A DNA stretch of 64,000 nucleotides, taken from NCBI RefSeq assembly GCF_000023905.1, contig NC_013192.1, forward strand, positions 1,240,001 to 1,304,000, in the 5' to 3' direction. The translations under genes were made by a program, and so were the position numbers. The notes beneath the pieces are model-generated. The model did not search any database, was not told where the DNA came from, and was given only the letters and a program-made list of their open reading frames with translations. Shown one piece after another: positions 1 to 64,000 of the stretch (within the stretch, counting starts at the first letter, position 1; every line of letters starts with the position of its first letter). Origin of the DNA: Leptotrichia buccalis C-1013-b (lineage in GTDB: Bacteria; Fusobacteriota; Fusobacteriia; Fusobacteriales; Leptotrichiaceae).

Positions 1-134
1 AAAATTTTTACTTGTGTTTTTATATAGCTATATCTCATTAATGATATTATAACAAATTATTTTTATTTTTTCAAAAATGTGATATATTAAAATCAGAATT
101 TTATTTTCTAACAGGTAAAAAAATCAGGAAATAT

Positions 135-163
135 TTGATTTAATAAGAATTTTATGCTATAAT
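135..163 (+). promoter_or_regulatory. Strong sigma70-type promoter with no gene behind it
   Basis: A TTGATT -35 at 135-140 is separated by 17 bases from a perfect TATAAT -10 at 158-163, with a TG one base upstream of the -10 (extended -10). The predicted start is near 170. No open frame with a ribosome binding site follows; instead a terminator hairpin lies about 50 bases downstream, so it may drive a short untranslated RNA. Confidence 0.6.
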
Positions 164-169
164 AAACTT

Positions 170-247
170 ACGATATATCGGAAGAGAAAATAAAAATAAT
201 CCAGTCATAAAAAATCTAGGAAGCGAATTGTAGTTCGCTTTTGTTTT
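170..247 (+). ncRNA. Candidate small RNA of about 75 nt, function unknown
   Basis: The stretch begins just after an extended -10 promoter and ends at an intrinsic terminator (stem AAGCGAA at 221-227, loop TTGTAG, stem TTCGCTT at 234-240, then a T-rich tail). The 5' end holds the palindrome CGATATATCG at 171-180. No start codon with a ribosome binding site occurs inside. I do not recognise it as a known RNA family. It could instead be a decayed leader whose gene was lost. The rest of 1-331 shows nothing else. Confidence 0.35.
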
Positions 248-248
248 T
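221..248 (+). terminator. Intrinsic terminator of the candidate small RNA
   Basis: A perfect 7-bp stem (AAGCGAA/TTCGCTT) with a 6-base loop is followed by TTGTTTTT on the plus strand. Confidence 0.7.
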
Positions 249-331
249 ATGTAATTTATGGATAATTTTGATTTCCTCATATACCAAAAAAATTAATTTT
301 ATTTGCTGTATAATACTTCTCCTAATAATAA

Positions 332-733
332 CTATTTAGTTTTTAAAATATCTCTAATTTCTGCTAGCAGCGCCTCTTCTTTAGTTGGAACTTCTTCTTT
401 AACAGCTTCTTCAGCCTCTTTGTCAGATTTTCTTAATTTATTAATGAATTTGACCATTAGAAAAATAACAAAAGCCATTATTAAAAAGTTTACAGTATTT
501 TGAATAAAGTTACCATATAACACTGCTACTTCAGGTTTATTCCCTTGAGCAGGAGTAATAACAAGTTTTAAACCAGTAAAATTAATTTTTCCTAATATAA
601 TCCCTATAATTGGCATAATCATATCGTCAACTAATGACGTTACAATTTTTCCAAATGCTCCTCCTATAATAACTCCGACTGCTAAATCTATCACATTTCC
701 TTTTGAAATAAATTCCTTAAATTCTTTAAACAT
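332..733 (-). CDS. mscL: Large-conductance mechanosensitive channel MscL
   Basis: MscL forms a homopentameric channel in the inner membrane that opens under membrane tension and releases solutes on hypo-osmotic shock. The 133-residue product has the usual family length. It starts with the amphipathic N-terminus typical of MscL (MFKEFKEFISKGNVIDLAVG), then TM1 (about residues 15-40, with closely spaced Gly and Ala that line the gate), a periplasmic loop, TM2 (about 75-97) and a charged cytoplasmic helix rich in Lys and Glu. The start has an AAAGGATG ribosome binding site. It stands alone between the small-RNA candidate and the sugar isomerase gene, with no operon partner visible. Confidence 0.96.
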   Translation of the reverse strand: MFKEFKEFISKGNVIDLAVGVIIGGAFGKIVTSLVDDMIMPIIGIILGKINFTGLKLVITPAQGNKPEVAVLYGNFIQNTVNFLIMAFVIFLMVKFINKLRKSDKEAEEAVKEEVPTKEEALLAEIRDILKTK

Positions 734-859
734 TAAAATACATCCTTTCCTTTTAAAATTATATACTACGTATTATAATGTATTTTTTTCTAAAATGCAA
801 TAATTATTTTTACTTTTTGTTGCACTTGACTTGCCAATATAGTATTAAGAAAATTTAAA

Positions 860-1324
860 TTAAACATCTTTTCTAATGTGTTTTTCAGCAATCGACACAA
901 CTTTATCCACTCTATCTGTATATTTTTTCTCATTTATCAAATAATCAGTAGTCATCCATATTTTTACGATTTCCTGTGCGATGGCAGAACCGATGATTTT
1001 TCCGCCAAGGCAAAGTACGTTTGTGTTTGAGTGGGAACGGGCTAGCCCAGCGCAGAATGGATCTTGACAAATAGCGGCATATACACCATAGATTTTGTTT
1101 GCAATTAAGGCGCTTCCATAGCCAACTCCGTCAATGAAAATTCCCCTGTCAACTTCACCTTTACTTACTGCGAGCGAAGCAGGATAGATAAAATCAGGCA
1201 AATCACAAGATTCTTCACTAAAAGGTCCAAAATCTACAACTTCGTGTCCTTGTGACTCCAGTAATTCCTTAATTTCTTTTTTTAAATTAAATCCAGCATG
1301 ATCTCCAGCCATTGCTATTTTCAT
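860..1324 (-). CDS. RpiB/LacA/LacB-family sugar-phosphate isomerase, non-canonical active site
   Basis: The family interconverts aldose and ketose phosphates (ribose-5-P/ribulose-5-P in RpiB, galactose-6-P/tagatose-6-P in LacAB). The 154-residue product has the N-terminal GDHAG..LKKEI motif (residues 7-17), the ANKI and NVLCLGG motifs and family length. The phosphate and active-site loop, normally CGTGIG with a catalytic Cys, reads DGVGYGS here (around residue 65), so the usual catalytic Cys is replaced by Asp. Some RpiB proteins (mycobacterial type) also lack this Cys and use a Glu elsewhere, so it may be active on another sugar phosphate. It lies downstream of the malolactic-type enzyme gene on the same strand, separated by a hairpin repeat. 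Family confident, substrate unknown. Confidence 0.85.
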   Translation of the reverse strand: MKIAMAGDHAGFNLKKEIKELLESQGHEVVDFGPFSEESCDLPDFIYPASLAVSKGEVDRGIFIDGVGYGSALIANKIYGVYAAICQDPFCAGLARSHSNTNVLCLGGKIIGSAIAQEIVKIWMTTDYLINEKKYTDRVDKVVSIAEKHIRKDV

Positions 1325-1357
1325 AAAATCATCTCCTTGTTTGTTTTCTATTATTAG

Positions 1358-1458
1358 ATGTGTTCGATAACCTAAGTTTTTTCATTTCCACAAGGGGTCA
1401 AGACCCCTTGCTTCAGAATATTTATTTTATTAAATTCTAAATACATATAGTTATCGAA
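1358..1458. repeat. Dispersed hairpin repeat, copy A
   Basis: Bases 1358-1434 match 30410-30484 closely. The core is a perfect inverted repeat at 1391-1410 (CAAGGGGTC AA GACCCCTTG). In this copy an outer inverted pair TTCGATAAC (1363-1371) and GTTATCGAA (1450-1458) encloses it, giving a nested-hairpin element of about 96 bp. It lies between two minus-strand genes, after the malolactic enzyme stop. It may act as a terminator although no T-run follows, or be a small non-autonomous mobile repeat. Confidence 0.7.
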
Positions 1459-1500
1459 TGGCCTATTATATATTTTACCTTGAAAAATTGGGTAAATCAA

Positions 1501-3135
1501 TTAAAAATTCTTGTATTCAGGAATCCATTTTGTATTTTTTATTGCTTCTTTTAAATCGCTTATGGGTTCTGTATTTAATTTTTGATCTAGTACGCTTTGT
1601 CCAACTGCCAGTGCCACAGTTTCAGAAAATTCTGTCAGTTTTGATACTGGAGGAAGTACGGCAGCTCCAGGACTTGTTGTGTCGATTATTCCACCTAGTG
1701 AATGTGCGGCCGCTGAGATTATTTTGTCGTTTACGAGCCTTGATTTTGTTGCGATAATTCCAAGTCCCAACCCAGGATAGATTAAAGCATTGTTTGCTTG
1801 CCCAATTTCGTATGTGATTCCATTGAGTTCTATTGGATCTGATGGGATACCTGTTGCAACGAGAGCTTTTCCGTCTGTCCATTCAATAAGATCTTTTGCA
1901 TTGGCTTCTGCTAGTTTTGTTGGGTTGCTAAGTGGGAAAATTATTGGTCTTGCAGTGTGTTTTGCCATTTCCTGAACTATTTCTTTTGTAAAAGCCTTTG
2001 GCACTGTGGAAGTTCCAACAAGTATAGTTGGTTTCACGGATTTTACAGTGGCTTCCAAAGTAGTTAATTCATTTGCATTTGTAAATTCGCTACGTTTTCT
2101 TGCAAAAGGAATTTGTTCTGGAGTTAGTCCTTCTGTGTCTTCAAATAATAAGCCTTGTCTGTCAACTAGATAAAATCGTTTTTTTGCTTCTTCTTCAGAA
2201 AGTCCCTGCTCTACCATTTCATTGAAAATTCTTCTGGCAATTCCAGCTCCCGCAGTTCCTGCTCCAAAACACATATAAATCTGGTCAGTAAGCTTTTCGC
2301 CTGAAATTTTTAATGCTCCTAAGATTCCAGCTAAAGTGATAATTCCAGTTCCTTGTATATCGTCGTTAAAAGTTGCGATTTCATTTTCATATTTATTTAA
2401 AATATTTGCCGCATTCAATCTTCCAAAGTCTTCCCAGTGAAGATATAAATTTGGGAAAAGTTTTTCAGCTGTTTTTACAAATTTTTCTATAAAATTATAA
2501 TATTTATCTCCTCGAACTCTCTCAAATCTATTTCCTAGATACAAGTCGTTTTCTAGTAGTTCTTTTCTATTTGTTCCAGCATCAATTACAACTGGCAAGA
2601 CAGTAGCGGGATCAATTCCAGCAGCAGCAGTGTAAACCATCAGTTTTCCAACTGAAATGTCAACTCCGTTAGTTCCCCAGTCACCAATTCCAAGGATTCC
2701 TTCTGCATCAGTAACGACAATCAAACGGATTTTTCTATTGTCAGCAGCATTTTTTAAAATAGTTTCTATGTTTTCTGGTTCTTTTACTGACAAATAAGCC
2801 GCATTTTGAGGATTTACAAATAATTCACTGTAATTTTCTATGCTTTCTGCAATTACAGGATCGTAAACAATTGGCATAAATTCAACTACATGTTTGCTAA
2901 ATAAATAATAAAATAATGTTCTATTTGTATTAAAAATTTCCATTAAGAAATGTCTTTTTTCAATTAACTTGTCTTTTTTTAGAAATTGCCCATAAACCTG
3001 CTTTGCCTGTTCATCTATAGTCTGAACATATGGAGGCAGAAGCCCTAATAGTCCATATTCCTCTCTTTCCTTTTTTGTAAAAGCTGTACCTTTGTTAAGG
3101 AATGGATTGTTCAAAATTTCATAGCCTAATTTCAT
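1501..3135 (-). CDS. Malolactic enzyme or close NAD-malic enzyme relative
   Basis: Enzymes of this family bind L-malate, NAD and a divalent metal and give lactate (malolactic) or pyruvate (malic), plus CO2. The 544-residue product is full length. It shows the N-terminal [13 protein letters not shown] motif (residues 14-26), Tyr91 in the MPIVYDP motif, catalytic Lys163, metal ligands Glu235-Asp236 and Asp258-Asp259 (FNDDIQGT), and a Rossmann loop [10 protein letters not shown] at 291-300. The [20 protein letters not shown] block resembles, as I recall the families, lactic-acid-bacterial malolactic enzymes more than MaeA/SfcA; that recollection favours a malolactic role but does not prove it. 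It is monocistronic or co-transcribed with the downstream sugar isomerase gene. Confidence 0.85.
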
Positions 3136-3255
3136 AAATAATCACCTCTAAATAATATTTTAAATTTATTTTTACAATAAGCTTGATAAAATAAGTATAG
3201 CACTGAAATGTGAGAAAATCAATTTGTTTGTAGTGAATACAGTTTGATTTTTTAT

Positions 3256-3284
3256 TGACAAATTTTGATTGATATGTTATTATT
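3256..3284 (+). promoter_or_regulatory. Promoter for the M15 peptidase gene
   Basis: A perfect TTGACA at 3256-3261 is followed after 17 bases by TATTAT at 3279-3284. The predicted leader is about 100 nt and AT-rich, and leads to the TTG start at 3395. Confidence 0.6.
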
Positions 3285-3394
3285 AATAACATTATAAGTA
3301 ATTATAAAGAAAAAAAACCTTGTATATTTAAAACAGATTATATATAATGTATTTTATATAAAAAACATATCTAAAAAAAAGGAGATGACGAAAA

Positions 3395-4021
3395 TTGAAA
3401 AAATATATAAAGAAAAGTATATTTATAGGAATATTTTCCATTATAGGAATTATGGGAACTGGAAATAAACTTTATGCTGAACAAAATTTTCGACAATGGT
3501 ATGCGGATGATAAGACTGAAAAAATTGAAACAGAATTAGAAGATGTTTATAATAATCCTTCTCATGCAACTGCTGTAAAGTATATGGTTTGGGTTGAAGT
3601 ACCTGTATGGAATTTAAAAAATGGGAAAAAGGTTTCCAGTAAAGCAAGAATACAAGTATTGAATCTATTGGCAGATGAGGTTAAAGAAATATTCACAGAA
3701 ATATATAATGGACCAGAAAAGTTCCCTATTAAATCAGTAGGAGGATATAATTGGCGTCCGAATGGAATCGAAAGCCTTCATAGCCTTGGGCGTGCAATAG
3801 ATATAAATCCTGATGAAAATCCTCAATTGAGTCCTGATGGAGTAGTTTTGGTGGGGAAAAAATGGGAACCATATCAAAATCCTTACTCTATAACTCCTGA
3901 AGGTGATGTAGTAAGAGCATTTACAAGTAGAGGATGGGTTTGGGGAGCAAATTATACTAGACCTGATTATATGCATTTTGATTTCCCAACTAGAGTTGAA
4001 TTTGAATTTATAAATTATTAA
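3395..4021 (+). CDS. Secreted M15-family D-Ala-D-Ala carboxypeptidase-like protein
   Basis: M15 peptidases are zinc enzymes that trim peptidoglycan stem or bridge peptides. The 208-residue product starts with a signal peptide (basic MKKYIKK, hydrophobic core, likely cleavage after residue 28 near LYAEQ). The zinc-site motif S-L-H-S-L-G-R-A-I-D gives His129 and Asp136, and a second His194 lies in DYMHFDF, the arrangement of M15 (VanY/endolysin-like) enzymes. It is therefore probably exported and acts on the wall in the periplasm. The TTG start is chosen because an AAAGGAG site at 3378-3385 sits about 9 bases upstream; the nearby ATG at 3385 is in another frame. A terminator at 4042-4078 ends the unit. 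Confidence 0.85.
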   Translation: MKKYIKKSIFIGIFSIIGIMGTGNKLYAEQNFRQWYADDKTEKIETELEDVYNNPSHATAVKYMVWVEVPVWNLKNGKKVSSKARIQVLNLLADEVKEIFTEIYNGPEKFPIKSVGGYNWRPNGIESLHSLGRAIDINPDENPQLSPDGVVLVGKKWEPYQNPYSITPEGDVVRAFTSRGWVWGANYTRPDYMHFDFPTRVEFEFINY

Positions 4022-4041
4022 AAATACAATATAAAATTGAA

Positions 4042-4078
4042 AAAGGTTTTCTCAGAATAAGTAGAATACCTTTTTTTG
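4042..4078 (+). terminator. Terminator after the M15 peptidase gene
   Basis: AAAAAGG pairs with CCTTTTTTT across a loop of about 20 bases, ending in a T-run. Confidence 0.55.
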
Positions 4079-4107
4079 TTTACTTCATAAATTTGAGATT
4101 ATTTTCC

Positions 4108-4136
4108 TTGTTTGTTATAAAATATTGTGGTATACT
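4108..4136 (+). promoter_or_regulatory. Promoter for mnmA
   Basis: TTGTTT at 4108-4113, a 17-base spacer and TATACT at 4131-4136 lie about 70 bases upstream of the mnmA start. Confidence 0.5.
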
Positions 4137-4161
4137 TATTTTTATAAAAATAGAAGTTTGA

Positions 4162-5301
<1,140 letters not shown>

Positions 5302-5366
5302 ATTTTTTGTTTTATGTGATATGTGGAAATTAAATTTATGAAAAATAAAATTTATGAAGGAGGAAA

Positions 5367-6311
5367 ATGAAAGAATTAATATTTTGCTTGAATGCTACAA
5401 TGCCTGTATTTTTGCTTATGTTACTTGGCTACGTCTTTAGAAAAATTGGAGTTATAGACTTGGAATTTGCAGATAAGATGAACAGGTTTGTGTTTTTGGC
5501 ACTTTTGCCTGTGCTTTTGTTTAAGGAATTGTCATTGTCTGATTTTTCGGCAATTTGGGATTTAAAATACCTGCTGTTCTGCTTTTTTGCAACATTTTTT
5601 TCAATAATGATAATGTGTGTTACCTCAGCTTTCTTAAGGGACAAATCAATTCGTGGGGAATTTATTCAGGCGGGATTTAGAAGCAGTGCAGCTTTGCTTG
5701 CCTATGCGTTTGTTCAGAATGTGTATGGAGAAGCTAAAATTGTAGCACTTATGGTAATTGGAGCAGTTCCTTTGTACAATCTTGCTTCAGTTGTAATTTT
5801 AATGCTGCTTCGTCCAAAACAAGGAAGACTTAACAGAGTAGTTTTGAAAAATACGTTAAAAGGAGTTATAAAAAATCCTTTGATATTGGGAATTTTGGCT
5901 GGAATGATTTGGGCATTGCTAAAAATTCCACAGCCAGTAATTATGAAAAAATCAATTTCAACATTTTCTGCAGCGGCAACTCCTCTTGGATTGTTAGCAC
6001 TTGGGGCGAGCTTTGATGTAAAGGAAGTTTTTTCAAAAATAAGACCTGTGTTAGTGTCGTCTTCATTCAAGCTGATAATTCTTACAGCGATATTTTTACC
6101 AATAGCTATAAAACTTGGATTTAGAGATGAAAAGCTGGTTGCAGTGCTGGGAATGCTTGGAAGTCCGACAACTCCGACTTCGTTTACAATGGCAAAAGGA
6201 ATGGGACATAATGGGGCATTAACTTCTGGAACTGTTATGGTTACGACAATTGTTAGTATTTTTACATTGACGGGATGGCTGTATATATTGAAAATTACAG
6301 GATTAATGTAA
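5367..6311 (+). CDS. AEC-family (auxin efflux carrier type) transporter
   Basis: AEC carriers are membrane proteins that move organic anions such as malate in bacteria. The 314-residue product has about ten hydrophobic segments and the family layout of two five-helix halves; the N-terminal PVFLLMLLGYVFRKIG and the C-terminal GSPTTPTSFTMAKGMG stretches are typical. The start is preceded by a strong GAAGGAGGAAA site. A malolactic-type enzyme lies 4 kb away, so malate is a plausible substrate, but the sequence does not show it. The next gene, a lipoprotein, follows after 54 bases and may be co-transcribed. Confidence 0.85.
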   Translation: MKELIFCLNATMPVFLLMLLGYVFRKIGVIDLEFADKMNRFVFLALLPVLLFKELSLSDFSAIWDLKYLLFCFFATFFSIMIMCVTSAFLRDKSIRGEFIQAGFRSSAALLAYAFVQNVYGEAKIVALMVIGAVPLYNLASVVILMLLRPKQGRLNRVVLKNTLKGVIKNPLILGILAGMIWALLKIPQPVIMKKSISTFSAAATPLGLLALGASFDVKEVFSKIRPVLVSSSFKLIILTAIFLPIAIKLGFRDEKLVAVLGMLGSPTTPTSFTMAKGMGHNGALTSGTVMVTTIVSIFTLTGWLYILKITGLM

Positions 6312-6365
6312 ATTTTTTGTTTATCATAGATTGTATAATAATTTAAATGATTTGGAGATAAAATT

Positions 6366-7352
6366 ATGAAATTGAAGAAATATATTTTAATTGGCTTAAT
6401 GGCTGTATTAGTCGTTGCAGCTTGCGGGAAAAAGGAAAATAATAAAAATAATGGAAAAGCAAAAACTTTGAATATGAAAAAAGAAATTTCAACTGAAGAA
6501 ATTAAAAAATATAATGAATATTTAAAGATAAGTAATGAACCGAATTCTGAAGAATGGAATTCATTTTTTAAAGAAATAAAAAAAGAGGAATTTTTGGATA
6601 CAAATGGCGAAATAAAAAATGTTTCAAATAAAGCCATGTCCATTGAAACTCTCGATCATTCAATTAATTTGATTGGAGAGTATATAAGAGAAATTTCAGA
6701 TATAATGCAGGAATCACCAAAGATAGAAGCGATTGATAAAAATGCTGAAAATTTAATAAATTCTTTGGTGGAAGAACAGAAAGTGCTGACAGAAATTGAT
6801 GATTATTTTGAAAAAGGTGACTATAAGAAAGACAGGCTGGAAAGAGTTCAGGAATTGAATGATAAATATAAAGTTGTGTTGCAGAATAGACAGGAAAATA
6901 ATAAAATTTTTTCCAATTCACTGCGTGAACTGGCTCAAGCTATTAACAAAAAAATGGAAGAAAAATTGAAAAAAGATAAAAAAATCACAAAATTAAATAT
7001 TTTAAAATTTATAACTTCGGTTAATGAATTTGGAGAAACAGCTTTTGGGAAAAATAATTTGAATTTTGATGAATATGAGTTGACAAAATTAGAAAAGGCA
7101 AGTGCTAAAGTAAAGAAAGAATACAGAGCTATATCCGAAATGACATTAGAAAATGCTAAAAAAGAAAATATAACTGAAGCTGACTTTAATAAAATAAAGT
7201 CAAGTTCAAAAATTTTATCTGAAAATATGGAAAAAATGGTATCAGGAATAAAAACTCAAAATATTCAAGTAGTGGTTATGAGTGCAAGCAATATTTTAAA
7301 TGCACAAACTGATTTGGAAAGTGTATATAATTTTCTAATTTTACAGAAGTAA
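6366..7352 (+). CDS. Lipoprotein with helical body, possibly DUF3829-like
   Basis: The 328-residue product has a type II signal peptide: basic MKLKK, a hydrophobic core and a lipobox ending at Cys20 (VVAAC), followed by a Lys/Asn-rich linker. The rest is highly charged and predicted helical, without membrane segments, and resembles lipoproteins of the DUF3829 type from memory of the pattern only. It should be anchored in the envelope. It lies downstream of the AEC carrier and ends at a strong terminator. Function unknown. Confidence 0.7.
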   Translation: MKLKKYILIGLMAVLVVAACGKKENNKNNGKAKTLNMKKEISTEEIKKYNEYLKISNEPNSEEWNSFFKEIKKEEFLDTNGEIKNVSNKAMSIETLDHSINLIGEYIREISDIMQESPKIEAIDKNAENLINSLVEEQKVLTEIDDYFEKGDYKKDRLERVQELNDKYKVVLQNRQENNKIFSNSLRELAQAINKKMEEKLKKDKKITKLNILKFITSVNEFGETAFGKNNLNFDEYELTKLEKASAKVKKEYRAISEMTLENAKKENITEADFNKIKSSSKILSENMEKMVSGIKTQNIQVVVMSASNILNAQTDLESVYNFLILQK

Positions 7353-7361
7353 TAATTATAA

Positions 7362-7402
7362 ATGAGATAAGAAAAAATGCTTATCTCATATTTTTATATA
7401 TT
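7362..7402 (+). terminator. Intrinsic terminator after the lipoprotein gene
   Basis: A perfect 10-bp stem ATGAGATAAG (7362-7371) and CTTATCTCAT (7380-7389) is followed by ATTTTTATATATTTTTT. Confidence 0.85.
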
Positions 7403-7455
7403 TTTTATTATTAATAAAATATATCAAATCATATAAAACTTATATATTTAAGTTA

Positions 7456-7485
7456 TTGACAAAAGATATATAAAAATGTTATAGT
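7456..7485 (+). promoter_or_regulatory. Promoter for the amino-acid ABC importer
   Basis: TTGACA at 7456-7461 and TATAGT at 7480-7485 (18-base spacer) precede an untranslated leader of about 155 nt. I see no known riboswitch in the leader. Confidence 0.55.
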
Positions 7486-7649
7486 AAAATTAAATATTTC
7501 ACATACTTTTAAAATAATTTAAAATTAAATTCAAAGGTTATACAATATTAATTTTGAGAAATTTATAGATAACTTGAAATTAAATACAAAAAATGATAAT
7601 ATTTATTATAAAAAATAAATAAAAATTTAAAAATTTGGAGGAAAAAACA

Positions 7650-8438
7650 ATGAAAAAAATGTTATTATTAATGATTTTAGCATTAAGTGTTTTTATGTGC
7701 AGTGTTCAAAAGGAGGAAAAAAAGGAAGAGAAAAATGCTGATGGAATTCCTAAAAAAATTGTAGTTGGGCTGGATGATTCGTTTGTTCCGATGGGGTTTA
7801 AGAATGAAAAAGGTGAGATTGTAGGGTTTGATATTGATTTGGCTAGGGCGGTTGCTCAAAAATTAGGTGCTGAAGTTGAATTTAAGCCAATAAATTGGGA
7901 TTCTAAGATACTCGATTTGAATGGTGGGAATATTGATTTGATTTGGAATGGGCTTACTATAACTGAGGAAAGAAAAAAAGAAACTGAAATGACAAAACCT
8001 TACTTTACAAGTCACCAGCTTATAGTAGTTAAGGCAGGTTCAAGTATTAATGCAAAAGCTGATTTGGCAGGAAAAAATATTGGAAGTCAAACTGAAAGCA
8101 GTGGAGAAGAAGCTGTGAAAAAATCAGGAGATGACAAGAAATTCAAGGAATTTAAAACATATGCTCAATATGATCAGGCATTTATGGATCTTGACGCAGG
8201 GAGAGTTGATGCAATTATAGCTGATGAAGTATTGGCAAAATATACTAAAAAAACAAAAGAAACTCAGGCTAAAAAAGAACTGTATAAAATCTTGAATGAC
8301 AATTATGGTGAAGAAGAATATGGGATTGCAGCAAAAAAAGGGAATATAAAATTAGTTGAAGCTATAAATAAAGCTATTGAGGAATTGAAGGCAGACGGGA
8401 CATATCAAAAAATTTATTCGAAATGGTTTAAAGATTAA
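7650..8438 (+). CDS. Polar amino-acid ABC transporter substrate-binding lipoprotein
   Basis: The 262-residue product is a type II periplasmic-binding protein (SBP family 3), which captures an amino acid outside the membrane and delivers it to the permease. The signal peptide ends near Cys17 (VFMC, an untidy lipobox). The family signature GFDIDLARAVAQKLG, the WNGLTITEERKK segment and the RVDAIIADE motif are present. The ATG at 7650 is chosen because a GGAGGA site at 7637-7642 precedes it. The stop overlaps the permease start (TAATG), implying translational coupling. The substrate cannot be read from the sequence; glutamine, arginine or cystine are typical. Confidence 0.92.
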   Translation: MKKMLLLMILALSVFMCSVQKEEKKEEKNADGIPKKIVVGLDDSFVPMGFKNEKGEIVGFDIDLARAVAQKLGAEVEFKPINWDSKILDLNGGNIDLIWNGLTITEERKKETEMTKPYFTSHQLIVVKAGSSINAKADLAGKNIGSQTESSGEEAVKKSGDDKKFKEFKTYAQYDQAFMDLDAGRVDAIIADEVLAKYTKKTKETQAKKELYKILNDNYGEEEYGIAAKKGNIKLVEAINKAIEELKADGTYQKIYSKWFKD

Positions 8439-9094
8439 TGGGTAAGTGGGTACCAATATTTATAGAACTGGTAAAAACTTTACCAAATATAGCGGTATTA
8501 TATGTATTCACGATTTTATTTTCCATCCCGTTAGGAATTTTAGGAGCGTTGGCATATACAGGTAAAAATAAGATAATAAAATTCATTATTTCAGTTTATA
8601 CATGGGTTTTTCGTGGAACTCCCTTAATGCTGCAATTAATGGTTGTTTATTATGGAATACCGTTAATGAATTTTGGTGGCTATAAAATAGTTCTTGCACC
8701 GTACACGGCAGCCACAATTACATTTATCATAAATTATGCCGCATATCTTGTGGAAATTATGAGAAGTGGAATTGAAAGCATTGACAAAGGACAGCATGAA
8801 GTGGCAAAAGTACTAGGTTACAGTTATTGGCAAAAAATAATATACGTTATTTTACCGCAGGCAATAAGAAGAGTACTGCCAACATTGGGAAATGAGGCAA
8901 TTACTCTTATAAAGGATACTTCCCTCGTATATGTTCTTGCTGTTACAGAAGTAATGAAACGTACAAAGGAACTGGCAAATATTTATTACAATGTTACTCC
9001 ATATATTTGTGCAATTATTATTTATCTAGTATTAAGTTTTGCTGTTGACAGGCTATTTAAGAGTATTGAAAAAAGAAATAAAATTAGGATTTAA
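8438..9094 (+). CDS. Polar amino-acid ABC transporter permease
   Basis: The 218-residue product is a HisM/GlnP-type permease with about five membrane helices. The conserved cytoplasmic EAA loop (around residues 120-150: EVAKVLGYSYWQK then LPQAIRRVLPTLGNE), which docks on the ATPase, is intact, and FRGTPLMLQL is the typical N-terminal signature. It starts at the ATG overlapping the stop of the binding-protein gene and is followed 54 bases later by the ATPase gene, giving a complete importer operon. Confidence 0.93.
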   Translation: MGKWVPIFIELVKTLPNIAVLYVFTILFSIPLGILGALAYTGKNKIIKFIISVYTWVFRGTPLMLQLMVVYYGIPLMNFGGYKIVLAPYTAATITFIINYAAYLVEIMRSGIESIDKGQHEVAKVLGYSYWQKIIYVILPQAIRRVLPTLGNEAITLIKDTSLVYVLAVTEVMKRTKELANIYYNVTPYICAIIIYLVLSFAVDRLFKSIEKRNKIRI

Positions 9095-9148
9095 AATTTC
9101 TGATTTGTAAATAGTTTTATTAAAATATAAAAAACTGGGAGATAAATT

Positions 9149-9895
9149 GTGGAAAGTGAAAAAATAATTGAATTAAAAAATTTAAAAAAACAATATGGCG
9201 ACAATGTAGTTTTAAAAAATATTAACTTGCATGTTGACAGAGGTGAGGTAGTTTCTATAATAGGGCCTTCTGGAAGTGGGAAATCGACAATTTTACGCTG
9301 TATCGTTGACTTGGAAAGTATAACGTCAGGAGAAGTGTTAATTGAGGGCAATAATTTGACGGATAAAAATGTTGATAAAAAAATAAAAAAGGAAATGCTG
9401 TTAAAGACAGGAATGGTTTTTCAGACATTTAATTTATTTCCTCATATGTCAGTCAGAAATAATATAGTCAGAACTTTAAAACTTGTAAAAAAAATGGCGA
9501 CAACGGAAGCTGAAAATACTGCAAAAAAAATGCTGGATTTAGTTGGACTTTCTGATAAAATCAACAGTTTTCCAAATGAACTTTCAGGTGGACAGAAGCA
9601 GCGTGTGGCAATAGCAAGGGCATTAGCATTACAGCCAGATATTATGCTTTTTGATGAACCAACATCAGCACTTGATCCTGAACTAGTAAAGGAAGTTTTG
9701 GATATAATAAGAAAACTTAAAAAACAAAAAATTACAATGCTGATTGTAAGCCATGAAATGAATTTTGTCCGTGAAATTTCGGATAGAATAGTTGTTATGG
9801 AAAAAGGTGAAATACTGGAAATAGGAACTTCACAGCAAATCTTTGAAAATCCATTTTCTGAAAGAGTAAGAGAATTTTTAAATACAACGAACTAG
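9149..9895 (+). CDS. Polar amino-acid ABC transporter ATPase (GlnQ type)
   Basis: The 248-residue product powers the preceding permease. Walker A GPSGSGKST is at residues 39-47, the Q-loop in MVFQTFNLFPH, the signature LSGGQKQR, Walker B IMLFDEPTSALD and the switch His in IVSHEM are all intact, so it should hydrolyse ATP. The start is GTG at 9149, chosen for the CTGGGAG site 6 bases upstream; no better in-frame ATG exists. It is the last gene of the importer operon and is followed by a hairpin terminator. Confidence 0.94.
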   Translation: MESEKIIELKNLKKQYGDNVVLKNINLHVDRGEVVSIIGPSGSGKSTILRCIVDLESITSGEVLIEGNNLTDKNVDKKIKKEMLLKTGMVFQTFNLFPHMSVRNNIVRTLKLVKKMATTEAENTAKKMLDLVGLSDKINSFPNELSGGQKQRVAIARALALQPDIMLFDEPTSALDPELVKEVLDIIRKLKKQKITMLIVSHEMNFVREISDRIVVMEKGEILEIGTSQQIFENPFSERVREFLNTTN

Positions 9896-9920
9896 AAAAT
9901 AGAATAAAATTAATTTATTT

Positions 9921-9950
9921 AAGGGGGAACTAAAAATTCCCCTTATTAAA
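9921..9950 (+). terminator. Terminator of the amino-acid importer operon
   Basis: AAGGGGGAA pairs with TTCCCCTT (one bulged G) across a short loop. The tail is AT-rich rather than a clean T-run. Confidence 0.6.
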
Positions 9951-10209
9951 TTATCTAGGAATATTAATTTAAATTTATAGTATAATTATTTTAAAACTAA
10001 ATGTAAAGCACAAAAATAAAATTTGTAAGAAAAAATATTTTTGTTTGTTTCAAATATTTTATAAAAACTATAAATAATACTTGTATATGCAATAAAAAAG
10101 TGGTATAATATGGAAAAATTATGTTAAACTAAATTTACCTCTAAAATTTTGCTGAAATTTTGAGATAATTTGAATAAAATATTAGGAAATTAAAATTATC
10201 AATAAAAAG

Positions 10210-10238
10210 TTGACTTTTAAAGTAATAAATAATATAAT
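10210..10238 (+). promoter_or_regulatory. Promoter for the methionine importer operon
   Basis: TTGACT at 10210-10215 and a perfect TATAAT at 10233-10238 with a 17-base spacer precede a short leader of about 50 nt. The gene-free stretch 9896-10293 otherwise holds only the upstream terminator and AT-rich sequence. It shows no SAM riboswitch or T-box, which often control met genes in Firmicutes. Confidence 0.7.
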
Positions 10239-10293
10239 CTTTATAAAATATACGGTATAATATCGGAAAAATTAATGAAAAAAGAGGTGAAAT

Positions 10294-11367
10294 ATGGACA
10301 GCTTTATAAAAATAAGGAATTTGATAAAAAAATATAAGGTTAATAATGGTCAGGAACTAATGGCTGTAAATAATGTGAACCTTGATGTTGAAAAAGGGGA
10401 TATTTATGGAATTATGGGGCTTAGTGGAGCTGGGAAATCTACACTTATTAGGCTTCTTAACAGATTGGAAGAACCTACTTCTGGAGAAATTTTTGTAAAA
10501 CACGAGATTATTGATAAAAAAGGAGAAAGAAAACTTGGATATGAAGATCAGAACATTCTGGAGTTTGATATAAGAAAATTACGGGAATTTCGTAAAAAGA
10601 CAGGAATGATCTTTCAGCATTTTAATTTGCTAAATTCTAGAAATGTTGCCGATAATGTGGCTTTTCCGCTGGAAATTTCAGGATGGAAAAAAAGAGATAT
10701 TAGTAGAAGAGTTGATGAATTGCTAGAAATTGTAGGTCTTTTGGATAAAAAAAATAATTATCCTGAACAGTTATCAGGAGGGCAGAAACAACGTGTAGCA
10801 ATAGCACGTGCCTTGGCAAATAATCCAGAATTATTATTATCAGATGAAGCAACATCCGCACTTGATCCAAGAACTACCAATTCTATTTTGGAATTATTAA
10901 AGGATATAAATAAAAAATTTGGAATAACGATTATATTAATTACCCATCAGATGGAAGTTATAAAGAAAATTTGCAATAAAGCAGCGATTATGTCAGATGG
11001 GGAAATTATAGAAAAAGGAGAGACAAAAGAAATATTCTTAAATCCTAAAACAGATTTGGCAAAAGAATTTGTGGCAAATATTTCACACGAAGAATTTAGA
11101 ACAGAAGAGGAAGTAAAACATCGTGAAGAAAATAACGGCAAATTAAGATTAAGATTGAAGTATAATGAAGGACAGGTAAATGAAGCTTATATTACTCAGA
11201 TAATTCGTAAATATGACGTTGAAGTAAATATTTTAGGTGGATTTGTTGACAAAGTGGGAGATATTATTGTAGGAAACTTGCTAATTGAAATTTCAGTAAA
11301 TGAAGAAAAATCTAAGGAAATTATTGAATGGCTAAGTGAAAATAAAATAGATTTGGAGGTGTTATAA
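10294..11367 (+). CDS. metN: Methionine ABC importer ATPase MetN
   Basis: MetN energises D/L-methionine uptake. The 357-residue product has Walker A GLSGAGKST (residues 42-50), signature LSGGQKQR, Walker B LLLSDEATSALDP and the ITHQME switch. The C-terminal 80 residues, beginning near residue 275, form the NIL regulatory domain that in MetN binds methionine and inhibits transport; it begins LRLKYNEGQVNEAYI. MetN family assignment rests on the DEATSALDP Walker B and this extra domain. The start has a GAGGTGAAAT site. The stop overlaps the metI start (TAATG). Confidence 0.95.
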   Translation: MDSFIKIRNLIKKYKVNNGQELMAVNNVNLDVEKGDIYGIMGLSGAGKSTLIRLLNRLEEPTSGEIFVKHEIIDKKGERKLGYEDQNILEFDIRKLREFRKKTGMIFQHFNLLNSRNVADNVAFPLEISGWKKRDISRRVDELLEIVGLLDKKNNYPEQLSGGQKQRVAIARALANNPELLLSDEATSALDPRTTNSILELLKDINKKFGITIILITHQMEVIKKICNKAAIMSDGEIIEKGETKEIFLNPKTDLAKEFVANISHEEFRTEEEVKHREENNGKLRLRLKYNEGQVNEAYITQIIRKYDVEVNILGGFVDKVGDIIVGNLLIEISVNEEKSKEIIEWLSENKIDLEVL

Positions 11368-12050
11368 TGAAATTTGACTGGGTAAAATTTTTACAATTTC
11401 AAACTATAGTTCAACCTTTATGGGAAACCATATATATGGTTTTTATTTCTACAATTATAGCTTTAATTATCGGACTTCCAATAGGTATCTTACTTACCAT
11501 ATCCGACACAAAAGGAGTGAAACCTAACAAAACTTTACATAAAATATTAGATATAGTTATTGTAAATGTTACAAGATCCATTCCATTTATAATTTTGATA
11601 GTTTTATTAATACCCCTTTCAAAATTATTGTTTAAATATTCATTTGGAAGCACTTCGTTTATTGTACCGCTTTCATTAGGATCTGCACCGTTTGTAGCAA
11701 GAGTTATTGAAGGAGCTTTAAAAGAAGTTGATGAAGGGCTTATTGAAGCTTCAAAATCAATGGGAGCAAAAACTTCTGAAATTATTTTTAAAGTTATGAT
11801 TCCAGAAGCAATGCCTGCTCTTGTACATGGAATGACATTGACTTTAATTAGTTTGATTGGATATTCTGCGATGGCTGGAACAATTGGCGGTGGCGGACTT
11901 GGAAATGCCGCTGTAATGGATGGTTTTCAAAGAAATAATATGGAGCTGATGTGGCAGGCAACAATTGTTACAATTATTTTAGTTCAAATTATTCAATTTG
12001 TTGGAGATAAAATTGTAAAAGCCTTGCTTAATAAGAGAAAAAGAACGTAA
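11367..12050 (+). CDS. metI: Methionine ABC importer permease MetI
   Basis: The 227-residue product is the membrane component of the methionine importer. It shows five hydrophobic segments, the VNVTRSIPFIILIV motif and the EAA coupling loop LIEASKSMGAKTSEIIFKV (around 130-148), typical of MetI. It overlaps metN by the TAATG junction and is followed by metQ after 56 bases. All parts of a MetNIQ importer are therefore present in order. Confidence 0.95.
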   Translation: MKFDWVKFLQFQTIVQPLWETIYMVFISTIIALIIGLPIGILLTISDTKGVKPNKTLHKILDIVIVNVTRSIPFIILIVLLIPLSKLLFKYSFGSTSFIVPLSLGSAPFVARVIEGALKEVDEGLIEASKSMGAKTSEIIFKVMIPEAMPALVHGMTLTLISLIGYSAMAGTIGGGGLGNAAVMDGFQRNNMELMWQATIVTIILVQIIQFVGDKIVKALLNKRKRT

Positions 12051-12106
12051 ACGTAAATTAGTTTATAAAATAAATTATAAATAAAAATTAAATTTAGGAG
12101 GGAACT

Positions 12107-12895
12107 ATGAAAAGAGTACTGACATTATTGTCATTAGTATTAGTGGTGGCATTATTTATTGTATCTTGTGGAAATAAGGGGAAGGAGTTAATTGTTGGAG
12201 CATCACCTGTTCCGCACGCTGATTTATTGAATCTTGTTAAAGATGATTTGAAAAAGGAAGGAATTGAGTTAAAAGTAGTTCAGTATACTGACTATATTTT
12301 ACCAAATAAGGCACTTGCTGATAAAAGTATAAATGCAAACTTTTTCCAGCATGCTCCATATATGGAAGATTTTGGTAAGAAAAACAATATAGAAATGGTA
12401 GGAGTTGGAAATATTCATTTGGAGCCAATGGCTTTGTATTCTAAAAAGATAAAAAATATTAACGACTTGAAAAGTGGAGATACTTTAATTATTCCTAATG
12501 ATCCAACAAATGGAGGACGTGCATTAATCTTACTTGACAAAGCTGGGATTATAAAGTTAAAGGATAATAAAAATCTGGCAGCAACAACAGCAGATATTGC
12601 TCAAAATCCTAAAAACTTAAAAATCATAACAATGTCAAATGAACAAATTGCACCAAGATTAGGTGAAGTTGCAGGTGCGATTATAAATTCAAACTTTGCA
12701 ATTGATGCAGGAATAACAAAAAATGAAATTATCTTGATTGAAGGTAAGGATTCGCCATATGTAAATATTGTTACAGTTTTAAAAGAAAATCAAAATGACG
12801 AAAGAGTTAAAAAGTTAGTAAAAGCGTTACAAAGTGAAAAAGTTAAAAAATATATTGAAGAAAAATATCAAGGTAGAGTAATTCCTGCATTCTAA
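12107..12895 (+). CDS. metQ: Methionine-binding lipoprotein MetQ
   Basis: The 262-residue product is a NlpA-family binding lipoprotein. The lipobox ends at Cys21 (FIVSC). The mature part begins with LIVGASPVPHADLL and contains QYTDYILPNKALADKSINAN and FFQHAPYME, signature stretches of MetQ. It presents methionine to MetNI. A strong AGGAGGGAACT site precedes the ATG. It is the last gene of the operon and is followed by a terminator. Confidence 0.95.
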   Translation: MKRVLTLLSLVLVVALFIVSCGNKGKELIVGASPVPHADLLNLVKDDLKKEGIELKVVQYTDYILPNKALADKSINANFFQHAPYMEDFGKKNNIEMVGVGNIHLEPMALYSKKIKNINDLKSGDTLIIPNDPTNGGRALILLDKAGIIKLKDNKNLAATTADIAQNPKNLKIITMSNEQIAPRLGEVAGAIINSNFAIDAGITKNEIILIEGKDSPYVNIVTVLKENQNDERVKKLVKALQSEKVKKYIEEKYQGRVIPAF

Positions 12896-12900
12896 TCATA

Positions 12901-12946
12901 AAAAAATAGCTTTGAAATTTTATTTTAAGTTTTAAGGCTATTTTTT
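12901..12946 (+). terminator. Terminator of metNIQ
   Basis: AAAAAATAGC (12901-12910) pairs with GCTATTTTTT (12937-12946); G-U pairs extend the stem inward. The remaining 250 bases up to the M13 gene contain only AT-rich promoter-like sequence. Confidence 0.75.
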
Positions 12947-13161
12947 AATAAAATTTATTATAATTTATTTTTTTTCATAAATTTTTAGATTTTTTGATTA
13001 AACTTCTTGAAATAAATTTGAGAAAAATGTATAATAAGAGAAATGTGATAATAGCATAATCAAAAATTTAATTATACACTTAACTTTTAATTTTTTTTGA
13101 ATTAAACAAATCTAGAGATTGGGTAGAATAATTACAAGAATATTATTACATAAAAATGAAA

Positions 13162-13199
13162 GGAGAATATTTCTTTAAATTCAAAGAAATTTTAAGAAT
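13162..13199 (+). promoter_or_regulatory. Ribosome binding site separated from its start codon by a hairpin
   Basis: A strong GGAG (13162-13165) lies 34 bases upstream of the ATG at 13200, too far for normal initiation. A perfect 8-bp stem ATTTCTTT (13169-13176) and AAAGAAAT (13183-13190) with a 6-base loop lies between. If folded, it brings the site to about 12 bases from the ATG. The nearest upstream in-frame codons give no better start. Confidence 0.45.
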
Positions 13200-15386
13200 A
13201 TGAAAAAATTAGTTATAATTTCACTATTTTTAGCAAGTATTAATTTAATTTATGCAGAAAATACTTCTGTACCAACAACTGTAGCATTAAAAAAAGATAA
13301 TAGAAAATCAGGAAATGCTGCAACGACGGTAACACCGCCAGCAACAACAGAGAAAAAAAATCCAAGGGCATCTGAAAGACGTTCAGATTTTTGGGATTTT
13401 TATGAAAGAAAGCAGTCAGAACTTTTAAAAGAAAATGATAAGGACTTGTTTACTAATACAAGTAAAGATGTTGACGCACAAGAGGATTTTTATACATATG
13501 TAAATGAAAAATGGGAAAAAAATACAAAAATTCCTGATACTAAACCAGCTTGGGGTTCTTTTTATGAACTGAATGAAAAAAATCAGGATTTTTTACGTAA
13601 TTTAATAAAAGAATTAAAAGAAAAACCTGCAAAATCATTAACTGCCGACGAACAGAAAGTTATAACACTTTATGACAGTTATCATGATATAGAAAAGAGA
13701 AATAAAGAAGGATTGGAGCCTTTAAAAAAAGATTTGGATAAAATTAATGCAATACAAAATATTGATGATTTGAAAAAATATAATATAGAAGTGACAAAAG
13801 TTGGGAATTCTGAATTTTATGGATGGGGAATTGGAACAGATTTAAATAATTCTAAAAATAATGCAATATATTTAGGAAGTGCAGGAATTGGATTATCAAG
13901 AGATTATTTTCAAAAAAACACTAAAGAAAATAAAGCTATATTAGATGAATATACAAAATATGTAAGTGATATGCTAAAATATTTAGGAGAAACAAATACT
14001 CTTGAAAAAGCTAAAAAAATAGTTGCATTTGAAAAAGAAATCGCAGAAACTTTGTTAACAAATGAGGAACGTCATGATGTGACAAAATATAATAATCCAA
14101 TAGCAGTCAGTGAATTAGGAACATTATCAAAAAACGTTGATTTAGCTGATTATTTAAAACAATTAAATGTAAAAACTGATAAAGTAATCATATCAGAATT
14201 AAATTATTATAAAAATTTAGATAAATTTGTAAATAATGGAAATATTGACACAATTAAAGAATATATGAAATATAATTTAATAAAATCAGCAGCTAGTGTT
14301 TTAACTGATGATTTAGGAAAACGAAGCTATGAATTTTATGGAAAATATTTAAGTGGTCAAAAAGAAAGAGAGACACTCGAAAAAAGAGCACTTGACTTTA
14401 CAGATGGAGCTTTGGGAGAAATAATAGGAAAAATTTATGTTCAAAGAAATTTTTCGCCTGAAGCTAAAAAGAATACACAAAAAATGGTTGAGTATATAAA
14501 AAAAGCAATGAAAAACAGAATTGAAAAATTAGATTGGATGACTAATGCAACTAAGAAAAAAGCACTTGAAAAATTGGCAAAAGTAAATGTAAAAATTGGA
14601 TATCCTGATAAATGGAGAGATTACAGCAAGATGGTAATTTCAAGCAACGATACGCTTTACGATCAAATGAAAAATATTAGTGTATGGGCATATAATGAAG
14701 AATTTAAGAAAATAGGAAAGCCTGTGGATAAAACAGAATGGCATATGTATCCGCATACAATAAATGCTTATTATTCTCCAACAGAAAACGAGATTGTATT
14801 TCCAGCTGGAATTTTACAATTCCCTTTCTATGATTTTAATAAATCGGAAGTAGCAAGCAATTTTGGAGCTATAGGAACGATTATTGGTCATGAGCTTACA
14901 CATGCATTTGATGTGTCAGGTGCTTCATATGATGGAGATGGAAATGTAAAAAACTGGTGGACAGACGAAGATAAAAAAAGTTTTGATGAAGTAACTAAAA
15001 AATTAGAAAATCAGTATTCAAAATATACAGTTGACGGTGGAATACATCTTAACGGAAAATATACTTTAACAGAAAATATTGCTGACTTAGGTGGAGTAAA
15101 TATTGCCTATGACGCATTACAGCTTTATTTAAAAGACAATCCAAATGCTACAAAAGTATATCCAAATATATCAAGTAAAATATTTTTTATGAACTATGCG
15201 AGAATGTGGCGACAAAAATCGACTCCAGAATTTTTAAGAAATCTAGCAAAATCTGATTCTCATTCGCCAAATTATTTCCGTGTAAATGGAGTATTACAAA
15301 ATGTAGATGCGTTCCATAAAATATTTGAAACAATCCCAGGAGATGGAATGTATAAAGCTCCTGAAGACAGAATAAAAATATGGTAA
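13200..15386 (+). CDS. M13-family (neprilysin/PepO-type) zinc metalloprotease
   Basis: M13 endopeptidases cleave short peptides. The 728-residue product has normal length. The first 20 residues are a signal peptide (cleavage near IYAEN), followed by a Thr/Pro/Ala-rich linker, so it is exported rather than cytosolic. The zinc motif HELTH places His564, Glu565 and His568, and ENIAD gives Glu625 and Asp629. The family C-terminal region (NYFRVNGVLQNVDAFH and the final W) is intact. The gene is monocistronic. Its initiation region is odd: the good ribosome binding site is 34 bases away across a hairpin. Substrate unknown. Confidence 0.93.
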   Translation: MKKLVIISLFLASINLIYAENTSVPTTVALKKDNRKSGNAATTVTPPATTEKKNPRASERRSDFWDFYERKQSELLKENDKDLFTNTSKDVDAQEDFYTYVNEKWEKNTKIPDTKPAWGSFYELNEKNQDFLRNLIKELKEKPAKSLTADEQKVITLYDSYHDIEKRNKEGLEPLKKDLDKINAIQNIDDLKKYNIEVTKVGNSEFYGWGIGTDLNNSKNNAIYLGSAGIGLSRDYFQKNTKENKAILDEYTKYVSDMLKYLGETNTLEKAKKIVAFEKEIAETLLTNEERHDVTKYNNPIAVSELGTLSKNVDLADYLKQLNVKTDKVIISELNYYKNLDKFVNNGNIDTIKEYMKYNLIKSAASVLTDDLGKRSYEFYGKYLSGQKERETLEKRALDFTDGALGEIIGKIYVQRNFSPEAKKNTQKMVEYIKKAMKNRIEKLDWMTNATKKKALEKLAKVNVKIGYPDKWRDYSKMVISSNDTLYDQMKNISVWAYNEEFKKIGKPVDKTEWHMYPHTINAYYSPTENEIVFPAGILQFPFYDFNKSEVASNFGAIGTIIGHELTHAFDVSGASYDGDGNVKNWWTDEDKKSFDEVTKKLENQYSKYTVDGGIHLNGKYTLTENIADLGGVNIAYDALQLYLKDNPNATKVYPNISSKIFFMNYARMWRQKSTPEFLRNLAKSDSHSPNYFRVNGVLQNVDAFHKIFETIPGDGMYKAPEDRIKIW

Positions 15387-15449
15387 AATAATTGATTTTC
15401 TTTTTAAAATGGAAAAATACAAGATACAACAAAAATAAATAATTAAAAT

Positions 15450-15492
15450 AGACTGTCTTAGCAAAAATTATAAGTTAAGACAGTCTTTTTCT
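15450..15492. terminator. Bidirectional terminator between the M13 gene and ligA
   Basis: A perfect 11-bp stem AGACTGTCTTA (15450-15460) and TAAGACAGTCT (15476-15486) is followed by T-runs on the plus strand and an AT-rich tail on the other. It separates two convergent genes. Confidence 0.85.
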
Positions 15493-15495
15493 TTT

Positions 15496-17649
<2,154 letters not shown>

Positions 17650-17684
17650 TTATATCATTTTTTTTAAAATATTTGTAGATAAAA

Positions 17685-17732
17685 AAACTGTCTCATAAAA
17701 ATATAATTTAAATATAGTTTATGAAACAGTTT
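17685..17732. terminator. Hairpin between ligA and the small secreted protein gene
   Basis: AAACTGTCTCATAAA (17685-17699) pairs with TTTATGAAACAGTTT (17718-17732) with one mismatch. It probably terminates the minus-strand secreted-protein transcript before ligA. Confidence 0.55.
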
Positions 17733-17893
17733 AATTGATTATTAAGTATAAGATTATGTGTTATAAAACTTAGTATAATAATTTTTTTATTTTTTATAAT
17801 TTGTCATGAATAAATAATATTGTTGAATAATGTGTGAAATGATATGTGTGACTAATTGTTGTTAATTATTTATTTTTTGCTTTTATGTTTGAT

Positions 17894-18277
17894 CTAGTAT
17901 TTTTTATTTTTACGTTTGAATTCTGATAATGCGGCATTACATCTTGTATATGCTTCTCCTATATAAAAATCTGCCAAATCTTCATATGTTTCTTCATCAA
18001 TATCTTTACTTCTAGGTAATAATTTTACTGTTACCCGTCCTCCATTTATGAAAGAAATATCACTAAAGTATTTATTATTTTCTCGTCTTATATAGTCTTC
18101 CACGTCTCTTGCACCTAAATTGTATGCTTCACTTAGACATTTACCTAATCCTTTATTAACAGCAGCTTGTGCTTGTCTATAACTAGCTTCAAGAGTTGCT
18201 TGTGTACCGCTAAATCCAATAGATGAAACAGCTAGGAATGTTGAAATTAAAATTAATGGTTTAAACCTTTTTAACAT
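17894..18277 (-). CDS. Small secreted protein of unknown function
   Basis: The 127-residue product has a clear signal peptide (MLKRFKP, hydrophobic core, cleavage near GFSGTQA). The mature part of about 100 residues is Ala/Arg-rich, with two cysteines (GKCLSEA and YTRCNAA) that could form a disulfide, and a basic C-terminus (KRKNKKY). An AAGGAGGAG-type site precedes the ATG. It is monocistronic with terminator and promoter on either side. I do not recognise the family. Confidence 0.7.
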   Translation of the reverse strand: MLKRFKPLILISTFLAVSSIGFSGTQATLEASYRQAQAAVNKGLGKCLSEAYNLGARDVEDYIRRENNKYFSDISFINGGRVTVKLLPRSKDIDEETYEDLADFYIGEAYTRCNAALSEFKRKNKKY

Positions 18278-18418
18278 AATAAACTCCTCCTTTTTATACT
18301 AAGTTTTATTATTGATTATTTCGTACCAATAATATTGTACTATAGAATTTTCAAAAGTCAATATAATTGCTAAAAAATTTATATATTTTGATTTACAATG
18401 TATCTTCATATTTTTTTA

Positions 18419-18450
18419 TTTTAACTACATTGTATTTTAACTACATTGTA
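18419..18450. repeat. Two tandem copies of a 16-bp unit
   Basis: TTTTAACTACATTGTA occurs at 18419-18434 and again at 18435-18450, directly upstream of the frameshifted immunity-type gene. Confidence 0.8.
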
Positions 18451-18472
18451 TTTTTGAAATATGTGTGCTAAT

Positions 18473-19061
18473 ATGAATTGTGAAAAATATTTTTTTAGTG
18501 AGCTAAAGAAAGAATGTAAAGTCACACTAAAGCAAATTGAAGAGAAAGAGTATGTTTTTGTACTTAAAAATGCAGGAATTGAGGATATTTTAAAAATTGG
18601 AGTTGCATTTTTTGGGAAAAATGTGGAAAGTGAAAGAAGGATCGGTAACTGTGAAAGATGACAATAATATGGAAATTTTTGATATTGAAATTATTAATAA
18701 TAGAAAAATAGAGAAAAATAAGTTATTTTTATTAGAATTTGAAGATGAAATTAAATTAAAAATAGAAATTGAAAGAACAATATATTCTTCAAAAAGTGAT
18801 AATATCTTTGATTCTGTTGTAGAATTACGAAAAAAATTAGAATTAAATAAGATTTATTTACTTTGTAATGCTTCAGCTATTAATGTTTATCCTTCTGTAA
18901 TGCAAAAAGAATTTGGAGGGACAAAGGCGTATAAATTACAAATGGGAAAACAAGCAATTTTAATAGATGTAGTAGATATTTTTGATTATGATAGTGAATT
19001 AAAAATTGGTAGTGTTAAAGAGCAAGAGGAATTTTATGAAAGTTGGTTAGAAAGTTTTTAG
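18473..19061 (+). pseudogene. Frameshifted immunity-type gene of a polymorphic toxin system
   Basis: Two overlapping frames together read as one protein of about 195 residues. The first (MNCEKYFFSELKK...) runs to about 18635. Removing one A from GAAAGAAGG there joins it smoothly to the second, which continues GSVTVKDDNNMEIFDIEI and ends EEFYESWLESF. The C-terminal half (LLCNASAINVYP, GGTKAYKL.MGKQA, VDIFD, VKEQEEFYE.WL) resembles, from memory, immunity proteins found beside CDI/Rhs-type toxins. No clear ribosome binding site precedes the first ATG, so the 5' end may also be damaged. It could be a sequencing error instead of decay. An independent short protein starting at TTG 18597 is also possible. 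Confidence 0.55.
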
Positions 19062-19230
19062 TGAGAAATTGTTGCTTTGCGTTAGGATATATTACCAAAT
19101 ATGAACAAAAATAACAATACATTGTCAATACAACGAAACCATAGAGAAAGTTTAAAATGAAATTTACCAAAATAATAAAGAAATATACTTAATCCAAATA
19201 AAATATTTCAAACTAAGGAAGGGATGTAAA

Positions 19231-19551
19231 ATGAGAATAATAAAAAGAGATAGAAATGGAGATGAAATTGCAGAAATTTTTGGTATTTATTGGGATGAAG
19301 AAAGAAATCAAACACTTTTTTTGGGTATGACAGATAAATATAGTGGATTATATGTTTATTCAGAAAGTGAAGTTGAGATTATCAATCCAAATATAAACTT
19401 TAGAACAATTTATCTTTCTGGGCATCTTCCAGGGATATTTCATTGGGCATTAATAGAAAAAGATTTATTAGATGAGGTTATTGACGGTAATTTAGAATTA
19501 AGAAAAAAATTTTTGGACATATTACGTTCAGAGAATGTAATAGATTGGTAA
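19231..19551 (+). CDS. Small acidic protein, possible immunity protein
   Basis: The 106-residue product is soluble and acidic, with no signal peptide or membrane segment. It begins MRIIKRDRNGDEIAEIFG and ends ENVIDW. A GGAAGGGATG-type site precedes the ATG. It lies between a frameshifted immunity-type gene and two HEAT-like immunity genes, so an immunity role is inferred only from context. I do not recognise the family. The bases 19552-19709 that follow contain no gene. Confidence 0.6.
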   Translation: MRIIKRDRNGDEIAEIFGIYWDEERNQTLFLGMTDKYSGLYVYSESEVEIINPNINFRTIYLSGHLPGIFHWALIEKDLLDEVIDGNLELRKKFLDILRSENVIDW

Positions 19552-19709
19552 TTTTTATATAAAAATACTATGCTTAACTTTTCATTTTTTTATATATGGA
19601 GTATGTCTAATCAAGTAAAAAAATGGGTAGGGATAATTTTTTTATAAACTTTAATCTTATATTTTTAAAATCACAACTAAAAATAAAATTAAGATGATAA
19701 TGTAATTAA

Positions 19710-19817
19710 ATAACTATAAATTTAGGTAAAGGTAGTGGTTTAGAGATATTTAATCAACGGATTAAACAGATAAATGTTAAACAAGGAGATATTATTCATT
19801 ATGGAAAAAATAAATGA
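19710..19817 (+). pseudogene. C-terminal remnant of a polymorphic toxin
   Basis: An open stretch of 35 codons ends TGA at 19815-19817 and reads INLGKGSGLEIFNQRIKQIN in its first part. A TAA lies directly upstream at 19707, so nothing remains of the start. It aligns with the toxin remnant at 20338-20546 (shared pattern I-x-L-G, G-L-[ED]-I-F-N, I-K-[QE]-I-N). The tail overlaps the start of the next immunity gene, as in intact toxin-immunity pairs. It is inferred to be what is left of a toxin C-terminal domain. Confidence 0.55.
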
Positions 19818-20316
19818 TCTCAATGAAGCTAAAAATTTGCTAGAAAAATATTTAGATAAAAAAATATCAGTAAACAAATTGAAAAAAAGTTATTTTATTG
19901 ATGATATAAAATTTATAAAAGAAGAATTAGAAAAAGCCTATTTATTTAAAAATAAAACAAAATTAGATATTTTATTTTGGTTAATATTTACATTTGATTT
20001 GTATTCTGAGGAGTTCATAAATATCTTATGTAAGATTTCAAAAGAAGAATGGCATGAAAGACATGAGGATATTGCTATTTACTTCATGGAAATGGAGTTA
20101 CCGTCTACGGTAGAATGTCTTTATGAATTAGCAATTTCAGATTTTGAGAAATATCGTGATGACGAATACTGTCAATTAGTTGAAAAATGTTGCTATGCTT
20201 TAGGAGCAATAGGGACGGAAGAGGCAAAAGAAAAACTTAAATTATTAGATAAAAGTGATAAAGACATTATACAAGAACATGTTGCAGATACATTTGAAAT
20301 GTATAAATTATCTTAA
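19801..20316 (+). CDS. HEAT-like immunity-type protein, copy 1
   Basis: The product is 171 residues from the ATG at 19801, chosen for the AAGGAG site at 19782-19787; an ATG at 19774 lies upstream of that site. It is mostly helical and has a block KEEWHERHEDI, a block LPSTVECLYELAISDFEKY and a C-terminal CCYALGAIGTEEAKEKL, and is clearly paralogous to the gene at 20533. Such HEAT-like proteins often act as immunity partners next to contact-dependent or Rhs toxins. The start overlaps the toxin remnant ending at 19817, supporting an immunity role. Confidence 0.7.
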   Translation: MEKINDLNEAKNLLEKYLDKKISVNKLKKSYFIDDIKFIKEELEKAYLFKNKTKLDILFWLIFTFDLYSEEFINILCKISKEEWHERHEDIAIYFMEMELPSTVECLYELAISDFEKYRDDEYCQLVEKCCYALGAIGTEEAKEKLKLLDKSDKDIIQEHVADTFEMYKLS

Positions 20317-20337
20317 TATGGAAGGAGAAATTGCACT

Positions 20338-20546
20338 CAAGGTAATGTTGTTAAAGATAAATATCCTGATATGCCAATGCCGAAAAAAGTCCTGGCAGGG
20401 GATATAAATTTGTACGTTTTAAAGAAGAAAAAAGACAAATAAATATACAATTAGGACAAGAAGGAGGGAAAGGACTAGATATATTTAATAAAAATATAAA
20501 AGAAATCAATTTTAGAAAGGAAATAATAAAAAATGGAAAAAAATAA
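20338..20546 (+). pseudogene. Second toxin C-terminal remnant, frameshifted
   Basis: One frame reads GNVVKDKYPDMPMPKK up to a run of six A near 20383-20388. The next frame continues SPGRGYKFVRFKEEKRQINI and GLDIFNKNIKEINFRKEI and stops at 20544-20546. Joined, it is about 70 residues resembling the C-terminal end of a secreted nuclease-type toxin. The preceding immunity gene stops at 20316 with no room for the rest of a toxin. The end overlaps the start of the next immunity gene at 20533. It is a remnant, not an active toxin. Confidence 0.6.
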
Positions 20547-21069
20547 TCTTGAAAAATTGGAAAATTTGATGTGGAAAAAATATAAAAAACAAATAAGTTT
20601 TCAACAATTACAAAAGGAATTTTTAAAAAATGATGATGAAAGAATAGAGTATATAAAAACAGAGTTGGAAAAAGCATATAATGAAAAAAATGGAGACAGC
20701 GTATATATTTTAATTTCAGCAATTTACATGTTCAAATTATACAGTGAAAAATTTGTTGATATTTTATGCAAATTAACAAAAGAAGAATGGCATGGAAAAC
20801 ACGAAGACATAGTGTTTTATCTCCAGCAACTAGAATTACCTTCTACGATAGATTGCATTTATGAATTAGCAATTTCAAATTTTGAAAAATATCAATGGGA
20901 TGATAATTTTGCATTAGTGAGAAAATGCTGTTTTGCTTTAGGAGACATAAACACTCCTAAGGCGAAAGAAAAATTGGAACTATTGTTGCAAAGTGATGAA
21001 GAAACGATAAGAGAACATGCAATGAAGCAGTTGAAGAGATGTAATTTTACAAATAAAGATGTTGAATGA
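20533..21069 (+). CDS. HEAT-like immunity-type protein, copy 2
   Basis: The 178-residue product is a paralogue of the gene at 19801: KEEWHGKHEDI, LPSTIDCIYELAISNFEKY and CCFALGDINTPKAKEKLELL align without gaps to the first copy. The N-termini differ more, as expected for immunity proteins that match different toxins. The start has an AAAGGAAA site and lies within the end of the toxin remnant. It is probably expressed as an orphan immunity. A DUF4291 gene follows after 11 bases. Confidence 0.72.
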   Translation: MEKNNLEKLENLMWKKYKKQISFQQLQKEFLKNDDERIEYIKTELEKAYNEKNGDSVYILISAIYMFKLYSEKFVDILCKLTKEEWHGKHEDIVFYLQQLELPSTIDCIYELAISNFEKYQWDDNFALVRKCCFALGDINTPKAKEKLELLLQSDEETIREHAMKQLKRCNFTNKDVE

Positions 21070-21080
21070 AAGGATTGATT

Positions 21081-21638
21081 ATGAAAAAAGGCGAAGAAAG
21101 AAATATTTATGCTGTATTTGATGATAAAACAATAAGAGTTTATCAGGCATATAACAATGAAATAGCAGATGAGGCTTTAAAATTAGGAAAGTTTGGAAGT
21201 AAATTCAGCCTTACAAGAATGACCTGGATAAAGCCATCATTTTTATGGATGATGTACAGAAGTGGCTGGGCTAGCAAGCAAGGACAGGAAAGAATACTGG
21301 CAATTGACCTGAAAAGGGAAGGATTTGATGAAATAGTGAAAAATTCTGTACTTTCATCTTTTAGAGAAGTTTCTGACTTGTCTAAGGAAGAATGGAAAAA
21401 TAAATTAGACAATTCAGAAGTAAGATGTCAATGGGATCCAGATAGGGATATTTACGGTAATCCACTAGGAAGAAGGGCGATACAGTTAGGCATAAAGGGA
21501 GAAACTGTGAAAAAATATGTAAATGACTGGATTGTAAATATAACGGATATAACTGATAAAGTTGTTGAGATAAGAAATAGCATTCAGAATGGAACTTTTT
21601 CAGAATCTATGCTTCCTAAAGAAATAAAATATATTTAA
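21081..21638 (+). CDS. DUF4291-family protein
   Basis: The 185-residue product carries the DUF4291 hallmarks: YAVFDDKTIRVYQAYNNEIA, FSLTRMTWIKPSFLWMMYRS, GWASKQGQERILAID and VRCQWDPDRD. The family is widespread in bacteria and of unknown biochemical function; it is often found singly. The start at 21081 is preferred for AAAGGA 7 bases upstream, although an ATG at 21066 overlaps the stop of the previous gene. It is the last gene of the accessory stretch before rlmN. Confidence 0.85.
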   Translation: MKKGEERNIYAVFDDKTIRVYQAYNNEIADEALKLGKFGSKFSLTRMTWIKPSFLWMMYRSGWASKQGQERILAIDLKREGFDEIVKNSVLSSFREVSDLSKEEWKNKLDNSEVRCQWDPDRDIYGNPLGRRAIQLGIKGETVKKYVNDWIVNITDITDKVVEIRNSIQNGTFSESMLPKEIKYI

Positions 21639-21656
21639 AATTTGTAGCAAAAGATA

Positions 21657-21681
21657 ACGGTACCTGTAACGGTACCTGTTA
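21657..21681. repeat. Tandem 12-bp repeat with KpnI-like palindromes
   Basis: AACGGTACCTGT occurs twice back to back. The two GGTACC cores can pair to form a hairpin downstream of the DUF4291 gene. There is no T-run, so terminator function is uncertain. Confidence 0.5.
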
Positions 21682-21904
21682 AAAATAGTTAAATGATGAG
21701 AATGAAAAGAATTGCAAATTGTATTAAGAGATTTTAGGATTATAAAAATTGAAATAGAAAAAGTGTTCAAAAGTAGATTATTTAGAATTGGATTAAATTT
21801 TTGAGCATTTTTTGTTTTTAAAATTTATATTTTTTATACTGTAATATTTTTTCAAAATGTGGTATGATATAAACAATTAAAATTAGAGAAATAAAAGGAG
21901 GAAA

Positions 21905-23023
21905 TTGAAAAGAATAGAGAATATGGAAAGAAGTAATAATGAAATAACAAATATAGATACAGTTGAGAAAATTGATATTTTGGGGATGGATTTAGAGAGT
22001 TTGCAGCGAAAATTTGTTGAGATTAGGCTTAAAAAATTTAATGCAAGTCAAGTTTTTGACTGGCTACATAATAAACTAGTGTTTAATTTTGATGAGTTTT
22101 CTAATATTTCCAAAAAAGACAGAGAGATTTTGAAAGAGAAATTTTATGTGGAAAAACTTGAGTTTAAGACGCATCAAGTTTCAGAAGATGGGGATACTGA
22201 AAAATTTTTGTTTGAACTGAAGGATAAAAGGCTGATTGAAAGTGTGCTTATTTCTCATAAAAATCGGCATACGCTTTGTGTTTCTTCGCAAATTGGATGC
22301 CTTATTGGATGTGATTTTTGTGCAACAGCCACAATGACTTATGAAAGAAACTTGTCAATTTCTGAGATTTTACTGCAATATTATTATGTACAAAAACATT
22401 TGCTGCAACGTGGAGAAAAACTTGGAAATGTAGTTTATATGGGAATGGGAGAGCCGTTTTTAAATTATGATGCGGTACTTGGCTCAATTAATATGCTAAA
22501 TTCTCCTAAGGGGCAAAATTTTTCAAAAAGAAATTTTACAATTTCTACAAGTGGAATTGTGAATGGAATAAAAAGATTTACAGAAAATGAAAATCAGATA
22601 AATTTGGCAATTTCACTGCATTCGGTAAAGGATGATGTGAGAAATGAGATTATGCCAATAAATAAAAGATGGGGAGTAAAACAATTAAAAGAATCTCTTC
22701 TGGAGTATCAGAAACAAACTAAAAATCGTATTACATTTGAATATATCTTGATTAATGATTTGAATTGTGAGCCTGAAGATGCAAGGGAACTGGCTGGATT
22801 CTTAAATTCATTTTCGTGTCTAGTAAACTTGATCCCTTACAATCCTGTTGGTGGAAAGCCTTATAAAACGCCATCAAAACAAAAACAAAGGGAATTTTAT
22901 AAATTATTAAAAGATAAAAATGTTAATGTAACGTTGCGGGAAACTAAAGGACAGGACATTGCAGCGGCTTGTGGACAATTGAAGGCAAAAAAGGAGATGA
23001 ATACAAGTCAAAGTATAATTTAA
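21905..23023 (+). CDS. rlmN: 23S rRNA (A2503)/tRNA (A37) methyltransferase RlmN
   Basis: RlmN is a radical-SAM enzyme that methylates C2 of A2503 in 23S rRNA and A37 of some tRNAs. Up to 372 residues, normal length. The iron-sulfur motif CxxxCxxC is Cys132, Cys136 and Cys139 (GCLIGCDFC). The catalytic C-terminal Cys is in DIAAACGQL near residue 354, and the GMGEP motif that binds SAM is present. The start is uncertain: TTG at 21905 lies only 3 bases after GGAGG, while ATG at 21923 lies 21 bases after it. The two choices differ by six residues. Confidence 0.96.
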   Translation: MKRIENMERSNNEITNIDTVEKIDILGMDLESLQRKFVEIRLKKFNASQVFDWLHNKLVFNFDEFSNISKKDREILKEKFYVEKLEFKTHQVSEDGDTEKFLFELKDKRLIESVLISHKNRHTLCVSSQIGCLIGCDFCATATMTYERNLSISEILLQYYYVQKHLLQRGEKLGNVVYMGMGEPFLNYDAVLGSINMLNSPKGQNFSKRNFTISTSGIVNGIKRFTENENQINLAISLHSVKDDVRNEIMPINKRWGVKQLKESLLEYQKQTKNRITFEYILINDLNCEPEDARELAGFLNSFSCLVNLIPYNPVGGKPYKTPSKQKQREFYKLLKDKNVNVTLRETKGQDIAAACGQLKAKKEMNTSQSII

Positions 23024-23083
23024 ACAAGTCCTTTGGATATTAGCAGAAAATCAAAAATACTGAAATACTGAAAAGAGGTAATA

Positions 23084-25126
23084 ATGAAAAAGAAAAATAA
23101 AGTACCAAAAGTTAAAGTGAAAAAAAGTTTTAATCTTCTTTCATTCTTTTTGAAAATTTTTATGTTTCTGTTTATTATAGTAATTGGAACAGGAGCCTAT
23201 TTGGTTTATACAGTAAGCAAGGAAACTCCAGTTGATTTAATAGATGGTTATGCTCCTGTATCACCTTCTGTTATTTATGATATAAATGGAAATCAAATTG
23301 ATACAATCATGGTTCAGAATCGTTCTCCTATAGGAATTGGAGAAATTCCTGAACATGTACAAAATGCTTTTTTAGCAATAGAAGACAGAAAATTTAGAAC
23401 GCATTACGGATTTGATTTTATAAGAACAGCTAGAGCGGCTTTTTTGACACTTACAAAAACTCGACGTGAAGGTGGAAGTACAATTACTCAGCAGCTTGCA
23501 AAAAATGCTTTTTTATCGCCTGAACAAACAATGTCAAGAAAAATTAAAGAGGCAATATTGGCAGTAGAAATTGAAAGAAAATATACAAAAGACGAAATTT
23601 TGGAAAATTATTTGAATACAATTTATTTTGGACAAGGAGCATACGGAATAAAAAATGCTGCAATAAAATATTTTAATAAACAGCCAAAACAGTTAACAAT
23701 TGCACAAGCGGCAATATTGGCAAGTCTTCCTAAGTCTCCAACAAAGTATTCAAAATTGGAAAATGCGTTAGAAAGACAGAAATTAGTGCTTCATCAAATG
23801 AGGAATTTTGGATTTATATCAGATGCTGAATATTCACAGGCAATACGTGAAAAAATAACGTTTGTAAATGGAAATATTAAAAGTCGTAATGAGGAAGAGC
23901 AAATTTCAACTTCAAACGTGGCACCTGAATTTACTACTATTGTACTTAGTGAAGTCAGAAAAATTTTAAAAATTCCTGAAGAAGATCAAAAATTTCTGTT
24001 CGACGGCTACAAAATTTATGCAACTGTAGATTTAGACTTGCAAAGAGCGGCTTATACAGCATTTAACAGCAACTACAATTTAAAAAGTCGTGCAAATTTA
24101 AACGGAGCATTATTTTCAATTGACCCAAGTAATGGTTTTGTAAAAGCTATGGTTGGTGGAAAAAATTATAAAAAAGGTAATTTTAACCGTGCAATTAGTT
24201 CATTAAGACAGCCAGGCTCGTCATTTAAGCCAGTAGTTTATTTGGCAGCGTTGCAGAAAAAAATGACAATGAGCAGCGTAATGGAAGATTCTCCAGTAAA
24301 AATAGGTAACTGGAAACCAAAAAACTATGATGGAGTTTTCAGAGATAGCATGACACTTGCTAAAGCTTTAGAAATTTCAAACAATATTATTCCAATAAAA
24401 TTATTACAGTATGTTGGAATCGGCGCAGCTGAAAAAGTATGGCGGGATGCTGGAATTGTAGGAGGAGATTTTCCTAAAAACTACACATTAGCACTTGGTT
24501 CAATTTCCACAAAACCATCAGACATGGCAATGTTTTATGCGGCACTTGCAAATGGAGGATATCAAGTGAAACCACAATATATTTACAAAATTGAAAATAA
24601 ATTCGGAGAAATTGTTTATGAAGCAAAACCAAAAATGAAAAAAATTTACGATTCAAAAGATGTTGCAATCTTAACTTATATGCTGGAAAATGCTGTAAAT
24701 TATGGAACTGGACAACCAGCAAAAGTAATGAAAGATGGAAAATTAATTCCGATGGCAGGAAAAACTGGAACAACATCAGATTATGTTTCAGCATGGTTTA
24801 CAGGCTACACACCAACTCTTGCTACAGTAGTTTACGTCGGAAATGATGACAACAAGTCAATGGGGCCTGGAATGACAGGAGGAGCTGCAGCCGCACCAAT
24901 TTGGAAAAATTATATGCAGGCAGTAGTGGACTTGCCAAATTATAATGTTGGAGTATTTGAATTTATAGATGACTATATAACAAGAAAAGACTTGACAACA
25001 AGGGAAATTGATTTACAAGTCGGATTACTGGACAGAGATGGAGTAAACAAAAGAACAGCGTTATTTAAGGCTGGAACAGAACCGATTGAAGGAGAAGGTA
25101 AATTTAGAAGAGGAGTTACTTTCTAG
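23084..25126 (+). CDS. Class A penicillin-binding protein (PBP1A type)
   Basis: Bifunctional peptidoglycan synthase: glycosyltransferase and transpeptidase in one polypeptide. The 680-residue product has a basic cytoplasmic N-terminus, one membrane anchor (about residues 20-45), then the GT51 domain with catalytic Glu100 (AIEDRKF), GGSTITQQLAKN and RKIKEA motifs. The transpeptidase domain has the active Ser379 in SSFK (residues 379-382), the SNN motif in EISNNI, and KTGT at 560-563. All catalytic motifs are present. It acts at the outer face of the inner membrane. It follows rlmN after 60 bases and could be co-transcribed. A terminator lies at 25170-25206. Confidence 0.95.
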   Translation: MKKKNKVPKVKVKKSFNLLSFFLKIFMFLFIIVIGTGAYLVYTVSKETPVDLIDGYAPVSPSVIYDINGNQIDTIMVQNRSPIGIGEIPEHVQNAFLAIEDRKFRTHYGFDFIRTARAAFLTLTKTRREGGSTITQQLAKNAFLSPEQTMSRKIKEAILAVEIERKYTKDEILENYLNTIYFGQGAYGIKNAAIKYFNKQPKQLTIAQAAILASLPKSPTKYSKLENALERQKLVLHQMRNFGFISDAEYSQAIREKITFVNGNIKSRNEEEQISTSNVAPEFTTIVLSEVRKILKIPEEDQKFLFDGYKIYATVDLDLQRAAYTAFNSNYNLKSRANLNGALFSIDPSNGFVKAMVGGKNYKKGNFNRAISSLRQPGSSFKPVVYLAALQKKMTMSSVMEDSPVKIGNWKPKNYDGVFRDSMTLAKALEISNNIIPIKLLQYVGIGAAEKVWRDAGIVGGDFPKNYTLALGSISTKPSDMAMFYAALANGGYQVKPQYIYKIENKFGEIVYEAKPKMKKIYDSKDVAILTYMLENAVNYGTGQPAKVMKDGKLIPMAGKTGTTSDYVSAWFTGYTPTLATVVYVGNDDNKSMGPGMTGGAAAAPIWKNYMQAVVDLPNYNVGVFEFIDDYITRKDLTTREIDLQVGLLDRDGVNKRTALFKAGTEPIEGEGKFRRGVTF

Positions 25127-25169
25127 ACTTCATTTACAATAAAAAATTTAAATTTGTAAAAAACGGAAG

Positions 25170-25206
25170 TAGAGAATTTGATAAAAACAAGTTCTCTATT
25201 TTTTGT
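25170..25206 (+). terminator. Terminator after the PBP gene
   Basis: TAGAGAA (25170-25176) pairs with TTCTCTA (25192-25198), followed by TTTTTTG. Confidence 0.7.
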
Positions 25207-25282
25207 TTGTATAAATATTGTTGACAATTTCTTTTGTTTAATGTACAATAAGTTGAACAGAAACATATAAGGAGTGATAAAT

Positions 25283-25540
25283 ATGATAGCTACAAATTAT
25301 TCTAATATTAGAAATAATTTTAAAAAGTATTGTGATAAGGCAACAAGAGATTATGAAACAATAATTGTAACTAGAAAAAATGATGAAAATGTGGTATTAA
25401 TGAGTGAAGAAGAATACAATAATTTGATGGAAAATTTGTATATTATGTCTAATAAAGATTATTATAATGAATTATTGAAAAGAAAAGATGAGGTTGAAAA
25501 AGGGAAAGTTGAGAAACATGATTTAATTGAGGTGGAATAA
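25283..25540 (+). CDS. yefM: Antitoxin YefM (Phd/YefM family)
   Basis: YefM binds and neutralises the YoeB RNase and represses its own operon by binding promoter DNA with its N-terminal half. The 85-residue product starts MIATNYSNIRNNFKKYCDKA, the usual family N-terminus, with the EEEYNNLMENLYIM region and an acidic tail HDLIEVE that occupies the toxin. The ATG at 25283 is preferred over the GTG at 25274, which is inside the AAGGAGTG binding site. The toxin gene follows after 4 bases. A decayed relative lies at 49.5-49.8 kb. Confidence 0.93.
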   Translation: MIATNYSNIRNNFKKYCDKATRDYETIIVTRKNDENVVLMSEEEYNNLMENLYIMSNKDYYNELLKRKDEVEKGKVEKHDLIEVE

Positions 25541-25544
25541 TAAC

Positions 25545-25802
25545 ATGAACATAAATTGGAATAGTGAAGCATGGAAGGAATATGTAGACTGGCAATCAAA
25601 AGATAAAAAAGTTATAAAAAAGATAAATGAAATTATAAAGGATATTCAGAGAAATGGAAATGAAGGAATAGGTAAAGCAGAGGCTTTAAAGCATGAATTA
25701 AGTGGGTATTGGAGCAGAAGAATAACTGATAAGCACAGATTTATTTATAAATTGACTGAAAATGAAGTTATAATAATAGCTTGTGCTAATCATTACAAAT
25801 AA
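25545..25802 (+). CDS. yoeB: Toxin YoeB (RelE superfamily mRNA interferase)
   Basis: YoeB cleaves mRNA in the ribosome A-site under stress. The 85-residue product has the family pattern INWNSEAWKEYVDWQSKDKK, then EGIGKAEALKHELSGYWSRR and a C-terminal CANHYK holding the conserved His-Tyr pair (RGHY in the E. coli protein). Glu and Arg residues matching the catalytic set are present. The ATG at 25545 is chosen for GAGGTGGA 9 bases upstream; upstream starts in the same frame would overlap the antitoxin. Intact and probably active. Confidence 0.93.
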   Translation: MNINWNSEAWKEYVDWQSKDKKVIKKINEIIKDIQRNGNEGIGKAEALKHELSGYWSRRITDKHRFIYKLTENEVIIIACANHYK

Positions 25803-25831
25803 CTTTTTAAATTATTTTATGTAAAAGTAAT

Positions 25832-25885
25832 AAAAAATATGATTTCAAATACAATTAATGTATAAGAGATCATATTTTTTGTTTA
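25832..25885. terminator. Bidirectional terminator after yefM-yoeB
   Basis: A perfect 12-bp stem AAAAAATATGAT (25832-25843) and ATCATATTTTTT (25869-25880) separates yoeB from the convergent permease gene. Confidence 0.8.
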
Positions 25886-25905
25886 TAAAAATTTATAAAT
25901 TTTGA

Positions 25906-27285
25906 TTAGGACATAAATAACAATTTAACTATAAATAATGCACCCAAAATAATCATTACCCACGAAACGTGTCTTCTATCTTCTTTTTTCGAGAATAAAT
26001 TGTAAAACAGATTTATTAATACATAAGATAAAATTCCTAATGTTAATCCATCTCCGATGCTGTAAGTTAAAGCCATTGTTGTGATTGTGATGAATGATGG
26101 AACGCCTTCCAGAATGTCGTGTAAATCTATATTTTTAACTGAACTTAGCATTAAGTAACCAACGTAAATTAAGGCTGGAGCTGTAGCACATCCTGGTATT
26201 GAAATAAATATTGGTGAAAAAAACATTGATATTAGGAATAGGAAACCTGTAGTAATAGCAGTCCATCCTGTTCTTCCACCAGCGATAACTCCTGTTGAGC
26301 TTTCTACATACGTTGTAACTGTTGAAACTCCAAGTGCGGCACCGGCTGTAGTTGCGATTGCATCTGCCATTAAGGCACGTCCTACGTTTGGTACGTTTCC
26401 ATTTTCATCCAGCATATCTGCTTTTGAGCATACCCCTATCAATGTTCCGACAGTATCAAAGAAATCTACAAAGAGAAATGTACAAACTATGACAAATAAA
26501 TTTCCAAACATTTTAAAATTTGTAAATAAGTTAAAGTCCAATTTTCCCATAACAGGCATCATTGATTCATATTTAAAGACACCAGATGGCAAATAAATCC
26601 CTAATTCTTTTGCATGTGCAGGATTTATAAGCGCATATCCCCAAGCCAGCAAAGAACTTAAAACAATTCCATAAAGAATTGAGCCACGTACATTCTTTTT
26701 ATCTAAAATTGCTATTAAAATTAATCCAATAAATGAAATAATAACGGCTGGAGAAAAATGCCCCATACTAACTTTTGTTGATTCATTTAAAACAATTAGT
26801 CCACTTCCTGAAAAACCGACAAATGCAATAAATACTCCGATTCCCCCAGTAACAGCATGTTTCATATTTTCTGGAATGGAATTTACTACAGCTTCACGCA
26901 CTTTAAAAAGTGTTAAAAATATAAATATAATTCCTTCGCAGAATACGGCAGTTAGAGCAGTTTGCCAGCTAATACCGCCTTTTAGTACAACTGTAAATGC
27001 AAAAAATGCGTTTAATCCCATACCTGAGGCGAGGGCAAAAGGTAAGTTTGCAATAAGGCCCATAAGAAAACAACCAAGTGCAGCGGAAAAGCAAGTAGCT
27101 GTAACTAATGCACCTGCATCCATACCTGTTTTTGACAAAATATTTGGATTTACAGCAATTATGTACGCCATTGTAAGAAATGTTGTAATTCCTGCTATAA
27201 TTTCCTTTTTCATATTGACATTTTCATTTGCTAGAAGCGGGAAAAGTCGTTTAAGTCCGCTTTGTTGAACATTATTGCTGCTCAT
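25906..27285 (-). CDS. Purine permease, AzgA/PbuG-type NCS2 family
   Basis: Likely imports hypoxanthine, guanine or adenine with protons. The 459-residue product has about 12 hydrophobic segments. The N-terminal ITTFLTMAYIIAVNP motif and the NAFFAFTVV stretch are hallmarks of the AzgA-like branch (PbuG, PbuO, YicO) rather than uracil/xanthine permeases. The VTTYVESSTG motif contributes to the substrate site. It follows the CBS-domain membrane protein after 42 bases on the same strand. No purine riboswitch fits in that gap, so regulation would come from the upstream promoter. Confidence 0.9.
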   Translation of the reverse strand: MSSNNVQQSGLKRLFPLLANENVNMKKEIIAGITTFLTMAYIIAVNPNILSKTGMDAGALVTATCFSAALGCFLMGLIANLPFALASGMGLNAFFAFTVVLKGGISWQTALTAVFCEGIIFIFLTLFKVREAVVNSIPENMKHAVTGGIGVFIAFVGFSGSGLIVLNESTKVSMGHFSPAVIISFIGLILIAILDKKNVRGSILYGIVLSSLLAWGYALINPAHAKELGIYLPSGVFKYESMMPVMGKLDFNLFTNFKMFGNLFVIVCTFLFVDFFDTVGTLIGVCSKADMLDENGNVPNVGRALMADAIATTAGAALGVSTVTTYVESSTGVIAGGRTGWTAITTGFLFLISMFFSPIFISIPGCATAPALIYVGYLMLSSVKNIDLHDILEGVPSFITITTMALTYSIGDGLTLGILSYVLINLFYNLFSKKEDRRHVSWVMIILGALFIVKLLFMS

Positions 27286-27327
27286 TTTGTTTACTCAACT
27301 CCATTTCTATATATCTTTTATAAAATA

Positions 27328-28680
27328 TTATTCATCTTCATTCGATTTATTTTTAGCCTTTTCATCTTCTGTTTTATCTTTGTCAAAAGTCATAACAACT
27401 TTTTCAATTTTTTTATTTCTGACTCGCTGTGGCTTGAATACAACACCATTAATTGTAATTGGCTCAATATTTTCATTGTCTTCGGGAATATATCCTAAAT
27501 TTTCAATTAAAATTCCGCTCAAAGTATCATAATATTTTGATTCAAGTTCAAAGTTAAAGTTATCATTCAAGTCATTTAGCGAAACTTCTCCGCTAATTAA
27601 ATATTTATTTCGTGATAACTGACGGATTGACAAGTCCTCATCATCAAATTCATCGGCAATATTTCCCATAACTTCCTCAATCAAGTCTTCAAGTGTAACA
27701 ATTCCCGAAAAACCACCATATTCATCAATTAGAATGGTAATATGTTTTTTCTCCAGCTGCATTTCATTAAAAAGTTCATTTACATTTTTTGTTTCAGGCA
27801 CAAAATACGCTTCTTGGAGCAAATCAGCCACTTTTATGTTGTCAAATCCCTTTTTGTAGGCTTCCATCATCAAATCTTTAGTTAACAATACTCCAACAAT
27901 GTTGTCAGCTTCATTTTCATAAACAGGAATACGTGAATATTTTCCAATTTCCTTATTTTCAAAAAGCTCATGAATTGAGATATTTTTATCAATCAAAAAT
28001 ACTTTTGTCCTCGGAATCATTATTTCACGTGCAATTTTTTCATCAAATTCAATAATATTTTCAATCATTTCCTGTTCAGCTTCGTTAATAACACCGTGTT
28101 CCTTACCAACTTCCACAAGCGAACGCAGTTCCTCCTTAGAAACCTTTTCTTCAATATTGTCTTCTTTCATTTTCAAAATGGTAAGTACCAAATTTGTAGA
28201 AAATGTCAAAAATTTTACAAATGGAGAAAATAACTTTGAAATAAATACAACAACTCCAATTGACGATAAAGCAATCTTTTCTGAATTTCTAAGTGCAATT
28301 CTCTTTGGAATCAGTTCCCCAAAAACAAGTGTAACATACGATAGTAGAAAAGTTATTAAAATCATTGAAATTTGATTACTGTACGGGATATTCAAAGGCT
28401 GCAATGCATTCGACAAATATTGCGATAAACCAGTCGCTGCCGATGCTGATGCAAAAAAACCTGCCAAAGTAATCCCAACTTGAATAGTAGACAGGAATTT
28501 ACTAGGTTCCTGCAGCAAATTATCAAGTAAAATTGCTTTTTTATTTCCATCTTCAATTAATATTTTTAATTTATTTTTGTTTAACGAAACAATCGCCATT
28601 TCCGCACTGGAAAAGAAAGCATTAATTCCCGTTAAAATTATTATTATTACAATCTGTAATAATAAACTGCCCTCAGACAT
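27328..28680 (-). CDS. CNNM/CorC-type membrane protein with CBS domains (hemolysin-family)
   Basis: The 450-residue product has an N-terminal DUF21 (CNNM) membrane domain of about four helices, with the FFSSAEMAIVSLNKNKL signature, two CBS domains (around 200-330, with IMIPRTKVFLID and ISIHELFE), and a C-terminal CorC/HlyC domain (DEYGGFSGIVTLEDLIEE). Family members are linked to Mg2+ or other cation export; the hemolysin name is historical. The start at 28680 is chosen for CCTCCT (complement) 9 bases upstream; earlier starts lack a site. Probably in an operon with the purine permease. Confidence 0.92.
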   Translation of the reverse strand: MSEGSLLLQIVIIIILTGINAFFSSAEMAIVSLNKNKLKILIEDGNKKAILLDNLLQEPSKFLSTIQVGITLAGFFASASAATGLSQYLSNALQPLNIPYSNQISMILITFLLSYVTLVFGELIPKRIALRNSEKIALSSIGVVVFISKLFSPFVKFLTFSTNLVLTILKMKEDNIEEKVSKEELRSLVEVGKEHGVINEAEQEMIENIIEFDEKIAREIMIPRTKVFLIDKNISIHELFENKEIGKYSRIPVYENEADNIVGVLLTKDLMMEAYKKGFDNIKVADLLQEAYFVPETKNVNELFNEMQLEKKHITILIDEYGGFSGIVTLEDLIEEVMGNIADEFDDEDLSIRQLSRNKYLISGEVSLNDLNDNFNFELESKYYDTLSGILIENLGYIPEDNENIEPITINGVVFKPQRVRNKKIEKVVMTFDKDKTEDEKAKNKSNEDE

Positions 28681-28895
28681 TTTATTTTTCCTCCTAAATT
28701 TTTTAAATTTACCAACTTTTATAGTAACAAATTTTAAAACTGAATTTAAAAATTGTAACCATTTATTCAAACTCTAATTTTTTATTTTGTATTAATTTAA
28801 AGAGTTTAAGCATATTATAGCATATTTTTAAAAAATTTAAAAATTTTAATCTTAAATCTGTTTAATAGCTCATCTATATATTAAATAATAGAAAA

Positions 28896-29369
28896 TTACA
28901 AAATTTCTTCAAAAACATACTTTTGAACTTTCATTCCTAATCTTTCATAAAATCTGACAGCTCCAGTATTCTTAGCCCAAGCATCCAATGTTAAATTGTA
29001 ACAGCCTTCTTTTTTTGCAAAATCTAAAGCAAAGTCATATAATTTCTTTCCAATATTTTGTCCACGTGTGCTTTCATCGACACAAAGATCATCAATAAAC
29101 AATGTTTTTATATCAGTTAGAACGTTGTGATTTATTTGCTGTTTGAAAATACAGAAAATATAGCCAATTACGTTATCATTTTCATCAGTTGCTACGAATA
29201 TTGGCTTACTTGAGTCGTTTAACATTTTTGTTAATTCTTTTGTTGTGTATTTTTTCCCAGTTGCCTTGAAAATGTCTGGACGCCCTTCATGATGAATTAA
29301 TAAAATTTGTTCCAGCAGATTTTCTATTTTTGGAATATCTTTTTCTTGTGCTAGTCTAATCTCTTTCAT
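28896..29369 (-). CDS. GNAT-family N-acetyltransferase, copy 1
   Basis: The 157-residue product has the GNAT fold: an N-terminal IRLAQEKDIPKIENLL, a core VIGYIFCIF strand, the acetyl-CoA loop STRGQNIGKKLYDFA (R-G-x-x-I-G-x-x-L pattern) and a C-terminal AVRFYERLGMKVQKY. It is nearly identical to the copy at 29864 with differences at about 10 positions, so the duplication is recent. The start at 29369 follows an AAAGGA site; a longer start at 29390 has no site. The substrate is unknown. Confidence 0.9.
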   Translation of the reverse strand: MKEIRLAQEKDIPKIENLLEQILLIHHEGRPDIFKATGKKYTTKELTKMLNDSSKPIFVATDENDNVIGYIFCIFKQQINHNVLTDIKTLFIDDLCVDESTRGQNIGKKLYDFALDFAKKEGCYNLTLDAWAKNTGAVRFYERLGMKVQKYVFEEIL

Positions 29370-29642
29370 TGTAATAATTTTTCCTTTCATTTACATTTTT
29401 ATATTTTTATATAATAATTTTAATAAATAAAAAATTTAAAATTGCTTGTTTTATTCTAATTTATCTAGTTTTTTAGTTTGTAGCAACATATTGTACAATC
29501 TATGTTATAAAATTAAATTTATATTAAGTTCTATTTAAATAACAAATTTATTACAAACTTTTCTAAATTTAATATTTTCAAGTAATTTAAGATATAATTT
29601 TTATCTTTTAAGCAGAGTTCACCATAAAATAATCCGTCGGAG

Positions 29643-29704
29643 CATTTTTCTGTGCTGGCAAAACTGTTTGAGCATAGCGAGTTTTTTGGCAGTGCAGAAA
29701 AATG
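29643..29704. repeat. Long imperfect inverted repeat between the two acetyltransferase genes
   Basis: Bases 29643-29665 (starting CATTTTTCTG, ending CAAAACT) pair with 29680-29704 (starting AGTTTTTTGGC, ending CAGAAAAATG) around a 14-base loop. The stem has about 20 pairs with a few mismatches. A short minus-strand frame crosses it, but the sequence looks structural, not coding. The stretch 29370-29863 holds this element, the hairpin at 29723-29755 and no gene. Confidence 0.65.
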
Positions 29705-29722
29705 TCGTAGACTAGCCATAGG

Positions 29723-29755
29723 TTGTAGGATTTGCGGCAATGAGCAATCCTACAA
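29723..29755. repeat. Perfect 10-bp hairpin
   Basis: TTGTAGGATT (29723-29732) and AATCCTACAA (29746-29755) enclose a 13-base loop. No T-run follows on either strand, so it does not look like a normal terminator. It is next to the longer inverted repeat at 29643-29704. Confidence 0.65.
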
Positions 29756-29863
29756 AAATAAAAAAGAAAAAACACAGTAATATGAAAAAATACTTATTAA
29801 TCAAAAATCTAAAAAATAATTTAATTGAATGATTATGAATTAGCTATTATAAACAATAAAAAA

Positions 29864-30337
29864 TTACAAAATATGCTCAAAAACATACTTCTGAACTTTC
29901 ATTCCCAATCTTTCATAAAATCTAACAGCTCCAGCATTATCAGCCCAAGCATCCAATGTTAAATTGTAACAGCCTTCTTTTTTTGCAAAATCTAAAGCAA
30001 AATCATATAATTTCTTTCCAATGTTCTGCCCACGAGTGCTTTCATCAACGCAAAGATCATCAATAAACAATGTTTTTATATCAGTTAGTACGTTGTGATT
30101 TGTTTGTTGCTTGAAAATACAGAAAATATAGCCAATTACGTTATCATTTTCATCAGTTGCTACAAATATTGGCTTGTTTGAATCGTTTAACATTTCTGTT
30201 AATTCTTTTGCTGTGTATTTTTTTCCAGTTGCCTTGAAAATGTCTGGACGACCTTCGTGATGAACTAATAAAATTTGTTCCAGTAAATTTTCTATTTTTG
30301 GAATATCTTTTTCTTGTGCTAGTCTAATTTCTTTCAT
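29864..30337 (-). CDS. GNAT-family N-acetyltransferase, copy 2
   Basis: The 157-residue product is nearly identical to the protein at 28896; the acetyl-CoA loop STRGQNIGKKLYDFA and the N-terminus are the same. Differences include Asp for Lys in WADNAGA and His for Glu in FEHIL. An AAAGGC site precedes the ATG. The upstream flank holds copy B of the dispersed hairpin repeat and then argH. The two copies probably act on the same or similar substrates. Confidence 0.9.
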   Translation of the reverse strand: MKEIRLAQEKDIPKIENLLEQILLVHHEGRPDIFKATGKKYTAKELTEMLNDSNKPIFVATDENDNVIGYIFCIFKQQTNHNVLTDIKTLFIDDLCVDESTRGQNIGKKLYDFALDFAKKEGCYNLTLDAWADNAGAVRFYERLGMKVQKYVFEHIL

Positions 30338-30409
30338 TACAATAAATTTGCCTTTCTTTTGTGTTTTGTGTGATGTTTTTTATGAAAATAATAAATGAAA
30401 TGTTAATAA

Positions 30410-30484
30410 ATGTGTTCGAGAACCTAATCTTTTTTATTTTTACAAGGGGTCAAGACCCCTTGCTGCAAAATATTTGTTTTAATA
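30410..30484. repeat. Dispersed hairpin repeat, copy B
   Basis: Matches copy A at 1358-1434. It shares TGTGTTCGA.AACCTAA, the perfect inverted repeat CAAGGGGTCAAGACCCCTTG (30443-30462) and the AATATTT.TTTTA tail. As with copy A, it follows the stop codon of a minus-strand gene (argH). The outer inverted repeat of copy A is only partly kept here. Confidence 0.7.
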
Positions 30485-30487
30485 AGG

Positions 30488-31873
30488 TTATATTTCTAAA
30501 GTTTCTAAAAATTTCTTTCCATTTTCAATTTGTATTTCAACATTTTTTATGGAAGTTCCACCATACGAATTTCGTTTGTTTACGCAGTTTTCGATTGTGA
30601 TTTCTGAAAGAATATCGTCTTTGAAAACATCAGAAAATTTATGAAATTCTTCGAGTTTCATGTCGTCAATTGCGATTTTCTTGTCTTCACAGTAGGATAC
30701 GATTTCTCCAACAATTTTATGAGCTTGTCTAAATGGAACATTGTGTTTTGCAAGGTAATCAGCTACGTCTGTTGCATTTAGGAATCCTGCTCGCATTGAA
30801 GTGTAGATTTTTTCGTTGTTGACTGTTATTGTGTCAAGCATTAGGTAGAAAATTTCGATGGATAGTTTGATATTATCAATTGAGTCAAAAATTCCTTCCT
30901 TGTCCTCCTGCATATCCTTGTTATAAGCTAGCGGAAGTGCCTTCATTGTTGTCAAAATTCCCATAAGATTTCCGTAGATTCTGCCAGTTTTTCCTCTTAC
31001 AAGTTCGGCGATGTCAGGATTTTTTTTCTGTGGCATAATTGAAGAGCCAGTTGCAAAAGCATCATCCAGATTTATAAATGAAAATTCGGATGTACACCAG
31101 ATAATAATTTCTTCTGAAAATCTTGACAAGTGCATTGAAATTACTGAAATAATCATTGCAAGCTCAATTATAAAATCTCTGTCGCTCACAGAATCAAGAC
31201 TATTTTCCGTAGGCTTTGAAAATCCAAGTTCCTTTGCCACAAAATGTCTATCCAGATCAAACGTAGTTCCAGCCAAAGCTCCTGCTCCAAGCGGCATTTC
31301 ATCATATCTTTCCAAAAAGTATTCAATTCTTGAAATATCCCTTTTAAACATTTGGAAGTAAGCCATCAAATGATGAGAGAATAAAATTGGCTGAGCCCTT
31401 TGTAAATGAGTATATCCAGGAATAATAACATTTTTATATTTTTCAGCAAGTCCTAGCAGTACATTTTCCATTTTTACAAGCAATTTTGAGATTTCACGAG
31501 CTTCTTTTCGTACATACATTCGCACGTCAAGAGCCACCTGATCGTTTCGGCTTCTAGCAGTATGCAGTTTTCCAGCCACAGACCCAATAATCTGTGTCAA
31601 CCTTTTCTCAATCGACATATGAATATCCTCATCTTCAATTCTAAACTCAAATTCTCCCTTTTCAATTTCATCCTTTATTTGAAGCAATCCATTTTCAATA
31701 TCTTTTTGCTCGTGCTCTGCAATAATCCCTTGCTTAGCAAGCATTCTGCTGTGTGCAATGCTTCCTGTAATATCTTCCTCGTACATTCTTTTATCAAACG
31801 TAATAGACGCATTAAATTTTTCTAACAATTTATTAGTTTCCTTATGAAATCGCCCTTCCCACATTTTTTTCAT
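30488..31873 (-). CDS. argH: Argininosuccinate lyase
   Basis: ArgH cleaves argininosuccinate to arginine and fumarate, the last step of arginine synthesis. The 461-residue product has normal length. The fumarase-superfamily signature GSSIMPQKKNPD is present with its catalytic Ser and Lys, as are TAxSRND (HTARSRNDQVALD) and the GYTHLQRAQP motif carrying the catalytic His. The ATG at 31873 is chosen for AAAGGA 11 bases upstream. No argG or other arginine gene lies nearby. Confidence 0.96.
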   Translation of the reverse strand: MKKMWEGRFHKETNKLLEKFNASITFDKRMYEEDITGSIAHSRMLAKQGIIAEHEQKDIENGLLQIKDEIEKGEFEFRIEDEDIHMSIEKRLTQIIGSVAGKLHTARSRNDQVALDVRMYVRKEAREISKLLVKMENVLLGLAEKYKNVIIPGYTHLQRAQPILFSHHLMAYFQMFKRDISRIEYFLERYDEMPLGAGALAGTTFDLDRHFVAKELGFSKPTENSLDSVSDRDFIIELAMIISVISMHLSRFSEEIIIWCTSEFSFINLDDAFATGSSIMPQKKNPDIAELVRGKTGRIYGNLMGILTTMKALPLAYNKDMQEDKEGIFDSIDNIKLSIEIFYLMLDTITVNNEKIYTSMRAGFLNATDVADYLAKHNVPFRQAHKIVGEIVSYCEDKKIAIDDMKLEEFHKFSDVFKDDILSEITIENCVNKRNSYGGTSIKNVEIQIENGKKFLETLEI

Positions 31874-31983
31874 ATTTTTCACAGTCCTTTCTTTTTTCTT
31901 TTTTAGTTTATAATTGTTTTATTATATCAAATATAGAGTAATTTTAAAAGATAAAAAATAAATTAATACTAAGCCTATTTGAA

Positions 31984-32138
31984 TAGGCCGTGTCTGAAAA
32001 CTCAAAATCTATGTTATATTTAATGTTTTTTTGATTTTATAAATTATACAAATCACGATAAAAGCAGTGTTTATTATTTTTGATTTTGGAAAAATTTGTT
32101 AAAAATTCATCATTTGAAGAGTTTTCAGACATGCCCTA
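31984..32138. mobile_element. MITE-like element with 20-bp terminal inverted repeats
   Basis: The left end TAGGCCGTGTCTGAAAACTC (31984-32003) and the complement of the right end TAGGGCATGTCTGAAAACTC (32119-32138) match at 18 of 20 positions. The interior is AT-rich and non-coding. The element is 155 bp. The ends start with TA, which could be a TA target duplication as in IS630/mariner types. No transposase is in the window. The rest of 31874-32563 holds no gene; a terminator-like hairpin is at 32417-32446. Confidence 0.65.
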
Positions 32139-32416
32139 GTAGAAATCAGAAAATTCATAGAATTAAAACCTTTTTTACAATATTATACAACCTATGTAAC
32201 TATAAAATGTCTTTAATTAAATTTAATCATTAAGTATCCATACAAGAGACTTTTATTTAGTACGAAGCAAGTTTTTTTTAGACTCGTTAGAACGTTTCGC
32301 CATTATGTATACTTATTATTTCTTATTATTTATTAGATTTATCAAAAAAATTATCGGACGTTATTTTTTTTTTCTTTTTTTTACATATCCAGTCCAGAGA
32401 CAGAAACTGGGATTTT

Positions 32417-32446
32417 GTCCTAGTTTTTTGTTTTCCTTATTTAGTA
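32417..32446 (+). terminator. Terminator-like hairpin without an upstream gene
   Basis: AAACTGGGA pairs with TCCTAGTTT (one G-U) across the loop TTTTG, followed by TTTTG. On the plus strand nothing codes upstream, so it may belong to a lost gene or element. Confidence 0.4.
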
Positions 32447-32563
32447 AAATATCATTAAATATAAATATTATGATAGTATAATAAAAAATTAATTTTATAT
32501 TTTATAAAATTATGGTATAATTAATGTAATTAAAATTAATATAATTGGAAGGATGTAGGTAAA

Positions 32564-33109
32564 ATGAAAAAATTAATACCATCACTTTTATTTTTATTAG
32601 GAATACAAGGTTTTAGTAACACTTGTAACTTTGTTAATAATCCTGATTTCTTTTTGGACAAAGTTATTAAGAAAATTCAATCTGAAAAAAAGACTAATGA
32701 TATTTTTTGTGATAGAGACAGTATAAAAATGGCATATTATACAATTGAAAATGAAGATTATAATGCAAATATAGGGATAGTAATAAAGGTTGATCAAACA
32801 ACTTCAAATGATGAATTTAAAAATATTTTTTCTAAGAAGTTTGATGAATATAAAAACTTTTTTACAAAGATTGATACGAAGGATCTTGGAAATAATCCGC
32901 TTCCAGATAAGGAAATAATCCGTTTTTATGTGCAGTTTCCAGATGAAAAGAGTATTATTATAATTGGAAAATATGAATATGACTTGAAAACTAAACAATA
33001 TCAAATGGTAGTTAATTCAAAGGCAAAAGAATATTTTGAAAAAATACAGTTATTTGAAAAAATACCCCAAATACAAAATATAGCGTATTCTGATGAACAA
33101 ATATATTAA
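32564..33109 (+). CDS. Secreted protein of unknown function
   Basis: The 181-residue product has a signal peptide (MKKLIPSLLFLLGIQGFSNT, cleavage near residue 18). The mature part has two cysteines (NTCNFV and IFCDRD) that could form a disulfide, a mixed beta pattern and no further membrane segment. A GGAAGGATGT-type site precedes the ATG. galU follows 39 bases later, so they may share a transcript. I do not recognise the family. Confidence 0.7.
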   Translation: MKKLIPSLLFLLGIQGFSNTCNFVNNPDFFLDKVIKKIQSEKKTNDIFCDRDSIKMAYYTIENEDYNANIGIVIKVDQTTSNDEFKNIFSKKFDEYKNFFTKIDTKDLGNNPLPDKEIIRFYVQFPDEKSIIIIGKYEYDLKTKQYQMVVNSKAKEYFEKIQLFEKIPQIQNIAYSDEQIY

Positions 33110-33148
33110 AATTAATCTTAATAATCTAAAAAAGGAGTGTAAGTACAT

Positions 33149-34048
33149 ATGAAGAAAAAAATAAGAAAAGCTGTAATTCCTGCTGCGGGACTTGGAACGA
33201 GAGTTTTACCTGCAACAAAAGCTCAACCTAAAGAAATGCTTGTAATTGTTGATAAACCAGCATTGCAATATCTTGTGGAAGAACTAATAGCGGCTGGCAT
33301 TGAAGAAATTTTGATTATTACTGGAAGAAATAAAGGGTCAATTGAAAATCATTTTGATTATTCTTATGAACTTGAAAAAACTTTGGAAGAAAATGGGAAA
33401 AAAGATTTATTAAAAATAGTTGACGGTATTTCTGAAATGTCAAATATTTATTATGTACGTCAAAAAAAACCTTTAGGATTAGGACATGCAATAAGCTGTG
33501 CTGAAGCATTTGTTGGAGATGAGCCGTTTGTGGTGCTTCTTGGAGATGATATTATTTTTACGGATAAGGAGAAAGGTCAAAGTCCTGTAACAAAACAATT
33601 AATTGAAAAATATGAAGATCTGCAAGGTGGAACAATTTTAGGAGTTCAGGAAGTTGACAAAAAGAATGTTTCTAAATATGGAATAATAAAGCCTTTAACA
33701 CAAATTGACGATAAAACTGTAGTTGTGGAAGATTTTATTGAAAAACCAATAATTGAAGAAGCTCCAAGCAATTTAGCGGCACTTGGACGATATGTTTTGG
33801 AACCTGAAATATTTTCATATTTAAAAAATACAAAACCTGGAAAAGGTGGAGAAATTCAACTTACAGATGCAATTTTAGCAATGAAAAATGATGGCGGAAA
33901 ATTGTATGCATACAATTTTGAAGGACTTAGATATGACACAGGAGATAAGTTTGGAATGTTTGTTGCAAATGTTGAGTTTGGACTAAGACATGAGGAACTG
34001 AAAGATAGAGTTAGAGAATATTTAAAAGATTTAATAGAAAAACTATAA
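33149..34048 (+). CDS. galU: UTP-glucose-1-phosphate uridylyltransferase GalU
   Basis: GalU makes UDP-glucose for cell-surface polysaccharides. The 299-residue product has the nucleotidyltransferase signature AAGLGTRVLPATKAQPKEML (residues 10-29), GLGHAI, VLLGDD and the VEDFIEKP motif, all in the GalU (not RmlA) arrangement. A strong AAAGGAGTG site precedes the ATG. A terminator follows at 34083-34125. Family length is normal. Confidence 0.96.
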   Translation: MKKKIRKAVIPAAGLGTRVLPATKAQPKEMLVIVDKPALQYLVEELIAAGIEEILIITGRNKGSIENHFDYSYELEKTLEENGKKDLLKIVDGISEMSNIYYVRQKKPLGLGHAISCAEAFVGDEPFVVLLGDDIIFTDKEKGQSPVTKQLIEKYEDLQGGTILGVQEVDKKNVSKYGIIKPLTQIDDKTVVVEDFIEKPIIEEAPSNLAALGRYVLEPEIFSYLKNTKPGKGGEIQLTDAILAMKNDGGKLYAYNFEGLRYDTGDKFGMFVANVEFGLRHEELKDRVREYLKDLIEKL

Positions 34049-34082
34049 ATTAGTTATGAAAAGCGAAAATGTAAAATTAATC

Positions 34083-34125
34083 GATCGGGCAATATTAATA
34101 ATAATATTATCCGATTTTTTAATTT
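34083..34125 (+). terminator. Terminator after galU
   Basis: ATCGG and AATATTA pair with TAATATT and CCGAT with a 2-base internal mismatch, followed by TTTTTTAATTTTA. Confidence 0.75.
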
Positions 34126-34261
34126 TATTTAAAAAAGTAAATAAATTTTATATTGTAAAGAATTTTAAATTAAAATTGAAATAAAAATATAATTATGTTA
34201 CCATAGTAATAAATAATAGATATATAAAAGTCTTGAAACTTATATTAAGAAGGAGAAAAAT

Positions 34262-35560
34262 ATGGATGTTACAGAATTTAAAAAATTAATTGAAAAAGAA
34301 AAAAATATAAATGTGGAGGAAAATAAAATGAATAATCAAGATAATCAAAAAGTTGGAATGAAAAATCAAATTTTAGAAAGTCTTAATGGATTGACAGTTA
34401 GTGAGAGAACAGTTAGTTTTGATGAAAAGACAAATAAAAAAATGTGGAATAGTTATAGTAATAGAGAAACAGTTAATATTATCGTTGCAGGGAAAACTGG
34501 TGTTGGAAAAAGTTCACTAATTAATTATATTTTTGGAGAAAAAGTAGCGGAAGTTGGTGCAGGGGCTCCTGTAACTCAAGAAATTGGAGCTTATCATTTG
34601 AAAGAAGATAATATAAATTTATACGATACAAAAGGAATTGAAGCTGAAAATTATGAAGAAACATTATCAAATATTCAAAATTTTTTAGCAGAAAGACAAA
34701 AGTCTAAAGATGAAAATGAGCATATTCATATTGCTTGGCTTTGCATTAGTGAAAGAAGTGATAGAATTGAAGCGGCTGACATAAAATTGCTTGAGATTTT
34801 GAAATCATCTGGAATTCCTACAATTGCAGTGTTTACAAAAAGAGACACAGTAAAGGAATCTGAATTTGTTAAAAAAGTAAAAGAAGAAGGAACATTGGAA
34901 AAAGCAAGAGCTATTGTGAGAGTACGAAGTGTTGAAGAGTTAGTTGAAATTGATGAAGATGAAAGATTGGTTTTAAAGCCTAGAGGAGCAGAAGAATTAC
35001 TACGTGAAACATATAAATATGTATCTGAAGGTAAACAAAATGCTATTAAAAAGGCCCAAATTGTAATTTTAAAAGATCGGCTTGAAGCAATGGCAAAAGA
35101 AGCTAATGATGCCACAAATAAATATGCATTTCTAGCGGCAGGAATTGGAGCGACACCATTACCTTTTGCAGATTCAATAGCTCTGGCCGCATTACAGACA
35201 AAATTGATTATTGATATTAACACAATTTATCGTGTAAATTCAGGAACTCATACTTTTACAGATATTGCGGCAGCTTTAATATCAATTACAGGTGTAGCAC
35301 AAGTTGGGAAATTAGCTGCTAATTTGCTGAAAATAGTTCCTGGTATTGGATGGGCGGCAAATGGAACAGTTGCGGCAAGTATTACGAAAGGAATTGGACT
35401 TGGATATTCTGAATATTTAAAAAATAATGTTAATACAGAAACTGGTGAAATTAATCTTGATCTGGACGATTTAAAACAGAATTTTTTCAAATATTTTAAT
35501 CAATTTAAAAATGAAGTTGTGAATAATTATGAAAATTATAAAAATAAATTCGGAAAATAA
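34262..35560 (+). CDS. GTPase with C-terminal DUF697 membrane domain
   Basis: The 432-residue product has a Ras-like GTPase domain: P-loop GKTGVGKS at residues 77-84, a switch Thr around 105, DTKG at 122-125 (G3) and TKRD at 192-195 (G4, replacing NKxD). The C-terminal half (about 280-400) is a DUF697 region with hydrophobic helices (GATPLPFADSIALAALQTK, then LLKIVPGIGWAANGT). Similar GTPases associate with membranes. Possibly a stress or membrane-remodelling GTPase. Starts: ATG 34262 (AGAAGGAG) is used; ATG 34328 also has GGAGG. It opens the co-directional gene run that reaches 41.6 kb. Confidence 0.85.
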   Translation: MDVTEFKKLIEKEKNINVEENKMNNQDNQKVGMKNQILESLNGLTVSERTVSFDEKTNKKMWNSYSNRETVNIIVAGKTGVGKSSLINYIFGEKVAEVGAGAPVTQEIGAYHLKEDNINLYDTKGIEAENYEETLSNIQNFLAERQKSKDENEHIHIAWLCISERSDRIEAADIKLLEILKSSGIPTIAVFTKRDTVKESEFVKKVKEEGTLEKARAIVRVRSVEELVEIDEDERLVLKPRGAEELLRETYKYVSEGKQNAIKKAQIVILKDRLEAMAKEANDATNKYAFLAAGIGATPLPFADSIALAALQTKLIIDINTIYRVNSGTHTFTDIAAALISITGVAQVGKLAANLLKIVPGIGWAANGTVAASITKGIGLGYSEYLKNNVNTETGEINLDLDDLKQNFFKYFNQFKNEVVNNYENYKNKFGK

Positions 35561-35578
35561 ACGAGGTGAAAAATAAAA

Positions 35579-36136
35579 ATGGAGCGAATATTTATTTCAT
35601 TTTGTCGTGGAAATGATAAAAATATTGTAGAAAAAATTATAAAGAATGTAACAAAATCAGACTTTGTCCATTGTGAATTAATCGTCGGGAACACTGTTTA
35701 TGATTATTCTGAAACTTTAAACAAAAGTGGTAAAATGAAATGGTATTTGCCTGACCGTCTGGAAACAAGAACTTATTCAGAAAATCGAGCAGAAATTTTT
35801 GAAATAAAATTTCCAAGTGGAGAATTTTACAAAATTCAAAATTACATAGAAAATTACTTTGAAAACAATAATTACGATAAAGATATGAAAGTTTTTACAA
35901 TAGGCGGATTAGGATTTGGAAATGAGAAATATGTAAAAGGGAGCTTTAATAAAAGTACAACAATTTGCTCCCATTTTTGCTTTGAAATATTAAAATACAT
36001 TATAAAAAATTATTATAAAGATAATCAAATTTTAAATAAAAAGATAGATAAAATTCAAAAAAAATATGATGAACAAAGAGAGTATGTTACGCCGGGGTGG
36101 CTGTTTGAATATGGGAAAGAGATTTGGGAATTATAG
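35579..36136 (+). CDS. Permuted papain-like (NlpC/P60-superfamily, YiiX-like) cysteine hydrolase
   Basis: The 185-residue product shows the permuted order: His31 in DFVHCELIVG, then Cys130 in TTICSHFCFEIL. This His-before-Cys order is typical of permuted NlpC/P60 enzymes (LRAT/YiiX-like), which act as amidases or acyltransferases on peptides or lipids. No signal peptide is present, so it appears cytoplasmic. It follows the GTPase after 18 bases with a GAGGTG site, implying one operon. The substrate is unknown, and the assignment rests on the motifs. Confidence 0.65.
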   Translation: MERIFISFCRGNDKNIVEKIIKNVTKSDFVHCELIVGNTVYDYSETLNKSGKMKWYLPDRLETRTYSENRAEIFEIKFPSGEFYKIQNYIENYFENNNYDKDMKVFTIGGLGFGNEKYVKGSFNKSTTICSHFCFEILKYIIKNYYKDNQILNKKIDKIQKKYDEQREYVTPGWLFEYGKEIWEL

Positions 36137-36276
36137 TCATTAATCCTAATGTTTATATATTCTCTGTCTTGAAATAATTAAGTTATACTTTATGCCTTTT
36201 CTTCCATTTGTGCTTCTTAAATGATTTTTTAGTAGTTATTAAGAAGATGGAGAATTTAGAAAAAAGGATATAGTTT

Positions 36277-36489
36277 ATGTATTCGGGAAAATTGCATAAG
36301 GTGAAGTTTGAATACACGGGGCTGAAAGAAGTGTTTCTGGATAGATTGCCAACTGCGAAAATAAAGAAAGAAGAAAATTTGGAAAATAATGTGAAAAAAT
36401 ATACGATTTCGGCTGAAATTTATTGAGAAGAAGGAATTAAAATGTGGCTTAGAAGTCAAGGAAAAAAAATAAAAATATTGGAGGATTAG
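36277..36489 (+). pseudogene. C-terminal remnant of a WYL-domain regulator
   Basis: The frame from ATG 36277 reads YSGKLHKVKFEYTGLKEVFL, then LDRLPTAKI, ends AEIY at an in-frame TGA (36424-36426), and continues EEGIKMWLRSQGKKIKILED to TAG at 36487. This is the end of a WYL domain (pattern FEYTG, DRxPTAK, WLRSQG). The stop replaces the Gly usual after AEIY. No HTH part remains. The rest of 36137-36711 holds only short frames, including a 25-codon one from GTG 36601 that has no recognised match. Confidence 0.6.
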
Positions 36490-36711
36490 AGACAGTATAA
36501 TTGATCAGAATCAGTTAATATTGATAAAAAGCAACTGAGAAATAATTATAAAAGAATGGGAAATCATATGAAAAATTACTCTTAAAAAGGGAAGGATTTG
36601 TGAATAAAATTGAGATTGAGGAGATGTTTAGGGATAGAAAGAAAAAGGATTTGAAGAGGATGAATAGAAAAATATAAATTTTTTGAATAGGAAAGAAAAG
36701 GAGATGGAAAA

Positions 36712-37614
36712 ATGGTTAGTAAAACAATAATTTTTAATTACCGCTACGGAATAGACATATATTTTGCTACAGAGGTTATGCGAAAAGCACGAGAATTTGA
36801 AAGTAAAATTGAAATTGAGTATGATGGAAAAAAAATAAAAAACAAATCGCCATTGATGTTAAGCGGTTTTGGAATTAAAATGGGTTCAGAAATTACTATT
36901 TATGCAGATGGATCTGACGAGGAAGAAGCATTGGAAACAGTATCAAATCTTTTGGGTGTTGAAGAAGAAGTCTACAAGCAGGAAATTATAAATAGGAAAA
37001 ACTGGGAGAAAAACTGGAAAAGAATAGAACAGGAAGAAATGGAAAAGGATAGAAACAAAAGTCCAGAGGAAATAGAGAGGGAATTAAAAGAAATTGTTGA
37101 AGAAGCCGCATCTAACAAAGATAATCTTACAATTGGAAAAAGAATAATGTGTAGCCGTAGAAATACTCAACCAGGTATTGGGATAAATATTGGAGGATAT
37201 ATTATTCATCCATTTGATTTGATGGCAGGACCTGACTTTGATATTAAAACTTCAATTGAAAGAATTTGGGATGTTATGGTTTATCGAATTGACAAGAAAT
37301 TTAGAATTAATAATTCGATGTGGACAATAGTTCCTGCTATAAAAAAGAGAATTAAAGATATTATAGAAGAAGATGTGAAAAAAAATAATTTGGAAGAAAA
37401 ATTAGCAGAATCAATGATTCCTTATGTGTATTTTAATGTTCCAGGTTCAATAATGTCTCAAGTAACAAGAAAACTTGGAAATGCATATATAGTTTCATTA
37501 AAGAATACACTTAAATATGAGGATTCAGGGAAAATAATTGTGCCTACATATAAAGAGTTTTTGACGGAATTTGATAAAAATTTTGAGATGCCGAGGATAG
37601 AGTGGTGGTGGTAA
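36712..37614 (+). CDS. HPr-like domain with Asp15 and Ser46 fused to an unknown domain
   Basis: Residues 1-85 have the HPr pattern with exact spacing: the GLHARPA motif of HPr reads GIDIYFA here (residues 13-19), so His15, the phosphocarrier residue, is Asp15, while Ser46 in KNKSPLML (residues 43-50), the HPr-kinase site, is kept, followed by FGIKMGSEITIYADGSDEEE. This resembles Crh (Gln15, Ser46) in Bacillus, which cannot carry phosphate to sugars but acts in regulation. Residues 120-300 are an unrecognised domain ending in a Trp-rich tail (RIEWWW). A GGAGAT site precedes the ATG. Probably regulatory rather than a sugar-transport component. Confidence 0.7.
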   Translation: MVSKTIIFNYRYGIDIYFATEVMRKAREFESKIEIEYDGKKIKNKSPLMLSGFGIKMGSEITIYADGSDEEEALETVSNLLGVEEEVYKQEIINRKNWEKNWKRIEQEEMEKDRNKSPEEIERELKEIVEEAASNKDNLTIGKRIMCSRRNTQPGIGINIGGYIIHPFDLMAGPDFDIKTSIERIWDVMVYRIDKKFRINNSMWTIVPAIKKRIKDIIEEDVKKNNLEEKLAESMIPYVYFNVPGSIMSQVTRKLGNAYIVSLKNTLKYEDSGKIIVPTYKEFLTEFDKNFEMPRIEWWW

Positions 37615-37851
37615 AAATTGGATTTTAAATAAAAAACATAAATAACTGTGAATTTGAATTTTTGTTGAAACAAGTTAATAAAAAACTTGAAAAATATTTG
37701 AAATTAAGATATAATTGTAAACGTATTAAAAATATTTAAAATGATTAAATCATTTGAAAAGAAAATGTACCATATAAAGGGAATGAATATGTAAATTAAA
37801 AAAATATTTTCTGAATAAAAAATTCAATTCTATTAAATGTGAAGGAGAAAT

Positions 37852-39414
37852 ATGGAAAATTCGTATGTATTTAATACAGGAAAAGATTTTTTTCCAGATA
37901 AGCAAGAAAATGTAATGGATAGTATTTTTAAACAATACGAAAGAGTTATTGTTGAAAGTTTAATAACTTCATTTGGATTAGATTTTTTAATAAATGATCG
38001 TTATGGTGGTGATGTTGATACTGTTTTAAATGTTCGTAAAATTGGAAAAGACGAGCAAATGATGTATAAAAATAGTAAAAACGAAGAAATATATAACAAT
38101 CAAAGTAATTATGATTCACATAAGTATCATAATCATGAAAATTATAAAAATAAAAACAAAGAAATTAAGAAATTGAAGGAACAAGGATTACTATATGACT
38201 CATATACAGGAAAAAATATCGGATATAATGGAAAAAGTGATTTAGATCATATTATTTCGGCGAAAGAGATTCATCAAGATCGTGGACGTGTTTTATCGGG
38301 ACTTAAAGGAACAGATCTTGCAAATTCAGATGAAAATTTAAATGCTACTAATCCTAGAACTAACCGTACCAAAAAAGCGCATTCAATGGATAAGTTTTTA
38401 GAAAAATATGGTAATGAATATACTGATTCTCAAAAAGAAAATATGAAAAATATAGATAAAAATAGTCGAAAAATTTACGATGATAAAATAAAAAGAGAAT
38501 ATTACACAAGTAGCAGTTTTTCAAAAGATTTAACTTCAGCAGCGGCAACTGTGGGTGTTCAAATGGGATTTAGACAGGCTTTAGGCTTTGTATTTGCAGA
38601 AATATGGTTTTCAGTTAAAGAAGAATTTAAAAATTTTGATAATCATTTTGATTTAAAGGAAGTTTTAGATAAGATTGGAAATTCTATAAAGCGTGCATTT
38701 GAAAATGCTAAAACAAAATATAAAGAAATTTTTTCTAAATTTTTGGAAGGTAGCATTGCTGGAGCAATTTCAAGTATTACTACTACATTATGTAATATAT
38801 TTTTTACTACAGCCAAAAATATAGTTAAAATTATTAGACAAACTTGGGTATCTGTTGTGCAGGCAGCAAAAATACTGTTTATTAATCCTGATAATTTGCC
38901 TTTTGGAGAAAGAATGAGGGCAGTTGTAAAAATTCTTTCAATAGGTGCAAGTGTTGTTGTTGGTGTATTAGTAAATGAAGCAGTTGCTAAAATTCCGATT
39001 GGATTAATACCAGTTGCAGGCGATATTATTCAAACATTTTGTGGTACACTTGTTACAGGTATTATGAGTTGTACTCTTTTATATTTTCTTGATAGAAATG
39101 AGAAAATTAATAAAATATTTAATTTTTTAAATAAACTTCCAACTTTTGAAAATAATGTCAATTATTTTTATCAGCAAGCAGAATATTTTGAAGCATATGC
39201 TGCAGAACTTATGAATATTGGTATAGAAGAATTTAAAAGAGAAGTTAAAAAATATGATGAATTTGCAGTAAAAATAGAAAATGTACAAAATGATCCGGCC
39301 AGATTAAATAATTTATTAAAAAACATGCTTGATACCATGGGAGTAAAACTTTCTTGGAATGGAGATTTCGATACTTTTATGCAAGATAAAAATTCTAGAC
39401 TGGTGTTTAGATAA
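37852..39414 (+). CDS. HNH-motif protein with C-terminal membrane segments
   Basis: The 520-residue product has an HNH-like nuclease motif: DLDHII at residues 130-135 (Asp132-His133), then ENLNATNPRTNRTK at 161-174 with candidate Asn ligands. The second half has hydrophobic segments (around 225-245, 300-325 and 360-410: SIGASVVVGVLVNEAVAK, IPVAGDIIQTFCG). A nuclease joined to a membrane domain is uncommon. An AAGGAGAAAT site precedes the ATG. It overlaps the next start (TAATG). I do not recognise the exact family; the nuclease call rests on the motif. Confidence 0.55.
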   Translation: MENSYVFNTGKDFFPDKQENVMDSIFKQYERVIVESLITSFGLDFLINDRYGGDVDTVLNVRKIGKDEQMMYKNSKNEEIYNNQSNYDSHKYHNHENYKNKNKEIKKLKEQGLLYDSYTGKNIGYNGKSDLDHIISAKEIHQDRGRVLSGLKGTDLANSDENLNATNPRTNRTKKAHSMDKFLEKYGNEYTDSQKENMKNIDKNSRKIYDDKIKREYYTSSSFSKDLTSAAATVGVQMGFRQALGFVFAEIWFSVKEEFKNFDNHFDLKEVLDKIGNSIKRAFENAKTKYKEIFSKFLEGSIAGAISSITTTLCNIFFTTAKNIVKIIRQTWVSVVQAAKILFINPDNLPFGERMRAVVKILSIGASVVVGVLVNEAVAKIPIGLIPVAGDIIQTFCGTLVTGIMSCTLLYFLDRNEKINKIFNFLNKLPTFENNVNYFYQQAEYFEAYAAELMNIGIEEFKREVKKYDEFAVKIENVQNDPARLNNLLKNMLDTMGVKLSWNGDFDTFMQDKNSRLVFR

Positions 39415-39683
39415 TGTTTGAATGTGATGTTTGTGGACATTGTTGCAGAAATCTGGACAAATCTCCAATTTATTTAGAATTAGATAGAGGAGATGGAACT
39501 TGTAAATATTTAGTAGGAAATTTATGTAGTATTTATAAAAATCGTCCATTAATATGTAGAGTTGATGAAAGTTATGAAGTTTTTTTTAAAGACACTATAA
39601 GTATCAAAGAATATTATAGACTTAATTGTGAAGCATGTATTAGATTAAAGGAACAGGCAGAAAAAAATAAAAAAACAAAATAG
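39414..39683 (+). CDS. Small cysteine-cluster protein, YkgJ-like
   Basis: The 89-residue product has an N-terminal CDVCGHCC cluster and further cysteines (GTCKYL, NLCSIY, LICRVD, NCEACI), the pattern of the YkgJ zinc- or iron-sulfur-binding family. Function unknown. The start overlaps the stop of the HNH-motif gene (TAATG), so the two are translationally coupled. It is soluble and probably cytoplasmic. Confidence 0.75.
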   Translation: MFECDVCGHCCRNLDKSPIYLELDRGDGTCKYLVGNLCSIYKNRPLICRVDESYEVFFKDTISIKEYYRLNCEACIRLKEQAEKNKKTK

Positions 39684-39695
39684 GAGGAGATTACT

Positions 39696-40731
39696 ATGCC
39701 ATTACCAATTATTATAGGAGTAGCTGCAGCATTAGCTGGAGCAGCAGGTGTAGGAGCAGGAGTTCATGGAGCTGTTAAAATGAAAGAAGCAAACGATACT
39801 ATGGATTTAGCTAATAAAAGACATAAAAGAAATATGGAAAAATTAGAAGGAAAAAATAAATTTGCACTTGAACAAATGGATAAATTAGGTAGGTAAAAAA
39901 GAGTTAGAAATTATAAAATCTTTTGATGAATTTAGTAATGTTTTTGAGAAGATACAAAATAAACCAGAATTTGCTTCTTATAACAAAGAAGGAGTTAGTA
40001 TTCCAAAATATAACCCTCAAGAATTAAAACAAGCCTCAATAGGAGCAGGAATACTACTTGGTGGACTTGGTGGCGCAGCGTTAGGAACAGCGGGAGGATT
40101 TGCAGCTGCAGGAGCAACGACTGCTGCAGTTATGGCGTTAGGAACAGCTTCAACAGGAACTGCAATTGCTACTTTAAGTGGAGCAGCAGCAACTAATGCA
40201 ACTTTGGCGGCATTAGGAGGAGGTGCACTTGCTGCAGGTGGAGGTGGTATGGCATTAGGAGCTGCTATTTTAGGTGGAGCCACTTTAGGAGTTGGATTAT
40301 TAGTTGGTGGGGTTATTTTTTCTATTACGGGAAATAGTCTTTCAGAAAAAGCAGATGAAGCATGGGCTAAGATGAGAGAAGCAGAAAAAGAAATTGAAAA
40401 AATAAGCCTTTATTTAGATGATTTAAGTAATACTGCAGATAAATTTTATAATGCTCTCTATAAAATAGAGACAGTCTACAAGTATCATTTAAACTATTTA
40501 AAACATATAGTATATGATTTAAAGAAGACAAATTGGATTGATTTTACAATAGAAGAAAAAATTTGGACTGAAAATATAGTTTTACTTGTAAGTATTTTAT
40601 ATAATATGGTAAAAACTAAATTAGTCTTAAAGAGCAATAATGAAAAAGAATTAAATAAAATTAACAAAGAAGAAACTGAGAGATTAATTTCTGATTCAAA
40701 TAGAGCTCTTATTGAAAAAGGACTAATGTAA
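39696..40731 (+). pseudogene. Glycine-zipper membrane protein split by a 4-bp duplication
   Basis: An AGGAGG site precedes ATG 39696. The first frame runs MPLPIIIGVAAALAGAAGVG ... EQMDKLGR and stops at 39896. The sequence there has AGGTAGGT; removing one AGGT joins it to the next frame, which reads GKKELEIIKSFDEFSNVF, then long Gly/Ala-rich membrane segments (around 40030-40330), and ends at 40731. Restored length is about 343 residues. Glycine-zipper segments often pack within membranes or form pores. It could be an assembly error or a genuine inactivation, and the downstream part has an internal ATG at 40132. Confidence 0.65.
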
Positions 40732-40762
40732 AATTATCAAAATTAACGAAAGGTAAACTAAA

Positions 40763-41333
40763 ATGAAAAAAAATTGTATGTTAGGAATTTTTTTTATTTA
40801 CATTGCTATCTTGTAGCGAATCTGGCTCAATTTATAGTCCAGGATGGGATAATCCTGTTATACAATCTTTAGGAGTAGTATTTATTATATTAGTAATTAT
40901 TAGTTTGTATTTTATATCTGAATATAAAACATGCCAAGTGGGTTGTTTTATAGTTGTTATAATACTAATTATTGGGGGCATAAAAAATTGTTTCTATACT
41001 AAAAATAATAATGAAACTTTTAATCCTAATGTAACCAACAATACTCAAAATAATTACAATAATTCTTTAGATTTAGATGATTTACATAAATTAATAAATG
41101 AAGTAAACAGCGGAGATGATTCTTCATTATCAAATTACACAAAAGCAGATTTAAGAATACTTAGAAATATGGTTTTTGCAGAAAAAGGATTTAGGATTCA
41201 AAAAGCTGGGTTAAAGGAATATTTTGAGCAAAAATCTTGGTACAACCCATATATAGATAATCAGAATGATATTTCATTAAATATAAAAGAAAAAAGATTT
41301 TTGAAAGCAGTTCAAAAATATGAAGAAAATTAA
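40763..41333 (+). pseudogene. YARHG-domain lipoprotein frameshifted at a run of eight T
   Basis: ATG 40763 (AAAGGTAAAC site) reads MKKNCMLGIFF and reaches a stop at 40814. If the T-run at 40788-40795 had seven T, it would continue FLFTLLSC, a perfect lipobox, into SESGSIYSPGWD and the rest of the protein. The remaining frame holds two membrane segments, an Asn-rich linker and a YARHG domain (YTKADLRILRNMVFAEKGF, KEYFEQKSWYNPY). A homopolymer in the signal-peptide region suits on/off switching by slipped-strand mispairing, but a sequencing error cannot be excluded. TTG 40803 is a poor alternative start. Confidence 0.65.
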
Positions 41334-41358
41334 AGAAAGTTTATAAAGGAATCATAAT

Positions 41359-41568
41359 ATGAAAAAGTTTTCAATTTTTTTAATTAAGATATACCAAAAA
41401 ATCTCACGAAAATACTTGCCTAAGATGTGTGTATTTACACCAACTTGTTCAGAATACACTAGACAAGCAATAGAAAAGTATGGATTTTTTAAGGGTAGTT
41501 TTCTCGGATTTAAGAGAATATTACGATGTCATCCATTTAGTAAGGGTGGAAATGATCCATTAAAATAA
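41359..41568 (+). CDS. yidD: Membrane protein insertion efficiency factor YidD
   Basis: The 69-residue product has the YidD signature: SIFLIKIYQKISRKYLPKMC, FTPTCSEYTRQAIEKYG, LGFKRILRCHPFSKGGNDP, with the conserved Cys residues. YidD is a small membrane-associated protein thought to help YidC insert proteins. It is normally found with rpmH, rnpA and yidC; here it is alone at the end of a membrane-gene run. AAAGGAATCAT precedes the ATG. A terminator follows. Confidence 0.9.
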   Translation: MKKFSIFLIKIYQKISRKYLPKMCVFTPTCSEYTRQAIEKYGFFKGSFLGFKRILRCHPFSKGGNDPLK

Positions 41569-41587
41569 AATTTATTAATAATTGTAT

Positions 41588-41620
41588 AGGTATTTTAAAA
41601 TTCTAAGATACCTTTTTTAT
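41588..41620 (+). terminator. Terminator closing the 34-41.6 kb run
   Basis: AGGTATTTTA (41588-41597) pairs with TAAGATACCT (41604-41613, one G-U) and is followed by TTTTTTAT. Confidence 0.8.
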
Positions 41621-41781
41621 TTATGAATTTTAATATTAAATAATTAGGTAAAATAATCAAAATTCAAATATTTTCTTAAAAATAATAGACAAATAGCCTT
41701 TTAATCTGCTAAAATATACCTATAAACAAAAAGTTAATTTCAAAATTAAATATTTTCAATAGAAGGGAGAATTGCAATAAT

Positions 41782-42726
41782 TTGTATTTGCAAGAGTGGG
41801 ATTTTGGTATGGAAGATAAAATGAATATGAAAGTTATTGGAATTGGCGGGATGGGGATAAATTTTGTTAATTTTATGATAACTTCAAAAGTAAAAAATGT
41901 AGAGTATATAACAATTGACACAGATAGTGAAAATTCTAATGCAAGTCGGGCTCAAAAGAAGATATTCTTAGATACTGGAGTCCCCAAATGTCAAAGGGAA
42001 TTGGCTGAGAGAGTAGCATTTCAATGTGAAAGACAGTTTTATGATTTGTTAAAGGGAACAGATATTCTATTTTTAATTTCTGGAATTGGTGGAGCTGCAG
42101 GAAGTGGAATAACGCCAGTTATTCTTGAAATCGCAAAAAAGTTAAGAATTTTTACAATAAGTATTATTGCACGTCCATTTTATTTGGAAGGATTTGAAAC
42201 TTTGAAAATTGCAAATATTGGAATAAAAAAAATTGAAAAGAATACAAATAGCCTTATAATAATTCCAAACGAAAAATTATATAATCATATAGACAGGAAA
42301 GAACCACTTGAAGTAGCTTATGCTAAAGTTAACGAGATTATAAAGGAAGGTATTGAAAGTATTGTAAATATTCTTACGGAAGTTGGGTTTATGAATATTG
42401 ATTTTCTGGATGTGAAGTCAGTACTGAATAATTCCAAAGATACAATTATTCGTGTAGGGAAAGGTAAGGGAGATAGGGCGGTAGATAATATAATTGAACA
42501 GTTAATGAAAAATAATTTGTTTGAAGGAAAGCTAGAAAATGCTAAAAAGGTTTTAATAAGTTTTACTGCTGGACACAGTGTTTCATTATCAGATATAGGA
42601 ATAATAACAGAAAAAATTTCAAATATTGTAAAAGATAAAAATGTCAATCTAGTGTGGGGTGTCATATTTAATCAAACTTATGATGAAACAGGAGAAATAA
42701 AGACAGTTGTAATTTCAAGTGTTTAG
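41782..42726 (+). CDS. Divergent FtsZ-like GTPase
   Basis: The 314-residue product aligns with FtsZ from end to end: MKVIGIGGMGINFVNFMI at about 16-33, DTDSEN, the GTP-loop GGAAGSG at 103-109 (usually GGGTGTG), RPFYLEGF, IIPNEKLY, the catalytic T7 loop NIDFLD (residues 205-210, pattern N-x-D-F-x-D) and the C-terminal domain with WGVIFNQTYDETGEIKTVVI. It lacks the LTRGLGAGANPE stretch (FLDTGVPKC instead) and the C-terminal linker and tail that recruit FtsA. Probably a second FtsZ-like protein, not the division ring. TTG 41782 (AGGGAG site) is used; ATG 41809 lacks a site. Confidence 0.75.
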   Translation: MYLQEWDFGMEDKMNMKVIGIGGMGINFVNFMITSKVKNVEYITIDTDSENSNASRAQKKIFLDTGVPKCQRELAERVAFQCERQFYDLLKGTDILFLISGIGGAAGSGITPVILEIAKKLRIFTISIIARPFYLEGFETLKIANIGIKKIEKNTNSLIIIPNEKLYNHIDRKEPLEVAYAKVNEIIKEGIESIVNILTEVGFMNIDFLDVKSVLNNSKDTIIRVGKGKGDRAVDNIIEQLMKNNLFEGKLENAKKVLISFTAGHSVSLSDIGIITEKISNIVKDKNVNLVWGVIFNQTYDETGEIKTVVISSV

Positions 42727-42751
42727 ATAGATTGACAAAAATAATTATAAA

Positions 42752-42790
42752 AAATCCCTTTATTTAGTACAAAATAAGGGATTCTTTTTA
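42752..42790. terminator. Terminator between the FtsZ-like and DUF genes
   Basis: AATCCCTT.ATTT pairs with AAATAAGGGATT, with T-rich flanks on both sides; it separates convergent genes. Confidence 0.7.
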
Positions 42791-42829
42791 TTTTATCTGC
42801 AGTTATTTTTTCTATTCTTTTCTCAATTA

Positions 42830-43426
42830 TTAAACACTTGATGCAGCAGCTCCTAGAAGAGCCATTATAATAAATATTGCATAAAAAATAGCAGTTAGAG
42901 CTATACTAACAATAATAAAAATTATATAAAGTTTGAAGCCTTTTACTTGTTCACTAAAATACAATTTTAATTTATTTTCATCTTTTGTATAAATAGCTTC
43001 TTCTAAAAAAGTTGCAGCCTTAAAGAATTTTATTGATATTATAATAGTGAAAATTCCAATGAGAAAAACAATTAATTGAAAGACACCTGAAATTATTCCT
43101 AAAACTGAAAAAATTTTCATAGCAGTTGAAATGAATTTCATATTCTTTACTGTAGTTCCATCCAATGTTAAATTAATCGAACCATTAAATGCATTAGTTG
43201 GATTAAAACTATTAAAATTATTGAAATCACTGTTATCTGGATTACTTAAATTACTATTGTCAAAGTTAGCATTATTAGTATTAAAATTTTCATTAACTGA
43301 TGAAGATGTGTAATTTTCTTTAAAAAAATTGTCTGTAATTTTATTTATTTCTTCTGATGTATTTTCTTGTTCAGCTACTGTAATTTCATTCTTCTCATTT
43401 TTATCATTCTCAAATTCAAAATCCAT
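42830..43426 (-). CDS. Small membrane protein, possibly DUF5362-like
   Basis: The 198-residue product starts with an acidic, Asn/Ser-rich, low-complexity N-terminus (residues 1-85), then TM1 (SVLGIISGVFQLIVFLIGIF), an amphipathic stretch KAATFLEEAIYTKDENK, and TM2 near the C-terminus. The layout resembles DUF5362, from memory. The ATG at 43426 is chosen because GGAGG lies 11 bases upstream; a longer frame from 43444 starts inside that site. Function unknown. Confidence 0.65.
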   Translation of the reverse strand: MDFEFENDKNEKNEITVAEQENTSEEINKITDNFFKENYTSSSVNENFNTNNANFDNSNLSNPDNSDFNNFNSFNPTNAFNGSINLTLDGTTVKNMKFISTAMKIFSVLGIISGVFQLIVFLIGIFTIIISIKFFKAATFLEEAIYTKDENKLKLYFSEQVKGFKLYIIFIIVSIALTAIFYAIFIIMALLGAAASSV

Positions 43427-43647
43427 AAAAATAAAAACCTCCATTTATTTTTTAATGTATTATAACATAAATTACTAAGTTTTCAAAATGTAAAATTAAC
43501 AAGAAGTTTTATTTGAATACCTGTAATATTAACATATGTTGAGAAAATAATAATATTTACATTTTGTAAAAAATTATGTTATAATAGTATGTATACTATT
43601 TTTTTATCAAAAATAATGACATTAAACAACTTAAATAATAGAAGGAG

Positions 43648-44862
43648 ATGAATATTATGAATTTTATTTATATTTCACCACAATTTCCGAAAACTAATAC
43701 TGAATTTTGTAACAGATTGAAACAAAATGGGATTACTGTGTTAGGAATTGCGGACGTGGAATATGATATGTTAGATCAAAGATTAAAGGAGAGTTTGACT
43801 GAATATTACAAAGTTTCCAGTCTTGAAAATTATGATGAAGTTTTGAAAGCAGTCGCTTTTTTTACTCACAAATATGGGAAAATAGACTGGCTTGAATCAA
43901 ATAATGAATATTGGCTTGTACAGGATGCTAAACTTCGTTCAGACTTTAATATTACAACAGGAATAAAAGCTGATAAAGTTGCAAACATTAAAGAAAAATC
44001 AAAAATGAAAAAAGCATATAAGAAAGCTGACGTACCGTTTTGTGACTATTCGTTGGTTACAACGCTTGCAAAAGCTAAAAAATTTATTGAAAAAGTTGGG
44101 TATCCAGTTATTACTAAGCCTGATAATGGTGTAGGTGCGAGCGATACGCAAAGAATTAAAGATGAAAATGAGTTAAAGGAATTTTTTGAAAATCGTAATA
44201 AAGATATAAAATATATTATGGAAGAATACGTTGAAGGTGAACTTGTATCTTATGATGCAATCATTGATTCAAAAGGTGAACCTATTTTTGAAACTGGAAT
44301 AGTTGAGCCTGCAATTATGGATGTTGTAAACAAAGGACTAGATGTATTTTATTATGTAGAAAAAGAAATGCCCGAACAATTACTGGAAGCTGGAAGACGA
44401 GCAGTTAAAGGCTTTGGAATAAAAAGCAGATTTATACATCTAGAATTTTTTAAACTTCAAAATAATAAAAAAGGACTTGGAAAAAAAGGAGATTACATTG
44501 GACTCGAGGCAAATATGCGTCCTGCAGGCGGATATACACCTGATATGTATAATTATGCCAATAATACTGATGTTTATCAAATTTGGGCTGACATGATTGC
44601 TTTTGACAAAATCGAAAAAGCTGAATTAAATGAGAATATAGAAAAAAATTACTGTGTTTATGCCAGCCGTCGTGATAACAAAAATTATGTACATTCACAT
44701 GATGAAATTAAGCAAAAATATGGAAATGCAATTGTAATGGATGAAAGAATGCCGGATATTTTTTCAGAAGCTATGGGGAATTATATGTATACAGCGAAAT
44801 TTGCCACAAAAGAAGAAATGGATGAATTTATAAACTTTGTACATGAGAAAACTGAAGAATAA
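43648..44862 (+). CDS. ATP-grasp ligase of unknown substrate
   Basis: The 404-residue product is an ATP-grasp carboxylate-amine/thiol ligase: DWLESNNEYWL region, KSKMKKAYKKADVPFCDYS linker, PVITKPDNGVGASDTQR (ATP-binding loop, around 150-166), IMEEYVEGELVSYDAI, and metal-binding LEANMRPAGGYTPD near the C-terminal third. It probably activates a carboxylate by phosphorylation and joins it to an amine. The esterase gene follows 24 bases later. From memory, families of this kind pair with hydrolases in biosynthetic loci. The product cannot be named. Confidence 0.8.
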   Translation: MNIMNFIYISPQFPKTNTEFCNRLKQNGITVLGIADVEYDMLDQRLKESLTEYYKVSSLENYDEVLKAVAFFTHKYGKIDWLESNNEYWLVQDAKLRSDFNITTGIKADKVANIKEKSKMKKAYKKADVPFCDYSLVTTLAKAKKFIEKVGYPVITKPDNGVGASDTQRIKDENELKEFFENRNKDIKYIMEEYVEGELVSYDAIIDSKGEPIFETGIVEPAIMDVVNKGLDVFYYVEKEMPEQLLEAGRRAVKGFGIKSRFIHLEFFKLQNNKKGLGKKGDYIGLEANMRPAGGYTPDMYNYANNTDVYQIWADMIAFDKIEKAELNENIEKNYCVYASRRDNKNYVHSHDEIKQKYGNAIVMDERMPDIFSEAMGNYMYTAKFATKEEMDEFINFVHEKTEE

Positions 44863-44886
44863 AAATAATAAAATCAAGGAGAAAGA

Positions 44887-45624
44887 ATGCAAGTAGAATA
44901 CAGAAAAGAATATAGCCATAATCTGGGAAGAGAGATGGAATTCATAAGGTACGGACATTCAGGAAAGCCTGTTTTAGTTTTTCCTTCACAAGATGGAACT
45001 TGTAACCAGTATGAAGAATTTGGAATGGTAAATGTGCTGTCAGATTATATTGAACAGGGGAGACTGCAATTGTTCTGTGTTGGAAGTGTTGATACTGAGA
45101 GCTGGTCGGATGTTTATGGAAATCCAAGACATAGAATAGAAATGCAGGAAAAGTATTTTAATTATATTACAAATGAATTTGTACCGAGAATACAGGATAT
45201 TTCCTGGAGAAGTGACATTATTGTTACAGGGTGTAGCATGGGAGGAGCTCATGCGGGAATCGCATTTTTTAGAAGGCCCGACTTATTTGACACATTGATT
45301 TCCTTAAGTGGAATGTTTGATGCAGCAATGTTTTTTGGAGATTACAAAGATGATCTTGTTTATAACAATTCTGTTGTTGACTTTTTAAGAAATATGCCAT
45401 GGGATCATCCTTATCTTGATATTTACAGACAGAAAAATATCATAGTGTGCATTGGACAAGGAGCTTGGGAAGGAGAACTTCTTCCGAGTAACAGAGAACT
45501 TGCAGACATCCTTTATAAAAAAGAGGTTCCAGCATGGAATGATTTCTGGGGTTACGATGTAGCTCATGATTGGGATTGGTGGAGAATACAGATAAGATAT
45601 TTTATGGAACATTTAGATATTTAA
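44887..45624 (+). CDS. Esterase-family alpha/beta hydrolase
   Basis: The 245-residue product has the nucleophile elbow GCSMGG with Ser117 (residues 115-120), the N-terminal KPVLVFPSQDGTCNQYEEFG segment, and a C-terminal His in DVAHDWDWW (around 229) completing a Ser-His-Asp site. It is a cytoplasmic esterase-D type hydrolase with no signal peptide. It follows the ATP-grasp gene after 24 bases, suggesting joint action on one metabolite. Confidence 0.85.
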   Translation: MQVEYRKEYSHNLGREMEFIRYGHSGKPVLVFPSQDGTCNQYEEFGMVNVLSDYIEQGRLQLFCVGSVDTESWSDVYGNPRHRIEMQEKYFNYITNEFVPRIQDISWRSDIIVTGCSMGGAHAGIAFFRRPDLFDTLISLSGMFDAAMFFGDYKDDLVYNNSVVDFLRNMPWDHPYLDIYRQKNIIVCIGQGAWEGELLPSNRELADILYKKEVPAWNDFWGYDVAHDWDWWRIQIRYFMEHLDI

Positions 45625-45648
45625 TTTATTTAATTATACTAACAAATA

Positions 45649-45714
45649 AAAAGCACTGAAATTTATTAATGAGGATAAGTATTTATTTCTTCAATAAGTT
45701 TCGTGCTTTTAAAT
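45649..45714 (+). terminator. Terminator after the esterase gene
   Basis: AAAAGCAC (45649-45656) pairs with GTGCTTTT (45703-45710), extended by GAAA/TTTC and ATT pairings, across a long loop. Confidence 0.65.
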
Positions 45715-45755
45715 TTTTATAATAAAGTTTATAATAAAGAGAGGTGTTTATTTAT

Positions 45756-47495
45756 ATGTTAAAAAAACTATTTTCCCATCTTGGAGAGTATAAAAAAAGT
45801 GCGTTAATTTCACCAATATTTATTGGAATAGAAGTTGTTTTTGAGATGCTTATTCCAACACTTATGGCTGTAATTATTGACAGCGGACTGAATGGAAATG
45901 ATGGTAAGGGAGATATGAAGTTTATTGTTATAATGGGACTTGCAACATTTGGAGTGGCTATGTTGTCGTTGTTATGTGGAATACAGGCCAGTAAATATGC
46001 TTCTTATGCTTCAGCTGGATTTGCTAAAAATCTGAGAAAGGATTTATTTTCTAAGATACAGTCCTTTTCATTCACTAATATTGATAAATTTTCTACAGCT
46101 GGACTGATTACAAGATTTACGACAGATGTTAATAACATTCAGAATTCATTTCAAATGTTAATCAGAGGATTTGTAAGGGCTCCGCTTATGATGTGCGTGG
46201 CAATATTTATGTCTTTTATGATAAATCCAAAATTATCGATGATATTTATTGTTGCAGTTTTGTTTTTAGGAAGTTTTTTAGCCTTTGTTATTTTTAAGGT
46301 ACATCCAATTTTTACAGCTGCAATCAGAAAATATGATGATATAAATTCTAGCCTTCAGGAAAATATAAACGGTATTCGAGTTGTAAAAGCGTATATCCGT
46401 GAGAAATATGAAACTAATAAATTTAAGAAGGCTACTGAAAGTTTGAAAAATATGCTTTTAAAAGGGGAAAAAATTATAATATTTGTGTCTCCTGTAATGC
46501 AGATAACGGTATTTGGGTGTATTTTACTGCTTTCATGGTTTGGAGCAAAGATGATTGTTGTAAATGAGCTGACGACTGGGCAGCTTACAAGTCTTTTTGC
46601 TTATACAACCAATATTCTTATGAGTCTTCTTATGCTTGCAATGATGCTTGTAAATATTGTGTTTTCAAGAGCATCTGGAGATAGAATTGTGATGGTTCTA
46701 GATGAGGAGCCAAGCATTAAAAATCCTGAAAATGGGATAACAGAGGTAAAAGATGGTTCAATCGTGTTTAAAAACGTTAATTTCAGTTACAGCAACAATC
46801 CTGATGTTCTGAATTTGACAAAAATAAATCTGGAAATAAAGTCTGGAGAAACTGTTGGAATTATTGGGGAAACTGGAAGTGCAAAATCGGCTCTTGTTCA
46901 GTTGATTCCAAGATTGTATGATGCTCTGGATGGGGAACTTCTAGTCGGTGGAGTGAACGTAAAGGATTATGATATAAAGACGCTTAGGGACAATGTAGCG
47001 ATGGTTCTTCAAAAAAATGTGCTGTTTTCAGGAACTATAAAGGATAATTTACGTTGGGGAAATAAAAATGCAACTGATGAGGAAATGGAACATGCCTGCA
47101 AATTGGCACAAGCTGATGAATTTATTCAGAAATTTCCTAAAAAATACGACACTCGTATTGAACGCGGTGGAGCAAATGTGTCTGGAGGGCAAAGACAAAG
47201 GCTATGTATTGCCAGAGCCTTGCTAAAATCTCCTAAAATATTAATTTTAGATGATTCTACAAGCGCAGTTGATACAAAAACAGACAAATTAATAAGGGAA
47301 GCCTTCAAAAATGAATTGCCACACATTACAAAAATTATTATTGGTCAAAGAGTATCATCAATAAAAGATTCTGATAAAATATTAGTTCTGGAAGATGGAA
47401 TTATCACAGCGGCAGGGACACACGATGAATTGCTTAAAACAAGCAAGGTATATCGTGAAGTTTATGAATCCCAGACAGAAGGGAGTGATAAGTAA
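45756..47495 (+). CDS. Heterodimeric ABC exporter, degenerate subunit
   Basis: The 579-residue product has six membrane helices, then an ATPase domain. Its nucleotide site is altered: Walker A GETGSAKS (Ala for Gly before Lys), Walker B LILDDSTSAVD (Asp in place of the catalytic Glu), and switch IGQRVSS (Gln for His). The signature SGGQRQR is intact. This is the usual picture of the non-hydrolysing partner in a heterodimeric exporter. The ATG at 45756 is chosen for GAGAGG 11 bases upstream. It overlaps the next start by one base (TAATG). Confidence 0.92.
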   Translation: MLKKLFSHLGEYKKSALISPIFIGIEVVFEMLIPTLMAVIIDSGLNGNDGKGDMKFIVIMGLATFGVAMLSLLCGIQASKYASYASAGFAKNLRKDLFSKIQSFSFTNIDKFSTAGLITRFTTDVNNIQNSFQMLIRGFVRAPLMMCVAIFMSFMINPKLSMIFIVAVLFLGSFLAFVIFKVHPIFTAAIRKYDDINSSLQENINGIRVVKAYIREKYETNKFKKATESLKNMLLKGEKIIIFVSPVMQITVFGCILLLSWFGAKMIVVNELTTGQLTSLFAYTTNILMSLLMLAMMLVNIVFSRASGDRIVMVLDEEPSIKNPENGITEVKDGSIVFKNVNFSYSNNPDVLNLTKINLEIKSGETVGIIGETGSAKSALVQLIPRLYDALDGELLVGGVNVKDYDIKTLRDNVAMVLQKNVLFSGTIKDNLRWGNKNATDEEMEHACKLAQADEFIQKFPKKYDTRIERGGANVSGGQRQRLCIARALLKSPKILILDDSTSAVDTKTDKLIREAFKNELPHITKIIIGQRVSSIKDSDKILVLEDGIITAAGTHDELLKTSKVYREVYESQTEGSDK

Positions 47496-49390
47496 TGAGT
47501 AAAAATAAAAAAACTGAAAATTCGCAATCACGAAATCAGCTAAAAGGATTAATCCGGTTATTAGGATACATGTTTAAGCATTATAAAATACAGACGCTAT
47601 TTGTTATTGTATTTATTTGTTTGAGCTCATTTGGAATGGTTATTGGGACAATGTATTCAAAACAATTGATTGATGGAATCATTATTCCTAACATTGGTAA
47701 AAATAATCCTAATTTTATTAATGAGCTTGTGAGCCTAATTTTAAAAATGGCAGTCGTATATGGTGGAGCTGTTATTTGTACGTATATTTATGAGATATTT
47801 ATGATTTACGTTGCACAGGGGACATTGAAAAGATTAAGGGATGACGTGTTTATACACATGGAATCACTTCCTATAAAGTATTTTGATACAAATGCACACG
47901 GAGATATAATGAGCGTCTATTCAAGTGATATTGACGCTTTAAGAAATATGCTGGTAGAAAGCTTGTCACAGGTAATATCTTCGATTATTACAATTATAAG
48001 TGTTCTTATTTCAATGTTCATCTTAAATATCCCGCTAACAATTTTTGTAGTAATAATGATTATAATTATGATTATCACAACAAAGACTATTTCTTCCAAA
48101 AGCTCAAAGAACTATACTGCACAGCAAAAAAATATTGGTATTGTAAATGGATATGTGGAAGAAATGATAGAAGGACTGAAAGTTGTAAAAGTATTTTCGT
48201 ATGAGAAAAAGGCTGATGAACGTTTTAATAAGCTAAATACGGCATTATTTAACAGGGCGAACAATGCGATGAAATTTGCAAACATTCTAGGCCCTGCTGT
48301 TGGAAATCTTGGAAATATAAACTTCGTGCTTACAGCAGTTCTTGGTTCAATAATCGTGTTTAATAATATTGCAGGCTTTACAATCGGAGGGCTTGTATCA
48401 TTTTTGCAGTTTATAAAAGTAATAAACCAGCCTGTTTCACAAATTGCACAGCAATTAACATCAGTAATATTGGCATCGGCTGGAGCTCAAAGGGTATTTA
48501 ACCTGCTAGATCAGACACCTGAACAAGATAACGGCTATGTAACTCTTGTAAACGCAAATATTGATGAAAATGGAAACATTACAGAAACTGAAAAGCACAC
48601 AGGTGCATGGGCTTGGAAATATCCGCATTCTGACGGAATGATTTCTTATGAAAGACTAATGGGAGATGTTGTTTTTGAAGATGTAACATTTGGATATAAT
48701 GATGAAAAGACAATACTTCACAATATCAATCTTTATGCAAAGCCGGGAGAAAAAATTGCCTTCGTTGGTGCAACAGGAGCTGGAAAAACTACAATTACAA
48801 ACTTAATTAACAGATTTTACGATATTAACTCTGGAAAAATCCGATATGATGGAATTAACATTGAAAAAATAAAAAAACAGGATTTAAGAGAATCGCTTGG
48901 AATTGTATTACAGGACACACACTTATTTTCTGGAACAGTTACCGACAACATCAGATATGGAAAACTTGATGCAACAGATGAAGAAGTGTATGCAGCCGCA
49001 AAACTTGCCAATGCCGATCATTTTATAAAACACTTGCCACAAGGCTATAACACTTATTTAAGCGGTGACGGTTCGAGCCTTTCACAAGGACAGCGGCAAT
49101 TATTGTCAATAGCAAGAGCTGCAATCGCCGATCCGCCAGTTTTAATTCTGGATGAAGCAACTTCAAGCATTGATACAAGAACGGAAAAAATCGTGCAGGA
49201 AGGAATGGATAAGTTGATGGTGGGAAGAACAGTATTTGTAATCGCCCACAGGCTTTCAACTATCAAAAATTCCGATGTGATAATGGTACTTGATCAAGGG
49301 AAAATTATTGAACGTGGAAATCACGATGAACTGATTGCACAAAAAGGAACTTATTATCAGCTTTATACAGGCGGATTTGAAAATCAGTAA
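47495..49390 (+). CDS. Heterodimeric ABC exporter, catalytic subunit
   Basis: The 631-residue product has six membrane helices and a canonical ATPase: Walker A GATGAGKT, signature LSQGQRQ (Gln in the usual SGGQ position), Walker B LILDEATSSID with the catalytic Glu, and the His switch IAHRLST. It pairs with the preceding degenerate subunit. An insertion of about 60 residues (VTLVNANIDENGNITETEK region) sits between membrane and ATPase domains. The substrate is unknown; related exporters move drugs, lipids or peptides. Confidence 0.92.
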   Translation: MSKNKKTENSQSRNQLKGLIRLLGYMFKHYKIQTLFVIVFICLSSFGMVIGTMYSKQLIDGIIIPNIGKNNPNFINELVSLILKMAVVYGGAVICTYIYEIFMIYVAQGTLKRLRDDVFIHMESLPIKYFDTNAHGDIMSVYSSDIDALRNMLVESLSQVISSIITIISVLISMFILNIPLTIFVVIMIIIMIITTKTISSKSSKNYTAQQKNIGIVNGYVEEMIEGLKVVKVFSYEKKADERFNKLNTALFNRANNAMKFANILGPAVGNLGNINFVLTAVLGSIIVFNNIAGFTIGGLVSFLQFIKVINQPVSQIAQQLTSVILASAGAQRVFNLLDQTPEQDNGYVTLVNANIDENGNITETEKHTGAWAWKYPHSDGMISYERLMGDVVFEDVTFGYNDEKTILHNINLYAKPGEKIAFVGATGAGKTTITNLINRFYDINSGKIRYDGINIEKIKKQDLRESLGIVLQDTHLFSGTVTDNIRYGKLDATDEEVYAAAKLANADHFIKHLPQGYNTYLSGDGSSLSQGQRQLLSIARAAIADPPVLILDEATSSIDTRTEKIVQEGMDKLMVGRTVFVIAHRLSTIKNSDVIMVLDQGKIIERGNHDELIAQKGTYYQLYTGGFENQ

Positions 49391-49467
49391 ATTAAATGAT
49401 TTAATTTTAATTGTGTTAATAAAGCAATATTTATGAAACTAAAGTATTTATTAAAATACTTAAAATA

Positions 49468-49496
49468 AAAGAGTGGTATTATCCACTCTTTTTAAT
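49468..49496 (+). terminator. Terminator of the ABC exporter operon
   Basis: A perfect 9-bp stem AAAGAGTGG (49468-49476) and CCACTCTTT (49483-49491) is followed by TTTTAATC. Confidence 0.85.
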
Positions 49497-49511
49497 CAAC
49501 AAAAAACAATT

Positions 49512-49711
49512 TTAATAATGTCCTCTACAGGAAATTATCCATAAAACCCCATTTTCATCAATGGCATAGATAAGCCTGTTAGTTTCGTCAATTCTTCGGC
49601 TAAATTTTTATCTTGAGATTGCCAATTTTTATCTTGAGATTGCCAATTTTTATCTTGAGATTGCCAATATAAATAATCTGCCCAACCATCATCGATCCAT
49701 AATTTATTCAT
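49512..49711 (-). pseudogene. Decayed yoeB toxin with a tripled 21-bp unit
   Basis: Read on the minus strand from ATG 49711: MNKLWIDDGWADYLYWQSQD, then the heptapeptide WQSQDKN three times, then a frame change into SRRIDETNRLIYAIDENGV and LWIISCRGHY, ending at TAA 49512. YoeB normally has about 35 residues between those parts (KKTLKRIN through GDLSGFW); these are missing. It is thus a yoeB remnant with internal deletion, frameshift and repeat expansion. The antitoxin tail precedes it. Inactive as a toxin. Confidence 0.8.
49604..49666. repeat. Three tandem copies of a 21-bp unit
   Basis: ATTTTTATCTTGAGATTGCCA occurs at 49604-49624, 49625-49645 and 49646-49666 (units differ by no base). On the minus strand each unit codes WQSQDKN in frame, a motif present once in intact YoeB. 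Confidence 0.95.
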
Positions 49712-49796
49712 CATCGACCTCGATTAAATCATGAACTTGCCCTTTTCCACTTTTCATCTGAGAATGCCATCTATCCTTTTTTGTAAGATAATTTAT
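49704..49796 (-). pseudogene. Tail of a decayed yefM antitoxin gene
   Basis: The minus-strand frame from 49796 to 49704 reads INYLTKKDRWHSQMKSGKGQ and VHDLIEVDDE, matching the C-terminal end of YefM (compare KRKDEVEKGKVEKHDLIEVE in the intact copy at 25.3 kb). It is open only from a stop upstream, so the N-terminal DNA-binding part is lost. It overlaps the start of the yoeB remnant as in intact modules. Confidence 0.75.
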
Positions 49797-49802
49797 GTTT
49801 AT

Positions 49803-50771
49803 TTAAAAATTTTCTTTAAAGGTTTCAAACATTTTCTGAATTTCATTATCATTATAAATATCTTCATAAGCATTAACAATAATTTCAAGTTCTTTAAAAA
49901 AAATTTCTTTAGAAATTATCTCAACATTCATTTCATCCCTATTATCTCTATATCGTTCAAAATTTAATTCCTTACCTTTTAAACTTTTATTTTCAATATC
50001 AAAATTTTTTTCTTTGTATAAAAAGCCAACATTTCCAAAACTTTCATATTCTAAATCTTTTGAATAATATTCTATTTTAATATCATTTTCTATTTCTATT
50101 CTATATATTTCAGAATATTTTTCTTTTTCTTCAATTTGAAAATAATCAACTCCATTTATTCTAAAAACTCTCTTTTTATTAAGCATAAATTCTTTTAATC
50201 TATCTTTTCCAAGAAGACAAGAAAAAAATTTCTTTTTTATATTAATATCCCAATAATTTATATATTTTGTATAATAATTAATAAACTCCAAATTATATTT
50301 ATTTGCTTTCTCGTTATATTTTAACAAGAAATTTCTTAATTTATCTCTTTTAAATAAATTCTCTAAATCAACATTTATTCTAAAATTTTTAAATTTTTCC
50401 ATATATTCTATATAATTATGCAATTCTTGTTCAACAAAACTTATTAAGTTAGCATAATCAACGATATTTTCAAAATAGTAAATTAAAAAATAAGAAAAAA
50501 GTTCTTCATAACCATAATAAACTCTAATTTCACTATCAGAATTACACTCAGAAATATATAATGCTGTTTCATCGGTTTCATTCCAGCCATTATTAATATA
50601 CATACCCTGATCTTCAACTATTGTAGTTTTTGTTGAATTATCTTCGTATATATTTGAAACTACATATGGAAAATTTCCTATTTCATTTACTAAATTATTA
50701 AAAAAATCATATTTACTCATCCCTAACTCTTCATAAAAATTATCTTTTATTTTTTTGATTCTCATTTTCAT
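49803..50771 (-). CDS. Hypothetical protein of about 322 residues
   Basis: From ATG 50771 (AAGGGGAAAAG site 5 bases away; ATG 50765 is also possible) the product is acidic, Tyr/Glu-rich and soluble. It has no signal peptide or clear membrane segment. It includes YYGYEELFSYFLIYYFENIV, then a charged C-terminal half. I do not recognise the family. It lies upstream of the decayed yefM-yoeB on the same strand and is next to the ydcF promoter region. Confidence 0.6.
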   Translation of the reverse strand: MKMRIKKIKDNFYEELGMSKYDFFNNLVNEIGNFPYVVSNIYEDNSTKTTIVEDQGMYINNGWNETDETALYISECNSDSEIRVYYGYEELFSYFLIYYFENIVDYANLISFVEQELHNYIEYMEKFKNFRINVDLENLFKRDKLRNFLLKYNEKANKYNLEFINYYTKYINYWDINIKKKFFSCLLGKDRLKEFMLNKKRVFRINGVDYFQIEEKEKYSEIYRIEIENDIKIEYYSKDLEYESFGNVGFLYKEKNFDIENKSLKGKELNFERYRDNRDEMNVEIISKEIFFKELEIIVNAYEDIYNDNEIQKMFETFKENF

Positions 50772-50863
50772 CTTTTCCCCTTTTTTAAATATTTCAATAG
50801 TTTTTATATAATTTATTATAATATTTTTTAAATAAAACATCAATAAAAAATAAAAACAAAAAA

Positions 50864-50892
50864 TTGACAATTATGGTAAAATGTACTAAAAT
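50864..50892 (+). promoter_or_regulatory. Promoter for the YdcF-like gene
   Basis: TTGACA at 50864-50869, 17-base spacer, TAAAAT at 50887-50892. The leader of about 140 nt contains TTGTAAAAT and ATTTTACAA, which can pair, then GGTTGTTTC and GAACAGCC, which can pair and are followed by TTTATTTT. It may be an attenuator; I match it to no known riboswitch. Confidence 0.5.
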
Positions 50893-51040
50893 ATTGTTGT
50901 AAAATATTTAAAAGAGCTTTTAAAGTTGAGGACTGGAGTGATTTTACAACTATCGTGAAAGAATAATTATTTTATAGTGGTTGTTTCAGAAATGGAACAG
51001 CCTTTATTTTAAGAAAGGATACTTTTAAAATCGAAAATTT

Positions 51041-51706
51041 ATGAAGAATACAATTATAACATTAATAAAAATTTCTATCATCATATTTATTTTTTTATTT
51101 TGCTTTGTACAATATTTCATAATAAAAGAATATATAAATGATAGAAAATCCGTAAATGAAAATAAAAAAGTAGATTATGTAATAATACTGGGAGCAAGAG
51201 TAAAAGGAGAAAAGCCGACTAAATCACTTATGGAAAGGATAAAAGCTGCAACGGAGTATTTAAAGAAAAATCCAGAAGTCAAGGTTATTGCAACTGGTGG
51301 ACAAGGGAAAAATGAAAATGTGGCAGAAGGATTGGCGATAAAAAGGGAACTTTTGAAAAATGGAATTAGTGAGGATAGAATCGTTTTGGAAGATAAATCT
51401 AAGAATACTGTTGAGAATTTTAGATTTAGTCTTGAGAAGATAAAAAATATTGAAAATAGTAAAAATATTTTAAATAATAATAAAAAAAATCAAAAAATAA
51501 AAGTATTGATTGTAACGAATGATTATCATGTTTTCCGTTCTAAAAATATTGCTAGAAAAGTTGGGTTTGACAACGAAAATTATGAAATTTACGGACTTCC
51601 AGCAAAAACACCGCTTATTTCCATACCAAAATCATATTTTAGAGAATTTTTGTCAAATGTAAATTATTTTATTTTTCAATCTGAAAATCAGTTAAAAGTT
51701 AAATAA
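51041..51706 (+). CDS. YdcF/SanA-family (DUF218) membrane protein
   Basis: The 221-residue product has one N-terminal membrane helix (ISIIIFIFLFCFVQYFII) and a DUF218 domain: DYVIILGARVKGEKPTKSL, VIATGGQGKNENVAEG, and DDYHVFRS-like TNDYHVFRSKNIARKVG. SanA and YdcF have been linked to envelope barrier function and SAM or nucleotide binding; function is otherwise open. An AAGAAAGGATA site precedes the ATG by a longer than usual spacing. A single gene. Confidence 0.85.
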   Translation: MKNTIITLIKISIIIFIFLFCFVQYFIIKEYINDRKSVNENKKVDYVIILGARVKGEKPTKSLMERIKAATEYLKKNPEVKVIATGGQGKNENVAEGLAIKRELLKNGISEDRIVLEDKSKNTVENFRFSLEKIKNIENSKNILNNNKKNQKIKVLIVTNDYHVFRSKNIARKVGFDNENYEIYGLPAKTPLISIPKSYFREFLSNVNYFIFQSENQLKVK

Positions 51707-51865
51707 ATTTATAATTTAAGTGATAAAAGTATAATTTTTATTTTTAATTTTAAAATGATTTTCAGAGAAATTGGAATATAATATAAAAAATAGCTGAATT
51801 TTGATAAAATATTTTTCACAAAGACTATGAAAAAATGTAAAATTATTATATAATATACATATTGC

Positions 51866-51898
51866 TGAGTAACTAGGTTCGGATAGAATAGTTACTCA
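51866..51898 (+). promoter_or_regulatory. Hairpin in the lepA leader
   Basis: A perfect 10-bp stem TGAGTAACTA (51866-51875) and TAGTTACTCA (51889-51898) lies just after a TATAAT at 51848-51853. It would stand at the extreme 5' end of the lepA mRNA, followed by TTTTAAAA. It could be a weak terminator, an attenuator or a stabilising 5' hairpin. Confidence 0.5.
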
Positions 51899-51953
51899 TT
51901 TTAAAAATATAACAAAAAAGATAATAGACGAGTAAACGGAGGAAACAATATAA

Positions 51954-53750
51954 ATGTTGGATCAAAAAAATAAAAGAAATTTTTCGATAATAGCACATAT
52001 TGATCATGGAAAATCCACTATTGCGGACAGGCTTTTGGAGCAGACAGGAACTGTAACACAAAGGGAAATGGTAGATCAGCTGTTGGATAGCATGGATTTA
52101 GAAAGAGAAAAAGGGATAACGATTAAGGCACAGGCGGTTACGTTAAAATATAAGGCTCGAAATGGGGAAACTTATGAGTTGAATTTAATTGATACTCCAG
52201 GACACGTTGACTTTATTTACGAAGTGTCAAGATCGCTTGCAGCTTGTGACGGGGCCTTGCTTGTAGTTGATGCTGCACAGGGAATTGAGGCACAGACGTT
52301 GGCAAACGTGTATTTGGCTTTGGAAAATGATTTGGAAATATTGCCTGTAATAAATAAAATTGACTTACCATCTGCGGATCCTGACAAGGTTAAGTTGGAA
52401 ATAGAAGAAGTTATTGGACTTCCAGCAGATGACGCTGTTCTTGTTTCTGGAAAAACTGGATTCGGAATAGAGGACTTATTGGAGGCAATTATCGAACATA
52501 TTCCAGCACCTAAAGGAGAAATTGACAGTCCTTTGAAGGCGTTAATTTTTGACTCACATTATGATGATTTTAGAGGAGTTATAACGTACATTAGAATAAT
52601 TGAAGGGAAAATTGCAAAAGGAGACAGAATTAAGATTATGTCTACCGAAAAGGAATTTGACGTACTGGAAGTTGGGATTTTCTCACCTAAAATGAAGGAA
52701 GTTGATGAATTGACAGTTGGCTCAGTCGGATATATTATTACTGGAATTAAGTCAATCAAGGATACACAAGTTGGGGATACAGTTACGCATGTGAAAAATC
52801 CAACAAGTATGGCACTTGAAGGATACCGTCCTGCACTAAGTATGGTTTTTGCGGGAATTTATCCAGTTTCAACAGATGATTATGAAGATTTGAGGGAAGC
52901 ATTGGAAAAATTGCAGTTAAATGATGCTTCGTTATCTTATGCCCCAGAGACTTCACTTGCGTTGGGATTTGGATTCAGATGTGGATTTTTAGGGCTTTTG
53001 CACATGGAAATAGTTGTAGAAAGATTGCGTCGTGAATTTAACATTGATTTGATTTCAACAGCACCATCTGTTAAATATCATGTAACGCCTGAACAAGGAG
53101 AAATGGTAGTAATTGACAATCCAGCAGAATTTCCAGAAGGGAAAAAGTATATTGAGGAACCTTATGTAAAGGGTACAATCATTGTTCCAAAGGATTATGT
53201 AGGAAACGTAATGGAGCTTTGTCAGGAAAAAAGAGGCAACTTCCTTAATATGAATTACCTTGATGAAACTCGTACAATGATAAGTTACGATTTGCCACTT
53301 GCAGAAATAGTAATTGATTTTTACGATAAATTAAAATCACGTACAAAAGGTTACGCTTCGTTTGAATATGAGATGATTGGATACAAGGAATCGGATTTGG
53401 TAAAAGTTGATATTTTGGTAAGTGGAAATCCAGTAGATGCATTTTCATTCATTGCCCATAAAGATAATGCCTATTACAGAGGGCGTGCAATCGTTGAAAA
53501 ATTAAAAGATGTAATTCCAAGACAGCAGTTTGAAATACCATTGCAGGCTGCATTAGGTACAAAAATAATTGCAAGGGAAACAATTAAGGCACTTAGAAAG
53601 AACGTACTTGCAAAATGTTATGGTGGAGATATTACACGTAAGAAAAAATTATTAGAAAAACAAAAAGAAGGTAAAAAACGTATGAAGGCAATCGGAAATG
53701 TAGAAATACCGCAAGAGGCGTTTTTATCAGTATTAAAATTAAATGATTAA
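51954..53750 (+). CDS. lepA: Elongation factor 4 (LepA)
   Basis: LepA is a ribosome-binding GTPase that affects translation initiation and elongation. The 598-residue product has normal length. It has G1 AHIDHGKS, G2 Thr in KGITIKAQ, G3 DTPGHVD, G4 NKIDLP, an EF-G-like core and the LepA-specific C-terminal domain ([16 protein letters not shown]). A GGAGGAAAC site precedes the ATG. The exonuclease gene follows after 42 bases and may be co-transcribed. Confidence 0.97.
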
Positions 53751-53792
53751 TTTTTTATATCTTGTGTAAAAATATAAGGAAAAGAGAAAAAA

Positions 53793-54431
53793 GTGAACAA
53801 AGAAAAAAAAATAAATAAGAATATAATATTTTTTGATGTGGAAACAAATGGATTTCAGGGAAGTTCAGTTTTGTCAATGTCTGCAATAAAAGTGAATTAT
53901 AATTCTGAAAATACTGGAGAAGAAAAAAATAAATGGAAAAAAGTGTCTGAATTTAACAGGTTTTATTTCAGAAATGAAGGCGAAGAGTTAAATGAAGGGG
54001 CAGTCAGTGTAAACGGCTTGACAGATGATGTAATTTTAAGCGAAAGGAAGAGCATTATTCAAAATACAGGAATCGAATATCCTTTGACTTTTAAGGAAGA
54101 TATGGATAATTTCTTTTTGTTTTGTCAGGATACAAGCCATTTTGTCGCCCATAACATAAAATTTGACAGAAGTTTCGTAGATTTTCCTTTGCAAAATCAA
54201 TTTGACACAATGCTAACAAATATAGACATCGTCAAAGTAAACGGTTCTTCGTACGGAAATTACAAATGGCCAAAACTTATGGAATGTGCCAATTATTATA
54301 ATATCCCATTTGAAGAAAGCCAGCTGCACGGCAGTTATTACGATGTTCTTATAATGTTTAGAATTTTCTTCAAGATGATGAAGCATAAGACCGGAAATAA
54401 GCGAATTTTAGAATTTTTAGAAAAAGAATAA
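53793..54431 (+). CDS. DnaQ-like DEDDh 3'-5' exonuclease
   Basis: The 212-residue product has the DEDDh exonuclease motifs: FFDVETNG (Asp15 and Glu17), HFVAHNIKFDRSF with its His/Asp, and a terminal HGSYYD (His and Asp, spacing 4). Such enzymes digest or proofread DNA or RNA ends. The GTG start at 53793 is used with an AAGGAAAAGAG site. It sits between lepA and the PLD-helicase gene; the pair may act on nucleic acids together, but this is inferred from order only. Confidence 0.82.
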   Translation: MNKEKKINKNIIFFDVETNGFQGSSVLSMSAIKVNYNSENTGEEKNKWKKVSEFNRFYFRNEGEELNEGAVSVNGLTDDVILSERKSIIQNTGIEYPLTFKEDMDNFFLFCQDTSHFVAHNIKFDRSFVDFPLQNQFDTMLTNIDIVKVNGSSYGNYKWPKLMECANYYNIPFEESQLHGSYYDVLIMFRIFFKMMKHKTGNKRILEFLEKE

Positions 54432-54494
54432 TTTTTGAAAAAATATTTATGTAAAGTCAAAAAATATAATTAAAGTAAAATAAATGGAGTGAAA

Positions 54495-57400
54495 ATGAGT
54501 ATTTTAGTCAAAAAATCTGAGCCAAATAATTTAATAAATACAGAAGAAAAAAATAATAATTTTTTAGAAATAACTGAATACAAGGAAAATTTGGAATTTG
54601 AAATTTTGGAAACTTTTTCAGAAAAAATTTCTGGTTTTATTGGAAAAAATGATTATCAAAAAGTTATTGAATTTACTGAAAAACAGTTGTATTTATTAAA
54701 TCAGGTATTTACAGATAAATCAGAAAAAATAAAAATTCAAAATACTGATTTTCACTTTGAGTTACCGCTAAAACGAAAAAATAGCGATATAATTGGAAAC
54801 ATAAATGAATTAATTATAAACGAAAAAGTAAAGTTTCGTAATTTTTTTATTTATTTAAAACAGGAATTATTAAACTGTAAAAAATTCTATTTTATAGTAA
54901 GTTTTATAAAATACTCAGGTATACAGCTTTTAATAAGTACTTTAGATGAACTTGAAAAACAAGGCATTCAAGGGGAAATTATAACATCTGTTTATCTAAA
55001 TATTACTGACTCAAAGGCGTTAAGAAAACTTTTGTCGTATGAAAATATAAAAGTAAAGATTTACAATAATTCAAGCGAGAGTTTTCACACAAAAGCATAT
55101 TTGTTTGAAAAGGAAAAATATCATAGTGTCATAATCGGCTCGTCTAATATTAGCCAAAGTGCTTTATATTCAGCAGAAGAATGGAATGTGAAACTGACAG
55201 ATAGCAGTTTTTTTAATATTTATGAAAAATCATTAAATCAATTTGAGAAATTGTGGCACAGCAATGAAGCGATAGAATTGACAGAAGATTTTATTGATGA
55301 ATATGAAAAATATAAAAAATCTATAAACACACAAAATACATTTGATTATAGAAAAACAAAAATAAAACAAAAAGATGAGTTTATTCCAAACAGCATGCAA
55401 AAAAGAGTTTTGGAAAAGTTGAAGGAAACAAGAGAAAATGGAAATAAAAAGGGCCTTGTAATCTCTGCAACTGGTACGGGAAAAACTTACCTTGCTGCAA
55501 TGGATATAAAACAGTTTTTTGAAATTAATTCTAACAATAAAAATAAATTATTTGAAATAAATGAAAAAAAGTCCAAAATTTCAAATATAAAATTTTTATT
55601 TATCGCTCATCGTGAAGAGTTGCTGGAAAATGCAATGAATGTCTTTTCGAGAATTCTTAAAATTGATAAAAATAAATTTGGAAGAATTTACGGTGGCTTA
55701 AAAGAAATTAATAAAAGCATGATTTTTGCTTCTATTCAATCATTAAGAAATTGTTACAATGAATTTAAACATAATTTCTTTGATTATATCATAGTTGACG
55801 AATTTCATCATTCAATGTCAGACAGTTATTTAAAGACGCTATCATATTTTCAGAGTAAATTTTTGCTAGGTTTGACAGCAACTCCGAAACGTATGGATGG
55901 CAAAGATATTCTGTCACTTTGTGACTATAATGTTGTTGATGAAATTGGAATAAAAGAGGCTTTGGAAGAGGACTTGATTGTGCCTTTTCATTATTTTGGA
56001 GTAAATGATTATACGATTAATTATGATAATATTCCTTATAAAAACGGGAAATACAATGAAAAAATATTATTGGAAAATTTATTGTTGAACACACGTACGG
56101 ATTATATTGTCGAAAAAATCAATAGATTTGGTTTTGATGGCAATGAATTAAGTGCTGTCGCATTTTGCCAAAATATAGAGCATGCTTCTTTCATGAAAGA
56201 AGAATTTACAAAAAAAGGTTATAAATCCGCTGTAATCACAGCAAATATAAGCTCAAATGATAGAGCAGAAATTTTAGACAAATTTAAAAATAAAAAAATT
56301 GAAATTTTATGTGTAGTAGATATTTTAAACGAAGGAATTGACATTCCAACAATTAATTTACTGCTATTTTTACGTCCTACAATGTCCTCAACGATTTTTA
56401 TACAGCAAATTGGAAGAGGATTAAGAAAGGCTGAAAATAAAGATTTTGTTACAATTATTGATTTTATTGGAAATCATAAGAAAGATTATTTGCTAATAAA
56501 TTATTTTTCAAACGAAGTTGACAACAAGGATACTTTATTTACTAAAAAAGAAAAAATAATAAACGAAATAAAAAATCAATTTTCAAATATTCCAAAATCA
56601 TGCTATGTAGAACTAGATAGAGTTTGTCAAAATCGTATTATTGAAAAAATCGAAAAAATCAACTTCAGTTCTAAAAATATTTTAAAAGACTTGTATTTAG
56701 ATTATAAAGAAGAAATTGGCAAATCTGAAAATGAAATTTTAAAAGTAAGTGATTTTGATACAAATATCGAATTATTTCAAGAATTATCCTTAAAATTAGG
56801 CTCATTTTATAATGCACAATTACAATTTGAAAATCCTGAAATTCTAAAAATGAATAAAATATCTTTAAATTCAAAAGAAATTGAATTTCTGGCATATTTA
56901 GAAAAAAAATTGACGCTTGTAGAGCCATTTACGTATTTAATTATAAATTATTTGATAAAAAATGATTTTATAACTTCAGAAATTATTATTAATGAATATA
57001 AAAATTATTTCAATATCAAAAACGATTTTCAAAAAAAATATGTAATAAGCCGCATATTTAAAGAATTAGTTGAAGATAAAATTTTAGAACAAAACTCCAA
57101 AAATAATGATTTATTCAAAATTTCTGAAACTTGCAAAAAAATATTTCAAAATATAAATAAAATTGATAATAACAATGAAATAAACTTAAAACTTATAAAT
57201 TTAGATAATTCTCAAAATTCAAATTATAATTTCAAGATTCGTCTAAAAGAATTACTATATTTAGGATTGTCAGAATTTAAGAAAAATAATAATTTATCGA
57301 TATTCAATGAGAATATTCTGATTCCGTATAAAAAATATAAAAGAATAGAACTCCAAATTTTGCTGGATTCCAAAGTACCAAAAGGAAGCTGGAGAGCAGG

Positions 57401-57767
57401 CTATGCGAATACAGACAAGGATATTTGCCTTTTTGCAACAATTGATAAGACTCATATTTTGCAGGAAAATTTAAAATATGATAATTCTCTTTTTGCAGAT
57501 GATATAATTCAGTGGATAAGCCAGCCTAAAACTGCTCATACTTCAAGTGTGGGAAAAATGTTTATTAACCATAAGGAATTGGGATATAATGTGCATATTT
57601 TTATAAGAAAATTTGCATTTATGGATGGGAATAAAACTAATCCGTTTATTTATTTGGGGAAAGCTGATTATTATAGAAGTTCTGGAGATAAGCCAATGAG
57701 AATTTTGTGGAAATTAAAACAGAAAATACCACAGGAACTGATATATGAATTGTATAATTTGGATTAA
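54495..57767 (+). CDS. Phospholipase-D/helicase/DUF3427 fusion protein
   Basis: The 1090-residue product has an N-terminal PLD-type domain (around 200-235: HTKAYLFEKEK and GSSNIS), then a superfamily 2 helicase: Walker A ATGTGKT (around 330), DEFH box (VDEFHHSM), TATPKRMD and the arginine-finger motif QQIGRGLRKAE. The C-terminal 150 residues match DUF3427 (PKGSWRAGYANTDKDIC, FIYLGKADY). Fusions of this kind are widespread, often in accessory loci, and a role in DNA defence has been suggested for related proteins. ATG 54495 is preferred to GTG 54489, which overlaps the GGAG site. Confidence 0.85.
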   Translation: MSILVKKSEPNNLINTEEKNNNFLEITEYKENLEFEILETFSEKISGFIGKNDYQKVIEFTEKQLYLLNQVFTDKSEKIKIQNTDFHFELPLKRKNSDIIGNINELIINEKVKFRNFFIYLKQELLNCKKFYFIVSFIKYSGIQLLISTLDELEKQGIQGEIITSVYLNITDSKALRKLLSYENIKVKIYNNSSESFHTKAYLFEKEKYHSVIIGSSNISQSALYSAEEWNVKLTDSSFFNIYEKSLNQFEKLWHSNEAIELTEDFIDEYEKYKKSINTQNTFDYRKTKIKQKDEFIPNSMQKRVLEKLKETRENGNKKGLVISATGTGKTYLAAMDIKQFFEINSNNKNKLFEINEKKSKISNIKFLFIAHREELLENAMNVFSRILKIDKNKFGRIYGGLKEINKSMIFASIQSLRNCYNEFKHNFFDYIIVDEFHHSMSDSYLKTLSYFQSKFLLGLTATPKRMDGKDILSLCDYNVVDEIGIKEALEEDLIVPFHYFGVNDYTINYDNIPYKNGKYNEKILLENLLLNTRTDYIVEKINRFGFDGNELSAVAFCQNIEHASFMKEEFTKKGYKSAVITANISSNDRAEILDKFKNKKIEILCVVDILNEGIDIPTINLLLFLRPTMSSTIFIQQIGRGLRKAENKDFVTIIDFIGNHKKDYLLINYFSNEVDNKDTLFTKKEKIINEIKNQFSNIPKSCYVELDRVCQNRIIEKIEKINFSSKNILKDLYLDYKEEIGKSENEILKVSDFDTNIELFQELSLKLGSFYNAQLQFENPEILKMNKISLNSKEIEFLAYLEKKLTLVEPFTYLIINYLIKNDFITSEIIINEYKNYFNIKNDFQKKYVISRIFKELVEDKILEQNSKNNDLFKISETCKKIFQNINKIDNNNEINLKLINLDNSQNSNYNFKIRLKELLYLGLSEFKKNNNLSIFNENILIPYKKYKRIELQILLDSKVPKGSWRAGYANTDKDICLFATIDKTHILQENLKYDNSLFADDIIQWISQPKTAHTSSVGKMFINHKELGYNVHIFIRKFAFMDGNKTNPFIYLGKADYYRSSGDKPMRILWKLKQKIPQELIYELYNLD

Positions 57768-57894
57768 ATGAAGAGATAGAGATATAACGTTATTTTTTTG
57801 TTTTGATAATAAGATAATAAGAAAATATAAGAAATGAATTAAATATAAAGTTATAAGAGAAGAAATAAACAGATAAAATATAAGAAGCCTGTGA

Positions 57895-58029
57895 CAGGGA
57901 GATGATGTAAAATATCCCAATCCAGCTACATTCTATTTGCCTGATACTTTAGAAGAATTAATTTATACAATTGTTAATAAATTGATTTACAAAAATTTTT
58001 TATTTCGTTCCATCCTTAATTTGTCATAA
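57895..58029 (+). pseudogene. Possible remnant of an immunity-type protein
   Basis: A 44-codon open stretch on the plus strand, without a start, reads GDDVKYPNPATFYLPDTLEE and LIYTIVNK. It resembles the end of SUKH/SMI1-type immunity proteins from memory. It overlaps the end of the convergent gene at 57987. Low certainty. Confidence 0.3.
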
Positions 58030-58961
58030 AATCTGTAATACTGATATAATTTTTTTCGTATCATTTCAAACTCAGTTTTATTTAACTCGTTTAAATCTTC
58101 AATTTCAAAAAGATATAATTGATTTAAAAGTTCCATACAAAATAATGCTCTATATTTGGCTAAATCTTGGGAATAATTTTCTAAAATTTTTATTACCAGT
58201 TCTATAATCCAAATATTTTTACTTTGGTATGAAAATATTTTGCTATTTCCAATAAAATTAATGATTTTGTTTTTAATAATGTTTGTATCTTCTTCTTCGG
58301 ATTCGTTGTCTATGTTATAAATTATTTGATTTAACGTGCTTTCAAGTTCTATAATTTCTTCTTTTTTATATTCATTTTTATGTTTTAAAATTTCAAAATT
58401 TATAAATTCTTGTAATTTTTTATTATTTATTTCTTCTAAATATTCATTGGAAAATTTGTATAATTTCTTTTTTAATCTTTGTTCTTCTAAAAGGGCTTTC
58501 TCATATAATTCGTCGGAAATATTTTTGATATAGTTAAATTTATCTGCATAAACTTTATCAGGAAAAGTTACTCCAAAATAATAAAAATCACTTAAAATTG
58601 CTTCACAGCATATCTTTCTTTTAGCTCTTTTATTTTCATCTGTATATTCATAAATTGTTGAGAGCAAATCTATAAACCAAATATTTTCATAATAATATGT
58701 GCCAGTGCAGTCATGTCCTACCAAATCATACTCAAAAGGACCTGGTTTTATGTTTTCATTTAAAATATCTTCTAACTCATTTTTTATTTTCAGAATTTGT
58801 TTAAGAGTTTTATGCTTCAAAACTTCATTTTCAACAATTTTTGCTATTTCTTCATCTTCAGGATAAATAAATTTTATTTTTAATTGTTCATCATCAACTA
58901 GTTTTTCTATACTTTCTTTTCTTTTAATCTTAAAATATTTAAATATTTTAGGCAATTTCAT
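57987..58961 (-). CDS. Hypothetical protein with two internal repeats
   Basis: From ATG 58961 the product is about 324 residues. Two halves align: ENEVLKHKTLKQILKIKNEL with NFEILKHKNEYKKEEIIELE, and YYENIWFIDLLSTIYEYTDE with YQSKNIWIIELVIKILENYS. It is therefore a tandem duplication of a domain of about 140 residues, helical and acidic. An AGGTG site lies 6 bases upstream of ATG 58961; GTG 58970 falls in it. No recognised family. Confidence 0.65.
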   Translation of the reverse strand: MKLPKIFKYFKIKRKESIEKLVDDEQLKIKFIYPEDEEIAKIVENEVLKHKTLKQILKIKNELEDILNENIKPGPFEYDLVGHDCTGTYYYENIWFIDLLSTIYEYTDENKRAKRKICCEAILSDFYYFGVTFPDKVYADKFNYIKNISDELYEKALLEEQRLKKKLYKFSNEYLEEINNKKLQEFINFEILKHKNEYKKEEIIELESTLNQIIYNIDNESEEEDTNIIKNKIINFIGNSKIFSYQSKNIWIIELVIKILENYSQDLAKYRALFCMELLNQLYLFEIEDLNELNKTEFEMIRKKLYQYYRFYDKLRMERNKKFL

Positions 58962-59211
58962 TGTTGACACCTGCTTTCTTTTTAAATTTAACTTAAATTA
59001 AGTATACCATACGAAACAAAAAATTAAAAATGTAATTAATTCAGAAAATTTTATTATTAATTCTTCCTTTAATATGTTTCTAGCCACGTAAATTTAACAT
59101 TTAAAAGGTTTTTATAAATTGAATAAAAAACACTTTTATTATCCCAAAAATATGGTATAATTATAACAAAATAATTTTAAAACGATTTACATAGTAAGGA
59201 GAAATTTAAAA

Positions 59212-60315
59212 ATGCCTGTTTATTATAACGCTGACAAAAAAACGTGGTATGCAATGTTTTATGCTAAAGATTATAAAGGTGTGAATAAAAAATATAAAAA
59301 AACTGGATTTAAGAAAAAAAAGGAAGCTCAAGAATATGAATATGAATTTAAGAAAAAAATTTCAAAATCTGTAAACATGTCATTTAATTCGCTTTATGAG
59401 CTTTATTTTGAAGACTATAAAAAAAGACATAAACCTACCGCCATTAATACTGTGGAAACTTTTTTCAGGCTGCACATATTACCTTTTTTCGATAATATTG
59501 AAATTAGCAAAATCAATTCCTATATGATTCGGGAATGGCAAAATGAAATGCTGGAAAAGAAAAATGAAAATGGGAAATTATTTAGCGAAAATTCAAAAGC
59601 TAATATTTATGCAGCTTTAAAAAGTATGTTTAACTGGGCTGCTAAATATCAGGGACTAAATGAGAATCCGTGTAAAAATTTAGGGGCATTTGGAAGCAAA
59701 AAAAATCGTTCTGAAATGAAAATCTGGTCAGTAGATGATTTTAATAAATTTATAAATTTACTTGAAATAAAAAATAAAGAAAAAAATGGTAAATATACTG
59801 ATGCGATTATTATATTTAAAATTTTATTTTGGACTGGATTACGAATTGGAGAAGTCTTGGCACTTACATTTGATGACATTAATTTGAAGGAAAAATTTAT
59901 AGATGTAAACAAAACGATTTCTCATATAAATAAAAAAGATTATATAACCACTCCAAAAACTTTAGGCTCAGTAAGAAAAGTAATTTTGCCTGAAAATCTT
60001 ATTTTAGATTTAAAATTATATTTTTCTAAATTTGAAAAACAAAAAATTTCAAAATCAGAAAGAATATTTAATTTAAAAAAATCTCAATTACGTTATATTT
60101 TGGAAAAATGCAGTATCCAAGCTGAAGTTGAAAAAATAAGGCTTCATGATTTTAGACATTCACATGCATCGTATTTATTATTTATCCAAGCTGACATCAC
60201 TGCCATCAGTAAACGTCTTGGACATGACAATTTACAAACTACGATAAATACTTATTCTCATTTGTATAAAGATGCTAATAAACAGCTTATGAAAAAATTA
60301 AATACTAATAATTAA
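59212..60315 (+). CDS. Tyrosine recombinase (phage-type integrase)
   Basis: The 367-residue product has an N-terminal AP2-like arm-binding domain (YYNADKKTWYAMFYAKDYKG), a SAM-like core-binding domain (around 60-170) and a catalytic domain with Arg211 (GLRIGE), His312 and Arg315 (HDFRHSH), His338 (LGHDN) and Tyr348 (TINTYSHLY). All are present, so it should be active. An AAGGAG site precedes the ATG. No tRNA, excisionase or clear att repeat is visible nearby, so I cannot delimit a mobile element. Confidence 0.93.
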   Translation: MPVYYNADKKTWYAMFYAKDYKGVNKKYKKTGFKKKKEAQEYEYEFKKKISKSVNMSFNSLYELYFEDYKKRHKPTAINTVETFFRLHILPFFDNIEISKINSYMIREWQNEMLEKKNENGKLFSENSKANIYAALKSMFNWAAKYQGLNENPCKNLGAFGSKKNRSEMKIWSVDDFNKFINLLEIKNKEKNGKYTDAIIIFKILFWTGLRIGEVLALTFDDINLKEKFIDVNKTISHINKKDYITTPKTLGSVRKVILPENLILDLKLYFSKFEKQKISKSERIFNLKKSQLRYILEKCSIQAEVEKIRLHDFRHSHASYLLFIQADITAISKRLGHDNLQTTINTYSHLYKDANKQLMKKLNTNN

Positions 60316-60381
60316 AAAAATTTTGTAGTAAAATTAAAAGGATTAACTCCTGTTTTCCTACAGAAATCAATCCTCTGTTAT

Positions 60382-60420
60382 ATTGGGGTCAGTAAATAAG
60401 AAAGAGCCCCATTTTTTATT
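60382..60420 (+). terminator. Terminator-like hairpin after the integrase
   Basis: GGGG pairs with CCCC (with a G bulge) around a loop of about 17 bases, followed by ATTTTTTATTTT. It separates the integrase from the convergent secreted-protein gene. Confidence 0.55.
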
Positions 60421-60753
60421 TTATTCACATCCAGCATTGCTATGATAAATTTGTAACCCATCCCCCTCATCATTTTCAACTACACAATAATCGCTATTGC
60501 CAGGATAATTTTCTCTTATACCTAATGTAGCGTTTTCATTATAAGATCTTAAAATTCTCTCAACTTTAATATTACTGTATTCTACATCATTAATAACACA
60601 TGTATCATATGTAGTTACAATTGACAAATCTGGATAATCAAAATCTTTTTCCAAAATTTCTCCTCTTCCTTCACAATATCCTTCTCTAATTTCTTCTGCT
60701 CCTATTATAAGTGAACAAAATATCATCGCTAATAAAAGTAATATTTTTTTCAT
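60421..60753 (-). CDS. Small secreted cysteine-containing protein
   Basis: The 110-residue product has a signal peptide (MKKILLLLAMIFCSLIIGAE, cleavage near residue 18) and four cysteines in the mature part (EGYCEG, YDTCVI, SDYCVV and NAGCE), enough for two disulfides. It is small and acidic. GGAGGGATT precedes the ATG. I do not recognise the family. The gap 60754-61256 that follows holds only a terminator for the minus-strand operon and an AT-rich promoter-like stretch. Confidence 0.7.
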   Translation of the reverse strand: MKKILLLLAMIFCSLIIGAEEIREGYCEGRGEILEKDFDYPDLSIVTTYDTCVINDVEYSNIKVERILRSYNENATLGIRENYPGNSDYCVVENDEGDGLQIYHSNAGCE

Positions 60754-61053
60754 TTTAATCCCTCCTTTCTATATAATCTATTATTTTTTATTCCAATACA
60801 ATTATAACTTATATTTTTGAAAAAAAGAATAGCTATATAAAAAAATTTAGATTTAACTGTTTGCAATACAAAAGATAAAATTAATAGTTGAATTATTAAA
60901 ATTTAAGTGCTATACTATAAATATAAAGCAAAATTAGTATTTTAAACAGGAAAAATTTTTGAAAAAAATTAATAAAAATAGAACTTTTATAGAACTTTTT
61001 AAATTTAAAAAACACATCACAGACCTTATTTTATAATATCTAGTCACAAAAAA

Positions 61054-61078
61054 TTGATTTATGGTTCACATAAATCAA
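61054..61078 (-). terminator. Minus-strand terminator downstream of the nuclease-fold gene
   Basis: TTGATTTATG and CATAAATCAA form a perfect 10-bp stem with a 5-base loop; on the minus strand TTTTTTG follows directly. Confidence 0.75.
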
Positions 61079-61167
61079 AAAAATATTTATATAATAATAA
61101 AAATTAAATAAATAAGATAAAAAATATGTTATTTTTATAAATTCTTGAAATTAAGCTTTTTAAGCAA

Positions 61168-61246
61168 ATAAAAATCATCGACGATAAAAAGTATGGCTAA
61201 GTTAATTTTAGGCTCTTATATGCTTTCTATTTCGATGATTTTTTTC
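61168..61246. repeat. Long-loop hairpin after the murJ operon
   Basis: AAATCATCGA and TCGATGATTT lie about 60 bases apart as perfect complements, with T-runs on both sides. It could serve as the first terminator for the minus-strand operon that ends at 61257. Confidence 0.5.
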
Positions 61247-61256
61247 TGGATCTTTT

Positions 61257-61625
61257 TTATTTTTTATATCTGTAGTGTATATTTTTTTCTTTTAAAAAAT
61301 TTGTGTCTTTTGCCATAAAGGCTGTTAATACGAATCTTAAATTTTTTACATTTTTATGCTGGGAAATTACTACAAAATAATTTAGCTTTCCGATTTTTTT
61401 CTGATAAAAATGTTCCTTTCGGGATTTTGACTGCTTTGTTACAAAATCTGGATTTTCCAAAACTTCTTTTATAATTTCCAGTGATATTTCAGGATGCTTT
61501 GGAAAAATATGTTTTTCAAACTGGGATTTACTCATTACAACTTTCTGGTGAAGTTTTGCTTTAAACTCATAAACTTCGATTCTTTTGCCTGTTTTTGTAT
61601 ATCTCGTCTTTTCTTTTATAATCAT
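61257..61625 (-). CDS. Putative PBECR-type nuclease-fold protein
   Basis: The 122-residue product has the pattern VVMSKSQFEKHIFPKHPEIS, then EVLENPDFV and EHFYQKKIGKLNYFVVIS, close to the PBECR family (phage barnase/EndoU/colicin/RelE-like domains). The His in HIFPKHPE could be part of a nuclease site. It has no signal peptide. The start overlaps the murJ stop (ATGA), so the two are translationally coupled. Whether it is a toxin or a housekeeping RNase is unknown; no antitoxin is visible. Confidence 0.6.
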   Translation of the reverse strand: MIIKEKTRYTKTGKRIEVYEFKAKLHQKVVMSKSQFEKHIFPKHPEISLEIIKEVLENPDFVTKQSKSRKEHFYQKKIGKLNYFVVISQHKNVKNLRFVLTAFMAKDTNFLKEKNIHYRYKK

Positions 61626-63145
61626 CTATTTCTACCTTTTTTTATAGTTTTTCTTAATATTCGCTCAATTATATCTTTTCTAAAAATAGATATTAAAATG
61701 AACCAAATTATAAAATAAATTGCGGCAAAAACTGCTAAATTTATTGCAATATTGAATCTTCCAAGCAAATTTAATTTTACTAATTTTGAAAGATAAAAAG
61801 AAATTCCTGAAATAACAAATGTTATTCCCAGTATTACAATGTATTTGAAATTCCGTAATCGTACATATCTTGTTGTTAGTGATATGTATAATATAAGGAA
61901 ATTTATCATTGCGGAAAAAGAAGTTGCGAATGTTAATCCGACATGACGGTATTGCTTGTACAATAGCCAGTCCAAAAGAATGTTAATTCCGATTGCTGTA
62001 AATGATGAAATTACTGGTAAAGTTCTGTCCTTGAATACATAATGGCTTCTTGTAAGAAGATGTATTGTTGAGAAAAATAGCAGTCCGATTGCATAAAATT
62101 GTAATGTTTCAGCCGTAAGAATGACACTTTTGTCGGTAAAGTGTCCACGTTTGTAAATTAATGTTACAATTTCCTGTGCATAGCCAAATAAAATTACTGA
62201 AGACGGAATTATTAAAAATGCTAACATGTATAGTCCTTGATGAATTACTTTTCTTACAGTTTTCATTCTATTTTTTACTACTGCTTTTGACAATGTTGGA
62301 AAAATTACAACTGCCAGTGAAATGGCAAAAACTCCAATTGGCAATAAATATAGTCGGCTAGCATAATTTAAGGCGCTGGCTGTTCCTGCTGGAAGCATTG
62401 TCGCAAAACGGTTATCTATAATTTCATTTATTTGATAGCCAAAAATTCCAATTAATGTTGGAATCATTAATTTGAACATTTCTTGTACGTATTCATCTTT
62501 TAAATTAAAGTTAAATTTATAAGTTTTCATTATTTGAAAAAATTGTGGAAGCATCATTCCTAATTGAAAAACACCTGACAAAAGATAAGCTATCCCAAGT
62601 CCATAAATTCCCATTTTATTTTTCAAAAGCAATGTTCCAATTATAATTGTCAAATTAAATACAATTCCCATTGATGCTGCTATTGCAAATTTTTTATAAT
62701 TATTTAATAATGATGACACGACTCCAGAAAGTGCAATGAATAAAAAATAAAAAGCAACTATCTTTAAAAGAATATTGGCAGTTTCAAATCTTTCAGGATC
62801 TGCAAATCCTGTTGTTACTTTTAAAATTTGTCTTGAAAACAGAATCATAAGAATTGACATTGTTGACGTAAAAGCCACTATTAAATTTAGCACTGAAAAT
62901 ACAAATTCATCTGTCCTTTCTTTTCCAGATTCTTCAATTCCACGATTATAAATCGGGATAAAAACCGTACCGAGTGAACCTTCTCCAAATAACGTTGTAA
63001 AAAAATTAGGAATTTTTGTAGCACTGAAATATGCATCTGTCATTCCTGTCGCTCCAAAAACGCTTCCAATAATCATTTCCCTCACAAGTCCTAAAATACG
63101 GCTCAACATATTTATTACCATTACTATAAAACTAGATTTAAACAT
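61622..63145 (-). CDS. murJ: Lipid II flippase MurJ
   Basis: MurJ moves lipid II across the inner membrane for peptidoglycan synthesis. The 507-residue product has about 14 membrane helices. The N-terminal RILGLVREMIIGSVFGATGMTD region and the AYFSATKIPNFFTTLFGEGS motif are family hallmarks. An AAAGGAAATTAATT site precedes the ATG. It lies 33 bases after scpA and is followed by the nuclease-fold gene with a four-base overlap. Confidence 0.95.
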   Translation of the reverse strand: MFKSSFIVMVINMLSRILGLVREMIIGSVFGATGMTDAYFSATKIPNFFTTLFGEGSLGTVFIPIYNRGIEESGKERTDEFVFSVLNLIVAFTSTMSILMILFSRQILKVTTGFADPERFETANILLKIVAFYFLFIALSGVVSSLLNNYKKFAIAASMGIVFNLTIIIGTLLLKNKMGIYGLGIAYLLSGVFQLGMMLPQFFQIMKTYKFNFNLKDEYVQEMFKLMIPTLIGIFGYQINEIIDNRFATMLPAGTASALNYASRLYLLPIGVFAISLAVVIFPTLSKAVVKNRMKTVRKVIHQGLYMLAFLIIPSSVILFGYAQEIVTLIYKRGHFTDKSVILTAETLQFYAIGLLFFSTIHLLTRSHYVFKDRTLPVISSFTAIGINILLDWLLYKQYRHVGLTFATSFSAMINFLILYISLTTRYVRLRNFKYIVILGITFVISGISFYLSKLVKLNLLGRFNIAINLAVFAAIYFIIWFILISIFRKDIIERILRKTIKKGRNR

Positions 63146-63178
63146 TAATTAATTTCCTTTCTAACTACTTTTTTTAGT

Positions 63179-63898
63179 TTAGTTTGTTTTATTATTATTA
63201 GTGTATTTTTTTATAAAAAAAGTATCATTTTCAACAATTATATCAATTTCTCCGTTTTTAAACATATCGAGAATGCAGAGAAATAATGTTACTATTCTGA
63301 CTTTTGAAAATTTATTTTTTAACAGGCGATTAAATTCTATTTCATTATTAGCTGTTATAATTTCAGAAATTTCTTTATAAGCATCTTCTGTCGAATAAGT
63401 ATCTTTTTCTAAATTTAAGAGCATTTGCTCTTCAGGTTTATTTTTTTTATTTGAATTGATTAAATTTTTTAGACTTTTAAATAAATTATCTAGAGTTAAG
63501 CTCGAAATATCGTATTCAATTTCATTTTCTATACTTTTTGTTCCTGTTCTTGTATAGGAAATATTGTACGGATTTTCATATTTTGAAAATAATTCAGAAA
63601 TTTCTTTAAATAACCGATATTCAATTATTTTTTTTTCAAGATTTTCTATTTTTTCAATTTTTTTATCTCTATTTAATACTGAATATGCTTTAATCTCAAT
63701 TAAATCAGTCGCCATTATCAAAAATTCAACTTTTATTTTTAAATTTAATTCTTTTTGTGAATGAATATAGTTTAAATAATCATCTATTATTTGTGAAATA
63801 TTTATCGCATTAATATCCATTTTCTTTTTTTCAATTAGATGAATGAGTAAATCTAAAGGCCCTTCAAAATTTTCTGTTTTTATTTTTATTGTGTTCAT
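63179..63898 (-). CDS. scpA: Segregation and condensation protein ScpA
   Basis: ScpA is the kleisin that bridges the SMC dimer in chromosome condensation. The 239-residue product has the N-terminal signature ENFEGPLDLLIHLIEKKKMD (residues 8-27) and the INISQIIDDYL motif. ScpB is not in the window. It starts at an ATG overlapping the stop of the upstream partial gene (ATGA), so translation is coupled. It heads the scpA-murJ-nuclease operon seen here. Confidence 0.95.
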   Translation of the reverse strand: MNTIKIKTENFEGPLDLLIHLIEKKKMDINAINISQIIDDYLNYIHSQKELNLKIKVEFLIMATDLIEIKAYSVLNRDKKIEKIENLEKKIIEYRLFKEISELFSKYENPYNISYTRTGTKSIENEIEYDISSLTLDNLFKSLKNLINSNKKNKPEEQMLLNLEKDTYSTEDAYKEISEIITANNEIEFNRLLKNKFSKVRIVTLFLCILDMFKNGEIDIIVENDTFFIKKYTNNNKTN

Positions 63899-64000
63899 AT
63901 TGCGTCTGTTTCCCTTTGATATTTTTTACGCCAATATGAAATTTTTTGTTTCCAGTAATTTACATCATTTCCTATTTGTGTTTTTAATTCTTCGACAGAA
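63895..64000 (-). CDS. C-terminal end of an unidentified gene upstream of scpA
   Basis: The minus-strand frame reads SVEELKTQIGNDVNYWKQKI, then SYWRKKYQRETDAI and stops at 63895, overlapping the scpA start by ATGA. Only 34 residues are in the window, so the family cannot be named. It is part of the same operon. Confidence 0.7.
   Translation of the reverse strand, partial: SVEELKTQIGNDVNYWKQKISYWRKKYQRETDAI

What the first reader, a model, noticed from the sequence alone, without database searches (positions are those of the whole stretch)
36712..37614. HPr-fold domain with Asp in place of His15, Ser46 kept, fused to an unknown 200-residue domain
Seen: residues line up with HPr without gaps to position 46; GIDIYFA replaces GLHARPA, Ser46 remains. 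Known: Crh in Bacillus lacks His15 (Gln) but is phosphorylated on Ser46 by HPr kinase and regulates CcpA. Inference: this is a signalling, not carrier, domain, and its fused C-terminal half may be the output. An HPr-like domain joined to such a half is new to me.
Basis: partly seen in the sequence, partly recalled or inferred. Interest (0 to 1): 0.7.

Follow-up and report, generated by a model that had tools for sequence, protein, structure and literature searches.

The report
HPr-like domain fused to DUF697 domain
In three Leptotrichia species a copy of the sugar-transport protein HPr has lost its phosphate-carrying site and been joined to a helical domain otherwise found on or beside GTPases in defence-type gene clusters, so it probably works as a binding module rather than in sugar transport.

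Summary
ORF 36712-37614 is intact (300 aa). Residues 1-82 are a real HPr domain: Pfam E 2.5e-15, AlphaFold model, HPr structures at TM mostly 0.8-0.9. Asp15 replaces His15, Tyr17 replaces Arg17, and Ser46 is kept. It derives from the family's own HPr. The Crh/HPr-kinase reading fails: no HPr kinase was found in any of 13 Leptotrichia genomes, although 69 of 98 genomes of the class have it, and ordinary Leptotrichia HPr keeps Ser46 anyway. The 'unknown' half has relatives: residues ~187-293 are a strongly diverged DUF697 domain, closest to a small DUF697 protein encoded next to BnzB (Bunzi defence protein) in three other Leptotrichia. The fusion was found in only three Leptotrichia genomes. A WYL-type regulator lies immediately upstream in two of them and as a pseudogene remnant in the window. 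The neighbourhood holds GTPase/dynamin and candidate-defence genes. Changes concentrate on the face that HPr uses to bind partners, while the scaffold is conserved. Best reading: a pseudo-HPr docking module re-aimed at a new partner and attached to a DUF697 arm of a GTPase/defence-type cassette. Architecture and lost site are shown; the role is inferred. Not found described before; narrow distribution.

The parts
36712..37614 (+). HPr-DUF697 fusion gene (300 aa)
   Evidence: ORF; orthologs with the same architecture in two other Leptotrichia genomes
36712..36957 (+). HPr-like domain, residues 1-82 (D15, Y17, S46)
   Evidence: Pfam PF00381 E 2.5e-15; AlphaFold and Foldseek
36958..37269 (+). Linker, residues 83-186: helical, charged, variable in length between species, followed by a low-confidence stretch
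   Evidence: AlphaFold helices 85-113 and 118-134, pLDDT <50 from 124 on; indels and dN/dS ~0.63-1.1 for residues 83-150
37270..37590 (+). Diverged DUF697-like region, residues ~187-293
   Evidence: Leptotrichiaceae DUF697 profile E ~1e-7 against 5000 shuffles (best shuffle 0.4), alignment spans residues 187-293; reverse hit from the L036 DUF697 protein at E 0.0055 (window) and 0.0013 (G007)
36205..36490 (+). Pseudogene remnant of the WYL-domain regulator that is intact upstream of the orthologs
   Evidence: 86-90% DNA identity to the 3' end of the intact WYL genes in L034 and L035 over 36243-36490; two in-frame stops
36490..36700 (+). Remnant of the 240-aa gene (helical, coiled-coil-like by eye) that lies between WYL and HPr-DUF697 in L035
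   Evidence: Two matching pieces, L035 10294-10218 and from 9751 on, ~91% identity, middle missing
34262..35560 (+). GTPase with C-terminal DUF697 (432 aa), candidate partner; weak LeoA/LeoBC profile hits
   Evidence: Pfam MMR_HSR1 2e-14 and DUF697 1.5e-11; PADLOC LeoA 1e-10
35579..36136 (+). 185-aa protein downstream of the GTPase; same gene pair in G004 and G006
   Evidence: Gene pair conserved; no family match. A permuted NlpC/P60-like peptidase is only a guess from its H and C motifs
37852..39414 (+). 520-aa protein; PADLOC phage-defence candidate PDC-M40B; HNH-like motif by eye
   Evidence: PDLC04630 E 1.6e-46; HNH-like motif is my reading of the sequence

Best explanation
The gene arose when a copy of the Leptotrichiaceae ptsH (HPr) gene was joined to a small DUF697-type protein gene. 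The HPr part should no longer take phosphate from Enzyme I (His15 and Arg17 lost) and no Ser46 kinase was found. It has been re-used as a phosphate-independent docking module whose classical partner-binding face was rebuilt (conserved motif FNYRYGIDIYF) while the scaffold stayed. The DUF697 part probably links the protein to the GTPase side of a defence- or stress-type gene cassette that a WYL regulator originally controlled. Shown: architecture, lost phosphorylation site, missing kinase, DUF697 kinship (likely, about 0.85), WYL and GTPase neighbourhood. Inferred: that the HPr face binds a new protein, that the DUF697 part pairs with a GTPase or another DUF697 protein, that WYL controls the gene, and that the cassette is defensive.
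For: HPr fold. The tree places it inside the Leptotrichiaceae HPr clade (92/98) on a long branch. H15 and R17 lost in all three orthologs. HPr kinase not found in 13/13 Leptotrichia; Enzyme I and ordinary HPr present. Non-conservative change from the genome's own HPr in 20 of 28 face residues (9-24, 46-57) against 12 of 54 elsewhere, p 3e-5, while face residues are as conserved as the rest among the orthologs (24/28 invariant). The face is the one HPr uses for Enzyme I, Rsd, LsrK and MtlR (PMC6763467). DUF697 kinship; block pLDDT for residues ~178-300 rises from ~27-58 to ~48-70 when DUF697 rows join the alignment. DUF697-only relatives lie next to BnzB in 3/3 genomes. WYL gene or its remnant upstream in all three loci; WYL regulators often sit with phage defence systems (PMC9122601). 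Dynamin-like and GTPase genes around. dN/dS 0.38-0.55, no stops in three species.
Against: No interaction or phenotype data. The DUF697 part has lost the Gly/Ala-rich hydrophobic helices of its relatives (G+A 0.06-0.08 against mostly 0.14-0.23), and the Pfam DUF697 model, a broad DUF697 profile and a GTPase-DUF697-only profile do not detect it. Gene neighbours differ between the three loci (dynamins in two, GTPase-DUF697 in the window), so no fixed partner is proven. In the window the WYL gene is dead. Purifying selection is only moderate, one of three pairwise tests is not significant (p 0.06), and the linker is near neutral. The choice of face residues (9-24, 46-57) was mine, made after seeing the alignment, so its p value is optimistic.
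Confidence: 0.5

Rival explanations
1. Crh-like regulator: phosphorylated at Ser46 by HPr kinase and acting on a CcpA-type transcription factor, with the C-terminal half as output.
For: Ser46 conserved in the three orthologs, His15 lost as in Crh; Foldseek also hits Crh (1zvv_J, TM by target 0.91).
Against: No HPr kinase found in any of 13 Leptotrichia genomes. Ordinary HPr keeps Ser46 in the same kinase-less genomes. Pro or Ser at 47 and a changed helix 2.
Confidence: 0.05
2. PTS-linked sensor or decoy: the unphosphorylatable HPr still docks on Enzyme I or an EIIA and reports or dampens PTS state to the DUF697/GTPase side.
For: HPr fold, Ser46 and a basic residue at 27 kept; Enzyme I and canonical HPr are present in the genome; descent from the family's own HPr.
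Against: The face that contacts Enzyme I is the most changed part. Arg17 is lost and Asp15 adds negative charge, whereas Enzyme I, Rsd, LsrK and MtlR bind the basic surface of HPr with acidic residues, some close to His15 (PMC6763467).
Confidence: 0.22
3. Decaying or neutral fusion: a chance recombinant gene on its way out in a variable island.
For: Present in 3 of 13 Leptotrichia genomes, only a 67-bp remnant in G002; neighbouring WYL, 240-aa and dynamin genes are broken in one or another locus; modest purifying selection.
Against: Open in three species at dS ~0.11-0.13, with fewer nonsynonymous changes than neutral (p 0.004, 0.06, 0.002); the new face motif is invariant and the start is preceded by a good ribosome-binding site.
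Confidence: 0.2

Closest known systems
HPr / PTS-HPr (PF00381), e.g. ptsH of Leptotrichia
   Same: Fold, ungapped alignment over 82 residues, 43% identity, Ser46, common ancestry
   Different: No His15/Arg17/Pro18; rebuilt partner face; fused to a helical C-terminal half; not beside the genome's Enzyme I or canonical HPr
Crh of Bacillus
   Same: HPr paralog without His15 and with Ser46
   Different: Crh is a stand-alone protein that works through HPr kinase and CcpA (from general knowledge); no HPr kinase was found in Leptotrichia; Asp, not Gln, at 15 and a fused domain
DUF697 (PF05128) proteins: GTPase-DUF697 (window 34262-35560) and the small DUF697 protein beside BnzB in Leptotrichia
   Same: Order of motifs: M(V/I)xxI(D/N)xx(F/Y)R(I/V), then (I/M)P, then T(R/K)xxGxAYIxxLKN, then an acidic/aromatic tail
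   Different: About 12-23% identity over the C-terminal region; Gly/Ala-rich hydrophobic segments replaced by more polar residues; below Pfam's detection; carries an HPr domain instead of a GTPase or a plain coil
Known HPr fusions (IIA-HPr/FPr, DhaM, PtsP-type)
   Same: HPr domain in a multidomain protein
   Different: Those are PTS phosphotransfer proteins; here no phosphotransfer domain is attached and His15 is lost
Bunzi (BnzB) and LeoABC/dynamin-type cassettes
   Same: DUF697-type or dynamin-like partners in defence-island-like settings; WYL regulators nearby
   Different: No BnzB in this genome; neighbours only resemble PADLOC models (LeoA/LeoBC ~1e-10, PDC-M40B 1.6e-46)

Membership tests
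HPr family (fold and ancestry) | HPr open-faced beta-sandwich and PF00381 match above cut-off | tested here: met
   56.7 bits against 23; AlphaFold and Foldseek
HPr phosphocarrier (function) | His15 with Arg17 active site | tested here: not met
   D15 and Y17 in all three orthologs
Crh-type regulator | HPr kinase present to phosphorylate Ser46 | tested here: not met
   PF07475 and a protein query find none in 13 Leptotrichia genomes; the profile search finds 69/98 in the class
Crh-type regulator | Ser46 present | tested here: met
   S46 in all three, but also in the canonical Leptotrichia HPrs
Crh-type regulator | Binding to CcpA | not tested
   No CcpA search or binding assay made
DUF697 (PF05128) | Match to the curated Pfam model | tested here: not met
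   No hit at E <= 1
DUF697-related (Leptotrichiaceae branch) | Profile similarity beyond chance | tested here: met
   E 8e-8 to 4e-6 against best shuffle 0.4 of 5000; ranks above unrelated ORFs; hhalign 90%. Depends on including the BnzB-side proteins: a GTPase-only profile gives E 0.1-0.8
DUF697-related (Leptotrichiaceae branch) | Same fold | tested here: inconclusive
   Helical model, pLDDT mostly 50-70
Bunzi defence system | BnzB encoded with it | tested here: not met
   BnzB not found in this genome or in the two others with the fusion; present beside the DUF697-only relatives

The most novel reading that the evidence does not exclude
A pseudo-HPr has been recruited as the sensing or docking arm of a GTPase/DUF697 immune-type cassette, so that the core of sugar-transport signalling, or a phage protein that targets it, is guarded by a defence system.
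Probability: 0.08. Interest if true: 0.8.

Novelty: new variant of a known kind. Interest (0 to 1): 0.45.

Why it matters
HPr is a textbook phosphocarrier with a well-mapped partner face. A natural HPr that has lost phosphotransfer, keeps its scaffold, has a rebuilt face and is fused to a GTPase-associated domain would show how a PTS protein can be turned into a plain docking module. It would also link the PTS family to DUF697/GTPase cassettes of unknown mechanism. The distribution is narrow (three Leptotrichia species), which limits its weight.

Tried and rejected
Crh/HPr-kinase model: rejected on the absent kinase. The built-in control of the PF07475 search did not ring in B. subtilis, so I repeated it with a Fusobacteriia HPr-kinase protein query. 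Known metabolic enzyme in the C-terminal half: no Pfam or NCBIfam match. Close relatives of the C-terminal half in 85k species genomes: only L. hongkongensis. Whole protein in plasmids and phages: only matches to its HPr part (one enterobacterial plasmid example is a DhaK/DhaL-linked HPr). Viral contigs: none. A broad DUF697 profile and a GTPase-DUF697-only profile fail; only profiles that include the Leptotrichia DUF697-only proteins detect it. The second structure model was judged too weak for a fold search. Literature searches found no HPr-DUF697 fusion and almost nothing on DUF697. Searches for HPr fusions outside Fusobacteriia genomes were not exhaustive.

Full report
What is there. The ORF at 36712-37614 is open and 300 aa long. 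The first 82 residues match PTS-HPr with E 2.5e-15 and align without a gap to the genome's own HPr. AlphaFold gives the HPr element order, and Foldseek returns HPr structures, including E. coli His15Asp mutants and the CcpA-Crh-DNA complex. His15 is Asp, Arg17 is Tyr, Pro18 is Phe, and Ser46 is kept.

Origin. The genome has three HPr domains: an 86-aa canonical HPr, a second HPr-like protein with GLHARP, and this one. Enzyme I is present. In a tree of 31 HPrs the fused domain falls inside the Leptotrichiaceae HPr clade (92/98) on a long branch, so it is most simply a fast-evolving copy of the family's own HPr. The tree program warned about long branches meeting, so the exact sister is not known.

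The Crh idea. HPr kinase (PF07475) was not found in this genome or in any of 13 Leptotrichia genomes, while 69 of 98 Fusobacteriia genomes have it. A protein query with a Fusobacteriia HPr kinase gave the same empty answer in the genus. Canonical Leptotrichia HPrs keep Ser46 without a kinase. Ser46 in the fusion is therefore inherited and gives no support to a Crh mechanism.

The C-terminal half. Pfam and NCBIfam give nothing for it. A related genome (G002) encodes a 195-aa protein with a weak DUF697 match (21 bits, below cut-off) and the same ending motif (GEAYIITLKN against GNAYIVSLKN). That protein, used as a query over 98 genomes, finds the fusion at E 0.0013 and 0.0055. A profile of Leptotrichiaceae DUF697 proteins, built without the fusions, scores their last 131 residues at E 8e-8 to 4e-6, against 0.4 for the best of 5000 shuffles. 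Profile-profile comparison gives 90% probability. The signal comes mostly from the DUF697-only proteins; GTPase-DUF697 sequences alone do not detect it, nor does a broad DUF697 profile. With DUF697 rows in the alignment the AlphaFold confidence of residues ~178-300 rises from block means of about 27-58 to about 48-70. I take the kinship as likely (about 0.85), not proven. Compared with relatives, the fusion has lost the Gly/Ala-rich hydrophobic helices, so it is less likely than they are to insert into membranes.

Distribution and selection. The full fusion occurs in this genome, in L. hongkongensis (G007) and in G010, and in no other genome among the 60 relatives searched. A 67-bp remnant of its 5' end lies in G002, in the same broad chromosomal neighbourhood as the window (the ATP-grasp/ABC-transporter/LepA region; the window side of ABC and LepA is judged from ORF sizes). 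No close relative of the C-terminal half was found in 85k species genomes except L. hongkongensis; no viral relative; plasmid and phage hits cover the HPr part only. dN/dS over the three pairs is 0.38-0.55, with fewer replacements than neutral (p 0.004, 0.06, 0.002).

Neighbourhood. In L. hongkongensis a WYL regulator ends about 50 bases upstream of the fusion. In G010 the WYL gene, a 240-aa gene and the fusion are tightly packed, followed by dynamin-like genes and a HerA-like ATPase. In the window the WYL gene is a 3' remnant with two stops and the 240-aa gene is reduced to pieces, while the fusion is intact. Beside it are a GTPase-DUF697 gene, a 185-aa protein, a PDC-M40B candidate defence protein and a PDC-M09A-like protein. 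The DUF697-only relatives sit next to BnzB in all three genomes that have them. WYL regulators are known to sit with phage defence systems (PMC9122601).

How it may work. HPr binds Enzyme I, Rsd, LsrK and MtlR through one face around His15, Arg17 and helix 2, using a basic surface and residues 47-48 (PMC6763467). In the fusion 20 of 28 residues of that face (9-24, 46-57; my choice of residues) are non-conservatively changed, against 12 of 54 elsewhere (p 3e-5), and the new face is as conserved among orthologs as the rest (24 of 28 invariant). That pattern fits a scaffold kept for its shape and a face re-aimed at a new partner better than decay. The attached DUF697 part suggests that the partner chain leads to a GTPase or another DUF697 protein. 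This last step, and any defence role, is inference from gene neighbourhood.

Verdict. Real, new as an architecture as far as searched, narrow in distribution, mechanism unproven. New variant of a known kind.

Noticed in passing
L080:1414-3375 (-) and most of 69 HPr-kinase-positive Fusobacteriia genomes: In most HPr-kinase-positive Fusobacteriia the kinase is one ~650-aa ORF with two HPr-kinase C domains. In the one copy I read (L080) the first domain lacks the Walker A motif (GEEAAKLGTT against GKSGIGKSE), so it looks like a tandem kinase with a pseudokinase half.
   Followed up: partly
window 41782-42726 (+): A second, divergent FtsZ-like gene (314 aa, 203 bits against the NCBIfam cut-off of 295). 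The genome has another, stronger tubulin/FtsZ match at C1:216300.
   Followed up: partly
window 37852-39414 and 40132-40731 (+): Proteins matching PADLOC phage-defence candidates PDC-M40B (1.6e-46) and PDC-M09A (8.7e-29), near the fusion gene.
   Followed up: no
L036:16675-18641 (-), also G001 and G004: BnzB-like gene (1.3e-136) directly followed by a DUF697-only gene in three Leptotrichia genomes, a possible variant of the Bunzi system.
   Followed up: partly
L034:9272-11449 (+): Two partial, stop-broken dynamin-like GTPase copies upstream of an intact 787-aa dynamin in L. hongkongensis, suggesting repeated duplication and decay.
   Followed up: no
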